Below are positions 1 to 43,821 of a DNA stretch of 43,821 nt, piece after piece. The notes under the pieces were generated by a model. The model had not been told where the DNA came from, ran no database searches, and was given only the letters and a program-made list of their open reading frames with translations. Origin of the DNA: an uncultured Clostridia bacterium (GTDB lineage Bacteria; Bacillota; Clostridia; Oscillospirales; Acutalibacteraceae); contig CAMKOU010000002.1 of the NCBI GenBank assembly GCA_946414505.1, positions 1 through 43,821 on the forward strand, written 5' to 3'. Each line of letters begins with the position of its first letter. Position 1 is the stretch's first letter. The translations under genes and the position numbers were made by a program.

Positions 1-1431
1 GAGGAAGCAAAGCGCATTATTTCCGACGCGATGAAAACAGGCGAGGCAAAGAAAAAGGAGCTCGTGCTCGAGGGTAAAGAGGAGATCCACCGCTTCCGCA
101 ACGAGAGTGAAAAAGAAATTGCCGACCGCCGCCGCGAAGTGCAGCGCCAGGAACGCCGTATCCAGCAAAAGGAGGAAACGCTCGACCGCAAGATCGACAA
201 TGTCGAAAAAAAGGACGACCGCATTTCCAAAAAGCTGAAGGAGGCGGACGCCAAGCTGGCGGAAATCGAAACCATCAAAAAAAGCCAGTTCGAGATGCTC
301 GAAAAAATTTCGGGCTATACCGCCGAACAGGCAAAAAGCTATTTGCTCTCCCAATTGGAAGACGAGTTGACGCATGAAAAATCCGTGAAGATCATGGAGT
401 ATCAGGAGCGTCTCAAAGAAGAGGCCGATGAAAAGGCGCGAAATATTATTTCGCTTTCCATTCAGAAGCTTGCCGCCGAGCACGTGGCGGAAGCGACCAT
501 TTCGGTCGTCCCCCTGCCGAACGATGAAATGAAAGGTCGTATCATCGGCAGAGAGGGCAGAAATATCCGTGCGATCGAAACGCTGACGGGCGTTGATTTG
601 ATCATCGACGACACGCCCGAGGCGATCACCCTTTCGTGCTTCGAGCCCGTGCGGCGCGAGGTGGCGCGCATTGCGCTGGAAAGACTGATTTCCGACGGCA
701 GGATCCATCCTGCCAGAATTGAAGAAACCATTGAAAAGGCACGCCGCGAGGTGGACGCCACCATCAAAAAATCGGGCGAGCACGCGGTGCTGGAGCTGGG
801 CATCCACAACATCCATCCCGAGCTTGTAAAGCTGCTGGGACGCTTGCGTTACCGCACCAGCTACGGACAAAACGTGCTGGATCACTCGATCGAGGTTGCC
901 TATCTTGCCGGCATGATGGCAAGCGAGCTGGGACTGGACCCGACGCTGGCAAAGCGCGCAGGCCTGCTGCATGATATCGGCAAATCCATTGACCACGAGG
1001 TCGAGGGCACGCACATTCAAATCGGCGTGAACCTCGCCAGAAAATACAAGGAAAGCGACGCGGTCATCCATGCCATCCACGCCCACCACGGCGATGTGGA
1101 GGCAAAAACCATCGTTGCCATTCTCGTGCAGGCAGCCGACGCGCTGTCCGCCGCCAGACCGGGCGCCAGACGCGAAAATGTGGAAAACTACATCAAGCGC
1201 CTGCAAAAGCTGGAGGAGGTCGCCTCCTCGTTCAACGGCGTCGATAACTGCTACGCCATTCAGGCAGGCCGCGAGGTGCGTGTGATGGTGAAGCCCGAGG
1301 TCGTCAACGACGAACGCATGATCCCGCTTGCACGCGAAATTTGTAAAAAAATCGAGGAAGAGCTGGAATATCCCGGACAAATCAAGGTCAATATCATCCG
1401 CGAAAGCCGCGCTGCGGAATTCGCCAAATAA
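1..1431 (+). CDS. rny: Ribonuclease Y, 5'-truncated by window edge
   Basis: RNase Y is a membrane-anchored endoribonuclease that starts mRNA turnover. The reading frame is open from base 1 ([10 protein letters not shown] precedes the tracked Met at 31), so the N-terminal membrane segment and the start of the coiled coil lie outside the window. Visible parts in order are a long charged coiled coil rich in E, K and R, a KH RNA-binding domain with [11 protein letters not shown], and an HD phosphohydrolase domain with the metal-binding pair in [12 protein letters not shown] followed by HAHHGD. The C-terminus (FAK) is the usual family end. A strong terminator follows about 135 bp later. The identity is secure from the KH-HD order and the motifs. 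Confidence 0.97.
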
Positions 1432-1564
1432 CCGTTGCCACGGTGGGCAGGGCGCCTTTGGGGACCTTGCCGTGAATTTGATCGTTTTATTACCGGCGCG
1501 TCAAAACGTTGCGTTAGTTGATAAGCGGCTGACGGCGTTTGCGGTGTTTCTGATTAAAAAAATG

Positions 1565-1600
1565 ACATCACCTTTGTTTTTGGACAAGGGTGATGTTTTT
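1565..1600 (+). terminator. Intrinsic terminator after rny
   Basis: The arms ACATCACC and GGTGATGT form a stem extended by a CTTTG/CAAGG pairing, followed by a T run. It is oriented to end rny transcripts. Confidence 0.85.
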
Positions 1601-1627
1601 GTTTGCGGTAGATTTTTTTGTAAAAAA

Positions 1628-1775
1628 CATGTAGGGTCGCACCCATGTGTTCGCCCGAGCCGCGTGTTCCTGTCAAACCGTATCTGCCACGGAAACGCGC
1701 GGTTTCCTATCCCGGGCGACCATTGGTCGCCCCTACTGACGACTGCGTACTGACAGCTGACGACTGACTACTGAC
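1628..1775. repeat. Heptamer-array repeat element 1 (folT 3' side)
   Basis: A hairpin-rich core (about 1628-1733, with arms such as GGGCGACCATTGGTCGCCC) is followed by six in-phase 7-bp units of the type RRCTGAC or TACTGAC at 1734-1775. The stop codon of the minus-strand folT gene (1768-1770) lies inside the last units. About 60 bp of the core (1642-1702) is nearly the reverse complement of 7500-7560 in element 3. No inverted left array is visible here, so this copy looks partial. Confidence 0.8.
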
Positions 1776-2337
1776 CCTTTTTTCGTGCCAGCGACCGCTC
1801 GGCGGCGCAAATCAGCTTGCCGAGGGCAAAAATCAGCAGAATCTCGGGCACGGCACGTACCGCCACGCTGATGAACCGCGTCGCCAAAAAGGTGAGATAC
1901 GGCGTGGCGTAGCCGGGGTTCATGAAAATATAAAACCAAAACGCCGCCAAAAACGTTTCCACGGTGATCATGTTGACGCACCAGGCGAGTATCACGCGCG
2001 GCAGGGTGATTTGGTTTTTATACAGGAAGCAGCCGTATATAATGCCCGTCAGCGCGCCGCTGATCGTAAAGCCGGGAATATACGCGCCCATGGGTGCAAG
2101 GATGAACGACAACACGTCGCCCAGCGCGCCAACCAGCAGCCCCGACACGGGACCGAACAGCGAGCCTGCGGCGGCTATCGGCAAAAATGCCGCGCCGAAT
2201 TTGACCTGATTGCCGAAAAGCGGCAGCGTCGCGTTGGCAAACAGCCCCAGCACCACGCGCAAAGCGAGCAGCATGGCGACCAGCGCCAGCGTTTGCACCT
2301 TTTTCAGCTCGAGAAAAGAGTTTTTTAGCAGTTTCAT
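1768..2337 (-). CDS. folT: Folate ECF transporter S component
   Basis: This is a 189-residue membrane protein of the ECF substrate-binding (S component) type, predicted to bind folate and work with a shared EcfA/A'/T module that is not in this window. About six hydrophobic segments are visible, with FGAAFLPIAAAGSLFGP and a GALGDVLSFIL segment typical of the FolT group. I chose the ATG at 2337 because AGGAGG lies just upstream; the longer tracked ORF would start inside the riboswitch leader. The substrate call rests on the THF riboswitch in its leader. The stop codon is embedded in the heptamer array of element 1, so the last residues may be shaped by the repeat. Confidence 0.9.
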   Translation of the reverse strand: MKLLKNSFLELKKVQTLALVAMLLALRVVLGLFANATLPLFGNQVKFGAAFLPIAAAGSLFGPVSGLLVGALGDVLSFILAPMGAYIPGFTISGALTGIIYGCFLYKNQITLPRVILAWCVNMITVETFLAAFWFYIFMNPGYATPYLTFLATRFISVAVRAVPEILLIFALGKLICAAERSLARKKGQ

Positions 2338-2366
2338 ATGTTCCTCCTGAACCACAGAGGCGCTGC

Positions 2367-2506
2367 AAAAAAGAAAAGGCGGACAAACGCCCGCCTTGGT
2401 TTTTCGATGCGACAGCGGGATGCGAAACCGGCATCGCGGAACCTCCTTCGTTTCCACGGCAACTCCCCGTCCGTGAAACACTTAAACGCGCCGGCTTCTA
2501 CTCTGT
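2367..2506 (-). promoter_or_regulatory. THF riboswitch with terminator, controls folT
   Basis: Read on the minus strand, the leader carries AGAGTAGA followed by GCGCGTTTAAGTGT, the signature of the tetrahydrofolate (folT-type) aptamer, and closes with GCATCCCGCTGT (aptamer about 2412-2506). A GC hairpin (AAGGCGGGC/GTCCGCCTT) with a T-rich tail at 2367-2398 lies between aptamer and RBS, fitting transcriptional attenuation. The assignment is by recalled consensus; a covariance-model search was not run. Confidence 0.87.
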
Positions 2507-2524
2507 GAACTTTTTTACGATTCT

Positions 2525-2552
2525 ATTATAGCACCTTGTCGGTTTTTGTCAA
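2525..2552 (-). promoter_or_regulatory. Sigma-A promoter of folT
   Basis: TTGACA (2547-2552) and TATAAT (2525-2530) are separated by 16 bp on the minus strand, just upstream of the THF aptamer. Confidence 0.88.
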
Positions 2553-2596
2553 GATACTCTAGGCAATACCGCATCATTCAGGTGTGCGGTGTTGCC

Positions 2597-3271
2597 TCAG
2601 ATGATTTTGGCGAATATCAGGAGCACCAGCAGTAGCGTTGCGACCGCCGCCGCCGACACGATCACGATGATGACGGTGTTGGTTTTCCGGTTGTGGGGGC
2701 TGTCGTTGCTCTCTCTGGTGGGGATCAGCTTGGATTTGCGCAGCGCGGTCACCACCGGCTTGTAGAGCAGCAGCACCAGCGACGCGTTGAGCGCCGCCTT
2801 GATGGCATTGAACGGCAGCAGCAGGGTGGGGATCATGCTCACCACCGCCTCACGCGGCACGCCCATGTAGATCGGCGTCATGATATAGTTCCACAGCAGC
2901 ATCACGGCGATCATCGCCACGGCGCCTGCCACCAGCCCGATGATCGCGCGTGCGATCGTTTTTTTGCGGTAATAAATGACCGAAGCCACGCCCACAAACA
3001 CGGCCGATGCGAGAAAATTCATCAGCAGACCGATAAAGCCCGTGGAGCTGACGGTCACCATCTCCACCAGACAGACGACCAGCGACATCACCAGTCCGGC
3101 GATCGGGTTAAAGATAAACGCGCCGATGGTGAGGATCACATCCTTCGGCTCATAGGTAAGGAAGCCGCCGATGCCCGGGATGCGTAAAAAGATGTCTGCC
3201 GCGACCGCCAGCGCGGTCAGCATCGCCATAATGGCGAGGGTTTTGATTTTGTTTGTTGATTTTGCTGTCAT
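2597..3271 (-). CDS. ribU: Riboflavin ECF transporter S component
   Basis: This 224-residue integral membrane protein resembles RibU, the riboflavin-binding S component of ECF transporters. The N-terminal KIKTLAIMAMLTALAVAADIFLRIP and the YEPKDVILTIGAFIF segment fit the family. The ATG is preceded by AGGAGG at good spacing. The FMN riboswitch upstream independently supports flavin transport. The C-terminus is longer than I expect for RibU: after about residue 188 come a polar stretch (NDSPHNRKTN) and one more hydrophobic segment (VIIVIVSAAAVATLLLVLL), so a seventh membrane pass is possible. No T or ATPase component lies nearby. Confidence 0.92.
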   Translation of the reverse strand: MTAKSTNKIKTLAIMAMLTALAVAADIFLRIPGIGGFLTYEPKDVILTIGAFIFNPIAGLVMSLVVCLVEMVTVSSTGFIGLLMNFLASAVFVGVASVIYYRKKTIARAIIGLVAGAVAMIAVMLLWNYIMTPIYMGVPREAVVSMIPTLLLPFNAIKAALNASLVLLLYKPVVTALRKSKLIPTRESNDSPHNRKTNTVIIVIVSAAAVATLLLVLLIFAKII

Positions 3272-3314
3272 AGCAACAACCTCCTAATATTTTTGAAAGG
3301 TTGTTTACGGCTGC

Positions 3315-3497
3315 AAAAAGCCCCGCTGTACCGGAAATACAACGGGGCGTTCACGCGAAAAAAGCCGGATACGGCCAAAGCGCGTCTTCTTTCATCCGGA
3401 CTGTAACCGTCGGTGCCTGAATCGCACAGGCTCGGCAGACAAACTGTCTGTTCGTGGACTATACCACCGGTGGAGAATTTCACTCCGCCCCGAAGAC
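3315..3497 (-). promoter_or_regulatory. FMN riboswitch (RFN) with terminator, controls ribU
   Basis: The minus strand reads TTCGGGGCGGAGTGAAATTC, then CCACCGGTGGTATAGTCC, and ends with ACAGTCCGGATGAAAGAAGA, matching the RFN aptamer (about 3380-3497). A GCCCCGTTG/CAGCGGGGC hairpin followed by a T run at about 3315-3348 is the expression platform. High FMN should therefore reduce ribU transcription. Confidence 0.95.
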
Positions 3498-3510
3498 AAC
3501 CTTCATTTCT

Positions 3511-3538
3511 ATTATATGCGGATTTTTCCGTTTGTCAA
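3511..3538 (-). promoter_or_regulatory. Sigma-A promoter of ribU
   Basis: TTGACA (3533-3538), 16 bp, TATAAT (3511-3516) on the minus strand, just before the FMN aptamer. It is divergent from the promoter at 3571-3599. Confidence 0.88.
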
Positions 3539-3570
3539 TAGGCATTTAAAATTCTTTTTCGGAATTTTTA

Positions 3571-3599
3571 TTGACAAGCCCGGCGCATTCCTGTATAAT
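3571..3599 (+). promoter_or_regulatory. Consensus promoter of the small-toxin transcript
   Basis: Perfect TTGACA (3571-3576), 17 bp, perfect TATAAT (3594-3599) on the plus strand. The only plausible reading frame downstream is the 22-codon ORF at 3669. Confidence 0.9.
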
Positions 3600-3668
3600 A
3601 CTACCGGATAAGGTGAGCCAAACGACGGTAGGCGGTTAAATCTTTGCCCTCGAAAGGGGGCGTGCCAT

Positions 3669-3737
3669 ATGGAATACATAACGGTTATTATTCTTGCAAT
3701 TGTTTTGTACACAATTTTGGCAATAAAGAAGAACTAA
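3669..3737 (+). CDS. Putative small hydrophobic type I toxin (22 aa)
   Basis: This ORF is too short for the ORF track. It encodes a 22-residue peptide starting MEYITVIILAIV and ending KKN: one hydrophobic segment with a basic tail, as in membrane-acting type I toxins. It has a purine-rich RBS (GAAAGGGGG), a perfect sigma-A promoter about 70 bp upstream, and a terminator stem (GAACTAAACCG/CGGTTTAGTTC) directly over its stop. Leader segments GGCGGTT and CTTTGCC are complementary to AACCGCC and GGCAAAG at the 3' end, so the mRNA could fold end to end and hide its RBS. An antisense promoter converges from 3856. I infer a toxin from architecture; no named family is claimed. Confidence 0.66.
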   Translation: MEYITVIILAIVLYTILAIKKN

Positions 3738-3822
3738 ACCGCCTCGGCAAAGGTACGGTTTAGTTCTTTCTTTTTCACTAAACTTTACTTAGGGCTAGCC
3801 GCTTATCGGTTCGCCTTATCTT
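3725..3822 (-). ncRNA. Putative antisense antitoxin RNA
   Basis: A strong minus-strand promoter (3829-3856) should start an RNA near 3822 that runs toward the toxin gene and stops at the shared stem (GAACTAAACCG/CGGTTTAGTTC), which on this strand is followed by TTCTTCTTTA. The RNA would be about 100 nt and complementary to the toxin mRNA 3' end, like the 3'-overlapping antitoxins of txpA- and bsrG-type pairs. Both ends are estimates. Confidence 0.55.
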
Positions 3823-3828
3823 TCTTTT

Positions 3829-3856
3829 ATTATAGCACATTGCCGGCATTTGTCAA
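3829..3856 (-). promoter_or_regulatory. Promoter of the antisense RNA
   Basis: TTGACA (3851-3856), 16 bp, TATAAT (3829-3834) on the minus strand. It lies downstream of metK and points into the toxin locus. Confidence 0.82.
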
Positions 3857-3858
3857 GT

Positions 3859-3939
3859 CTCTGTCACCATGCAGAGGCTTTTTTACTCTGTTACCATACA
3901 GGGGCTTTTTTACTCTGTCACCATGCAGGGGCTTTTTTA
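3859..3939. repeat. Three tandem 27-bp repeats after metK
   Basis: Three near-identical copies begin at 3859, 3886 and 3913 with an exact period of 27 bp. Each holds a short CTCTG/CAGAG or CTCTG/CAGGG stem followed by six T on the plus strand. They fill the space between the antisense promoter and the metK stop codon. They could act as a series of weak terminators for plus-strand transcription or be slippage products. Confidence 0.8.
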
Positions 3940-3947
3940 CGTTTTTA

Positions 3948-5123
3948 TTACAGCGCCGCGCGCAGGGCTTCGACCTTGTCGGTCTGCTCCCATTTGACGC
4001 CCAGCTCTTCCCTGCCGAGGTGACCGTATGCCGCCAAATCGTAGTACTGCGGCTTTTGCAGCTCCAGCTGGGTGATGATGGAGTGGGGGCGGCAGTCAAA
4101 CACCTTGTTCACCGCTGCGGCGAGCCGCTCGTTGGAATACCATGAGGTGCCGAACGTGTCCACCATGACGGAAACGGGCTTTGCCACGCCGATGGCATAG
4201 GCAAGCTGCACCTCGCACTTGTCGGCAAGGTCCGCCGCTACGATATTTTTGGCGATATAGCGCGCATAGTACGCCGCGCTGCGATCCACCTTTGTCGGAT
4301 CCTTGCCGCTGAATGCGCCGCCGCCGTGACGGGAAAAGCCGCCGTAGGTGTCCACGATGATTTTTCTGCCGGTCAGACCCGCGTCGCCGACGGGACCGCC
4401 GATGACGAATCTGCCGGTGGGATTGACAAAAATCTTGGTATCCCTGAGCAGCTCCGCCGGAATGACGGGATCGATCACATACGCGATCATATCCTTGCGG
4501 ATCTGCTCGCCCGTCACATCGGGGTCGTGCTGGGTCGATACGACGACCGTGTCCACACGCACTGCCTTGCCGTCCTCATACTCCACGGTCACCTGCGTTT
4601 TGCCGTCGGGACGCAGATAGCGCAGCGTGCCGTCCTTGCGCACCTTGGTGAGCTGCTTGGCGAGCTTGTGCGCCAGCGAGATCGGCAGCGGCATCAGCTC
4701 GGGCGTTTCGTTGCAGGCGTAGCCGAACATCATGCCCTGGTCGCCCGCGCCGATCTGATTGTTGCTGTCCGCTTCGCCGTCCTTCAGCTCCAGGCTTTCG
4801 TTGACGCCCATCGCGATATCGTCGGACTGCTTGTCCATCGACACCAGCACGGCGCAACTCTGCGCGTCAAAGCCATAGGCAGGGTCGTTGTAGCCGATGT
4901 CGTCGATCACCCTGCGGGCAATGGACGCGATATCCACCTGCGCGGTGGTGCTGATCTCGCCCATGATGTGCACCACGCCGGTGGTGACGGTGGTTTCACA
5001 GGCGACATGCGCATTTTTGTCCTGCTCCAAAATGCTGTCGAGCACCGCGTCGGAAATTTTATCGCAGACCTTGTCGGGATGTCCCTCGGTCACGGATTCG
5101 GATGTAAATAAAAACTTAGCCAT
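3948..5123 (-). CDS. metK: S-adenosylmethionine synthetase
   Basis: MetK makes SAM from methionine and ATP. The 391-residue length is normal for the bacterial enzyme. Visible motifs are [20 protein letters not shown] at the N-terminus, the [12 protein letters not shown] methionine-loop motif, and [19 protein letters not shown] near the C-terminal third. The ATG at 5123 follows a purine-rich RBS and a SAM-I riboswitch leader, so expression should fall when SAM is plentiful. No classical terminator was seen at its end, only the 27-bp tandem repeats. Confidence 0.98.
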
Positions 5124-5145
5124 ACTTTCTCTCCTTTAAAATTAC

Positions 5146-5277
5146 CAAAAAAATACGCCCTTCGACCGAAAGGCGTTCACAAAACTCATCTTCCGGTAAA
5201 ACCGCAGGATTTAGCACCTTGCAATGCAGGTTGCCGGGCTTCACAGGGCCTGTTCCCTCCGCCGCTCTTGATAAGGT
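5146..5277 (-). promoter_or_regulatory. SAM-I (S-box) riboswitch with terminator, controls metK
   Basis: The minus strand carries CTTATCAAGAGCGGCGGAGG, then CCCTGTGAAGCCCGGCAACC and GGTGCTAAATCCTGC, closing with AAGATGAG opposite CTTATC (aptamer about 5185-5277). A CGCCTTTCGG/CGAAGGGCG terminator hairpin with a T run at 5146-5178 precedes the metK RBS. All S-box landmarks are present. Confidence 0.96.
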
Positions 5278-5295
5278 TGTATTCAACTGGTGTCT

Positions 5296-5324
5296 ATTAT
5301 ATACGATTCGCGCAAAAAGTGCAA
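5296..5324 (-). promoter_or_regulatory. Sigma-A promoter of metK
   Basis: TTGCAC (5319-5324), 17 bp, TATAAT (5296-5301) on the minus strand, immediately upstream of the SAM-I aptamer. Confidence 0.85.
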
Positions 5325-5355
5325 GGGGTTTTTGCAAATAATTTGCGGAAATAAA

Positions 5356-5384
5356 TTGTATTGCGGCAGGTTTTGTGATACAAT
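5356..5384 (+). promoter_or_regulatory. Probable promoter of the cupin gene
   Basis: TTGTAT (5356-5361), 17 bp, TACAAT (5379-5384) on the plus strand. The predicted transcript would carry repeat element 2 in its roughly 210-nt leader before the cupin start. Confidence 0.6.
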
Positions 5385-5410
5385 CGGGGTGAATAAATGC
5401 GTGGAGAGCG

Positions 5411-5582
5411 GCAGTTTTAGTTTAGTGCATAGTGCATAGTTTCGGGTCGCTGCGCTCCGATTGATAATGCTGCGTGCAGACGCTCCCGCCGACGCAATAC
5501 AAATCGGGTGCGGGCAACGCCCGCCCACAACTATGCACTATGCACTATTCACTTTGCACTTTCAAACTTTCCACTTTCAACT
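5411..5582. repeat. Heptamer-array repeat element 2 (cupin leader)
   Basis: The left arm holds AGTGCAT units (5424-5437) and the right arm about seven ATGCACT-like units (5533-5582: ATGCACT, ATGCACT, ATTCACT, TTGCACT, TTCAAACT, TTCCACT, TTCAACT). The arms are inverted relative to each other around a core of about 95 bp containing short stems such as GTGCGGGCAACGCCCGCCC. The architecture matches elements 3 to 5 but the unit sequence differs. Confidence 0.8.
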
Positions 5583-5604
5583 CTCTTCATAAGGAGGCAA
5601 TGCC

Positions 5605-5940
5605 ATGATCATTGATTTCAAAAACGAAGCCCCCGAGGTTCTGCCGAACTTCAAGGGCGGCGAGGGCGATTTTATCGCCAGCATCCACTTTGACGGAAAA
5701 AATAAAATTTTGCACGGCACCCTGCCGCCGCACGCCACCATCGGGCTGCATACCCACGAGGCGGACAGCGAGATCATTTACATCCTCCGCGGCCGCGGCG
5801 CGGTGCTCGACGACGGCGCGCTGCTCCCCTTGGAGGCAGGTCAGTGCCAATACTGCCCCAACGGACACAGCCACAGCCTGATCAACAACAGCGAGGAGGA
5901 TTTGGTATTTTTCGCGGTGGTACCGGTGGCGATCCGCTAA
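5605..5940 (+). CDS. Cupin-domain protein
   Basis: This 111-residue protein is a single small beta-barrel cupin. The metal-binding motifs are visible as HATIGLHTHEADSE (motif 1, two His and a Glu) and PNGHSHSLINN (motif 2). Such proteins bind a metal and act as small sugar isomerases, dioxygenases or ligand sensors; nothing here decides which. AAGGAGG lies at good distance before the ATG. The gene ends tail to tail with the PPTase gene, overlapping by four bases. Its leader carries repeat element 2. Confidence 0.85.
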   Translation: MIIDFKNEAPEVLPNFKGGEGDFIASIHFDGKNKILHGTLPPHATIGLHTHEADSEIIYILRGRGAVLDDGALLPLEAGQCQYCPNGHSHSLINNSEEDLVFFAVVPVAIR

Positions 5941-6527
5941 AACCGCACCCACTCCGTTGCCATATCCGCTTCGCTGTCCATCGTGCAGACAGACACGGCG
6001 CTGTCCGCAAACGATTTGGTGCGCATATGATACACATGCCCGTCCTCGGCGAACGTGTCGCCGCACACATCGACCGAGGCCGCCGCGCGGTGAAAGCCCT
6101 TGCCCATACATTTGAGCAGGGCTTCTTTTTTTGTCCAAAACGTAAAAAAGGTGCCGAGACGGTCAAAGGAGCGCCGCAGCATGTCCATTTCGGCAGCGGT
6201 AAACACGGTCTTGCCGAGCCGCAGGGTGTTGGTAACGCGGATCTGCTCGATGTCACAGCCGATCTCACCGTCACCCACGGCAAGCAGCGCCCAGTCGCCG
6301 CTGTGCGACAAATTAAAAAACGCGCCGTTGGCAGCGCGCGGTTTGCCGAATGCGTCGGTATAAACGGCGGTTTCACCTAAAAAACGGCGCAGCAGCAGCC
6401 CTCCCGCAATGCAGCGTTTTCGGTCGGCGGAAAACCGGTACCGGCGTGCTTTTGCGGCGCGCTCCGGTGAAATCAGCGACAGGTGTTTCGGCGTGATATC
6501 GTGGATATTGGCAAGATAAAGCTTCAT
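5937..6527 (-). CDS. 4'-phosphopantetheinyl transferase, Sfp type
   Basis: The protein transfers the phosphopantetheine arm from CoA to carrier-protein serines. Conserved motifs are FNLSHSGDWALLAV, GCDIEQIR (metal-binding Asp and Glu) and FWTKKEALLKCMGKGF. Length is about 196 residues from the Met at 6527, slightly short for Sfp-type enzymes. The tracked upstream Met (6545) adds six residues; neither start has a convincing RBS. No NRPS or PKS genes lie nearby, so the target could be fatty-acid ACP. The AbrB-like gene lies just upstream on the same strand. Confidence 0.9.
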   Translation of the reverse strand: MKLYLANIHDITPKHLSLISPERAAKARRYRFSADRKRCIAGGLLLRRFLGETAVYTDAFGKPRAANGAFFNLSHSGDWALLAVGDGEIGCDIEQIRVTNTLRLGKTVFTAAEMDMLRRSFDRLGTFFTFWTKKEALLKCMGKGFHRAAASVDVCGDTFAEDGHVYHMRTKSFADSAVSVCTMDSEADMATEWVRF

Positions 6528-6560
6528 AATTTCACATGTTTCCAAATATACTGTTGTAGG

Positions 6561-6800
6561 TCAGCGGTCGTTGAGCTTGTCAAGGCAGTCCTGACACACA
6601 TGCTTTTCGGCAAAGGCGATCAGGTTTTCGTGCGCATTGCAAAACACGCACTTCGCCTCCGCCTTGCGAATGGTAATACAATCGTCGTCCGCGTTGATGT
6701 GCAGCACATCGCCGGGGTTGATGTTGAGGTGACGGCGGATATCCTTTGAAATCACGATTCTACCCGCCTTGTCAATTTCACGGAAATTGGTAAAGATCAT
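6561..6800 (-). CDS. AbrB-type regulator with C-terminal Cys motif
   Basis: This 79-residue protein has an N-terminal swapped-hairpin AbrB/SpoVT-type DNA-binding domain (REIDKAGRIVISKDIRRHL, then INPGDVLHI). The C-terminal third holds two CxxC pairs (CVFC and CQDC) spaced like a small zinc ribbon, where AbrB and Abh carry a multimerisation domain. AbrB-family proteins regulate transition-state and sporulation genes, and spmA lies divergently next door. The start follows a GGAAG RBS. Confidence 0.88.
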   Translation of the reverse strand: MIFTNFREIDKAGRIVISKDIRRHLNINPGDVLHINADDDCITIRKAEAKCVFCNAHENLIAFAEKHVCQDCLDKLNDR

Positions 6801-6833
6801 GGTATTCGCTTCCGTTCTGCTTTTAGTACTTTA

Positions 6834-6862
6834 ATATTACCAGATGACAGATAATTTGTCAA
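6834..6862 (-). promoter_or_regulatory. Promoter of the AbrB-like gene
   Basis: TTGACA (6857-6862), 17 bp, TAATAT (6834-6839) on the minus strand in the short divergent region before spmA. Confidence 0.75.
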
Positions 6863-6916
6863 TATAATTAAGAATCATATAAAATATTGTCAAAAAAGGG
6901 GAAAGTGACTAAGCCT

Positions 6917-7528
6917 ATGTTGAATATCATATGGAGTTGTATCGTCATCGCGTCGGTGATCGCCGCGGTTTTGCTCGGAAACGGGGACGATTTGTCCGCG
7001 GTGTTTGTTGACAGCGCCGCCGATGCGGTGTCGCTGCTGCTGCAGCTGGCAGGTATCATCGGGTTGTGGTCGGGACTGATGAAAATCGCCGCACAAAGCG
7101 GCATGAACGCGCTGTTCGCCAAGGTGTTTGCGCTGCCGCTGCGTCGGCTGTTTCCGCGTTTGGAGCGGAACAGCACCGCGTTTGAGACCATCACCATGAA
7201 CATCAGCGCCAATTTGCTGGGCTTGGGCAACACGGCGACGCCCCTGGGACTGCGCGCCATGCGCGAGCTGCGGCTGCGCAGCGCATCTGATCGCGCGAGC
7301 GATGAAATGGTGCTATTCGTCGTGATGAACACCGCCTCCCTGCAGCTGCTGCCCACCACGCTGGCGTCGCTGCGGCAAAGCTACGGCAGCGCGGCGCCGT
7401 TTGACATCCTCGTTCCCGTATGGATCAGCTCGGCAGGCGCACTGGCGGTCGCGCTTGTCATCGCGGTTGCCGGCAATCAAATCAGCGGTTCGAGCAGCAT
7501 ACGCGTTTCCGTGCCAGATACGGTTTGA
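6917..7528 (+). CDS. spmA: Spore maturation protein A
   Basis: SpmA is a membrane protein needed with SpmB for full dehydration of the spore core; both carry the nucleoside-recognition (Gate) fold. Motifs are LWSGLMKIAAQSG, ETITMNISANLLGLGNTATPLGLRAM and LFVVMNTASLQLLPTT. I prefer the ATG at 6917 (203 residues), which follows a GGGGAAAG stretch; TTG 6887 would add ten residues. The last codons run into repeat element 3: after GNQISG the tail SSSIRVSVPDTV is encoded largely by sequence that recurs, inverted, in element 1. The native C-terminus was therefore probably replaced. spmB lies about 390 bp downstream instead of adjoining. Confidence 0.93.
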   Translation: MLNIIWSCIVIASVIAAVLLGNGDDLSAVFVDSAADAVSLLLQLAGIIGLWSGLMKIAAQSGMNALFAKVFALPLRRLFPRLERNSTAFETITMNISANLLGLGNTATPLGLRAMRELRLRSASDRASDEMVLFVVMNTASLQLLPTTLASLRQSYGSAAPFDILVPVWISSAGALAVALVIAVAGNQISGSSSIRVSVPDTV

Positions 7529-7887
7529 CAGGAACACGCGGGTCGGACGAACACATGGGTTCGCCCATACATCCTAAAGGGAAAGTTTTAGTCTGTTGTC
7601 AGTTGTCAGCCATAGGGGAATCACCTTGCGGTCTCCCTATCCTGCCGCTTGGCGGCAGGAACTGACAGCCGCTAGGGCTGTCACTACGGCAGCACGGAAA
7701 CGTTTTTTATGCACACATTACCTTAACATCGTAGGGGAAACCCTTGCGGTTTCCCTTTCCTGCCGCTTGGCGGCAGGAACTGACAGCCGCAAGTGCTGTC
7801 ACTACAGTTATACGAAAAAGTATACTTTTTCGATTAACATGGAACTACTGACGACTGACAACTGACAACTGACGACTGACAACTGAC
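7500..7887. repeat. Composite repeat element 3 between spmA and spmB
   Basis: The left part (7500-7560) is nearly the reverse complement of 1642-1702. Inverted YYGTCAG-type units (7591-7611) follow. The core has two copies of a module with three hairpins: a GGCGGCAGG-type stem, a TGACAGC/GCTGTCA stem and a GGGAAACC/GGTTTCCC stem (about 7612-7680 and 7728-7805). At least six in-phase RRCTGAC or TACTGAC units close it at 7846-7887. The internal duplication indicates repeated insertion or expansion. Confidence 0.85.
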
Positions 7888-7921
7888 AGCTGTCAGCTGA
7901 CGGACTGAAAAGGAGAAGCTT

Positions 7922-8431
7922 ATGAATTTGATCATGCCCGTTTTTGCGGCGGTGATCGTCCTGTTTGGGCTCATACGGCGCGTACCGGTGTTTGACGCCT
8001 TCATCGCCGGTGCACGCGAGGGGCTGGTGACGCTGTATCACATCGCGCCCGCGATTTTGGGGCTGATGTTTGCCGTCAGCCTGCTGCGCGTCAGCGGCGC
8101 CACGGATGTGTTGTGCCAATGGCTGGCGCCTGCGGCACAGGCGGTGGGCTTTCCTGCCGAGGTGGTGCCGATGGCGCTGCTGCGGCCGGTTTCGGGCAGC
8201 GGCGCGACGGCGCTGCTGGTGTCGGTGCTGGAGGAGCACGGCCCCGACAGCTTTGCCGGCAGGGTGGCTTCGGTGCTGGCAGGGTCAAGCGAAACCACCT
8301 TTTTCGCCGTGACGATGTATTACGGCAGCGTCGGCGTCAAACAGATCCGCCACACCCTGCTTGCCGCCGTCGCCGCCGACCTGACCGCGATGGTGCTCAG
8401 CGCCGTGACCGTGCGGGCGTTTTTCGGCTAA
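7922..8431 (+). CDS. spmB: Spore maturation protein B
   Basis: This 169-residue membrane protein is the SpmA partner in spore core dehydration. Typical SpmB motifs are visible: VPVFDAFIAGAREGL near the N-terminus, ALLRPVSGSGATALL in the middle and LAGSSETTFFAVTMYYGSVGV toward the end. AAGGAGAAG lies just before the ATG. In related genomes spmA and spmB are adjacent; here a composite repeat lies between them, but the spmB RBS is intact, so the operon may still be transcribed through the repeat. Confidence 0.96.
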   Translation: MNLIMPVFAAVIVLFGLIRRVPVFDAFIAGAREGLVTLYHIAPAILGLMFAVSLLRVSGATDVLCQWLAPAAQAVGFPAEVVPMALLRPVSGSGATALLVSVLEEHGPDSFAGRVASVLAGSSETTFFAVTMYYGSVGVKQIRHTLLAAVAADLTAMVLSAVTVRAFFG

Positions 8432-8748
8432 AATCATTTTGTCATGTTTTCGATATAAAAGTCGCTTGACAGCCGAATATTACTATTTGTAAAGCGCAAT
8501 GTGGAAAATTTCTTTTTCAGAACGAAGGAGAATGCCCTCCGCATTCCCTCTTTACCCCTATATTTTGTTTTCCACCATGACAGCGCCCTATTTCGCACCG
8601 GTATTTTAACACTTTCAACAGAGTTTTCCACATCTTATTGTGGTTAAGGAAATTTACAAATTGTATAATTCCAGTGTCGGGAACATTGACCTTCCTTTTT
8701 GATTCTTTTATCGCAAAGACATTATTGTCATATTTGGGGTGATAGGCT
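8432..8748. other. AT-rich intergenic region with DnaA-box-like sites
   Basis: There is no convincing gene in this stretch; minus ORFs here are shadows or chance. It contains TGTGGAAAA (8500-8508) and TTTTCCACA (8624-8632), both fitting TTWTNCACA, and one near-match TTTTCCACC (8568-8576). A short GAATGC/GCATTC stem near 8530-8545 could end spmB transcripts. Base composition is clearly more AT-rich than the flanking genes. Confidence 0.5.
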
Positions 8749-9303
8749 TTGAACCGTAAGCTTTGCATATTAGAGCTGCTCGGCGGCGCGTTTGTCGCGG
8801 CAGGCGCCGCGTTTATGCGGCGGTTGTTCGCACTCAACAACGGGATGCTGCTCGGCATTTTATTCGGCGCCGTCAACGGCAGCGACTGGGAGCTGACCAA
8901 AACCCTGCTGCTGCCCTATCTGCTGTGGGCGCTGCTGGAGGCGCTGGTGCTGCGCCTGCGGTTTCACCGCTTTACCGTCGCCAAGACCGCCGCGCTCTAC
9001 CTGTTGGGCGTCGTCAGCCTGCTGCTGCGGCTCGGCGGCGCCGGCGGTGTGTGGGCAGACATCCTGCCCGTGGCGACGGCACTGGCAGCGTCGTATGCGC
9101 TCTACTGCTCTCCCCTGCCGCTGCGGTGGCTGTTCGCGCCCTCGCTGGTGCTGCTGTTTTTGTTTGTATCGCTGTTTGTCAGCCTGACGCCGTTTCCGCC
9201 GCGCTTGGCGTCCTTTTGCGACAGAGCGACCGGCATGTACGGCTTGCTGCCGCGGTGCTACGATTACGGCGCGTCGGCGCTCGATACGTTGAATTCTCTG
9301 TAG
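8749..9303 (+). CDS. DUF6512-like membrane protein
   Basis: The 184-residue protein has about six hydrophobic segments and no signal peptide. The segment GILFGAVNGSDWELTKTLLLP matches the N-S-x-W-E-x-x-K pattern I associate with DUF6512 membrane proteins of Clostridia; their function is not known to me. The start is a TTG at 8749 preceded by GGGGTGA, as no in-frame ATG lies nearby. It stands alone on the plus strand, about 90 bp before rlmB. Confidence 0.7.
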   Translation: MNRKLCILELLGGAFVAAGAAFMRRLFALNNGMLLGILFGAVNGSDWELTKTLLLPYLLWALLEALVLRLRFHRFTVAKTAALYLLGVVSLLLRLGGAGGVWADILPVATALAASYALYCSPLPLRWLFAPSLVLLFLFVSLFVSLTPFPPRLASFCDRATGMYGLLPRCYDYGASALDTLNSL

Positions 9304-9393
9304 AAAATCGCTTTTAATTCTATATTAGAATATCAACAAACGGCGGAATATGGTATAATAAATAGGAATATCGTTATATAAAGAGGAATGGTC

Positions 9394-10146
9394 ATGAAAG
9401 AAAACCATACAGAGCCAAAGCCCGACGTCATCGCGGGCAGAAATCCTGTCAGCGAGGCGCTTCGCAGCGGCAGACCCATCGACAAAATTTTGGTGGCGCG
9501 CGGCGAAAAAAGCGGCGCCGTGGTGGGGATCCTCGCCAAGGCGCGCGACCGGCAGATCCCCGTCAAGGAGGTCGACCGCGCCAAGCTGGACTTTCTGAGC
9601 GGCACGGCGCCCCACCAGGGGATCGCGGCGCTGGCGGCAGCCAAGGATTACTGCACCGTGGACGACATTTTCGCCTACGCCGCAGCGCGCGGCGAGCCGC
9701 CGTTTTTGGTGATTTTGGACGAGCTGGAGGATCCCCACAACCTCGGCGCGATCATCCGCACCGCCGAGTGCGCGGGCGTTCACGGCGTGATCGTTCCCAA
9801 ACGGCGCAGCGCGAGCCTCAGCTACACCGTGGGCAAGGCGAGCGCCGGCGCGGTAGAATATATGCGCGTGGCGCGCGTCACCAATATCGCCCAGCTGATC
9901 GACGACATCAAATCGCGCGGCGTGTGGGTGTACGGCGCGGACATGAACGGCACCGACTATTTGCAGTGTGATCTATCGGGTGCGTGCGCGCTGGTCATCG
10001 GCAACGAGGGCAAGGGCATTTCGCGGCTGGTGCGTGAAAAATGCGACGTCATTGTTTCGCTGCCGATGAAGGGCCGCATCAACTCGCTCAACGCCTCGGT
10101 CGCGGCGGGCATACTGATCTATCACGCGCTGACAGGCAGAAATTAG
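9394..10146 (+). CDS. rlmB: 23S rRNA 2'-O-methyltransferase RlmB/TrmH family
   Basis: This SpoU-class enzyme methylates a ribose in 23S rRNA using SAM. An N-terminal substrate-binding domain (AGRNPVSEALRSG to the HQGIAAL segment) precedes the SPOUT knot with ILDELEDPHNLGAIIRTAE (motif 1), LVIGNEGKGISRLV (motif 2) and LPMKGRINSLNASVAAGI (motif 3). The ATG at 9394 fits the AGAGG RBS better than the one at 9388. Length is 250 residues, normal for the family. The downstream pseudo-P-type ATPase gene starts 17 bp after the stop, so the two are probably co-transcribed. Confidence 0.95.
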   Translation: MKENHTEPKPDVIAGRNPVSEALRSGRPIDKILVARGEKSGAVVGILAKARDRQIPVKEVDRAKLDFLSGTAPHQGIAALAAAKDYCTVDDIFAYAAARGEPPFLVILDELEDPHNLGAIIRTAECAGVHGVIVPKRRSASLSYTVGKASAGAVEYMRVARVTNIAQLIDDIKSRGVWVYGADMNGTDYLQCDLSGACALVIGNEGKGISRLVREKCDVIVSLPMKGRINSLNASVAAGILIYHALTGRN

Positions 10147-10163
10147 CGAAAGGAAGTGAGGGC

Positions 10164-12701
10164 ATGTCGGATTTTGACAAAAACCGCTCACATACAGAAC
10201 AGGAACCGGAGGGCGCTGCCGAGGATCCGCGGATGCTGGAGGCAACGCGGAAGTTTACGAAAAAGCCCAAGGTCATCGACATTTTCAGCAACACGGATCA
10301 AAAGCCGCGCCTGAAAAATCAAAATCCGCTGGAAGCCGACACGCCGCCTGCACCGCCGGCGGACAGCAGCAACGCCATCATCGGCGAAAAAACCGCCGCC
10401 ACCATGCAGGCAGCGCTGCTGATGGACGGCGACGATCCCCCGGAAAACGGCGCGGAAGCGGTGGTGACGCTCGCGCCGGAGTTTGACGAGGAAACGCAAT
10501 TTGCAGGCGAGGTGCTGGAGGAAGCGGAGCCGTTTCGCGAGATCACCAATATCGAAAGCATCAACACCATCGACATTTCGCTTGACCCTGCGCCTGCCCC
10601 GCAGGAGGAACCGCCGGCGGCGGCGCCTGCCGCGCCGGAGGAAACGCTGGGCTTCCGCATTACGCCGGACAAGCAGACCGAGCGCATTGTTGCCAAGGTG
10701 CCGGTTTACCGTCCCGACGAGCCGCAAAACACCCTCAACGTGAAGGCAGGCAGGTTTTCCAATGTGGTGGAGCTGGAATACAAGGAATATATCCGCTCCA
10801 AAAGTCCTGCGGTGGCGCCGCGTCCGCATGTGGAGCTGACAGACGTGGACGATTTTGAGGAGGACGTCAGCTCGCCGCAGGAGAAGATCCTCGGCGCGGT
10901 GGTCGGCTTTTTCTCGAAGGACGACGCGCAGGGCGGCAACACGCCGCACGAGGAAAAGGAAACGCCCGTGGAGGATTACACGGGCGAGGACGACGAGCGC
11001 AGCATCAAATATGAACTAAAGCAAAATATCCGCAAGCTGTTTTTCCGCAGCCTGATCTCCGGCGTGCTGGCGCTGGTGTCTGTCATCTTCACCGTGCTTG
11101 TCCGCGTGATGCCCGAGGGCATCCTCTCCGTCATCCCCGTGGCGCCCGCCGCCTACGCGGTGTTCAACCTGCTGCTGGCAGGCTCGGCGGTGGTGCTCAA
11201 CCGCGTGTCCATGCGCAACGGCCTGCAGCCGCTGCTGCGGCTCAAGGGCAACAGCGACACGGCGGTCGCCGTCGCCGGCGTTGCGGCATTGCTGCAATGT
11301 GTGTCCGCGTTTTTCATCCAGCTGGGACACATGTCCGCGTTCAACGTCAACTACTACTGCGCCGTCGTGCTGCTGGCGTTTTTTGCCAACAACGTCGGCA
11401 AGCTGGTGATGGTGCGGCGCGTGCGCGACAACTTCCTGTTTTTGACCGCCAAGGCGCCGAAATACGCGGCAAAGATCTACAACAACGAATCCGTGGCGGA
11501 CAAGCTGCTGAGCGGCACGCTGTCCGAAAAAAATCTGATCGCCTATCAGCATAAAACCAAGTTCGCCTCTAACTTTTTAAAGATCTCCTACGCGCCCGAC
11601 CCCAGCGAGGACTTGGCGTCCCGTCTGGCGCCGATCACCACGATCGCGGCGATCTCCACGGCGGTGCTGTGCGGCGTGATCCGCCTGTCCTTTGCCGAGG
11701 CGTTCGGCGCGCTGGCGCTGGTGACGGCGATCGGCATCCCGATCTCCACGCTGCTGGCGGTCAACGTGCCCGTGCGCAAGCTGTGCAAAACCCTGACCGC
11801 CTACGGCGCGATGATGGCGGGCTTTCCGTCCATCAAGCAATTTTGCGACAGCACCGCCGTAATGATCGACGCCGAGGAGCTGTTCCCCGCCGACTCGATC
11901 GACTTGGAGGGCATCAAAACCTTTGAGGAGTACAACGTTGACGAGTCGCTGCTGTGCGGCATCGCCGTGCTCAAGGAGGCGCAAAACCCGATCGCCAACG
12001 CCTTTGCCACCGTGGTCAGCGAAACCAAGGAAACGCTGCCCGATGTGGAAAGCGTGCTGTACGAGGACGGCATGGGACTGGTCGGCTGGATCAACGGCGA
12101 GCGCATTTTGGTCGGCTCGCGCAAGCTGATGGAAAAATACCATGTGGAGATGCCGCAGGAGAACTATGAGGAACAGTACACCCACGACGGCAGACAGATC
12201 TCGTTTTTGTCGCGCGCCGGCAATTTGGTGGCGATTTTGGTGACGCGCTACCGTGCCGATCCGGAGCTGAAAAGCGAGCTGCAGCGTGCCGAAGCAAACG
12301 GCATCAGCTTTTTGATCCGCTCCACCGACTACAACATCAGCGAGGATCTGGTGGCGAATCTATACAACGTATTTTACCGCAGCGTCAAGGTGCTGCCCAC
12401 CGGCCTGGGCAACGTGCTGAAGGAGGCGTGCAGCGTCACCGAGGATCAGTCACGCGCCTATTTGATCACGCGCGGCAAGGCGCCCGGTCTGGCGCGCGCG
12501 GTGTCCGGCTGTGTGAAAATCAAGCAAAACATCACCCTTGCCATTGTCATTCAGCTGATCGCCGTGATCCTCGGGTTGCTGATCGCCGTTCCGCTGGCGC
12601 TGTATGCCGGCGTCGGCGTGATGGGATCCGCCGAGGTGTTGATTTACGCTGTTTTTTGGGCGGTCGCCGCCATTGTCGCCCCGGCGATACAAAAACCGTA
12701 G
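10164..12701 (+). CDS. Degenerate P-type ATPase-like membrane protein
   Basis: The protein is 845 residues from the ATG at 10164, which follows AAGGAAGTGAG. Residues 1-285 are polar, acidic and Pro/Ala-rich, probably disordered. Several membrane segments follow between about 290 and 535. The rest aligns by eye with the P1B-ATPase cytoplasmic region: DSTAVMIDAEELF where VVFDKTGTL is expected (Asp 569 kept, KTGT lost), AQNPIANAF at the HP-motif site, GMGLVGWINGERILVGSRKLM for the N-domain, and RSTDYN instead of TGDN. The A-domain TGE loop is absent and IGIPIS replaces the CPC region. A final membrane pair closes it at about 785-842. Catalysis is unlikely; a scaffold or sensor role is inferred. 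Neighbours are rlmB and rpe. Confidence 0.7.
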   Translation: MSDFDKNRSHTEQEPEGAAEDPRMLEATRKFTKKPKVIDIFSNTDQKPRLKNQNPLEADTPPAPPADSSNAIIGEKTAATMQAALLMDGDDPPENGAEAVVTLAPEFDEETQFAGEVLEEAEPFREITNIESINTIDISLDPAPAPQEEPPAAAPAAPEETLGFRITPDKQTERIVAKVPVYRPDEPQNTLNVKAGRFSNVVELEYKEYIRSKSPAVAPRPHVELTDVDDFEEDVSSPQEKILGAVVGFFSKDDAQGGNTPHEEKETPVEDYTGEDDERSIKYELKQNIRKLFFRSLISGVLALVSVIFTVLVRVMPEGILSVIPVAPAAYAVFNLLLAGSAVVLNRVSMRNGLQPLLRLKGNSDTAVAVAGVAALLQCVSAFFIQLGHMSAFNVNYYCAVVLLAFFANNVGKLVMVRRVRDNFLFLTAKAPKYAAKIYNNESVADKLLSGTLSEKNLIAYQHKTKFASNFLKISYAPDPSEDLASRLAPITTIAAISTAVLCGVIRLSFAEAFGALALVTAIGIPISTLLAVNVPVRKLCKTLTAYGAMMAGFPSIKQFCDSTAVMIDAEELFPADSIDLEGIKTFEEYNVDESLLCGIAVLKEAQNPIANAFATVVSETKETLPDVESVLYEDGMGLVGWINGERILVGSRKLMEKYHVEMPQENYEEQYTHDGRQISFLSRAGNLVAILVTRYRADPELKSELQRAEANGISFLIRSTDYNISEDLVANLYNVFYRSVKVLPTGLGNVLKEACSVTEDQSRAYLITRGKAPGLARAVSGCVKIKQNITLAIVIQLIAVILGLLIAVPLALYAGVGVMGSAEVLIYAVFWAVAAIVAPAIQKP

Positions 12702-12725
12702 TATTTTATGAAAGGGTATGATCGC

Positions 12726-13370
12726 ATGAAAATCGCTCCTTCGCTGCTGTCCTGTGACTTTTCCGTCATGGGGGCGGAAATAGAACGCATGGACAAGGCA
12801 GGCGCCGACTGGATGCACCTGGACGTGATGGACGGCCACTTTGTGCCCAACCTCACCTTTGGCGCTCCCGTCATCAAACGGGTGCGCCGCTACACCGCCA
12901 AACCGTTTGACGTACATTTGATGATTTCCGAGCCGCTGCGCTACATCGACGATTTTGCCGCTGCCGGCGCGGATATCATCACCTTTCACGTGGAGTGCGA
13001 TTCCGATATCGGCGCCACCATCGACAAGATCAGGGACAACGGCATTTTGCCGGGACTGGTTCTCAAGCCGGGCACCCCTGCCGAGGCGGTATTCCCCTAT
13101 TTGGACAAGCTGGCGCTGGTGCTGGTGATGACCGTGGAGCCGGGCTTTGGCGGACAGTCGTTTATGGCGGACATGCTGCCAAAGGTGCGGCAGATCAAAG
13201 CCGAATGCGCACGGCGCGGCTTAACCGTTTTGATTGAAGCGGACGGCGGCATCGGAGAAGCCACCATCGCGCAGTGCGCCGCAGCCGGCGTGGATGTTTG
13301 CGTTGCGGGCACGGCGGTGTTTCAGGCGGACGACCCCGCCCAAGCCATCGCGCAGCTGCAGGCATATTAG
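12726..13370 (+). CDS. rpe: Ribulose-phosphate 3-epimerase
   Basis: Rpe interconverts ribulose 5-phosphate and xylulose 5-phosphate in the pentose phosphate pathway. The 214-residue TIM barrel shows IAPSLLSCDF, MHLDVMDGHFVPNLTFG (metal-binding His and Asp), VHLMISEP, MTVEPGFGGQSF and EADGGI, all diagnostic. The ATG at 12726 follows AAAGGG at nine bases; the tracked Met at 12708 overlaps that RBS. It lies 24 bp after the pseudo-ATPase stop and ends before a strong bidirectional terminator. Confidence 0.97.
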   Translation: MKIAPSLLSCDFSVMGAEIERMDKAGADWMHLDVMDGHFVPNLTFGAPVIKRVRRYTAKPFDVHLMISEPLRYIDDFAAAGADIITFHVECDSDIGATIDKIRDNGILPGLVLKPGTPAEAVFPYLDKLALVLVMTVEPGFGGQSFMADMLPKVRQIKAECARRGLTVLIEADGGIGEATIAQCAAAGVDVCVAGTAVFQADDPAQAIAQLQAY

Positions 13371-13387
13371 AATGAATACAAGCAAAT

Positions 13388-13427
13388 AAACGGCAACGGC
13401 GGCTCACACGAGCCGCCGTTGCCGTTT
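13388..13427. terminator. Terminator after rpe
   Basis: A perfect 18-bp stem (AAACGGCAACGGCGGCTC and its complement) with an ACAC loop lies between convergent rpe and the minus-strand lipoprotein gene, so it can serve both. Confidence 0.88.
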
Positions 13428-13444
13428 GAACATGACAGGAAGAA

Positions 13445-13903
13445 TCATTTTATGATCTTGCTGTTGAGCACTTTGCCGTTTTTCGACACAAACACGTAAA
13501 CGATCACCATGTTGTCCACACCCGTTTCGGCGCGCGCCGCTTTGATGTCCAGCGCACTGACAGAGCCGAGGGGAACACTTTCCAGGGCAGACGCCTGTTC
13601 GTCTGTCACATCCGCCTTGACGTCCACGCGGAATACCACGACGTTGCCTTTGGCATAAATATCCATCGCTATCTGATCGGTTCCCAGACTTGACTGATAC
13701 GCGTCCAAGCCCTTTTCGCTCATGTAGCTTTCGAGTTTTTTCTGTGCCGCTGTGTCAGACGTGTCAATGGCGTCGTCGGTGTACAGAACCACACCGTTTT
13801 TGTCCTTCAGCTCATGCACGTTGCTGCCCGCGCAGGCGGTGAACAGCAGACACGCCGCCAGCAGAACGGCGATCAGCGAGATATGTTTGATGCTTTTTTT
13901 CAT
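13445..13903 (-). CDS. Small lipoprotein with kinase-ectodomain-like fold
   Basis: The 152-residue protein has a lipoprotein signal (KKSIKH, a hydrophobic core, then LFTAC with the lipid Cys). The mature part resembles the extracellular domain of the kinase just upstream: both start with a LKxxxGVxLxxDxxIxT-like strand, a helix ending in SYM, and close on an xxVIVYVFVSKNGK or PQIVYAYYTKSGD strand. This may belong to the DUF4854-like group, which I cannot confirm without a search. It starts 26 bp after the kinase stop with an AAGGAGA RBS, so it is co-transcribed and probably works with the kinase at the membrane. Confidence 0.65.
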   Translation of the reverse strand: MKKSIKHISLIAVLLAACLLFTACAGSNVHELKDKNGVVLYTDDAIDTSDTAAQKKLESYMSEKGLDAYQSSLGTDQIAMDIYAKGNVVVFRVDVKADVTDEQASALESVPLGSVSALDIKAARAETGVDNMVIVYVFVSKNGKVLNSKIIK

Positions 13904-13929
13904 TGTCCTACATCTCCTTACGGGGGTAT

Positions 13930-15648
13930 TTAATCATCCACGATCACCGTGGTGATCACATCGCCGGATTTTGTGTAATAGGCATAGACGATTTGCGGGT
14001 CTTCGACGTCCGCCTTGTTGATCAGATCGCCTTTAAAGGATATGACCTGTTCGTTGGTTTTCAAGGTGGCGGTGTCCTTTTTCAGCTGTGCTATCTGCGC
14101 CGCGCTCAAGTCAATGACATACTTGTATTGCAGCACCAGCGTGTTGCCCGACACAAAGTAGGAGTATTTGAACTCATCGGTCGATACGTCGCGGTCATTG
14201 GCGACCATATAGCTCGTCAGGCGCTGCTCGGCGCGGACGTCGCCGGTATTGATGCGGTTGTCCTCCAGCAAATACACGCCGCCTTCGTTTTTCAGCGTAT
14301 GCGCCGACGCGGAAACGCTCGTTTCGGGCTCGCTTTCCTCCTCCGACGACTGCTCGGTTTCCTCGCTGCTTTGCACGTCGGAGGTGTCGGCGGCGGACGA
14401 AACCGAAGAGGGCGTATAGCGGCTCAGGCTGACTTGGCTGCTTTGCGTGCCGGTTGGCGTGTCGGGCGTATTTCCCCTGCCGCCCAGCAGCGTCACCGCT
14501 GCCACGATACCGCCGCCGATCAGCACCACGGCGGCAACCAGCACGATAATGAGCGGCGCTTTGGATTTTTTCGCCGGCGTTTTATCCGCCGGTGTGACAG
14601 GATGCACGGGCGGCGTGACAGTGTGCACGGGCGGCATAACAGGCGGTTTGAGCGGACGCACCGGCGGCGCCACGGGCTGGTTGCCGACGGTCGGCGTGGT
14701 AAACTCTTTGATCAGCGTTTGCATGTCGGGCGTGCGGTCTTCCCTGTGCAGCGCCAGGCCGTGCATCAGCGCACGCTCCTGATACGGCAGCACCTTGACG
14801 CCGAGCTGCGACGGCGGCTGCAGGGTGTCCTTTGCCAAACGGTCGAGACTGCTGACCGGCACCTTGCCCGTGATGCAGGCATAGATGGTGGCGCACAGCG
14901 CATACACATCGGTGTAGGGACCCTGCTGGCCGTTGGAGCGATACTGCTCCTCCGGCGCGAAGCCCTGCTTGAGGATCACCGACATTTGCCGCTCGGAATT
15001 GGTATAGTACCGCGCCGAGCCGAAATCCATCAGCTTCAGCTTGCCGCGCTTGGTGTACATGATATTATCGGGGCTGATGTCGCGGTGAATGATGCCGCGC
15101 GCGTGGATCACGCTGAGCGAGTGCATGACCGGCACCAGCAGCGACACCAGCTGCTCCAGCGAAAAGCAGCCGTGGTGGTTCACATAATCCTTGAGCGTTT
15201 CGCCGTTGAGGTATTCCATGACGATGTACGCCGTGCCGTTCGCCTGGAAATAGTCGAGCACATACACGATGCCCTCTTCCTCCGAAAACGCCGCAACGTT
15301 TTTCGCCTCCACCAAAAAGCGCTCCACACCGCGGTTGAAGAAGTCCTCCTTGCCCTGTGAAACCATCACCACGGTGGACTCGCTGTTGCTGCGGTTGGCG
15401 GCGCCGGAGGGATAAAACTCCTTGATGGCAACGCGCTTGGACAGGGTGGTGTCCAAGCCGATATAGGTGATGCCAAAGCCCCCCTCGCCGATGACATTGC
15501 CGACGAGATACCGCCCTGTCAGCATGGTGCCGCAAGGCAAATGATAGGGAGAGCCGGAGCGCGGCGCAGCGGCATTGTCGTAGCCGCAGTGCGGACAAAC
15601 CGACGCGCCCTTCAGCGATCGCATACATTTATAACAATAGTTTTGCAT
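13930..15648 (-). CDS. Membrane Ser/Thr protein kinase with zinc ribbon and ectodomain
   Basis: The 572-residue protein begins with a zinc ribbon (CYKC and CPHC, residues 5-21). The kinase domain (about 46-310) has GEGGFG (54-59), catalytic Lys 76 in AIKEF, HRDISPDN (Asp 190), DFG (208-210) and an APEEQY segment. A Pro-rich linker leads to one membrane segment (about 365-387), then a Ser/Glu-rich stalk and a globular C-terminal domain (about 450-572) outside the cell. It carries no PASTA repeats, so it is not PrkC. A sigma-A promoter lies at 15705-15733. Substrates cannot be told from sequence; the neighbouring single-pass proteins are candidates. Confidence 0.93.
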   Translation of the reverse strand: MQNYCYKCMRSLKGASVCPHCGYDNAAAPRSGSPYHLPCGTMLTGRYLVGNVIGEGGFGITYIGLDTTLSKRVAIKEFYPSGAANRSNSESTVVMVSQGKEDFFNRGVERFLVEAKNVAAFSEEEGIVYVLDYFQANGTAYIVMEYLNGETLKDYVNHHGCFSLEQLVSLLVPVMHSLSVIHARGIIHRDISPDNIMYTKRGKLKLMDFGSARYYTNSERQMSVILKQGFAPEEQYRSNGQQGPYTDVYALCATIYACITGKVPVSSLDRLAKDTLQPPSQLGVKVLPYQERALMHGLALHREDRTPDMQTLIKEFTTPTVGNQPVAPPVRPLKPPVMPPVHTVTPPVHPVTPADKTPAKKSKAPLIIVLVAAVVLIGGGIVAAVTLLGGRGNTPDTPTGTQSSQVSLSRYTPSSVSSAADTSDVQSSEETEQSSEEESEPETSVSASAHTLKNEGGVYLLEDNRINTGDVRAEQRLTSYMVANDRDVSTDEFKYSYFVSGNTLVLQYKYVIDLSAAQIAQLKKDTATLKTNEQVISFKGDLINKADVEDPQIVYAYYTKSGDVITTVIVDD

Positions 15649-15704
15649 ATTTAACCGTCCTAAATGTTGCTGTAATTGTCGTTGGCAGACAACTACGCAA
15701 TTAT

Positions 15705-15733
15705 ATTATAGCCCATCTTGCAGGATATTGCAA
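15705..15733 (-). promoter_or_regulatory. Promoter of the kinase-lipoprotein operon
   Basis: TTGCAA (15728-15733), 17 bp, TATAAT (15705-15710) on the minus strand, about 57 bp before the kinase start. Confidence 0.83.
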
Positions 15734-15770
15734 TATCAAAATGATAACAATCCCGATGCTTTTGCGCAAA

Positions 15771-15798
15771 AGCAGGCAGCCGCAAACGGCTGCCTGCT
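15771..15798 (-). terminator. Hairpin after the zinc-ribbon gene
   Basis: AGCAGGCAGCCG and CGGCTGCCTGCT form a 12-bp stem with a four-base loop just past the stop of the 330-residue gene. The T tract after it is short. Confidence 0.7.
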
Positions 15799-15821
15799 GT
15801 ATGGTCAAAAACAAACGACAA

Positions 15822-16814
15822 TTAATATGGCGTAAAGGTGGCGCCGGTCGGCAGCTTCCACTCGCCGTTATAGCGCGCCATATAAATGGTGTTGTCTTCG
15901 GTTTGGTTCATCGACTGTCCCATGACATAACCGGTCACCTTAACGGTGGCGTCCACCGCCGCGATCTCGGTAATATTGTTTTGCTTGACGGTATCGCTTG
16001 TAAACCGACTGACCATGCTTTTAAATTCGCTGCTGTTTTTATCGTACACCTTGCACTTGTCGTCGTGAACATCCACTTCGTACTTCATGCCGTTCAACAG
16101 CGCCAGGCTGCTGCGGTCCGCATCGGTGATCTGATAGTCGTTGTCGATGGTATACTTTTTGATAACCTCTTCGTACTGACCCGCGTTCAGCAAGGCAAAC
16201 ACATCATTCAAGGCGTCCTTGTAGCTGCCCTTGGACGGGTTGGCACAGCTGCGGAACACGAAAATGCCGCCGACGATCACGGCAACCGCCAACACCGCCG
16301 CCACGATGATCAGCACCAGCTTTTTGGTGCCCAAGCCCTTTTTGGTTTGTGTGGGAACGGGGTTGTTGTAGCCGGGCTGATAGGCAGGCTGTGTGCTGCT
16401 GTACTGCGACGGCTGCTGATATTGCTGAAATTGCTGTTCAAAATTATTCTGCGGCTGTGGCGCCGGATACGCCTCCTGCTGCCGGTACTGCGTCGCCGCA
16501 GGCGGCTGCTCATAAACAGGCTGTTCCGCGGCGGGCGGCTCATAGGCAGGCTGTTCCGCGGCAGGCGGTGCGGTCGGCTGATTGCCGGGCGCAAAGCTCC
16601 ACGGCGAAGCGGCAGGCGCAGGCGTTTCCGGCTGCGGCGCGCTTTCGGGAACCGGCACTTCGTCAAAATTTGCCGCAACGGTTTTTTCCACCTCTAAGGC
16701 AGGCTGCGGATCAGGCTGCGGCGCGCTTTTGACGGCGTCCTGCAGCTTGGCGCCGCATCCGGAGCAAAACAGTTGGTTGGGCGTGATGGGTCGGTTGCAT
16801 CTTGGACAATTCAT
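15822..16814 (-). CDS. Zinc-ribbon single-pass membrane protein
   Basis: The 330-residue protein starts with a zinc ribbon (C3, C6, C17, C20), continues with a low-complexity Pro/Gln/Ala/Tyr region (about 30-158), one membrane segment (about 166-187) and an extracellular domain of about 140 residues. That domain includes YKDALNDVFALLNAGQYEEV, as in small helical membrane-stress domains, and ends in a beta-rich part (MARYNGEWKLPTGATF). The zinc ribbon plus membrane-anchored outer domain repeats the layout of the neighbouring kinase. It is probably a cell-surface sensor or accessory protein; the exact role is not known. Confidence 0.75.
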   Translation of the reverse strand: MNCPRCNRPITPNQLFCSGCGAKLQDAVKSAPQPDPQPALEVEKTVAANFDEVPVPESAPQPETPAPAASPWSFAPGNQPTAPPAAEQPAYEPPAAEQPVYEQPPAATQYRQQEAYPAPQPQNNFEQQFQQYQQPSQYSSTQPAYQPGYNNPVPTQTKKGLGTKKLVLIIVAAVLAVAVIVGGIFVFRSCANPSKGSYKDALNDVFALLNAGQYEEVIKKYTIDNDYQITDADRSSLALLNGMKYEVDVHDDKCKVYDKNSSEFKSMVSRFTSDTVKQNNITEIAAVDATVKVTGYVMGQSMNQTEDNTIYMARYNGEWKLPTGATFTPY

Positions 16815-16962
16815 GTGGTACCTCCGTTATGTAATGGAGAACCCCTGCACGGTGTGCGCGTGAAGGCCTCCATGATGATTTTGATTGAAATAACGCCGGT
16901 TTCCCGCCGCCGCGCGTTTTCACGACCGGGAGCCGTGCGGCGTCACGCTGCCGTACCGCGCG

Positions 16963-17835
16963 TCAGTCAACGTAATTGGCATAGAATTGCAGGTTGTTTT
17001 TGTCCACAACGAAAATTTCAAGCACCGCGTTGGTAACGCCGGTTTTTATTTTCATATCATACACCTTTGCGTCCAGCTGCGTGCAAAGCGTGTTCATCTT
17101 GTCGATCACCGCATTAAAATAATTCGCCTGTGAAGCGTCGTTGACGTCCGCGTTCACCGTGTACCGCGCGATCAGCGAGCCGTTTTCGGCGCTGACGGAG
17201 CCGGACATGTTGCTGTCCGCCGCATTGCGCAGGGTATCGATCAAGCCGCTGCTTTGCGCATATTCCATCAGCTTTTCTTCATCCGATTTCGGCGTGGTGG
17301 TCGCCGGCGGAATGGTGACGGGCGCAACAGTGGTGGGCGGTGCCGTGGTGGGCGCAACGGTGGTGGGCGGTGCCGTGGTGGTGGGCGCAGGCTGCGTGGT
17401 GGGCGGCGGCGGTATGGCGCCGGGTACCGCCGTACTGGCGGAAGCAGGCGCGGACGAAGCCGCAACGGTCGTCTCCGGCTCTATGACCAGCGGCGGCGTT
17501 GTTTTTTTGTTGCGCGGAGAGAGGGTGATGAACAGCGCGATGCCCGCCGCGATCAGCGTCAGCAGGATGATGATAATGATCATCACAGGCTTTTTGGAAC
17601 GCACTCTCTCGGCCTCTTCGTTGGTAAAATAGACTAAGTTTTTATCTATGGCGGCGTCCGGTTCATCCCCGTTCTTACCCTTTTTCTTTCTTTTGCCCGG
17701 TGCTTGTTCTTCTTCTTCGTCTTCTTCGTTTTTATTAAAAAAAACCACTAAATCCTGGTCAATGACGCTTGATTGATCTTCTTCATTATTGTTTACCGGT
17801 GGACGGTTGTTGTTGTTTCCGTCAGAATGATCCAT
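16963..17835 (-). CDS. Single-pass protein with Thr/Pro stalk and ectodomain
   Basis: The 290-residue protein has an acidic N-terminal cytoplasmic region with a duplicated motif, IDQDLVVFFNK (25-35) and IDKNLVYFTN (63-72), then a basic patch, one membrane segment (about 84-105), a Thr/Pro/Ala stalk (about 112-182) and a C-terminal domain of about 105 residues. That domain (DEEKLMEYAQSSG to NAVLEIFVVDKNN) resembles the ectodomains of the kinase and the 152-residue lipoprotein in strand order. The start is preceded by GGAGG and a promoter lies at 17883-17911. The duplicated cytoplasmic motif could bind a partner or be phosphorylated by the kinase. Confidence 0.65.
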   Translation of the reverse strand: MDHSDGNNNNRPPVNNNEEDQSSVIDQDLVVFFNKNEEDEEEEQAPGKRKKKGKNGDEPDAAIDKNLVYFTNEEAERVRSKKPVMIIIIILLTLIAAGIALFITLSPRNKKTTPPLVIEPETTVAASSAPASASTAVPGAIPPPPTTQPAPTTTAPPTTVAPTTAPPTTVAPVTIPPATTTPKSDEEKLMEYAQSSGLIDTLRNAADSNMSGSVSAENGSLIARYTVNADVNDASQANYFNAVIDKMNTLCTQLDAKVYDMKIKTGVTNAVLEIFVVDKNNLQFYANYVD

Positions 17836-17882
17836 TCGATTTCCTCCATATTTTTCTGTTCAGCTGATACTACGCTAATTCT

Positions 17883-17911
17883 ATTATATACGATTCTGCC
17901 GATAAATGCAA
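17883..17911 (-). promoter_or_regulatory. Promoter of the 290-residue protein gene
   Basis: TTGCAT (17906-17911), 17 bp, TATAAT (17883-17888) on the minus strand. Confidence 0.8.
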
Positions 17912-18018
17912 TCCTTTTACAAAAAAATGCCTTTACAAAATCCAAGCAGACGGTCCGCTGTCCCGTTTCGCCGATGCGCGCAACCGTGTCCTTCGCGCCA
18001 GCAAAACGCATGAAGAGA

Positions 18019-18060
18019 TCCCCCTGCCGAACAACCGTTGGTCGTTGACGAGGGGGATCT
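18019..18060 (-). terminator. Terminator after the heptad-repeat protein gene
   Basis: GAGATCCCCCT and AGGGGGATCTC form an 11-bp stem around a 20-base loop, just downstream of the minus-strand gene at 18104. Confidence 0.7.
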
Positions 18061-18103
18061 CTTTGTCACAGGCGGTTCCGCGAAAACCAAATGCGGTATT
18101 GCC

Positions 18104-20470
18104 TTATTTTTTCTTGGAAGCGGCGTCGGACTTGACCGCGTCGGTCTTAAAGACGAAATTCACCTTTCCGTCGGTATGATCCGCCGTTCCGCTGAACGAC
18201 TGATAGTGCTTGGACGCGTTCACCATCGCCTTGAGACGGTCGGTCAGCGATTTCAAATCGCCGTTTACCGCCTTTACGAGCGCACCGGTGCCTTCCTTTT
18301 TCAGCTTTTCCATGCCGCCGTCGAGCTGCTGCGCACCGGTTTGCAGCTTGGTTACGCCGTCTGTGAGCGTGCCTGTGCCGTTGAGCAGCGCGGCAACGCC
18401 GTCAAACAGCGACACCGCGCCGAACGTGAGGGTGTCCGCGCCTGTCTTTAAAGCGTCGGTGCCGGTTTTGAGCGCGCCGGCGCCGTCCTTGAGCGTACCT
18501 GCGCCGGTTTTCAGCTGCGCCGTGCCGGTTTTCAGCTGCGCCGCGCCGCCGGCAAGACCGGCAGTGCCATCCTTCAGGCTGAAGGTGCCGTTCAGGATCT
18601 CCTGTGCGCCGCTGTTTGCCTGGTTGACGCCGTTGGTGTAGGCGATCACGCCCTGATAGAAGGTGTTGTAGCTGTCGAGCTGCGCCTTGAGCGACTCCAG
18701 CGCCTGTCTGCCGCCTGCCGCCTGCGCCTCCGCCTGTGCGATCTGCGCCTGCACCTCCTCGCTTTGCATGTTGCTGTCGATCAGCGCGGTGATCTGCGTC
18801 TCGGTGTTGGCGGCAATGACGTCCGCCATTTGTGTCATTTGCGCCGCCACGCCCGCGCTGATTTGCGCCTGCACGTCCTCGGCGATCTGTCCTGCGGCAA
18901 CGGCGGCGGCGTAGGTGTCGCTGTCCATATCCAGCCCTGCCGCTGCCAGCACGCCGTCTGTCACCTGCTTGCGCACCTGCGCTTCCACCGCCTGCGCGAT
19001 CACCTCACGCTGACTGTTGACCGTGGCGCTGACGGTGGCGCGTGCCGTATCGCAGGCGCGCTGATGCACCGCCTCGGCGCTGAGGGTTTTCAGCAGGCCG
19101 TTCAGCACCTCGGCATAGGTGTCAACGGTGAGCGGCTCCGCTGTCACGCCTGCCGCCGCGAGCTGCTTGTCGGCTTCCGCCAAAAAGGTGTCGAACACCT
19201 GCTTGGCGCCGCCCGTCAGGGTGCTGCTGTTAGAGGAGATGGTGCTGAGACCGCTTGCCAGCGTGCCGATATAGCCCTGCAAGGTCGCCACGCCGCTGTC
19301 CACCGCACCGGCGCCGCCCTGCAGATCGCCTGCGCCGGCGTCCAGTGACAGCACGCCGTTTTGCAGCGTGCCGGCGCCGTCGTTGAGGGCAGCCGCGCCG
19401 TTTGCCACATCACCGGCGCCCGACGACAACGCACCGCTGCCGTCCCTGAGCTGTGCCGCGCCGTTAAAGAGCTGCTGCACGCCGTCGATCAGATCGCCCG
19501 ACTTGTTGAGCAGGGTGCTCAGCCCCTGATACAGCTGCGACGAACCGTCTGCGAGCTTGTCAACACCGCCGGTCAGCTCCTTTAGCTTATCCTTCAGCTC
19601 GGTCACCTTGCCGTCGAGCTTGGAGACGTCGATGTCGCCGAACAGGTCGTTGGTCGCCACAGTGAGGGTGGTCGCCAGCTCAAAATCCTGCACGTCGGCG
19701 GTGATCTCCACCGTGGCGGGCAGCTCCAGCTGCGCCTTGTCGATGCCGAGGGTCTCCTGCACGCCGGGCAGCGCAAAGCCTGCCACATAGGTGTGGCTGC
19801 CGTCGTTGAGCACCTTGCCGTTGGACACGGTGACGTTGGTAAACCGTTCGCTGTCGAGCATCATGCCCGTCATCATGACAAAGGGCACGTATATTTTTTC
19901 GGTTTTGCCGCCGATTTTCACTTCCTCATATTGGCGGTTTTGATAGGTAAACACCATTTTCAGCCTGCCGCTTTTGCCTGCCAGCTCGGCGGGCGCGATC
20001 GCCTTGCCGTCGAGCAGGTACTGAACGGAAACGCCCACGGGCAGCGGCACGTCGGACACGCCCTGATAATAGATATCCTTGCCGCCGGCGTTCCATTCCA
20101 CCATCTTTTGCTCGTCGAGGGTGTAGGTTTCGTCGCCCTTGGTGGTTTCGATGTCGCTGAGGTTGGATTTGTCGGCGACCTTTTCCGCCTTGCCGGGGTT
20201 TTGGATCCAGTCGCTGACGATCACCTTTTTCGGTGCGCCGTTGGCGTCGGCAATGACATACACGGTTTCCTCCTTGGAAAACCGGTCGCTTGTCGGCGCG
20301 GCGGCAGGCGCGGCAGCAGACGGCGCTTGTTCGGCAGCGGCGGCGGGCTGCGTTTGTTCCGTTCCGGCGGAATAAGCGGTGGTGCCGATCACGCTGCACA
20401 TCAAGGTGACAGCCATGGTTGCCGAGAGGATCCTCGGCAGGTATTTTTTGATCTCTTTTTGATTACGCAT
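18104..20470 (-). CDS. Secreted xxxLxxG heptad-repeat protein, MMPL partner
   Basis: The 788-residue protein has a signal peptide (LPRILSATMAVTLMCSVIGTTAYS) and an Ala/Pro linker. A beta-rich region follows (about 50-270), then two long blocks of seven-residue repeats of the form LxxGAxxLxxG, such as GSGALSSGAGDVANGAAALN, flanking an Ala/Gln-rich coiled coil. These xxxLxxG repeats occur in YhgE/Pip-type envelope proteins and probably form a rod. The ATG at 20470 fits the GGAGGG RBS; the tracked Met at 20476 is too close to it. The gene overlaps the MMPL gene by eight bases, so the two are translationally coupled. Confidence 0.8.
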   Translation of the reverse strand: MRNQKEIKKYLPRILSATMAVTLMCSVIGTTAYSAGTEQTQPAAAAEQAPSAAAPAAAPTSDRFSKEETVYVIADANGAPKKVIVSDWIQNPGKAEKVADKSNLSDIETTKGDETYTLDEQKMVEWNAGGKDIYYQGVSDVPLPVGVSVQYLLDGKAIAPAELAGKSGRLKMVFTYQNRQYEEVKIGGKTEKIYVPFVMMTGMMLDSERFTNVTVSNGKVLNDGSHTYVAGFALPGVQETLGIDKAQLELPATVEITADVQDFELATTLTVATNDLFGDIDVSKLDGKVTELKDKLKELTGGVDKLADGSSQLYQGLSTLLNKSGDLIDGVQQLFNGAAQLRDGSGALSSGAGDVANGAAALNDGAGTLQNGVLSLDAGAGDLQGGAGAVDSGVATLQGYIGTLASGLSTISSNSSTLTGGAKQVFDTFLAEADKQLAAAGVTAEPLTVDTYAEVLNGLLKTLSAEAVHQRACDTARATVSATVNSQREVIAQAVEAQVRKQVTDGVLAAAGLDMDSDTYAAAVAAGQIAEDVQAQISAGVAAQMTQMADVIAANTETQITALIDSNMQSEEVQAQIAQAEAQAAGGRQALESLKAQLDSYNTFYQGVIAYTNGVNQANSGAQEILNGTFSLKDGTAGLAGGAAQLKTGTAQLKTGAGTLKDGAGALKTGTDALKTGADTLTFGAVSLFDGVAALLNGTGTLTDGVTKLQTGAQQLDGGMEKLKKEGTGALVKAVNGDLKSLTDRLKAMVNASKHYQSFSGTADHTDGKVNFVFKTDAVKSDAASKKK

Positions 20471-22559
20471 GGTCATTTCCCTCCACAGTTGTTTTTTTCG
20501 GTTTGAAGCCGAGGGTCGTTACGCCGATCACCTTGTCAAACAGCATAAACATCGCCGGCAGGATCAAGATGACGCAGAACATGCTGATGATCGCGCCGCG
20601 CGCCATCAGTGCGCACAGCGAGCCGATCATGTCCACCTCGGAATAGACTGCCACACCGACCGTCGCCGCAAACAGTCCCATCGCGCTGACGATGACCGAG
20701 GGGATCGAGGCGGCAAGCGCGGTTTTGACGGCGGTGCGCTTGTCGTTGCCGTGCGCACGCTCCTTTTTGTAGCGCGTCGTCATCAAAATGGCGTAGTCCA
20801 CGGTGGCGCCGAGCTGGATGGTGCTGATGCAGATCGGCGCGATAAACGGCAGCGATTCGCCCATATAGTGCGGCAGACCGAGGTTGATGAAAATGGCAAG
20901 CTCGATGACCGCCACCAAAATAACAGGCAGCGAAATGCTTTTTTCCACCAGGATAATGATGATAAAGATCGCGATGATCGAGATGGTGTTGACGGTGGCA
21001 AAGTCCACCGAGGTGATTTGGATGAGGTCGTTGGTACATGCCGCCTCGCCCACCAGCAAGCCATCGGGGTCGTACCGCTTGATGATGGTGTTCAGCGCGT
21101 CCACCTGCCTGCCCATTTCAGGGGTGGCGGTGCGGTATTCGGAGCTGAGCAGCATCAGCTCCCAGCGGTCGCTTTTCAAGATCTCTTTGACGGAATCGGG
21201 CAAAAACGCCTCAGGCATGGAGGGCCCGACCAGGCTTTCCAGACCGATGCAAAACTTGATGCCGTCGGTCTGCTGCATTTCCGCCTGCATTTGGCGAACG
21301 TCTTTGGCAGGCAGTTGGGCGTTGACCAGCACCATGTGCGTGCTGCCCATTTGAAATTCCTCCTCGAGCTTGGTGTTGGCGATCACGTTGGGCATATCCT
21401 TGGGCAGACTGCGCGACAAATCGTAGTACACCTCGCTGTTGGTTTGCTGATAGCCGAAATACGACGGCACCGCCAGCGCCGCAAACAAAATGAGGAACAC
21501 CGGAAAGATGCGCACAATGACGCCTGCCAGCTTGTTGACCGGCGGCAGCAGCGCCCGGTGCATGGTTTTTTCGAGCGGACGGTCGAGCACCAAAATCAGC
21601 GAAGGCAGCACCGTGACGCAGCCCAGCACGCCCAGCACCACGCCCTTTGCCATGACGATGCCCAAGTCCCTGCCGAGCGTAAAGGTCATGAAGCACAGCG
21701 CGATAAAGCCGGCAACGGTGGTGACGGAGCTGCCCAGCACCGAGGTGAAGGTCTCCTTGATGGCGTGCGCCATCGCCTCGCCGTGGTCGTCATACTGCCG
21801 CTTGTGTTCGCCGTAGCTGTGCCACAAAAAAATCGAGTAGTCCATGGTGACCGCCAGCTGCAGCACCGCCGACAGCGCCTTGGTGATGTAGGAAATTTCG
21901 CCCAGAAAGTAGTTGGAGCCGAGGTTGAGCAAAATGGCAACGCCGATGCTCGCCAAAAACACCAACGGGATCAGCCAGTTGTCCATAAACAGCAGCATAG
22001 CGGCGACCGCCAGCACTACCGCAATGGCAACATACACCGCCTCCTCGCGCTCGCACAGGTCGCGCAGGTCGGTGATCATCGCCGAAATGCCCGACACCAG
22101 GCACTGCCTGCCTGCTATTTGACGGATGTGCGCAATGGCGTCCATGGTTTCGTCGGCGGAGCTGGAGGTGTCGAAAAACACCGCCACCAGCGTGTCGTCC
22201 CCGGCGTTAAAGGCATTGTAAAGGTCGTCGGGCAGCAGCTCCTTGGGAATGACGCCCCCGGAAATATCGCTGTACGCCAACACGCTGGCAACATGGTCGA
22301 CCTCCTTGACCTCCTCCGCCACTGCGGCGATATCCTTTTCGTCCAACTTTTCAAAAATCAAAAAAGAAAACGCACCCTTGCCAAAGTCCTCGAGCATGTA
22401 CCTTTGCCCCTTCACAGTGTCAAGCGAATCGGGCAAATAGTTGAGCATGTCGTAGTTGACCCTTGTAAACAGCATTCCCAGCACGGCGGGAATGAGCAGC
22501 AAAAGTGCGGTGATCAAAATGGCAACGCGGCATTTAACCACCGCTTTCCCCAGTTTCAT
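20463..22559 (-). CDS. MMPL/RND-family transporter
   Basis: The 698-residue protein has the MMPL layout: one N-terminal membrane segment, an outer loop (about 35-165), a block of membrane segments (about 175-340), a second outer loop and a second block. Motifs include AVTMDYSIFLWHSYGEH in the first half and GATVDYAILMTTRYKKE in the second, the two pseudo-symmetric RND signatures. Family members export lipids, peptides or drugs using the proton gradient. The heptad-repeat protein is encoded directly downstream in the same operon and probably provides the extracellular part. AAGGAGAA precedes the start. The substrate is unknown. Confidence 0.9.
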   Translation of the reverse strand: MKLGKAVVKCRVAILITALLLLIPAVLGMLFTRVNYDMLNYLPDSLDTVKGQRYMLEDFGKGAFSFLIFEKLDEKDIAAVAEEVKEVDHVASVLAYSDISGGVIPKELLPDDLYNAFNAGDDTLVAVFFDTSSSADETMDAIAHIRQIAGRQCLVSGISAMITDLRDLCEREEAVYVAIAVVLAVAAMLLFMDNWLIPLVFLASIGVAILLNLGSNYFLGEISYITKALSAVLQLAVTMDYSIFLWHSYGEHKRQYDDHGEAMAHAIKETFTSVLGSSVTTVAGFIALCFMTFTLGRDLGIVMAKGVVLGVLGCVTVLPSLILVLDRPLEKTMHRALLPPVNKLAGVIVRIFPVFLILFAALAVPSYFGYQQTNSEVYYDLSRSLPKDMPNVIANTKLEEEFQMGSTHMVLVNAQLPAKDVRQMQAEMQQTDGIKFCIGLESLVGPSMPEAFLPDSVKEILKSDRWELMLLSSEYRTATPEMGRQVDALNTIIKRYDPDGLLVGEAACTNDLIQITSVDFATVNTISIIAIFIIIILVEKSISLPVILVAVIELAIFINLGLPHYMGESLPFIAPICISTIQLGATVDYAILMTTRYKKERAHGNDKRTAVKTALAASIPSVIVSAMGLFAATVGVAVYSEVDMIGSLCALMARGAIISMFCVILILPAMFMLFDKVIGVTTLGFKPKKTTVEGNDHA

Positions 22560-22770
22560 TACGATTCTCCTTCCGTTTTACTCCTCTTTCATTATAGGAT
22601 CCCGGGCGAAAAAAGGAAACGTACAGTTTTCACCGGATGCACGTTTTTTAGGCATTCTTTGTATTCTGCACAAACGGCGGCAAACGGCGATTTTTCCCAT
22701 TCGGATGCGGTTTTTGGAGAAGTTGGACGGATTGTGCCGAAGATTTCCCGAAATTTTTGTGGAAATGCGC

Positions 22771-22799
22771 TTGCAATCTTTTCGAGACTGTGTTATATT
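22771..22799 (+). promoter_or_regulatory. Promoter of the aquaporin-like gene
   Basis: TTGCAA (22771-22776), 17 bp, TATATT (22794-22799) on the plus strand, about 40 bp before the start codon. Confidence 0.75.
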
Positions 22800-22841
22800 T
22801 ATCGTATGGAACATATCCAAAATTAGACAAGGAGGAATTAT

Positions 22842-23738
22842 ATGAAATTCACTCAAAGCTCCATCAAAAAGTATGTAGCAGAATGCATCGGCACCATGGT
22901 TTTGGTTGTGTTTGGCTGCGGCACCGCTATGCTGCTCGGCCCCGGCACCTCCGCCGCCGCGTATTTTGCCACTGCCGTCGCGTTTGGCTTGGCGATCGTC
23001 GCCATGGCGTACAGCGTGGGCAACATTTCGGGCTGTCATGTCAATCCTGCCGTATCGCTGGCAGTGTATTTGAACGGCGGCTTGAGCCTGTCCGATTTTA
23101 TCGGCTATTTGATTTCGCAGTTTGCGGGCGCGCTGGTGGGCAGCGGCGTTTTGGCGCTGATTTTCGGTTTGGGCGGCGTTGCCGACAGAACCGGCACCTA
23201 TGAAGTCTTTAACGGCTTCGAGGAATTCAGCCTGAACGGTTTCGGCGCCAACACCATGGCAGGCGTCAACGACAACCACCTCGCCGGCTTTATCGTCGAG
23301 ATCGTCCTCACCTTTGTATTTGTGCTTGCCATTTTGGGCGTCACCTCCAAAAAAGCAAAGCACGGCTCGTTTGGCGGCGTGGTCATCGGTCTGTCGCTGA
23401 CACTGGTACATTTGCTCGGTATCGGCTTGACCGGCACCTCTGTCAACCCTGCGCGCAGCTTCGGTCCTGCGTTCTGCGCTATGTTCGGCGGCAACTTCAC
23501 CCCGATGGTATGCCTGTGGGCGTTTATTCTCGGTCCTGCCATCGGCGCAGCGCTGGCAGCGTTTGTGTACAAATATCTGGAAGGCGGTCAGTCTGACGAA
23601 GCACACGCCGCTCCCCAGTCTGCTCCGCGCACGGCACCGCGCACCGCGCCCCGTACCGCTCCGCGCACCGCACCCCGTACCGCGCCCCGCACGGCGCCCC
23701 GTACCGCTCCCCCAAGCGAAGAAACCGAAAGCGAATAA
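22842..23738 (+). CDS. MIP-family aquaporin/glycerol channel with TAPR tail
   Basis: The 298-residue protein has six membrane segments and both NPA half-helices (GCHVNPAVSL and GTSVNPARSFGPAF). The water-versus-glycerol selectivity cannot be fixed by eye, though the NPARSFGPA segment is common in water channels. AAGGAGG precedes the ATG. After the last membrane segment the tail carries seven [ST]APR tetrapeptides and a TAPP, then an acidic end (SEETESE). The tail is strongly basic, Pro-rich and cytoplasmic by topology, unlike standard MIP proteins. Confidence 0.93.
   Translation: MKFTQSSIKKYVAECIGTMVLVVFGCGTAMLLGPGTSAAAYFATAVAFGLAIVAMAYSVGNISGCHVNPAVSLAVYLNGGLSLSDFIGYLISQFAGALVGSGVLALIFGLGGVADRTGTYEVFNGFEEFSLNGFGANTMAGVNDNHLAGFIVEIVLTFVFVLAILGVTSKKAKHGSFGGVVIGLSLTLVHLLGIGLTGTSVNPARSFGPAFCAMFGGNFTPMVCLWAFILGPAIGAALAAFVYKYLEGGQSDEAHAAPQSAPRTAPRTAPRTAPRTAPRTAPRTAPRTAPPSEETESE
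23619..23714 (+). repeat. Eight tandem 12-bp codon repeats (TAPR tail)
   Basis: Eight in-frame 12-bp units encode SAPR, six TAPR and TAPP at the aquaporin C-terminus. Synonymous differences between units (ACC/ACG, GCG/GCT/GCA, CGC/CGT) show the peptide is kept while the DNA has diverged. Confidence 0.9.
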
Positions 23739-23751
23739 TATTTGACGCATC

Positions 23752-23786
23752 AAACGGTCAGACAGCACACGCTGCCTGACCGTTTT
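23752..23786 (+). terminator. Terminator after the aquaporin-like gene
   Basis: AAACGGTCAG and CTGACCGTTT with inner CAGC/GCTG form a long stem followed by T residues. It lies between convergent genes and could serve both. Confidence 0.85.
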
Positions 23787-23805
23787 TCTTTCGGCAATAC
23801 CGCTT

Positions 23806-24747
23806 CTACGCCAAGCTTTGCAGCTGCGCGATCTCGTCCTTCATCCGCTTTGCCAAAAGCTTGATCAGCTTTTCGCCTGCAATGCCGTTTTGCGCATAGC
23901 CGCCGTCTGCGAGCAGCTGATTGACATTGGTGCGCGTGCCCTCGCCAAACCAGCCGTTTTCGTCCATGCCCTTGCGCACGATGCCCATTTGACGGGCGAG
24001 CAGCAGCAGCTCCTTGAGCGCCAGCACGCCGTCGCTGTGGTCGTCCATGCGAAATCCTGTGCTGTCGAGCACCTTGTCAGATGTTTTCCAGCCGTTGTAG
24101 CCGCCGTCCCGGATGATCGCGGGATAGTCCCGGTAGCATTTGTCCTTATCCACCACGCCCACGCCGGGAATGCTGTTGCTCTCCAAATAATTCGTTTCGC
24201 CGCCGTACTGCCACATGCCCATGTTGCTGCCGTCGTAGTCGGGGCGTTTCCACCACTGCGCAAACCACAAGTCACAGCTGTTGAGCACCTCGGCGGAAAT
24301 ATAGCGCCTGATCTCCTCCAAGCCCGTGTAAATCATCGGGTAGTAGCCCGCCTTGCGCATTTCCTCCACAAAGGTTTTACAGACGTTGTTGATGTTGGCA
24401 AAGGTCAGTCCGCCGTGCCGTTGCTTGTAGCCGTCGGCGTCCTCCATGTCGATCGCCACGGGCAGCGTCGGGCGCTTGCCCTTGAGCAGCCGCAGCACAT
24501 GCCGCGCCTCGCTTTTGGCGTCCTCCGTGCTGAGCGCGTAGGAATAAAGATATGCTCCCCACGGAATGCCGAGCGCCTCGCATTGCCGGACGTTGTTTTC
24601 AAACTGCGTGTCGTCCTGCACACGGATGTCGCTGCCGTAGCCGCAGCGCAGCATGGCAAATTCGTAGCCGGCGTCTTTGATTTTTTGCATATCGACCGCG
24701 CCGTTGAGCGACGACAGATCGACGCCCTTTTTTCCCGATAAACCCAT
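23806..24747 (-). CDS. GH25 lysozyme-like muramidase
   Basis: This glycoside hydrolase family 25 enzyme cleaves the glycan of peptidoglycan. Visible motifs are KGVDLSSLNG at the start, ALGIPWGAYLYSYA, and PVAIDMEDADGY carrying the catalytic Asp/Glu. A C-terminal segment of about 75 residues (LKELLLLARQMGI to KLIKLLAKRM) looks like a small binding domain. I chose the ATG at 24747, preceded by AAGGGAGAG, giving 313 residues; the tracked Met at 24783 lacks an RBS. There is no signal peptide, as in phage-type endolysins, but no other phage genes lie nearby. Confidence 0.92.
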   Translation of the reverse strand: MGLSGKKGVDLSSLNGAVDMQKIKDAGYEFAMLRCGYGSDIRVQDDTQFENNVRQCEALGIPWGAYLYSYALSTEDAKSEARHVLRLLKGKRPTLPVAIDMEDADGYKQRHGGLTFANINNVCKTFVEEMRKAGYYPMIYTGLEEIRRYISAEVLNSCDLWFAQWWKRPDYDGSNMGMWQYGGETNYLESNSIPGVGVVDKDKCYRDYPAIIRDGGYNGWKTSDKVLDSTGFRMDDHSDGVLALKELLLLARQMGIVRKGMDENGWFGEGTRTNVNQLLADGGYAQNGIAGEKLIKLLAKRMKDEIAQLQSLA

Positions 24748-24872
24748 TTCCACTCTCCCTTTTCGTTTTGAAAGCTTTTTCACGTCCTGCTATAGTGTAT
24801 GCCGGGAGCAGCATTCGGTGCATCCCTCTCCGCCAAACAGGCGCGGCGACGGCAGCAGACGCAGGCGCGACG

Positions 24873-25028
24873 CCTTTTTCTTTTTCTTCTTCTTCCTTTT
24901 CTTTTTCCTTTTCTTCTTCTTCTTCTTTTTCTTCTTCTTTTTCTTCGGTTGTTTGGCTTGTTTTCGGTTGTGTTTCGGTTGTGTTTCGGTTGTTCTGGGT
25001 TGTTTTCGGTTGTTTTCGGTTGTTTTTT
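24873..25028. repeat. Polypyrimidine tract and GGTTGT repeats
   Basis: Bases 24873-24946 are 74 consecutive pyrimidines on the plus strand, mostly TTC and TTTTTC units. From 24947 the sequence becomes imperfect repeats of GGTTGTTTTC or GGTTGTGTTTC to about 25028. ORFs drawn through it are low-complexity Glu/Lys or Phe/Ser strings and are probably not genes. Confidence 0.85.
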
Positions 25029-25038
25029 ACGGCGCGGC

Positions 25039-25067
25039 TTGCAAGTTGCGGCAAAGCCTGCTATAAT
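25039..25067 (+). promoter_or_regulatory. Promoter of the YwlG-type gene
   Basis: TTGCAA (25039-25044), 17 bp, TATAAT (25062-25067) on the plus strand, 19 bp before the start codon. Confidence 0.85.
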
Positions 25068-25086
25068 AGCCACAGGAGATGATACC

Positions 25087-25623
25087 ATGAACAGAGAACT
25101 ATATAATCAGGCAAAACAGGCAGCAGAGGAGATCGTGGCAGCCGCCGGACTGCAACAGGGACAGATCCTCGTTGTCGGCTGCTCGTCCAGCGAGGTGGCA
25201 GGCGGCGTGATCGGTCACGATTCCAGCGTGGAAACCGCCGAGGCGGTGTTTGCCGGCATATACGACGTATTGCAGGAAAAGGGCATTTTCCTCGCGGCGC
25301 AGTGCTGCGAGCACCTCAACCGCGCGATTTGTGTGGAGCGCGCGGCGGTGCCGGGGGCGGAAATCGTGTGCGTGGTGCCGCAGCCAAAGGCAGGCGGTTC
25401 GTTTGCCGCCACCGCCTACCGCACCTTCCGGGAGCCCGTGATGGTGGAGGAGATCAAAGCCGACGCCGGGCTGGACATCGGCGGCACGCTGATCGGGATG
25501 CACCTGAAACGCGTGGCGGTGCCCGTCAGACTGTCGCTCGACCACATCGGCAGCGCGATTTTGCTCGCCGCAAGGACTCGCCCGAAATACATCGGCGGCG
25601 AACGGGCGGTTTACAATGCGTAA
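25087..25623 (+). CDS. YwlG/TIGR01440-type conserved protein (DUF436)
   Basis: The 178-residue protein matches the YwlG group of Firmicutes: GQILVVGCSSSEVAGGVIG near the start, FLAAQCCEHLNRA in the middle, and ADAGLDIGGTLIGMHLKRVAVPVR toward the end. No confirmed function is known to me. The ATG at 25087 follows AGGAGATGATACC; the larger tracked ORF runs through the polypyrimidine tract and is artefactual. The last codons and stop (GTT TAC AAT GCG TAA) are already part of the AATGCGT array of repeat element 4. Confidence 0.92.
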   Translation: MNRELYNQAKQAAEEIVAAAGLQQGQILVVGCSSSEVAGGVIGHDSSVETAEAVFAGIYDVLQEKGIFLAAQCCEHLNRAICVERAAVPGAEIVCVVPQPKAGGSFAATAYRTFREPVMVEEIKADAGLDIGGTLIGMHLKRVAVPVRLSLDHIGSAILLAARTRPKYIGGERAVYNA

Positions 25624-25783
25624 TGCGTAATGCGTAATGAAATGAAGAGGAAACGTTTGTGGTTTCAGACCTGCGTTTCCTCTTTCCTATGAAAAGGGAC
25701 GTGTCAAAAATAACACGCCCCTTATTTATATGCAGTTTTCCAAAAGCGATAATTACGCATTACGCATTACGAATTACGCATTA
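25615..25783. repeat. Heptamer-array repeat element 4 (between convergent genes)
   Basis: Three AATGCGT units (25615-25635) on the left and four ATTACGC-type units (25752-25779) on the right are inverted around a core of about 115 bp. The core holds two terminator-like stems (GAGGAAACG/CGTTTCCTC and AAGGGACGTGT/ACACGCCCCTT). The left array supplies the stop codon of the YwlG-type gene and the right array abuts the stop of pyrD. Confidence 0.87.
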
Positions 25784-26695
25784 AATATACGGCTTTACCG
25801 TGCCGGTCAGGTCGGTGACGCTTTCGAGATGGTTTTCGTCCAAAAAGCGGTTTAAGCCCTCGTTGATCTTGACGGGCGCGTAGGGGTCGGAGAACAGCAC
25901 CGTGCCGATTTGCAACGCCGTGGCGCCTGCCATCAGCATTTCGACGGCGTCCTCCCAGGTGCTGATGCCGCCCATGCCGATGATGGGGATGCGGACGGCG
26001 TTGGCGACCTGCCACACCATGCGCACTGCCACCGGGAACACCGCCGCGCCGCTGAGACCGCCGGTGTTGTTGCGGATGACGGGACGGCGCGTGTGAATGT
26101 CGATGCGCATACCCGTCAGCGTGTTGATGAGCGACACCGCGTCGGCGCCCGCTGCCTCGGCAGCCTTGGCGATCGCGGCGATGTCGGACACATTGGGGCT
26201 GAGCTTGACGATCAGCGGCTTTTGGCAGTATTTACGCACCTGTGACGTAATGTCCTCCACCGCTTCGGGGCTGGTGCCGAACTGCACGCCGCCGCACTTG
26301 ACGTTGGGGCAGGAGATGTTCAGCTCCACCATATCCACATCCGTTTCGCTGAGCTTTTCCGCCATTTGGCAGTAGTCCTCCACGGTGTTGCCCGCGATGT
26401 TGGCGATGATGACGGTATTTTGCTGCCGCAGCCACGGCAGATCGTCGCGGATAAACGCGTCCACGCCCGGATTTTGCAGGCCGACGGCGTTGAGAATGCC
26501 CGACGGCGTTTCGGCGATGCGCGGCGGCGGATTGCCGTCGCGGCGCGTCAGGGTGATGCCCTTGCAGGAAATGCCGCCCAGTGTGCTGAGCGGATAAAAC
26601 GCACCGTACTCTCTGCCGAAGCCAAAGGTGCCCGAGGCGGCGATCAGCGGATTGTGAAACGATACGCCTGCCACCTTTACCGATAAATCAGCCAT
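25781..26695 (-). CDS. pyrD: Dihydroorotate dehydrogenase, catalytic subunit (class 1B)
   Basis: PyrD oxidises dihydroorotate to orotate in pyrimidine synthesis. The 304-residue FMN barrel shows NPLIAASGTFGFG, NISCPNVKCGG, KLSPNVSDI, NTLTGMRID and MGGISTWEDA. The true start is the ATG at 26695, overlapping the pyrK stop as TAATG; the tracked 402-residue ORF reads back into pyrK in another frame. Pairing with PyrK marks it as the NAD-dependent class 1B enzyme. Its stop codon abuts repeat element 4. Confidence 0.96.
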   Translation of the reverse strand: MADLSVKVAGVSFHNPLIAASGTFGFGREYGAFYPLSTLGGISCKGITLTRRDGNPPPRIAETPSGILNAVGLQNPGVDAFIRDDLPWLRQQNTVIIANIAGNTVEDYCQMAEKLSETDVDMVELNISCPNVKCGGVQFGTSPEAVEDITSQVRKYCQKPLIVKLSPNVSDIAAIAKAAEAAGADAVSLINTLTGMRIDIHTRRPVIRNNTGGLSGAAVFPVAVRMVWQVANAVRIPIIGMGGISTWEDAVEMLMAGATALQIGTVLFSDPYAPVKINEGLNRFLDENHLESVTDLTGTVKPYI

Positions 26696-27444
26696 TAAAA
26701 CACAACCTCCTCCGCGTGAAATACGGGGCCGTCCTTGCAGACGTGCTGCATGACCTCTTCCCCGTTTTGGCGCACCCTGACGGCGCACACCAAGCAAGCG
26801 CCGATGCCGCAGCCCATGCGCTCCTCCAGCGAGATCTGGCACGGCTTGCCAAATTCCCGGCAGACCGCCGCCACCGCCTTGAGCATGGGCACGGGGCCGC
26901 AGGCGCACACCTCGTCCACCTCGCCGATGCGTTCGCGCAGCAGGTCGGTGACAAAGCCCCCGACGCCTGCAGAGCCGTCGTCGGTACACAGCAGCGTTTC
27001 GCCGAGCGCCTTGAGATCGTCCTGCAAAATGACGAGCGATTCATGGCGGAAGCCCGTGATGATCAGCGGATCGTCGCACTGCCTGGCGGTGTAGAGCATG
27101 GGCGGCACGCCGATGCCGCCGCCGATCAGGCAATAGCGCTTGCCCTTTTCGACGGCAAAGCCGTTGCCGAGCGGCGCCAATACGTCCACGGTGCCGCCGG
27201 GCTGCATCTGCGACATGATTTTTGTACCCTCGCCCTTGACCTGATACACCAGCCGCAGCACGCCGTCTGACACGTCGCACACCGAGATCGGGCGGCGCAG
27301 CGCCTTGCCGGGCACATACACATGGGCAAACTGACCGCAGGCAACGGACAGATCGTCCTGCTGCCAGCGGAGACGCATATCAAAAATGCCCGCTGCGATC
27401 TCCGCATTTGACAGCAAGGGCAGTTGTCTGACGTCATATTTCAT
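26695..27444 (-). CDS. pyrK: Dihydroorotate dehydrogenase electron transfer subunit
   Basis: PyrK carries electrons from PyrD to NAD through FAD and a 2Fe-2S cluster. The 249-residue protein shows the FAD-binding region with ALRRPISVCD, the nucleotide-binding GGGIGVPPMLY segment, and cluster ligands in GCGIGACLVCAV plus the later HVCKDGP cysteine. The start follows GGGGAGAG. It sits 24 bp after the transglutaminase-like gene on the same strand and is translationally coupled to pyrD. Confidence 0.96.
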   Translation of the reverse strand: MKYDVRQLPLLSNAEIAAGIFDMRLRWQQDDLSVACGQFAHVYVPGKALRRPISVCDVSDGVLRLVYQVKGEGTKIMSQMQPGGTVDVLAPLGNGFAVEKGKRYCLIGGGIGVPPMLYTARQCDDPLIITGFRHESLVILQDDLKALGETLLCTDDGSAGVGGFVTDLLRERIGEVDEVCACGPVPMLKAVAAVCREFGKPCQISLEERMGCGIGACLVCAVRVRQNGEEVMQHVCKDGPVFHAEEVVF

Positions 27445-27468
27445 GATTCCACTCTCCCCAAAGATTGA

Positions 27469-28716
27469 TTAATCGTATTTGAGCAGCAGCGTGATGACGC
27501 GCCGGTTTTCGTTGGCGCTGAGCTTGCTGCTGTTGTTGATGAACGGCTCGTAATCGTTGCTTTCGTTGGCGCCCGACACCCAATCGTAGGCGTAGCCCTG
27601 CACCAGCAGGTCAAAGGTTTCCTCAAAGTCGAGCGCTTCGCTGACCATAAAGCAGCAGGAATCCCTTTGGTCGAGCGCCGCCTGCGCCACATAGGACACA
27701 TAATCGCCCGCGTCGAGGTCGTCGATGGCCATGGAATTGCGGAGAAAATAATTGTACGCGGTGGCGGTGCAGTCCGGCACAAAGCCGTTGTACCACACGT
27801 CGGGATCCTCGCTTTCGTTAAACAGCGGCGAAATGGTGTGATCCTTTTCGATCTCCGCCGTGGTCAGGTTGAAATAGTAGTAACGGTCGCTTTCCACCGA
27901 CGCGTCCTCATAATCGTCCCACGTCACATCCACATGGTACCAGTCGCCGTCGAGCTGCACGCAGTTCCAAATATGGTTGACGTTGCCCTCGTCGGTAAAG
28001 TCCTTTGCCTGCCCCTGAATGACCCAGCAGGGAACGTCCAGCCGCTCGCACAGCAGCTGGAAGGCGCGGGTATAGCCCTCGCACACCGCCCGTTCCTCCA
28101 CCAGCGCACCGTAGGCGTTTTGCTCGTTGGAGCGCACCCTGTCGTTTTTGTGCAGCTCCACCGCCTCGTCGTCATAGACGCAGTTTTCGATCAAGTAATG
28201 GTGCAAATACAGCTCTTTTTCATAGGCGGAGCCGTCGGCGGGCGCTTTGTCCGTCACCGTCTGCACCACCTGCTCCATTTGATCGCGCGCCGCTTGCAGC
28301 GCCTCGTCCTCCAGCTTGAAATGCAGGCTGATGCGCAGCCTGCCCTGCACGGTGGAATAGTAATACGGCTCTGCCTCGTCGATCCAAAACACTGCGGGAT
28401 GGTCGTCCTTGTACAGCTCTAAAATGTCGCTGACGCGCTGCATGTTATCAAACGCATCGCTGTAAAACTCGGTGCTGTGCGGTTGGTTCACCGCCTCGTC
28501 AATGGCGGCATACAGCCGCTGCTCGGCGTCGTTTGCCAACGCATTAAATCCATATCCCGTATATTTTTGCCGCAGCTCCTCCACAGACACCTGCGTGGTG
28601 TTTGCCGCTTCGGGAAGCGCGGCGCTGCCGGCGTCCGTCACCGGCAACGCGCATCCCGCCGGCAGCATCGCGCCGCACACGGCTGCCGCGACCGCCAAAA
28701 CGGATATTTTTTTCAT
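27469..28716 (-). CDS. Transglutaminase-like lipoprotein
   Basis: The 415-residue protein has a lipoprotein-type signal (KKISVLAVAAAVCGAMLPAGC). The transglutaminase-like core is seen in the order Cys (ERAVCEGYTRAFQLLCE), His (NVNHIWNCVQLDGDWYHVD) and Asp (VTWDDYED), a complete catalytic triad. Such proteins act as peptidases or cross-linkers at the cell surface. The start lies four bases from the end of the DUF4340-type gene with AGGT upstream, so it belongs to the Gld-like operon. Confidence 0.85.
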   Translation of the reverse strand: MKKISVLAVAAAVCGAMLPAGCALPVTDAGSAALPEAANTTQVSVEELRQKYTGYGFNALANDAEQRLYAAIDEAVNQPHSTEFYSDAFDNMQRVSDILELYKDDHPAVFWIDEAEPYYYSTVQGRLRISLHFKLEDEALQAARDQMEQVVQTVTDKAPADGSAYEKELYLHHYLIENCVYDDEAVELHKNDRVRSNEQNAYGALVEERAVCEGYTRAFQLLCERLDVPCWVIQGQAKDFTDEGNVNHIWNCVQLDGDWYHVDVTWDDYEDASVESDRYYYFNLTTAEIEKDHTISPLFNESEDPDVWYNGFVPDCTATAYNYFLRNSMAIDDLDAGDYVSYVAQAALDQRDSCCFMVSEALDFEETFDLLVQGYAYDWVSGANESNDYEPFINNSSKLSANENRRVITLLLKYD

Positions 28717-28719
28717 GTA

Positions 28720-30213
28720 TCAAGCTACCTCGGAAATACTGTTGACGGCGCGGGTAACGTCGCCCTTGTTGCTGTGTCCCATCACTTCGCCGTTGAGCTT
28801 GGCGAGATATTTGTCGCCGTCGCTGATAAACTCCACCTTGTCGCTGCCGCCGTCGGCAAAGGTATAGGTGATGGTGAGCGCAGCGGTGCTGCCGCTGTCG
28901 GTTTTGGCGTCCGCAAGCGGCACCAGCGCCACATTGTTGTACATTTCGGTAAATTTGCCGATCTCGATGTCCTTGCCGCCGCTTGTCACGGTGGTCACCT
29001 CGGCGGTGGTCTCATTGCCTTTGTCGTCGGTGGTGACGGATTCCTTGGTCTCCAGCGCAAAGGTGGTGGTTTTGCCGTTCGCCGTGACCGCCATTTCGGT
29101 CAGCGCGGTCATTTTGGGGTTGCACACATACTCGCCGCACAGCTTGTCAAAGCTCGTTTGGCTCCACGCCGCCTTGCTCGCCGCAAGGGTGTACACCACG
29201 CTGCCGCCGCCGGTCATCAAACAGATCTTGCCGTCCGCGTCGGGCTTGGACGCGTGCAGCTCCACCGTGCCGTCGGGATATTCCGCCGTCAGCGTCGCAT
29301 AGGGCGTCGCCAGCCCCAGCTCCTGCAGCTGCGCGTCGGAGGGATTCACCATTTTGACCGCGTCGGCATACAAGCCGCGAATACCGCCCGTGATCAGGCT
29401 GCTTTCCACCTCGTTTGCCATCCGCGCGGCGGGCGCTGTCATACGGTAGGAAGCGGTATAATTGTCGTCGTCGTTGGGCACCAGCGTGATCGCCTTGGCA
29501 AAGCCGGCGCCGGAAATGGTGATCTCGGACGCCTGGTTGTTGTCGGTGTTGTCCGCCGCGTCGTTAACGGCCAGGCTCATCATGTCGGTCAAGCCCAAGT
29601 CAAACGCCGAAACGGTGTCGGTATCGGCGACATACACCGCGTCGCCGGTGCCGAATTTGATGTAGGTGCCCGCCTGCTTCGGCGCGTCGCTGCCGACGAT
29701 GATCACCGCCTTGGTTTTGTCCGTGTAGGTCACGGTGACGGTGGAACGCGGCTTGTCAAAGCCAAATTCCGCACCCTTGCTTTTGTCGAGCGTCGCCACC
29801 TTGGAAAAGCGGAGGCTTGCCGCCGCGCTCGCGATCTTGTCGGGCACGCCGGTTTGCAGGGCATAGTCCTCATAGCCCTTGACGGTGTACACCGTCGCTT
29901 GTCCCTCGGGGGTTTGCGACAGCACGTCGAGCGTGCCCTTGCTGTTTTCCACATGAATGCTTTGGATGTCGGCGGGATAGTATTCCATCAGCGTGCCGTA
30001 GCTGTTGTTGGCGATGTTGCCGTCCTTGTCGGTTTCCACCTGCGCCTGGTGCAGGCCGTCGCCGTCCACCGACCGCGACAGCGCCACACCCTCGTCAATG
30101 GTGGCGTTTTGCGCGTCGCTGCCGCCCTTGGGCAAAAATACCAGCAGCAGAACGACGGCAACCAGCACCGCCGCGGCAATGCCGCCTATTATCAGTCCTT
30201 TTTTCTTGTTCAT
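28720..30213 (-). CDS. DUF4340-type membrane-anchored protein
   Basis: The 497-residue protein starts with a short basic stretch and one membrane segment (GLIIGGIAAAVLVAVVLLLVFLP); the rest is outside the cell. Repeated beta-rich segments such as VTVTYTDKTKAVIIVGSDAP and TAEYPDGTVELHASKPDADG fit the DUF4340 family, which is commonly encoded next to GldF/GldG-like ABC genes. The ATG at 30213 follows AGGAGG and overlaps the GldG-like stop as ATGA. The function is not established; it is probably an extracellular part of the transporter complex. Confidence 0.8.
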   Translation of the reverse strand: MNKKKGLIIGGIAAAVLVAVVLLLVFLPKGGSDAQNATIDEGVALSRSVDGDGLHQAQVETDKDGNIANNSYGTLMEYYPADIQSIHVENSKGTLDVLSQTPEGQATVYTVKGYEDYALQTGVPDKIASAAASLRFSKVATLDKSKGAEFGFDKPRSTVTVTYTDKTKAVIIVGSDAPKQAGTYIKFGTGDAVYVADTDTVSAFDLGLTDMMSLAVNDAADNTDNNQASEITISGAGFAKAITLVPNDDDNYTASYRMTAPAARMANEVESSLITGGIRGLYADAVKMVNPSDAQLQELGLATPYATLTAEYPDGTVELHASKPDADGKICLMTGGGSVVYTLAASKAAWSQTSFDKLCGEYVCNPKMTALTEMAVTANGKTTTFALETKESVTTDDKGNETTAEVTTVTSGGKDIEIGKFTEMYNNVALVPLADAKTDSGSTAALTITYTFADGGSDKVEFISDGDKYLAKLNGEVMGHSNKGDVTRAVNSISEVA

Positions 30214-31745
30214 CAGCGGTTCCTCCTGCGCATCCACAACACGATGCCCGTCGCAAGCACCGCCGCCGGAATGACGAACATAAACAGGATCATCATCGCG
30301 TTGGAGGCGGTGGCGCTCGGTGCGCCGAGAGTGGCGTTGTCGATGGTTTTGCTCTCAATGATCACGGCGTTGTCCTCTTTGTCCGCGATCGTGTTGACCA
30401 AGGTCATAAAATATTCGGCGTTGTTGAAGCTGGGGTAATTCAGATCCGCCGACAGCAGCATCGCCTTGGAGCTGAACACCACCACGTTGGAGCTTTGCTC
30501 GGTGCCTGCCTTGACGCCCTCGGCGGCAACGGGGATCGGCTTGCCGGTGATGTTGGCTTCGGCGTCAAAGTCGTCGCCGGCGTCAAACGGCAGGATGCCC
30601 GCCTTGTCGGAGCTTTGCAGCAGCGCGTGCGCGGTGTTTTCGTCCTTGATGGTGACGCCCAGCGCGTATTCGTTGACGACAAACACATTTTGGCTGCTGA
30701 GCTTTTCGGTGTAATAGTCGGTGTAGTCGAGCAGCGACACATACGGCGTGGTGTTGTTCAGCCGGTGGTTGGGATCGGTTTCATACAGCATACCCTTGTT
30801 GAGCGCCATGCCGTAGTCGCTGAGGATCGCGTCGATGTTCGGGGTTTTGATCTCGCCCAGACGCGGATCGGCGTTGGCGACATAAATAAGGGTTTTGCCG
30901 TATTTGCCGTCGTTTTCCAGCCACTTTTGCAGCGCTGCGGCAGCTTCGTCGCTGAGGTCGCGTTCGGGCGCGAACAGCAGCACAAAACGCGCGTCCTTGT
31001 CGAGCGTGCCGGTGAGCAGCGACACCTCGTTGACCTGGTAGGCGTTGTCGGTGAGCAGCGCGGTCACACCGCCGTAGCCGTCGTCGCTGTTTTCGCCCTC
31101 GCCGGTCATCACGTCCACGATCACCTTGTTTTCGGTGGTGACGTCGAGCGCCGCCTTGACCACCGCCTGCTCAATGGTGGTGCCCGTCCACTGGTAGACG
31201 CCCATCGAGTTGAAATATTCCTCGTCGTAGGTAAAGCAATCGGTCACCGACAGTCCCTTATATTGCTTGCCGCACACCATCACGCCCATCGTATCGTTGG
31301 TTTTCCAGTTGACGTTGGGATAATCCTGCGCAAACTGCGGATTTTCGGTGGTGTCCACAAAGTCATAGGTAAATTTGCCGTTGGAGGCGGACGCCATTTT
31401 GTCGAGCAGGTTTTTCGCCTGCACAAAATGGGTGCTGACGCTTGTAAAATCCTCCTCGGAGGCAACGATGTGCAGCTTGACGTCCTTTGTCAGGCGGCTC
31501 ATGTAGTCCTTGGTGTCGTTCGACAGGGCAAACGCCTTGTTGGCGGTGAGATCCGCCTTCAGCTCGGGGAACCGATCTACGAGCAGCCCCACCACGACGT
31601 TCAGCAAAACCACGACCGCGACGCCCACGGCGGTCAAGATCACCGCCAGCGAGCCGTGCCGCATTTTGCGGGATTGCAACAGCGCTTTCGGCTTTGAGGG
31701 CTTTTTTTCCGTTTTAACGGAGGTCTTTTCGTTCTTTTCAGCCAT
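30213..31745 (-). CDS. GldG-like ABC transporter auxiliary protein
   Basis: The 510-residue protein has one N-terminal membrane segment (AVILTAVGVAVVVLLNVVVGLLV), a large outer domain and a C-terminal membrane segment (AMMILFMFVIPAAVLATGIVLW) followed by RRRNR. The outer part includes FVDTTENPQFAQDY and VIVDVMTGEGENSDDGY, as expected for GldG/ABC_transp_aux proteins. AGGAGGGG lies before the start. It is encoded between the permease and the DUF4340 gene, the usual arrangement. The gliding role of GldG does not transfer to this organism type. Confidence 0.85.
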   Translation of the reverse strand: MAEKNEKTSVKTEKKPSKPKALLQSRKMRHGSLAVILTAVGVAVVVLLNVVVGLLVDRFPELKADLTANKAFALSNDTKDYMSRLTKDVKLHIVASEEDFTSVSTHFVQAKNLLDKMASASNGKFTYDFVDTTENPQFAQDYPNVNWKTNDTMGVMVCGKQYKGLSVTDCFTYDEEYFNSMGVYQWTGTTIEQAVVKAALDVTTENKVIVDVMTGEGENSDDGYGGVTALLTDNAYQVNEVSLLTGTLDKDARFVLLFAPERDLSDEAAAALQKWLENDGKYGKTLIYVANADPRLGEIKTPNIDAILSDYGMALNKGMLYETDPNHRLNNTTPYVSLLDYTDYYTEKLSSQNVFVVNEYALGVTIKDENTAHALLQSSDKAGILPFDAGDDFDAEANITGKPIPVAAEGVKAGTEQSSNVVVFSSKAMLLSADLNYPSFNNAEYFMTLVNTIADKEDNAVIIESKTIDNATLGAPSATASNAMMILFMFVIPAAVLATGIVLWMRRRNR

Positions 31746-31758
31746 TGTTCACCCCTCC

Positions 31759-32463
31759 TTAGCTCCAGCGGCGTCTTTCCAGAACGCGCACGGTGAAAAA
31801 GATAAACAGCCCCGTCACGCTCAGATAGAACATCACATCCACGATACTGAGAATACCGTAGGTAAAATTCGTATAGTAATTGAGGAAATTCAGCTTTTCC
31901 AAAACCGCGGACAGCCAGTCCACGGGAACCAGGCTGATGAGATAGCCCATGGTGTCGATAAACAGACCGACCGCCATGCCGATGACGGCGGCGACCACCA
32001 TGCTCTCGGTCAGCGAGGAAATAAAGATATTGATGGCGATCATGGCAACGCCGACCAGCAAAATGCCGAGCAGCGTACACAATATCACCGTCCACTGCGG
32101 CTGCGCGAAAAAGGAGATGACCACGCCGTACACCAAAAAGATGGCGCAGCACAGGGCATACACGCAAAACGCGCCCAAAAACTTGCCCATCACGATCTCG
32201 ATCAGGCTGACGGGCGAGGTCAGCAGCGCCTGGTCGGTCTTTTGGCGCTTTTCCTCGGAAAAGGTTTTCATCGTCAGCACCGGGATGATGAACATGATGA
32301 TGTAAAACATGTTGGCGAACACATAAGACAGGCTGGCGGAGTTGTTGTAAAAGCAGTACAAATAAAAGAACATGCCGCTGAAAAAGTAATACACAGCCAG
32401 CACCACATAGGCGATGGCGGAGTTAAAGTAGCCCGACATTTCGCGCTTAAAGATAGCTCCCAT
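31759..32463 (-). CDS. ABC-2 type permease (GldF-like)
   Basis: The 234-residue permease has six membrane segments. MGAIFKREMSGYFNSAIAYV at the N-terminus, PVLTMKTFSEEKRQKTDQALLTSPVSLIEIVMGKF in the cytoplasmic loop and a final VMFYLSVTGLFIFFTVRVLERRRW are characteristic of GldF-like subunits. Its ATG overlaps the ATPase stop as TAATG, so the two are coupled. It forms the membrane channel of the Gld-like transporter. Confidence 0.92.
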   Translation of the reverse strand: MGAIFKREMSGYFNSAIAYVVLAVYYFFSGMFFYLYCFYNNSASLSYVFANMFYIIMFIIPVLTMKTFSEEKRQKTDQALLTSPVSLIEIVMGKFLGAFCVYALCCAIFLVYGVVISFFAQPQWTVILCTLLGILLVGVAMIAINIFISSLTESMVVAAVIGMAVGLFIDTMGYLISLVPVDWLSAVLEKLNFLNYYTNFTYGILSIVDVMFYLSVTGLFIFFTVRVLERRRWS

Positions 32464-33398
32464 TACGCCTTGCCTCCTTTCGCCTTGGCGGTCAGCTTGA
32501 GGTAGAGCTCCTCCAGGCTGTCGCCGCCCGCTTTCATTTCCAAAATGGGACAGTCGATGCGCGCCATCGCGCTGAACACGGCGCGGCGGACGTCCTCGCC
32601 GGGCTTGAACTCCACGCTGAGCTGTCCCTGTGTGCCGGTGCGCTTCACCTTGAGCACGCCGGGGATCTTTTGCAGCTCCGCCGTCGCGTCTGCCAAGCTG
32701 CCGTCCACGGTCAGCAGCAGCTGTCCCTCCTGCGCGAGCACCTGTGACAGCTCGTCGGTTTTGGCGTCGGCAATGATCTTGCCGCCCGCGATGATGATGA
32801 TCCGGTCGCAGGTGGCGGAAATTTCGCTGAGCACGTGCGACGAAAAGATCACCGTATGCTTTTTGCCGAGGCTCTTGATCAGCTTGCGGATCTCGATGAT
32901 CTGCTGCGGATCCAATCCGACCGTCGGCTCGTCGAGGATGATGACCGGCGGATTGCCGAGCAGCGCCTGCGCAAAGCCGACGCGCTGGCGGTAGCCCTTG
33001 GACAGGTTTTTGATGAGCCGCTTGCCGTGCTTTTCCAGCCCCACCAAGCGCATGACCTCGTCCACATGCGCCTGCTTGGGCAGCCTGACGCGCTTGAGGT
33101 CAAACATGAATTCCAGATATTTGCGCACCGTCATGTCCGCATACAGCGGCGGCAGCTCGGGCAGGTAGCCGATTTTTTGCTTGGTTTGCTTCGGCTGCGC
33201 CAAAATTTCGCTGCCGTCCACCGTCACGGTGCCCGAGGTGGAGGAAATGTAGCCCGTGATGATGTTCATCGTGGTGGATTTTCCCGCGCCGTTCGGCCCC
33301 AAAAAGCCGAGCACCTCGCCGGTGTCTACGGTAAAGCTGACGTCGTCGAGCGCAAGCAGCTTGCCGTAGCGTTTGGTGAGATTTTTAACCTCTATCAA
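32463..33398 (-). CDS. ABC transporter ATP-binding protein (GldA-like)
   Basis: The ATPase has a Walker A (GPNGAGKST), a Q-loop region (KIGYLPELPPLYADM), the signature (NLSKGYRQRVG), Walker B with catalytic Glu (VIILDEPTVGLDP) and the H-loop (HTVIFSSHVLSE). A C-terminal accessory domain of about 90 residues follows. I prefer the TTG at 33398 as start: it follows TTAGGAG at eight bases and puts IEVKNLTKRYG at the N-terminus (311 residues). The tracked Met at 33455 has no RBS. It is the first gene of the operon. Confidence 0.93.
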   Translation of the reverse strand: MIEVKNLTKRYGKLLALDDVSFTVDTGEVLGFLGPNGAGKSTTMNIITGYISSTSGTVTVDGSEILAQPKQTKQKIGYLPELPPLYADMTVRKYLEFMFDLKRVRLPKQAHVDEVMRLVGLEKHGKRLIKNLSKGYRQRVGFAQALLGNPPVIILDEPTVGLDPQQIIEIRKLIKSLGKKHTVIFSSHVLSEISATCDRIIIIAGGKIIADAKTDELSQVLAQEGQLLLTVDGSLADATAELQKIPGVLKVKRTGTQGQLSVEFKPGEDVRRAVFSAMARIDCPILEMKAGGDSLEELYLKLTAKAKGGKA

Positions 33399-33508
33399 CT
33401 GTATCACTCCTAACAGAAACTTCTGCACGTTTTTCCAACGTATATTGTACCACAAGTAAACGGAATTTGGTAGGGTTTTTTGTAAAAATTCAGATTTTCA
33501 TCACAAAA

Positions 33509-33537
33509 CAAAAGCCTGCGGCACACACCGCAGGCTT
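33509..33537 (-). terminator. Terminator of the dockerin gene
   Basis: GCCTGCGG and CCGCAGGC form a stem with a six-base loop, followed on the minus strand by a T-rich tail, 20 bp after the dockerin-protein stop. Confidence 0.85.
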
Positions 33538-33556
33538 CTGCTGACTTTCTATTCGG

Positions 33557-35032
33557 TTATTCCAGTTCGGCAAGCTTGCGCTGCATTGCCGTGACGTCCT
33601 TGATATTAATTTTTCCGTCGCCGTTGAAGTCGTACTGCAAAAATGTTTTTTCGTCGGTCAAATCCGCCGTCAAAAACTCGCTCAGCATCCGCTGTACAGC
33701 CGTAATATCCTCCACGGTCAGTAATTCGTCACCGGTTACATCGCCGATCATAAAGTCCACCGGCTTTAACGGCGTTTCTTCTGTCGCAATCAGCCATTTT
33801 TCACATTTATCGCACTGCACGCCCTCGGTATGTCCCGTATGCATGTAAGTAGCTTCTTTGGCAGGCACATATACATAATGGTGACCCAACGCAGGAATCA
33901 CCTGCTGTTCAACTATGATTGCGCCGCACATAGAACAGTGGGAGCCCTCGGTCTTGCCTGCGGTGTCACAGGTCGGTGCCACAGCTTCGTCCTTCACAAC
34001 CGTATGCGGCACCTTGGGGATAATCTCCATTGGCACATATACCTCGCCGCAGCGGTCACAATACACGCCCAAGGTGTGTCCCTCGTGCTGACAAGTGGCT
34101 TCGGTTTCGTGGTCAATGATCGGATGATGTCCCAATGCCGGCAATTCCTCCTGCGCCATAATCATTTCGCCGCAGGAAGTGCAATACTTACTGTCGGACA
34201 AGCCGGCTTTTGTACATGTGGGCGCCCTGCCCGGCACGGTGCGGGTGTGAGTATGCAGGCATACATAATTGGCAATGGTAATGGTGTACTTCGCACCGGT
34301 CTTATTCACAAAGTCAAAGTCTCTCAGGTCGAGCTGCGCTTTAACATTGCAAAGATTAGCGGTATCGAAGGTGATATTACCGCCATCCCAAGCTGCGTCA
34401 TAGGTAACGCCGCTCTCAATAACGGGAGCATCTTCTTTGGGTGCGCCGAAGTTGTAGTTCCATGCGCCGTCGATGGCAAATTTGATCTGACGCTCGAAGC
34501 CATCGGGAACACCCTCAAAGGTGATTTCCCAAACATCCTTTTCTACCTCGTTCATCTTGTTTGCCTCGGCATCGGGAGTCCAAGATACACCGTTCAGCCA
34601 GTTGCCTTCGCCGTTACCGACCGCATAAACGTCGGTGTAGTTGAAGACTGCCTCACCAACATTTTCACCGCTAACGGTAACAATGTTGGTTTCGGGATCA
34701 TACGAAACAGTGAAGGTGCCGGGACCGGTAACTGCGAACGCAACATTGTTGCCTTTATCGTCGCCGATCCACTCGGTGTCGTTCTTAACTGCCTTCAGCT
34801 GAACAACTGCATACGCCTTGTCAGTCGTATAAGACTTGGTGTACTTGCCATCCTCGCCCTTGGTCATGGTGTTGGTATAAAGTGTGCCATGCCAAGCGAC
34901 ACCAAAGATCTCAGCATTGTCACCGGCTACGATAAGGGTCTCTTCGCTGTCGGTTTCCGCTGCCAACGCGGTTAACGGCAAACAGGTCACCGTCAGCAAA
35001 ACTGCCAACAGAACAGATAAAAACTTTTTCAT
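33557..35032 (-). CDS. Secreted dockerin protein with Cys-pair repeats
   Basis: The 491-residue protein has a signal peptide (LSVLLAVLLTVTCLPLTALA). Two similar beta-rich modules follow (EIFGVAWHGTLYTNTM and VYAVGNGEGNWLNGVSW regions), then four repeats of about 40 residues containing CxxCG and an ALGHH-type end. The C-terminus is a type I dockerin with two calcium-binding repeats (DVTGDELLTVEDITAVQRML and DFNGDGKINIKDVTAMQRKL). It probably docks to a cohesin on the surface. The ATG at 35032 follows AGGAGG. It has no recognisable catalytic domain. Confidence 0.87.
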   Translation of the reverse strand: MKKFLSVLLAVLLTVTCLPLTALAAETDSEETLIVAGDNAEIFGVAWHGTLYTNTMTKGEDGKYTKSYTTDKAYAVVQLKAVKNDTEWIGDDKGNNVAFAVTGPGTFTVSYDPETNIVTVSGENVGEAVFNYTDVYAVGNGEGNWLNGVSWTPDAEANKMNEVEKDVWEITFEGVPDGFERQIKFAIDGAWNYNFGAPKEDAPVIESGVTYDAAWDGGNITFDTANLCNVKAQLDLRDFDFVNKTGAKYTITIANYVCLHTHTRTVPGRAPTCTKAGLSDSKYCTSCGEMIMAQEELPALGHHPIIDHETEATCQHEGHTLGVYCDRCGEVYVPMEIIPKVPHTVVKDEAVAPTCDTAGKTEGSHCSMCGAIIVEQQVIPALGHHYVYVPAKEATYMHTGHTEGVQCDKCEKWLIATEETPLKPVDFMIGDVTGDELLTVEDITAVQRMLSEFLTADLTDEKTFLQYDFNGDGKINIKDVTAMQRKLAELE

Positions 35033-35085
35033 ATAACTGCCTCCTTTGCACTTTCGAGATACTGTTTTCGCCATTTGATACTACT

Positions 35086-35114
35086 ATTTTATCACAAAGA
35101 TTCAGTTTTTACAA
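35086..35114 (-). promoter_or_regulatory. Promoter of the dockerin gene
   Basis: TTGTAA (35109-35114), 17 bp, TAAAAT (35086-35091) on the minus strand, divergent from the spoVAE promoter. Confidence 0.7.
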
Positions 35115-35145
35115 CCAAAAGTGAGCATTTTTTAGTAAGTTTAGC

Positions 35146-35175
35146 TGTATTTTTTTCACCCGGCGGGGCATACTA
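35146..35175 (+). promoter_or_regulatory. Forespore sigma-G/F-type promoter of spoVAE
   Basis: TGTATT (35146-35151), 17 bp, CATACTA (35169-35175). CATACTA is the textbook sigma-G -10 element, and spoVA genes belong to the sigma-G regulon in Bacillus. Confidence 0.72.
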
Positions 35176-35201
35176 CGAAAAAAGCAGAAAGGAGCGATCA
35201 C

Positions 35202-35555
35202 ATGCCGTTTGTATTGGCGTTTCTCACCGGCGGGGCGATTTGCGTTGTCGGGCAGCTGTTGATCGACAAAACCGCGCTGACGCCTGCGCGCATCCTGACC
35301 GCCTTTGTCGTGGCAGGATTGGTTTTGGGGGCGCTGGGGCTGTATCAGCCGCTTGTAGACTTTGGACAGGAGGGCGCCGCCGTGCCGATTTCGGGCTTCG
35401 GCAATTTGATGGCGCAGGGCGTGCGCGACGCGCTGCGCGAGGACGGCGCGCTCGGCATCCTGACCGGCGGCGTCAAAAGCGCGGCGGCAGGCGTGGCGGC
35501 GGCGATCTTTTTTTCGCTCTGCGCGGCGGTTGCGGTCAGGTCAAGGGAGAAGTAG
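35202..35555 (+). CDS. spoVAE: Stage V sporulation protein AE
   Basis: The 117-residue membrane protein matches the SpoVAE subunit of the channel that moves Ca-dipicolinic acid in sporulation and germination. Motifs are FLTGGAICVVGQLLIDKT, LTPARILTAFVVAGLVLG and PISGFGNLMAQGV. AAGGAGCGATCAC precedes the ATG, with a sigma-G-like promoter upstream. The other spoVA genes are not adjacent. The stop codon lies four bases before the left array of element 5. Confidence 0.95.
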   Translation: MPFVLAFLTGGAICVVGQLLIDKTALTPARILTAFVVAGLVLGALGLYQPLVDFGQEGAAVPISGFGNLMAQGVRDALREDGALGILTGGVKSAAAGVAAAIFFSLCAAVAVRSREK

Positions 35556-35559
35556 CGTA

Positions 35560-35893
35560 GTCAGTGGTCAGTCGTCAGCCGCCAGCTGTCAGTAGGCAGA
35601 AGTAGGGTGTGCATCGCACGCACGCGCGGATTTCATAACAATGTTTTCCGTACAATCGTAGTGACAGCCCTTGCGGCTGTCAATTCCTGCCGCCGTGCGG
35701 CAGGAAAGGGCAACCGCGAGGGTTGCCCCTACGGATAATAAGGAAACGTATGGTCGCCCCAACTGCCGACTGCCGACTGCCGACTGACAACTGACAGCTG
35801 ACAACTGACAACTGACAGCTGACAACTGACGACTGACGGCTGACAGCTGACAACTGACGACTGACAGCTGACGACTGACAACTGACAGCTGAC
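35560..35893. repeat. Heptamer-array repeat element 5 (spoVAE-metG)
   Basis: The left arm has six GTCAGYY-type units (35560-35601). The core (35602-35760) holds the three-hairpin module (GTGACAGC/GGCTGTCA, CCTGCCGCC/GCGGCAGG, GGGCAACC/GGTTGCCC). The right arm has 19 units in unbroken 7-bp phase (35761-35893): three RRCTGCC, then RRCTGAC with only the first two purines varying. It is the largest element in the window and lies directly upstream of the metG promoter. Confidence 0.92.
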
Positions 35894-35905
35894 CGACATT
35901 TGCAC

Positions 35906-35934
35906 TTGAAAAGCCCTTCAAAATTTGCTATAAT
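35906..35934 (+). promoter_or_regulatory. Promoter of metG
   Basis: TTGAAA (35906-35911), 17 bp, TATAAT (35929-35934), starting 13 bp after the heptamer array ends. Confidence 0.85.
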
Positions 35935-35981
35935 TAAATATAGAGCAAAAAACGGCTGTATCAGCCGGAGGAGGACAACTT

Positions 35982-37949
35982 ATGTGTGAGAAAAAACCGT
36001 ATTATATCACAACTGCGATTGCTTATACCTCGCGCAAGCCGCATATCGGCAACAGCTACGAAATCGTGCTGACCGACGCGATCGCGCGCTATAAAAGGAT
36101 GCTGGGCTACGACGTGTTTTTCCAGACAGGCACCGACGAGCACGGTCAAAAAATCGAAATGTACGCACAGGCGGAGGGCTGCACGCCCAAGGAGTATGTG
36201 GACAAGGTGGCAGGCGAGATCCGCGCGATTTGCGACGTGCTGAACACCTCGTACGACTATTTTATCCGCACCACCGATCCGCAGCATGAGCGCGCCGTGC
36301 AAAAGATCTTCAAAAAGCTGTATGAGCAAGGCGACATCTACAAGGGCAGCTACGAGGGACTCTACTGCACACCCTGCGAGAGCTTTTGGACGGAAAGCCA
36401 GCTGGTGGACGGCAAGTGCCCCGACTGCGGCCGCGAGGTGAAGCCGATGAAGGAGGAAGCCTACTTCCTGCGCCTGTCCAAGTACCAAAAGCAGCTGGAG
36501 GAGTACATTGAGAGCCATCCCGACTTCATCTATCCCGAAAGCCGCAAAAAAGAGATGCTCAACAACTTCATCAAGCCCGGCCTGCAAGACCTTTGCGTAT
36601 CGCGGACGAGCTTCAAGTGGGGCATCCCCGTGGACTTTGACGACAAGCACGTGGTGTATGTGTGGATCGACGCGCTGTCCAACTATATCACCTCGCTCGG
36701 CTACGACCCCGACGGCAGCGGCGAACTGTACAAAAAATACTGGCCTGCCGACGCGCACATCGTCGGCAAGGACATCGTGCGCTTTCACACCATCTACTGG
36801 CCGATCATGCTGCTGGCGCTGGGCGAGCCGCTGCCCAAGCAGGTGTTCGGCCACCCGTGGCTGCTGTTCGGCGAGAACAAAATGAGCAAAAGCCGCGGCA
36901 ACGTGATCTATGCCGACGAGCTGGCGGAGATGATCGGCGTGGACGCCGTGCGCTACTACCTGCTGAGCGAAATGCCCTTTGCCAACGACGGCTCCGCCAC
37001 CTACGAAACGATCGTGGAGCGCTTCAACTCCGATTTGGCGAACACGCTGGGCAATTTGGTGAACCGCACCATCGCCATGAACAACAAATATTTCGGCGGC
37101 GCGGTGCAGGCGCCGGTGGCTGCCGAACCGCTCGACGATGAATTGAAGCAGTTCTGCCTGGACACCGTGAAAAAGGTGGACGACGCGATTGCGGTGTTCC
37201 ATATCAGCGACGCGCTGGAGGCGGTGATGAACCTTGCCAAGCGCTGCAACAAATACATCGACGAAACCGCGCCGTGGGTGCTCGCCAAAAACGAGGACAC
37301 CAAGCCGCGCCTGGGCACGGTGCTGTATAACCTTTTGGAGAGCATCCGCTTTATCGCGGTGCTGCTGCAGCCCTTCATGCCCGACACCCACAAGGCGATT
37401 TTGGCGCAGATGAACTGCGACATCGACAGCTACGACAGCCTTTCCGCCTTTGGCGCGACCAAGCCCGGCACGCAGCTGGGACAGGCAACGCCGCTCTTTG
37501 TGCGTATCGACCCCAAACAATTTGAGGAAGCTCTCGCTGCCAAGCAAAAAGCTGCCGCCGAGGGCGAAAAAGCCATTGAAGAATTGGAGGAAGCGGAGGA
37601 TTTGTCCGCCATTCCGCAAATCGGCATCGACGACTTTGCCAAAAGCGACATCCGCGTCGGCGAGGTCAAGGCGTGCGAAAAGGTGAAAAAGAGCAAAAAG
37701 CTGCTGCAATTCACGATTTTTGACGGCACCGGCGAGCGCACCATCGTCAGCGGCATCGCGAAATACTATCAGCCCGAGGAACTGGTGGGCAAAAAGATCC
37801 TGTTCGTGTCCAATTTGAAGCCCGTCAAGCTCTGCGGCGTGGAAAGCCACGGCATGATTTTGTCGGCGGTGCACGGCGAGGGCGACAGCGAGCAGCTGCA
37901 GGTGATCATGGTGGACGACAACCTGCCGGCAGGATGGAAGATTTGTTAA
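35982..37949 (+). CDS. metG: Methionyl-tRNA synthetase
   Basis: MetG charges tRNA-Met. The 655-residue protein has the class I HIGN signature (YTSRKPHIGN), a zinc knuckle (CTPCES and CPDCGR), the KMSKSRGN loop, an anticodon-binding helical domain and a C-terminal tRNA-binding (OB-fold) domain beginning near IGIDDFAKSDIRVGEV. Length and domain order are normal for the type with the C-terminal dimerisation domain. AGGAGGAC precedes the ATG. A palindromic repeat starts 11 bp after its stop. Confidence 0.98.
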   Translation: MCEKKPYYITTAIAYTSRKPHIGNSYEIVLTDAIARYKRMLGYDVFFQTGTDEHGQKIEMYAQAEGCTPKEYVDKVAGEIRAICDVLNTSYDYFIRTTDPQHERAVQKIFKKLYEQGDIYKGSYEGLYCTPCESFWTESQLVDGKCPDCGREVKPMKEEAYFLRLSKYQKQLEEYIESHPDFIYPESRKKEMLNNFIKPGLQDLCVSRTSFKWGIPVDFDDKHVVYVWIDALSNYITSLGYDPDGSGELYKKYWPADAHIVGKDIVRFHTIYWPIMLLALGEPLPKQVFGHPWLLFGENKMSKSRGNVIYADELAEMIGVDAVRYYLLSEMPFANDGSATYETIVERFNSDLANTLGNLVNRTIAMNNKYFGGAVQAPVAAEPLDDELKQFCLDTVKKVDDAIAVFHISDALEAVMNLAKRCNKYIDETAPWVLAKNEDTKPRLGTVLYNLLESIRFIAVLLQPFMPDTHKAILAQMNCDIDSYDSLSAFGATKPGTQLGQATPLFVRIDPKQFEEALAAKQKAAAEGEKAIEELEEAEDLSAIPQIGIDDFAKSDIRVGEVKACEKVKKSKKLLQFTIFDGTGERTIVSGIAKYYQPEELVGKKILFVSNLKPVKLCGVESHGMILSAVHGEGDSEQLQVIMVDDNLPAGWKIC

Positions 37950-37960
37950 ATTGCTCTCGC

Positions 37961-38103
37961 TGTCATTTCGAACGGTCGCGAAGCGAATTTGTGCAGCAAA
38001 TAGCCGAGAAATCCCCTGCGGCGACGCGCATTAGTATCCTGTCAAGGGGATTTCTCGACTAAATCGCTACGCGATTTTGCCTGCGGCACCGCTCGAAATG
38101 ACA
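37961..38103. repeat. TGTCATTTCGA palindromic repeat before the GIY-YIG gene
   Basis: The 143-bp element begins TGTCATTTCGA and ends TCGAAATGACA. A second inverted pair (CGAGAAATCCCC and GGGGATTTCTCG) lies inside, with smaller stems (TCGCGAAGCGA and ATCGCTACGCGAT). It starts 11 bp after the metG stop and ends 25 bp before the GIY-YIG start. A related end occurs at 43794. I recall similar TGTCATTTCGA...GAGAAATC palindromes from many bacterial genomes. Confidence 0.9.
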
Positions 38104-38128
38104 TCTTACACAGAAAGCCGGCGGCAAC

Positions 38129-38410
38129 ATGAAGCAATACTATGTTTACATTCTTGCCAATACAAACAATCACGTACTTTATGTCGGCGTAACCAACAAT
38201 CTTATGCGGCGTTTATATGAACATAAAAACAAACTGGTTGACGGCTTCACAAAAAAATATGCAGTTGATAAACTTGTTTACTATGAAATCACAACCGATA
38301 TAAATTCCGCTATTGAACGGGAAAAGCAAATCAAAAAGTGGTCACGCCAAAAGAAAAATATACTCATTGAATCAAAAAATCCAAACTGGTTAGAAATATT
38401 ACTTGAATAA
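38129..38410 (+). CDS. GIY-YIG domain nuclease (YhbQ/UPF0213-like)
   Basis: The 93-residue protein is a single GIY-YIG nuclease domain. It shows YYVYIL (GIY half), LYVGVTNNLMRRLYEHK (YIG half with the conserved Arg and His) and a Glu in SAIEREKQIKKW for metal binding. The gene is strikingly AT-rich next to metG and tatD and reads directly into tatD (TAA followed at once by ATG). No good RBS was seen before its ATG. It looks like a late insertion, together with the palindromic repeat, into a metG-tatD operon. Its role may be repair or repeat mobility; neither is shown. Confidence 0.92.
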   Translation: MKQYYVYILANTNNHVLYVGVTNNLMRRLYEHKNKLVDGFTKKYAVDKLVYYEITTDINSAIEREKQIKKWSRQKKNILIESKNPNWLEILLE

Positions 38411-39181
38411 ATGAACCAATACACTAACATCTTCGACTCCCACGCCCACTATGACGACCGCTGGTTTGACGGCGACCGCGAGGCTTTGCTTGCGGCGCTG
38501 CCGGCGCAGGGCGTTTGCGGGATCGTGAACAACGCGGTGGATCTGGACGCCGCCGCGCGGGTGATCGCGCTTGCCGAGGCATATCCGCACTGCTATGCGG
38601 CGGTGGGCTTTCACCCCGAAAATTTAGAAAACATGCCGCCTGATTATGTAGACCACATCGCCGCGCTGACGGCGCACCCCAAGGTGGTGGCGATCGGCGA
38701 AACGGGCTTGGACTATCACTGGGATATCCCCAAACCCCAGCAACAGCGCGTTTTTGAGGAACAGATATGTCTGTCGCTCGACTTGAACCTGCCGATCGTC
38801 GTGCATGACCGCGAGGCGCACGGCGATGTGTTCACCCTGCTGCGCAAATACCGCCCCAAGGCGCTGGTGCACTGCTTTTCGGGCAGCGTTGAGCTGATGC
38901 GTGAGGCGGTGCGGCTGGGCTGTGTGATCAGCCTGGGCGGCGTGGTCACCTTTAAAAACGCGCGCCACAGCATAGAGGTCGCGGCGGAAATTCCGCTTGA
39001 CCGGCTGCTGCTGGAAACCGACGCTCCCTACATGGCGCCTGTTCCCTATCGCGGCAAGCGTTGCGACAGCGCGATGATCGTCTATGCGGCAGAAAAAATA
39101 GCAGCCCTGCGCGGGATCCCCACGCAAGAGCTGCTGGATATCACGGCGGCTAACGCCAAACGTTTTTACGGAATACAATGA
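38411..39181 (+). CDS. tatD: TatD-family metal-dependent DNase
   Basis: TatD proteins are TIM-barrel metal-dependent nucleases. The 256-residue protein has the metal-binding FDSHAHYDD, AIGETGLDYH (Glu), LPIVVHDREAH, ALVHCFSGS and LLETDAPYMAP motifs. It starts at the base right after the GIY-YIG stop, and no RBS precedes it, so translation probably depends on termination of the upstream gene. In many Firmicutes tatD follows metG directly, which suggests that its own leader was displaced. Confidence 0.95.
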   Translation: MNQYTNIFDSHAHYDDRWFDGDREALLAALPAQGVCGIVNNAVDLDAAARVIALAEAYPHCYAAVGFHPENLENMPPDYVDHIAALTAHPKVVAIGETGLDYHWDIPKPQQQRVFEEQICLSLDLNLPIVVHDREAHGDVFTLLRKYRPKALVHCFSGSVELMREAVRLGCVISLGGVVTFKNARHSIEVAAEIPLDRLLLETDAPYMAPVPYRGKRCDSAMIVYAAEKIAALRGIPTQELLDITAANAKRFYGIQ

Positions 39182-39211
39182 GAACGGCTCCTCTGGCAGG
39201 AGCCGTTTTTT
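39182..39211. terminator. Terminator after tatD
   Basis: AACGGCTCCT and AGGAGCCGTT form a 10-bp stem with a T run in the plus direction. It sits at the convergence with the radical SAM gene. Confidence 0.88.
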
Positions 39212-40604
39212 AGCAGTCTTCGTCATTATCTTCTTCTATACCTACATCACTCATTTTATTGAGAGCAGCACTATAACCACGAATAAAACGATCTAAAGCA
39301 CGCTCCATTCGTAAACGTGAGGAATACGCGCAATCTACTCGTTTATTAGGACAGCGCGAATAGGTAGTACAATTGGGTAATGCAAAGCAGTTTCTACACA
39401 TTTCCCGAGTAGGCTCGACCGAACCAAGTTGCTTCAATAAATCTGTTTCAGTGACACCTTTCCAAATATCTCCCAAGGGCTGCATTGCTTGAAAATGCTC
39501 ACAGGAATACAGCGTTCCGTCGGGAGTAATAACACGTGAATTATAAGGATTATCTGCCATGCAAAAATGGTACCGCGTGTGTTTCAACGTGAAGTGCGTT
39601 GAAACATAAAAACCTTTGGCTGTAATCATATCCATTGTTGCAATAGCCTTATCCCATATTTCATGCGTATTTTCATTTGCCTGTAAATCAAAAAGCGGCG
39701 CAATATCAAAAGATACAAGCGAAGGATTGACGATAAAGTTTTTCAAATCATCAATCATGGTCGGAACACCACCGATATTTTCATGGTCAACATTAATACG
39801 AATATGCACTCGAATACCGGCTTCATTCACCATTTTAATACGTGAGAGTACGTGCCAATAGGCAGACTGATAATTAAAGACATAATTCTTGCGCGCATTA
39901 TATTGTTCCTCCACTCCGTCAAGGGTGATTTGAATACGACGCAAATTCCAACTGTCACGCATTTTTTTAATGATTTCCTCTGTAATTAAACTGCCGTTGG
40001 AAATCATTCTGGAAACAACCTCAATGCCTTCCTCTTTTAAGCCCTTGACTATCTTGTCGATGCTTTTTTCACCCATTAACGGCTCGCCGCCAAACCAACT
40101 GAAAACAACAGGCTCTTGCGGATTACAAACACTTTTGATATACCTAATAGTCTGATCAACTATTTCATCATTCATCGAAATAAACTGAATGCCTGCTTCA
40201 TAACAATACACACATCGCGCATTACATGCGGTGGTGGGTAAGATAGTGAATGCATTACACTTATTAGAAATCATGGCGCGGCGAAGCTTACAATAATTCT
40301 CATACACCAGAGCTTCGTTTTTAGTTTCCGGAACCAAGAAACTATCTTCCGCTAATTGCTTCAAAACTGGGCTGGCAATTATTTCAGAAGCAGAAAATCT
40401 TATGTCAGGATTGATTTCAAGCGTTTCTTCATTCAATTGATTAATTTGCTTGGTAAAGTTTTGGAAAACATAATTTTTTCCATCGCAATGATGAGCAACT
40501 GCATAAATAGACCACCGATATTTCGTATCAGGATCAATTTGTTTTTTTCCAAGAACACTAATTACTATAGGGTCACCCTTATAAAAGATATTCACATTTT
40601 TCAC
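39210..40604 (-). CDS. Radical SAM/SPASM peptide-modifying enzyme
   Basis: The 464-residue protein has a region of about 115 residues without a clear motif, then the radical SAM domain with the cluster motif CNARCVYC (C127, C131, C134) and SWFGGEPLM. A SPASM-type C-terminal region follows with C348, C368, C403, C406, C412, C418 and C425, enough for two further Fe-S clusters. Such enzymes make thioether or C-C links in ribosomal peptides. The track start is a GTG. A promoter lies at 40626-40654. The four-Cys peptide encoded upstream is the likely substrate. The gene is AT-rich compared with its neighbours. It may fall in the CcpM or ranthipeptide-type maturase groups. Confidence 0.9.
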   Translation of the reverse strand: MKNVNIFYKGDPIVISVLGKKQIDPDTKYRWSIYAVAHHCDGKNYVFQNFTKQINQLNEETLEINPDIRFSASEIIASPVLKQLAEDSFLVPETKNEALVYENYCKLRRAMISNKCNAFTILPTTACNARCVYCYEAGIQFISMNDEIVDQTIRYIKSVCNPQEPVVFSWFGGEPLMGEKSIDKIVKGLKEEGIEVVSRMISNGSLITEEIIKKMRDSWNLRRIQITLDGVEEQYNARKNYVFNYQSAYWHVLSRIKMVNEAGIRVHIRINVDHENIGGVPTMIDDLKNFIVNPSLVSFDIAPLFDLQANENTHEIWDKAIATMDMITAKGFYVSTHFTLKHTRYHFCMADNPYNSRVITPDGTLYSCEHFQAMQPLGDIWKGVTETDLLKQLGSVEPTREMCRNCFALPNCTTYSRCPNKRVDCAYSSRLRMERALDRFIRGYSAALNKMSDVGIEEDNDEDC

Positions 40605-40625
40605 CTACTCTTTTTTTTCAGTAGT

Positions 40626-40654
40626 ATTATACTATATCTTTCTACAAAAAGCAA
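40626..40654 (-). promoter_or_regulatory. Promoter of the radical SAM gene
   Basis: TTGCTT (40649-40654), 17 bp, TATAAT (40626-40631) on the minus strand. It gives the enzyme a transcription start separate from the peptide. Confidence 0.78.
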
Positions 40655-40691
40655 CCCTTCTATATGAATATTTATCTGCTTCACCTTATAA

Positions 40692-40733
40692 AAAAACAGC
40701 TGTGCAATTCGAGTGAATTGCACAGCTGTTTTT
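40692..40733 (-). terminator. Terminator between peptide and radical SAM genes
   Basis: A perfect 19-bp inverted repeat (CAGCTGTGCAATTC and complement, extended by A and T runs) with a GAGT loop lies seven bases after the peptide stop. High peptide and low enzyme expression would result. Confidence 0.92.
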
Positions 40734-40739
40734 CTTTAA

Positions 40740-40865
40740 TTACGCCTCGAAATCACAATCGAATTCCAAGCAGTCATCCGGACAGTCCATCTCACATGCG
40801 GAAGTCAAAACAACGTCCTCAGCCTGCAGCTCGACAGCCTCGATCATAGCCTTCATGTATTTCAA
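40740..40865 (-). CDS. Putative Cys-rich RiPP precursor peptide (41 aa)
   Basis: This ORF is absent from the ORF track because its best start is TTG. AGGAGG (40875-40880) lies nine bases before the TTG at 40865; the first ATG (40856) would be 18 bases away. The 41-residue peptide has a leader-like part (MKAMIEAVELQAEDVVLTS) and a core ACEMDCPDDCLEFDCDFEA with Cys at 24, 28, 32 and 37, each followed by an acidic residue at +3 or +4. It is followed by a strong terminator and the radical SAM/SPASM gene. Precursor status is inferred from size, composition, RBS and neighbour. Cys-to-Asp/Glu thioethers (ranthipeptide-like) are one possibility. Confidence 0.8.
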   Translation of the reverse strand: MKYMKAMIEAVELQAEDVVLTSACEMDCPDDCLEFDCDFEA

Positions 40866-40918
40866 TTCAGTGCACCTCCTTTACATAATTGTAAACACTT
40901 CATTGTTAATTACTAAAA

Positions 40919-42370
40919 TTAAACGCCGAAATACTCGTTAGCAGCCTGATTGTAGAGATAAATAGCCATATAGAACTGGTTGCTGGGCTCATCAGTGAGT
41001 TTCTGCTTAACCTGAGCAATTATGGATGTCTTATACTCTGCATTATTGCTGTATTTCAAGGTATATACTTTGTCCAGATAGGGAGAAGGAATACCTTCAA
41101 TAACAACCTGCTGTACACTACCGGAAGTGTTCGCATTTGTAAAGGCAGCTTCTTCGCCGTCAACAGTTACGGATGCTGATGCAAACTTGGTATTGTTAGT
41201 CTTTCTATACTGAACCTTCAAGGAAGTAGCAGCAAGATACTCGCCGGTGCCTCTGTAATAAGTCAAACCGAGAGCGGAAACATCGGGGTGAGCGGTGCTG
41301 ATTTCTGCAGGCAAAACAATATCGGAAGCAGAAACGGTGGGGGCAGTATAGTCAATTCTGGCATCAGCAGGATTCTCTGTGTTGTAAGAGAACTGGGTCT
41401 GGGCTTTCGCGCCAAAATTCAAAAGTGTTTTGTAGAGGTTAGCAAGCTTTGTGTTAGTGGTGGTGGGAAGCTTGTCAACTACATACTGTTCAATAGAATA
41501 AGTATCCCTCGCAATTACCTGGCCATTCTGGAGGATTTCACAGGTAATGGGCTCTGTGAACATAGGAGAATAAAGGTGATAGTAGTGCTGAGATACTCTG
41601 GCATTTGCAGACTCAAGAGCGGTGTAATCAATTGTTACATTTTCATCAGTCAGTCTTTCGGGACCACTGAATCTTACCTGAAGGGTAGCGGGATCATAGC
41701 CGGTAGGTGCTTTCCAGAAACGATAAAGCAGGCTTACTTCGCCGGCAAGATACGAGCTGTAACCATACAGGAAAGTGTTGAAATCAACGAGCTCTTCTTC
41801 GATTTCGGGATAAACAACAGCGTCCGCAGCAGTGGTCATCTTGGTGCTGTCAGCAGTGCCGTCTGCAACGAGATCAACGTCGGTAGCAGCGGTGGTGCTA
41901 GAAGCAGCGGTGTTACCGGTCAAGTAATCAACGCTGAGGTTAACGGTGGTGTTGCCGCTGCCGATTACGTTGAATACGACCTTAACCAGTGTCTTCTTGG
42001 TGCTGAAATCAACAGGGGTGTAGCCGGAAGCGTTAAAGGTAACGTGATCGCTCAGGCCGGTGTTGATGCTGGTTTGGAGGCTGGTCAGGTTGGGAAGTAC
42101 ATCCTGGTTGGCGATCTGCAACACAGTAGGATCATAGAAAACCTTACCCTGAATGTTGACGATGCCATAGGTGGTGGTCAAATCGTAGCAAACAGTGACC
42201 TGCTCGGTAGTACCCGGAACATATTCAACTGTGCCGTTCGCACCGATGTTGGAGGTGAATGTGACAGTGTTGGTCTCCGTTGCACTTGCGACGCTGATGC
42301 CCATGGTAGCCATACCCAGGACCATCATCAACGCGAGTACGATGGAAACGGTTCTTTTCATTGCTCTCAT
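40919..42370 (-). CDS. Secreted cohesin-like protein
   Basis: The 483-residue protein has a signal peptide (VSIVLALMMVLGMATMGISVASA). Residues about 34-165 look like a cohesin-type beta sandwich (QVTVCYDLTTTYGIVNIQGKVFYDPTVLQI, then KTLVKVVFNVIGSGNTTV). A Thr/Ala linker leads to a second region with ANLYKTLLNFGAKAQTQFSYNTENPAD, a motif I associate with secreted proteins of gut Clostridia. The C-terminus is MAIYLYNQAANEYFGV. The ATG at 42370 follows GAGGAG. It ends 54 bp before the peptide start on the same strand, so co-transcription with the peptide is possible. A real cohesin would pair with dockerins such as the one at 33557. Confidence 0.72.
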   Translation of the reverse strand: MRAMKRTVSIVLALMMVLGMATMGISVASATETNTVTFTSNIGANGTVEYVPGTTEQVTVCYDLTTTYGIVNIQGKVFYDPTVLQIANQDVLPNLTSLQTSINTGLSDHVTFNASGYTPVDFSTKKTLVKVVFNVIGSGNTTVNLSVDYLTGNTAASSTTAATDVDLVADGTADSTKMTTAADAVVYPEIEEELVDFNTFLYGYSSYLAGEVSLLYRFWKAPTGYDPATLQVRFSGPERLTDENVTIDYTALESANARVSQHYYHLYSPMFTEPITCEILQNGQVIARDTYSIEQYVVDKLPTTTNTKLANLYKTLLNFGAKAQTQFSYNTENPADARIDYTAPTVSASDIVLPAEISTAHPDVSALGLTYYRGTGEYLAATSLKVQYRKTNNTKFASASVTVDGEEAAFTNANTSGSVQQVVIEGIPSPYLDKVYTLKYSNNAEYKTSIIAQVKQKLTDEPSNQFYMAIYLYNQAANEYFGV

Positions 42371-42436
42371 GTTAATTGCTCCTCTTCTAAAAAGTATTTT
42401 TCCGATTTAAGGCATAAAGCCTTTCTATCTAGCACA

Positions 42437-42465
42437 ATTATACCACAGACAAACAAATCTCGCAA
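42437..42465 (-). promoter_or_regulatory. Promoter of the cohesin-like gene
   Basis: TTGCGA (42460-42465), 17 bp, TATAAT (42437-42442) on the minus strand, 67 bp before the start. Confidence 0.75.
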
Positions 42466-42469
42466 TTAA

Positions 42470-42843
42470 AAAATTGAATTATATTTGTAAAAAAATTCTG
42501 CTGGGTTTTGTCATTTTTAACGGAACAATTAGCAAGCTGCACAATTATTTTGTGTTATTATGTTAACCTTGCATAATTTATCGCATTTTGCTTTTTCGGC
42601 GTGGTATTTCACCCGAAATCACCATATCGCCCAATAAAGCTGTGCCTGCCGCGGTTTTTTGCTCTTTAGAGCCGCGCGTCAATTTCTTTTGTAAAAAAGC
42701 AGATTTATTATAGCACTTTTCTTTCAATTATGCTATACTAATTTTGTGGTATTTTTCTTCCAAATTATAATTATTTTTTAGAAATATAGTCATATTTTAA
42801 CATTTTACTATATTACAGCAACTTTATACAAGGAGAGGATCAC
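42470..42843. other. AT-rich intergenic region before the DUF6062-like gene
   Basis: No ORF or array is visible. There are several -10-like sequences (TATACT near 42732, TATAAT on the minus strand near 42706) without clear -35 partners, and a GC-rich imperfect stem (GCCGCGG...AGAGCCGCGCG, about 42650-42680). The promoter of the downstream gene is probably here but I cannot fix it. Confidence 0.4.
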
Positions 42844-43545
42844 ATGAAGGAAACCATCGTCACCATCCCCATCAACGATCTGTTTGCCCCGCGCGACGGC
42901 TGTCCGCTGTGCCGCATGGAGCATATGCTGGAGGAGCAATACTGTCAATACATTACGGGCGACGCCATGATGGAGCCGAGCGTGCGCGTGATCACCAACA
43001 AAAAAGGCTTTTGTCACCGCCACTATTCGCGCATGACGCAAGTGGGACAAAAGCTGCCGAATGCGCTGCTTTTGGAAACGCATTTGGAGGAAACGCTCGA
43101 AAAGCTGCTGCCGAAAAAAGCCGGGAAGCCCGACAAAAAGCAGCTGGAAGCCCTGCGCGAGATGCTGGACGCGTGCTATGTGTGCGAGCTGGTGAAGGGC
43201 GATATGCTGCATTTGCTGGCAACCGTGTTTGCGGAATGGGCAAAGGGCAACGAATTTCGCCAAACCTTTTTGGAGCAGCCGTTCATCTGCCTGCACCACT
43301 ATCACCTGATGATGACGGCGGCAATGGCCAAAGGCGGCGTGCCGTCGAAGCTGCTGCCGGCGTTCCACGCTGATGTGCTGCAGCTGGTGCGCGGCTATTT
43401 GGAGTCGCTGAAAAAGGACACCGACCACTTCGTCACCATGTTCGACTACCGCAGCAAGGGGCAGGAATGGGGCGCCTCGGTGGATGTGATCGAGCGCGAT
43501 ATCGCATTTTTGACAAAGGAAAAGCCGGAGGCAGGCGATCCGTAG
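42844..43545 (+). CDS. DUF6062-like conserved protein
   Basis: The 233-residue soluble protein has CPLCRMEHML near the N-terminus, GFCHRHYSRM, CYVCELV in the middle and FICLHHYHLMM toward the end: two CxxC plus C-H-x-H type sets, fitting one or two metal sites. The pattern matches what I recall of DUF6062 in Clostridia; no function is known to me. AAGGAGAGG precedes the ATG. The stop TAG forms the first base of a heptamer array. Confidence 0.8.
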   Translation: MKETIVTIPINDLFAPRDGCPLCRMEHMLEEQYCQYITGDAMMEPSVRVITNKKGFCHRHYSRMTQVGQKLPNALLLETHLEETLEKLLPKKAGKPDKKQLEALREMLDACYVCELVKGDMLHLLATVFAEWAKGNEFRQTFLEQPFICLHHYHLMMTAAMAKGGVPSKLLPAFHADVLQLVRGYLESLKKDTDHFVTMFDYRSKGQEWGASVDVIERDIAFLTKEKPEAGDP

Positions 43546-43610
43546 GCAGCAGTCAGCTGTCAGTAGTCAGTCGTCAGTTGCCAGTCGCAGTCGGCAGTTG
43601 CCGGTCGTCC
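43545..43610. repeat. Heptamer-array repeat element 6 (left arm)
   Basis: About nine units of GTCAGYY type (GGCAGCA, GTCAGCT, GTCAGTA, GTCAGTC, GTCAGTT, GCCAGTC, a 6-bp GCAGTC, GGCAGTT, GCCGGTC) begin on the G of the DUF6062-like stop codon. No matching inverted arm was found before the window end, so this copy is partial or has lost its second arm. Confidence 0.85.
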
Positions 43611-43650
43611 CTAAGTTAAGGATAACAGGATCGTTTTCTCTATGGTGTAT

Positions 43651-43705
43651 GGGGCTGGCTCAAAACTCAAATAGAGAGTAAAAGAGCCAAGCCCCCGTTT
43701 TTGTT
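43651..43705 (+). terminator. Terminator-like hairpin near the window end
   Basis: GGGGCTGGCTC and GAGCCAAGCCCC pair imperfectly around a loop of about 22 bases, followed by GTTTTTGTT. It could end the DUF6062-like transcript after the array. Confidence 0.6.
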
Positions 43706-43793
43706 ACAAAACTAAGAAATCATTTACGCACAGTCGCATGATGGGCAGAAAGCCTTCCCCCTCGGAGGCAATGTCAACAACTTAAAGAAAAGC

Positions 43794-43821
43794 TGTCATT
43801 TCGAGCGGTGCCCAAAGGGCA
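43794..43821. repeat. Second TGTCATTTCGA repeat end, cut by window edge
   Basis: The first 19 bases, TGTCATTTCGAGCGGTGCC, are identical to the reverse complement of the right end of the element at 37961-38103. The rest lies outside the window. Confidence 0.85.

Follow-up and report, generated by a model that had tools for sequence, protein, structure and literature searches.

The region analysed here is a 43,821-nucleotide stretch from an uncultured Clostridia bacterium of the order Oscillospirales (GenBank contig CAMKOU010000002.1), hereafter the window. Positions 10164-12701 of its forward strand encode an 845-amino-acid degenerate homologue of P1B-type ATPases, here called X, which was identified from the sequence and by NCBIfam, phmmer and hhalign searches. 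The reading frame is open from 10041, within the upstream gene, and its ATG at 10164 is preceded by a good ribosome-binding site, AGGAAGTGAG (10151-10160, forward strand). X is flanked by rlmB, encoding the 23S rRNA G2251 2'-O-methyltransferase (9388-10146, forward; TIGR00186, E = 3e-69), and rpe (12708-13370, forward; TIGR01163, E = 2.5e-79). The three genes lie on one strand, with 17 bases between rlmB and X and 6 bases between X and rpe. The initial annotation, made from the letters of the sequence, had described an intact frame of 845 codons between rlmB and rpe, and both statements proved correct. rlmB is the invariant upstream neighbour of X. Because rpe is found beside X in the same genus only and is absent there outside the genus, it was rejected as a functional partner. 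Next to rpe, the reverse strand carries genes for Ser/Thr protein kinase, DUF4854-like and zinc-ribbon proteins (13445-17835); in related loci the kinase and DUF4854-like copies are repeated, in varying number. The reverse strand of the window also contains THF (2411-2507), FMN (3380-3501) and SAM (5183-5277) riboswitches, the last of which lies ahead of metK.

X starts with an acidic, low-complexity cytoplasmic tail (residues 1-285; 10164-11018). The long acidic N-terminal region noted earlier is disordered both by composition and in the structural model (pLDDT mostly under 45), and it contains no HMA domain and gives no Pfam match. Four pairs of transmembrane segments follow, which are equivalent to MA/MB (residues 292-345; 11037-11198), M1/M2 (residues 364-417; 11253-11414), M3/M4 (residues 486-535; 11619-11768) and M5/M6 (residues 788-842; 12525-12689). 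The first three pairs were assigned by hydropathy and hhalign and the last one by hydropathy and alignment. The eight segments follow the P1B order, in line with the surviving membrane layout noted earlier. In the M1/M2 pair, KGNSDT replaces the PNMD of P1B pumps. The A-domain is reduced to a remnant (residues 419-485; 11418-11618) from which the TGE loop is deleted (hhalign and alignment), and the CPC metal site is replaced by IGIPIS (residues 523-528; 11730-11747; family alignment). In the cytoplasmic part, DAEEL stands in place of DKTGT (residues 569-573; 11868-11882; family motif x-x-x-[DE]-[LIV]-F-P) and RSTDYN in place of TGDN (residues 719-724; 12318-12335; family motif T-x-D-x-N-[IV]). 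Between them lies the nucleotide-binding (N) domain (residues 576-700; 11889-12263), with GMGLVG...GSRKLM at residues 636-656. The site of a P-domain deletion, which removed the GDGxNDAPAL hinge, was placed by hhalign at 12426-12473. All of these features are on the forward strand.

Descent from P1B pumps and the altered active site

X matched the NCBIfam model for heavy-metal P-type ATPases, TIGR01525, with an E-value of 7e-14 and 51.6 bits, against a curated cut-off of 346 bits, and a phmmer comparison with CopA of PDB entry 3rfu gave 4e-8. No Pfam family, E1-E2_ATPase included, was matched at E-values up to 10. An NCBIfam match to PopZ (E = 2.7) was treated as noise. When the core of 39 X-family members was compared with 19 complete copper and heavy-metal P1B pumps by hhalign, the two profiles aligned over 535 columns from MA to M6 (probability 99.9, E = 6e-37). 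These three comparisons uphold the P-type relationship that the initial annotation had claimed. Gaps in the profile alignment show that about 72 residues of the A-domain core, including the TGE loop, and about 26 residues of the P-domain hinge, comprising GDGxNDAPAL and the following stretch, are deleted in the X family.

For the N-domain, a P1B-like fold is also indicated by the structural model. An AF2 model of the soluble part, based on 27 sequences, had good confidence (pLDDT 67-90) only in the N-domain, and this domain (model residues 42-162) matched that of CopA (2voy_J) with a Z-score of 15.1 and an rmsd of 1.9 over 116 residues. The P-domain was weakly modelled, with a pLDDT under 50, and a full-length model from 27 same-genus sequences reached a pLDDT of 44 and was left out of the fold comparison. 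KdpB, a P1A ATPase, shares the N-domain fold (Z = 11.5), but it is far more distant and is catalytic. In a maximum-likelihood tree, all 33 sampled X proteins formed one clade (UFBoot 95), on a stem of 1.3 substitutions per site beside the copper-type pumps.

Thus, X resembles the CopA-type P1B-1 pumps, its sister group, in the number and order of the membrane segments, in the N-domain fold and in the PNMD-like region ahead of M1. However, it lacks their DKTGT, TGE, GDGxND, catalytic Lys, CPC, SEHP and HMA domain, the A-domain core and P-domain hinge are deleted, and it has instead a long acidic disordered tail and conserved motifs of its own at the DKTGT and TGDN sites. Judged from these sequence features, X is a P1B ATPase by descent and by function fails the defining tests of a pump. 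The genome of the window also encodes a CopA-type pump with DKTGT, TGE, CPCA and GDGxND; since this intact pump persists, X is not its replacement.

The motifs quoted in the initial annotation (DAEEL, RSTDYN, IGIPIS and the GMGLVG...GSRKLM stretch) were all present, at the residues stated above. In addition, the Lys of HAD motif III is L748 in X, and the HP motif is NP (AQNP for SEHP). We examined 80 diverse members of the family and found the loss of motifs to be common to all of them. None has K570, G572 or T573 of DKTGT, a usable phosphorylation motif, the H of HP, the TGE loop or the CPC site, and the A-domain interval is 53-83 amino acids long in all 80. The acids of HAD motif IV are lost as well, and the ATP-contact E and H of SEHP are gone in nearly all members. 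Among the relatives at the rlmB locus, none has an intact DKTGT and all are without pump motifs, which rules out a recent loss in the window's copy.

Other positions are conserved instead. An acid (D or E) is present at residue 572 in 73 of the 80 members, F574 in 64 and P575 in 68; T or S occurs at residue 720 in 67, D722 in 78 and N724 in 67. The glycines of the N-domain are retained (G638, the second G of GxG, in 79; G651 in all 80), and Y696 and W832 are each found in 76 members (95%). Of the CPC site, the proline alone is conserved (P526, 84%). By homology, the loops of DKTGT and TGDN lie opposite one another, so residues 572, 574-575, 720, 722 and 724 probably form a rebuilt pocket.

Distribution of X and its link to rlmB

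Of the 247 genomes sampled from the order, 241 contained X, with E-values below 1e-45. They cover 25 families and 132 of 134 genera, and all have one copy except a single genome, which gave two matches. In a sample of the class, full-length matches were obtained in all nine genomes of the order and in none of 187 genomes outside it, where the best match had an E-value of 4.5e-38. The matches listed from these 187 genomes were limited to profile positions of about 198-502 and are ordinary pumps. Likewise, in a sample of 199 genomes of the phylum only the two genomes of the order passed an E-value of 1e-40. The nearest named records are from Ruminococcus bromii ATCC 27255 and Ruminococcaceae bacterium P7; the former species we take to be a member of the GTDB order Oscillospirales.

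Upstream DNA was available for 62 distinct loci besides that of the window. In every one of them X directly follows rlmB on the same strand, and the two genes are often a few bases apart or overlapping. A convincing X was lacking in six of the 247 genomes and, in another search, in two genomes of the same genus. One of these has rlmB, and its contig breaks off within a frame whose start resembles X. For the rest, the search for an rlmB orthologue gave nothing or paralogues of 27-34% identity. Since a genome without X either has no genuine rlmB or is interrupted by a contig end, most of these absences are assembly gaps. The two genes thus occur, or are missing, as a pair. Genus g185 is represented by two nearly complete genomes that have neither an rlmB orthologue nor X at a detectable level, and this may be a true co-loss. 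The link to rlmB may mean that the two genes are expressed together and need not mean that they share a function; we do not claim a role of X in rRNA methylation. That the family is order-wide, single-copy, bound to rlmB and marked by its own motifs in a dead active site was not visible in the initial annotation.

The N-terminal tail and a second degenerate P-type ATPase

The tail of X, 285 residues long in the window, reaches about 900 residues in other genera. Near its start, about a third of the relatives, from several families, carry the motif [FY]-[SDN]-[LIV]-[DE]-[DE]-I-L-x-E-[FYIV], or, in a narrower form, [FY]S[LIV]DDILAE[FYV]. The motif is absent from the window's own X, whose genus shows no more than a variant, LEIESILEE or LEIQSILDE; the DDILAE motif was accordingly rejected as the mechanism of this copy. 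A profile trained on X tails only was searched in 197 genomes of the order, and it also found the motif at the N- or C-terminal tails of other proteins, with seven matches at E-values of about 1e-3 or lower against 0.2 expected by chance. Among the 187 genomes of the class that lie outside the order, no match was better than 0.0044, which is chance level. The proteins concerned are ABC-2 polysaccharide-type permeases (locus L165, 250-1572; L171, 1297-2835; probably also L172), LspA at its C-terminus (L173, 404-1357; L177, 1949-2767), a protein that we read as signal-peptidase-I-like and that has no Pfam match, at its C-terminus (L174, 1830-2708), VanW-family proteins at their N-termini (L178, 532-2604; L179, 1396-3525) and a membrane protein at its C-terminus (L181, 1603-2433). 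Matches in RsmB and in a MazG-like protein, one genome each, were judged to be due to chance. A literature search on the motif returned nothing relevant. We regard the sharing of this motif between X and envelope proteins as a lead that stands outside the main claim.

The motif also occurs in a second degenerate P-type ATPase, found in two genomes of one genus (g173). One copy, of 684 amino acids, lies at 1038-3089 on the reverse strand of L175 (L175/L195) and has NKTGT at the phosphorylation site; its relative, L196, has SLSGT. Like X, these are membrane P-type proteins without the phospho-Asp, they lack TGE and GDGxND, and they bear the tail motif at the N-terminus (YDLDDIL or YDLEEIL). Unlike X, they keep TGDN and HP, lie on a different contig, occur in one genus only among those searched and have an independent origin in the tree, where they group with another P-type ATPase, L197, apart from X (support 100). 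L197, their sister, has DKTGV, TGD for TGE, GDGVAD and no CPC, and may represent an intermediate state. Since the second ATPase is separate from X in the tree, the phosphorylation site was lost at least twice in the order. This second, independent loss in a protein with the tail motif suggests that a change from pump to another role took place more than once.

Proposed role of X

Since nearly all members of the order keep one copy of X behind rlmB, the protein very probably has a conserved function other than pumping, one so far undescribed. X is predicted to be unable to form a phospho-enzyme and would thus be unable to pump. We put at about even the chance that X is an ancient pseudo-pump, which pumps no ions and now serves as a membrane-anchored, non-catalytic receptor or scaffold. 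Judging from the distribution and the tree, a CopA-like P1B ATPase was probably duplicated once in the ancestor of the order. The duplicate has lost the phospho-Asp motif, the catalytic Lys, the TGE loop, the hinge and the CPC metal site, and it has settled behind rlmB as a partner gene in single copy. It retains the eight membrane segments and the N-domain, together with an order-wide putative pocket, [DE]572, F574-P575 and T720-x-D722-x-N724, at the former phosphorylation site, whose geometry we infer from homology since the modelled P-domain has a low pLDDT. A ligand or partner may be bound by the former active-site cleft and the N-domain, with no catalytic turnover, and other proteins may dock at the membrane through the long acidic tail, which is disordered. 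The scaffold or sensor step is suggested by the architecture and by the general behaviour of pseudoenzymes such as pseudokinases and pseudopeptidases (PMC11266112, PMC12599244), in which, as in X, catalytic residues are lost, the fold is under selection and a role as scaffold or regulator is probable. A P-type ATPase family that is inactive across a whole bacterial order was not found in the literature searched, and CATP-1, a possible precedent for a pump-independent role, is disputed (PMC11631496). X is best classed as a so far undescribed branch of pseudoenzymes among the P1B ATPases.

A wider proposal, which we think unlikely, makes X a core, order-defining membrane organiser. Its dead pump body would sense a ligand, and the DDILAE-type tail would be a docking code that gathers X (in part of the order), the second pseudo-pump and envelope proteins (an ABC polysaccharide exporter, signal peptidases I-like and II, and VanW) at one cytoplasmic hub.

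Pseudoenzymes often regulate their active relatives (reviewed in PMC11266112), and X is closest to the copper-type pumps and has a complete CopA in the same genome. X might thus act as a regulatory subunit for an active P-type ATPase such as CopA, tuning its activity by dimerising with it or by competing for a metal chaperone. However, X adjoins rlmB and no metal-resistance gene in every locus checked, and it has neither an HMA domain nor a CPC site, so we consider such a role unlikely.

The conservation of all eight membrane segments and of helix-breaking prolines (P526 and likewise P536, 84%) would fit an ion channel or transporter, passive or gated, that still conducts in the absence of an ATP cycle and has the N-domain or what is left of the P-domain as its gate. 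X retains none of the known metal ligands (CPC, or YN of M5), however, and most of the strongly conserved residues are in the cytoplasmic domains and not in M4-M6, which makes a channel quite improbable. New chemistry in the altered active site (phosphatase, transferase or kinase), with D572 and D722 as metal ligands, is doubtful to the same degree. The former HAD active site does have at least two conserved acidic residues, but the catalytic Lys and the motif IV acids are lost and the HAD nucleophile, Asp, is present in only 36 of the 80 members, whereas an invariant nucleophile is what one would expect of a universal enzyme. Because some members do keep this Asp, unusual chemistry in the pocket is conceivable.

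That X is a decaying pseudogene or an annotation artefact is almost certainly wrong, since the frames are open in nearly all listed copies from several hundred genomes, new motifs and the gene order are conserved, and the median within-genus dN/dS of the X core is 0.12. The core is therefore under strong purifying selection, much as rlmB is: by the same measure rlmB gave 0.11, rpe 0.09 and the X tail 0.21 (Nei-Gojobori method, 98 pairs with dS under 1.2, the pairs not being independent of one another). Two distant copies of X, whose reading frames are interrupted by a stop or a frame break, fit decay. One has an in-frame TGA, yet its gene order is as elsewhere; either an assembly error or real decay may explain these two copies. 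Together with the N-domain fold and the shared loss of motifs, the core dN/dS bears out the initial description of X as a maintained pseudoenzyme.

In conclusion, X is a membrane protein that occurs once per genome, and almost universally, in a major order of gut bacteria. It is invisible to Pfam and has no curated family, and so this core component of the cells has escaped notice. X provides a clear case of a P-type ATPase that was made a pseudoenzyme in one ancient event and was then strongly selected for a different role, and it makes directly testable what the body of a pump can do without pumping.

Follow-up and report, generated by a model that had tools for sequence, protein, structure and literature searches.

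Inverted arrays of 7-bp units in a Clostridia genome as probable termini of a mobile-like element that carries an S23p gene when complete

What kind of element is made of two inverted arrays of 7-bp units around a hairpin core, keeps this plan while its unit sequence changes, and came to lie upstream of the metG promoter in an uncultured Clostridia bacterium? The locus that raises the question lies at 35557-35893 of the window analysed here (the whole stretch of 43,821 nucleotides at the start of contig CAMKOU010000002.1), and its parts are listed in Table 1 with those of the related elements of the window. A first-pass annotation, made from the letters alone, had described a right arm of 19 units in 7-bp phase, a left arm of six units in the opposite orientation and a core of three hairpins. 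Exactly 19 heptamers were counted in the right arm (TRF 19.1 copies, score 156), and the six left-arm units and the three hairpins, with GTAG at the start of the core and CTAC at its end, were recovered as well. The left-arm units at 35560-35601 are imperfect (GTCAGTG, GTCAGTC, GTCAGCC, GCCAGCT, GTCAGTA and GGCAGAA, so that GTCAG is found in four of the six), and the RRCTGAC unit, which had been called constant, is present in 16 of the 19 right-arm units, the first three being RRCTGCC. As RNA, the 348-nt unit has a predicted folding energy of -155 kcal/mol (z = -9.0), and none of the shuffled sequences was equally stable.

Table 1. Arms, cores and the inserted unit located in the window.
Feature	Position	Strand	Remark
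Core B (GTAGGG...CTAC)	1631-1736	+	Abuts right arm directly
Right arm without left partner (CTGACNR units)	1735-1776	+	
Element 2, left arm (AGTGCAT unit)	5420-5442	+	
Element 2, core C	5443-5527	+	
Element 2, right arm, unit drifting from ACTATGC to ACTTTCC	5528-5585	+	
Element 3, left arm (GTCAGTT unit)	7589-7610	+	
Element 3, two copies of core A in tandem	7613-7806	+	
Element 3, right arm	7844-7901	+	Ends just before ribosome-binding site of next gene
Element 4, left arm (AATGCGT unit)	25613-25641	+	Stop codon of upstream ORF inside arm
Element 4, core, terminator-like hairpin	25642-25749	+	Shared with congeners at same site
Element 4, right arm (ATTACGC unit)	25750-25784	+	Stop codon of convergent ORF inside arm
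Whole inserted unit upstream of metG	35556-35902	+	Missing at orthologous junction in G052, G006, G013 and G043
Left arm, six imperfect heptamers (GTCAGTN type)	35557-35602	+	Six units at 35560-35601
Core A, three hairpins, GTAG...CTAC	35655-35732	+	Separate REP-like repeat family
Right arm, 19 heptamers (RRCTGMC)	35761-35893	+	In phase
Left arm (GTCAGTN units)	43544-43609	+	Directly after stop codon; no right arm before contig end

Two convergent period-7 arrays were found not only at this locus but also at 5420-5585, 7589-7901 and 25613-25784, as expected from the earlier proposal that three further elements follow the same plan; elements 2 and 4 are built on units of the AGTGCAT and AATGCGT types and element 3 on the CTGAC type. 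The source genome (G000) is a 1.81-Mb MAG of 177 contigs that is 84% complete. A strict array test over 439 kb of it returned 19 arrays at lag 7 and between 0 and 2 at lags 4, 5, 8, 10 and 11, and the heptamers were rejected as an effect of chance or of microsatellites in general because the other lags have no such excess. When neighbouring arms no more than 700 bp apart were counted over 670 kb of sampled stretches, which had partly been picked for holding arrays, 19 pairs were left-right, none was right-left and three were right-right, and 19 left-right pairs were not reached in any of 5,000 label shuffles. Read in right-arm orientation, the units fall into three families (CTGACRR, ATTACGC and a drifting set of ACTATGC, ACTCTNN and ACTTTNN), and stepwise change of the unit inside a single array was seen at L235 3273. 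One architecture thus accommodates several unit families, and the first-pass annotation was right in this and in holding that slippage of a single ancestral repeat is insufficient to produce inverted arms. CTGACRR arrays are missing from most of 98 relatives; G043, G053 and, at a greater distance, G084 have them. In six of the 19 convergent pairs the two sides belong to unlike families, and unit symmetry is therefore common but not universal; one element inserting once does not explain such pairs. Elements with unlike arms lie at L219 16038-16085 and 11030-11124, L082 9979-10116, L068 6410-6645, L222 9907-10376 and L229 4459-4627.

The hairpin cores proved to be something apart. They had been taken to form a unit with the arms; cores A (35655-35732 type) and B (1631-1736 type) are instead separate GTAG...CTAC hairpin families that occur both with and without arms and frequently abut an arm directly, and core C goes with AGTGCAT arms. 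Because the cores vary between elements, the arms are their common denominator.

Aligning orthologous loci in relatives, as the first-pass annotation had suggested, revealed that whole units are missing at orthologous sites in these comparisons, most of which are between species. From the upstream gene to metG the distance is 429 bp here and 82, 87 and 90 bp in G052, G006 and G013, respectively; the site is also empty in G043, and the metG promoter and ribosome-binding site are conserved. The same four congeners that lack the whole unit of about 340 bp at this site also lack the element at 7589-7901. At the site of element 2, three congeners carry a gene of about 540 bp that resembles an acetyltransferase (named by eye), and a gene was therefore lost where the armed element now lies; this comparison also touches L198, L206 and L208. 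Between its arms, element 4 has a terminator-like hairpin that it shares with G043 and G006, and the congeners have degenerate heptamer traces at this site, for which reason it was rejected, as ambiguous, as proof of arms growing around ancestral DNA. No target duplication is visible at the plasmid empty sites described below, and the flanks within the genus of the window are too diverged for one to be recognised.

The most informative member of the family lies outside the window and was missed by the first-pass annotation. The single detected S23p gene of the genome (PF05635, '23S rRNA-intervening sequence protein', Avd-like; C1:55024-55338) is enclosed by a pair of CTGACRR arms, the unit also found in arms of the window (L069 14785-15411; PF05635 E = 1.5e-40). 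The gene matches bAvd weakly, its nearest named matches are in Clostridia MAGs, and S23p matches the solved structures of XCC0516 of Xanthomonas campestris (2gsc) and of a second protein (2rld), each deposited with five chains. The element lies between a regulator gene and ftsE in G000 (702 bp between the genes) and in G043 (565 bp). In about 27 further congeners the two genes are likewise neighbours, with 67-389 bp separating them and no S23p; one of these is G024, with an upstream protein 99.6% identical. The S23p element, too, is thus an insertion.

Period-7 arrays accompany S23p genes far beyond this genome. They were found on both sides of 21 of 30 S23p loci from the genus and the order, and two more of these loci have the upstream array inside an extended reading frame; the corresponding counts were 0 of 29 and 0 of 12 for control genes and 0 of 1,918 for random positions, and no two-sided arrays occurred at the 30 loci at lags 5, 6, 8, 9 or 10. 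A further 80 S23p loci, drawn from GTDB and extending from Clostridia to Bacteroidota, Acidobacteria, Chloroflexi, Fibrobacter, Treponema, Planctomycetes, Patescibacteria and Proteobacteria, had arrays on both sides in 52 cases and on one side in 16, compared with 4 of 3,550 random positions; apart from lag 7, two-sided cases occurred at lag 8 alone (five). Although 56 different units occur among the 73 two-armed elements, the arms of one element pair with each other at a predicted average of -34.1 kcal/mol, against -11.9 kcal/mol for mismatched arms (none of 2,000 permutations came near). Arm similarity follows the similarity of the S23p proteins (Spearman 0.39, a figure to which genome relatedness contributes; 0 of 500 Mantel permutations), and the arms therefore travel with the gene lineage. 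Overall, the association between S23p genes and heptamer arms is well supported. Some S23p genes have no arms of any kind. Type II S23p genes without heptamers have, on both sides, arrays of small hairpins with a constant spacer of about 8 nt (AGCTAAAT, AATATCACT, ACTTCAT or AATTCAT; L255, L265, L266, L267, L400, L401, L402 and L404), which are a second kind of arm at S23p genes.

No S23p gene lies between the arms of the window elements, and we therefore regard these as related units and not as complete members of the S23p element. Copies with and without the gene are linked in several ways. When a genome was scored positive for CTRACNA arrays on two or more matches, 14 of the 98 relatives compared had them and 12 had strong type I S23p genes, and both occurred together in nine genomes, against 1.7 expected. 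In the three type I genomes without CTRACNA arrays the S23p arms are GGGCTAA, CTCAGTT and TTTAGTT; the five genomes with CTRACNA arrays and no detected type I gene (G004, G012, G013, G023 and G058) mostly have type II genes or incomplete assemblies. In G013, arms with the unit of element 4, AATGCGT, enclose an S23p gene that follows metG directly, and AGTTGAAAGTGG/AGAGTGG arms stand beside type II S23p genes in G018 and G006. One plasmid site shows directly that an armed element can occur with its gene or without it: Nostoc C052 has arms and S23p, Nostoc ATCC 53789 has arms around an unrelated core, and Nostoc C057 has neither. Plasmid S23p genes with heptamer arms, often two-sided, sit between neighbours of the same function (cas6-cas4, cas10-cmr3, nrdB-nrdA, hsdS-hsdR and tra genes), and S23p is absent from the site in the relatives Picosynechococcus PCC 7002 (88% identical), Nostoc C057 (94%) and Calothrix NIES-4105 (85%), as well as in Dolichospermum UHCC 0315A (98.7%), which has another repeat in its place. 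The plasmid junctions lie at stop codons and ribosome-binding sites, and a comparison with close empty sites shows the element standing in place of 15-42 bp of intergenic DNA, which is thus not cleanly interrupted.

We consider it fairly probable that the arms form the two ends of a mobile-like element that, when complete, carries S23p, and that the window elements are gene-less copies or remnants of it. The complete element would consist of a single S23p gene between two inverted 7-bp repeat arrays, and the window elements of arms and a filler core, often with at least one independent GTAG-hairpin (REP-like) sequence. What appears to be conserved is the pairing of the arms and not the unit sequence, so that units would drift while the arms of one element stay complementary, with slippage adding, removing and spreading unit variants. 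Avd, a relative of S23p, forms a pentamer and binds RNA of diversity-generating retroelements. By analogy, we infer that an S23p oligomer would bind the paired arms of its own element, either in an RNA stem or in a hairpin of single-stranded DNA; such binding may allow enzymes encoded outside the element to copy or move it, as well as gene-less copies in trans. Insertion would be tolerated chiefly in intergenic DNA, behind stop codons and ahead of ribosome-binding sites, and the stop codons that a 7-bp unit places in more than one frame may, as a conjecture, help the element to sit at gene ends. What carries this reading directly is that arms and S23p genes go together in many phyla, that the arms are inverted and complementary in cis, that whole units are present or absent at orthologous sites and that copies with and without S23p in one genome have a unit in common. 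Against it count the 15-42 bp replaced at close empty sites with no target duplication, the five genomes with CTRACNA arrays and no detected type I gene, the six unlike-arm pairs of 19, the S23p genes without heptamer arms and the conserved positions of most Xanthomonas repeats (PMC4692102), and we know of no catalytic activity of S23p.

Short inverted repeats beside genes could instead have expanded in place by slippage, with hairpin-templated copying equalising the two sides, no movement of whole units and S23p as a passenger. The stepwise drift of the unit within one array, the terminator that element 4 encloses in common with congeners that have degenerate heptamer traces there and the mostly conserved positions of arrays in Xanthomonas (PMC4692102) would all fit such growth. 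We nevertheless hold it to be unlikely, as whole units of 340-700 bp are missing from many orthologous sites, arms stand at S23p genes in many phyla and hardly ever at control genes or random positions, and the unit is common to distant genomes and the S23p lineage. It is distinctly less probable that S23p is a DNA- or RNA-binding regulator, with the arms as its operators and the gene-less arrays as its regulon. That the S23p gene is itself flanked by arms, that arrays adjoin genes and that, in MacGregor's proposal, TAACTGA repeats are bound by a protein (PMC4679880) speak for a regulator; the arms, however, stand symmetrically on the two sides of the gene, including downstream, gain and loss affect the unit as one block, the neighbouring genes are unrelated, and a unit that differs in nearly every genome would be hard for a regulon to tolerate.

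The GTAG-hairpin cores could themselves be mobile through a Y1 (RAYT-type) transposase, the heptamers being a preferred landing place or a by-product. Cores A and B do open with GTAG and a hairpin, the REP/BIME signature, which is present in these cores only and not in the arms, and they often abut an arm. Yet cores are found without arms and arms without cores A or B, and insertion of a core into an existing array was rejected because the arms would end up direct and not inverted. The two Y1_Tnp matches in this genome are weak (22.7 and 20.8 bits), and a RAYT as sole driver was rejected since Y1_Tnp presence does not follow the arrays across relatives, array-rich G084 having none; we regard this explanation as very improbable. 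That the arms are kept as long RNA stems for RNase III cutting or transcription end, as in intervening sequences (IVS), would suit the strong predicted fold (z = -9.0), the complementarity in cis and the Coxiella IVS with S23p, inverted repeats and heptamers cut by RNase III (PMC4990558), but it would account for tolerance and not for spread, and the metG promoter lies downstream of the element at 35557. As an explanation in its own right it is very improbable; it is compatible with the S23p element.

The elements have points of likeness to several known systems. As in REP/BIME sequences, GTAG and a hairpin stand at the start of cores A and B; as in MITEs, the units are short, gene-less and intergenic with inverted ends. 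The ends of a MITE are one fixed sequence shared with a transposase gene, whereas here the arm unit varies between elements, no fixed terminal sequence is found and no transposase is linked. Cyanobacterial STRRs are tandem 7-bp intergenic arrays of several unit types, as are the arrays here, although our host is not a cyanobacterium; to our knowledge STRRs have not been described as paired inverted arms, and cyanobacterial plasmid S23p genes do carry such arms. Contrary to the first-pass annotation, which knew of no described element of this kind, Rehm et al. 2015 (PMC4692102) and MacGregor 2015 (PMC4679880) precede it; of its interpretation, the element family, the empty sites and the inadequacy of plain slippage stand, and the novelty and the joining of arms and core into one unit do not. 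Rehm et al. counted 70 pairs of inverted, convergent heptamer arrays in one Xanthomonas genome and 75 in another, and found 83% of the Xanthomonas repeats at the same place in two species, so that such arrays can be long-lived; a general link to mobile elements was not found (PMC4692102). Those GGGAATC pairs, like ours, are two convergent intergenic arrays, and the S23p homologue XCC0516 (PDB 2gsc) comes from Xanthomonas campestris, but they were studied as G-quadruplex repeats of one unit family and not connected with S23p (PMC4692102). The TAACTGA arrays of Beggiatoaceae, cyanobacteria and Bacteroidetes are likewise intergenic 7-bp arrays near gene ends with a patchy distribution across several phyla, for which a mobile binding protein was suspected; their unit length, not a multiple of three, gives stop codons in more than one frame, and they differ in being mostly single direct arrays read as translational control sites (PMC4679880). 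The Coxiella burnetii IVS has an S23p gene between terminal inverted repeats, RNase III cutting and tandem heptamers (GACAGAT) whose number varies between strains (PMC4990558). The elements here likewise have terminal inverted repeats predicted to pair into a stem; they differ from IVS, which lie inside 23S rRNA genes, in being intergenic between protein genes, in that both arms are arrays of varied units and in their abundant gene-less copies. Inverted heptamer pairs, TAACTGA arrays and IVS with S23p and variable heptamers were thus each known separately. A search of CC-licensed papers found none that joins heptamer arrays to S23p in general, although an earlier description may exist, and only the Coxiella paper (PMC4990558) for S23p with heptamers or mobility.

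More tentatively, and at a strength that we would put at possible and no higher, S23p genes may be the hallmark of a mobile-element class of its own, present in many bacterial phyla, of about 0.5 kb, with no recognisable nuclease, transposase or reverse transcriptase, with ends recognised by mutual pairing and with a gene-less retinue, of which STRRs, Xanthomonas pairs, TAACTGA arrays and IVS would all be forms. PF05635, a widespread bacterial family, has been a puzzle ever since the discovery of rRNA intervening sequences, and heptamer arrays have independently been another for a long time. Should the two be parts of a single element, either would help to explain the other, and both could be put to the test. 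Ends set by mutual complementarity and not by sequence would, if true, be an unusual principle for a mobile element, and such a family, widespread and poorly recognised, would explain several puzzling repeat families.

Several other features were observed in the window. The only known RNA families matched in it by Rfam are riboswitches (THF, FMN and SAM, at 2411-2507, 3380-3501 and 5183-5277, minus strand), all above Rfam gathering scores. A stand-alone small GIY-YIG nuclease gene lies between metG and tatD (38141-38409; PF01541, E about 2e-18) and is adjoined by a palindromic repeat, CTGTCATTTCGAACGG...GAGAAATCCCC, which has dozens of matching places in G043; gene and repeat (37950-38411) are possibly another small mobile element. 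The palindrome GGCAATACCGCATCATTCAGGTGTGCGGTGTTGCC at 2554-2597 is a dispersed repeat with matches in G006, G013 and G052, and is also inserted beside the left arm of the S23p element in L069.
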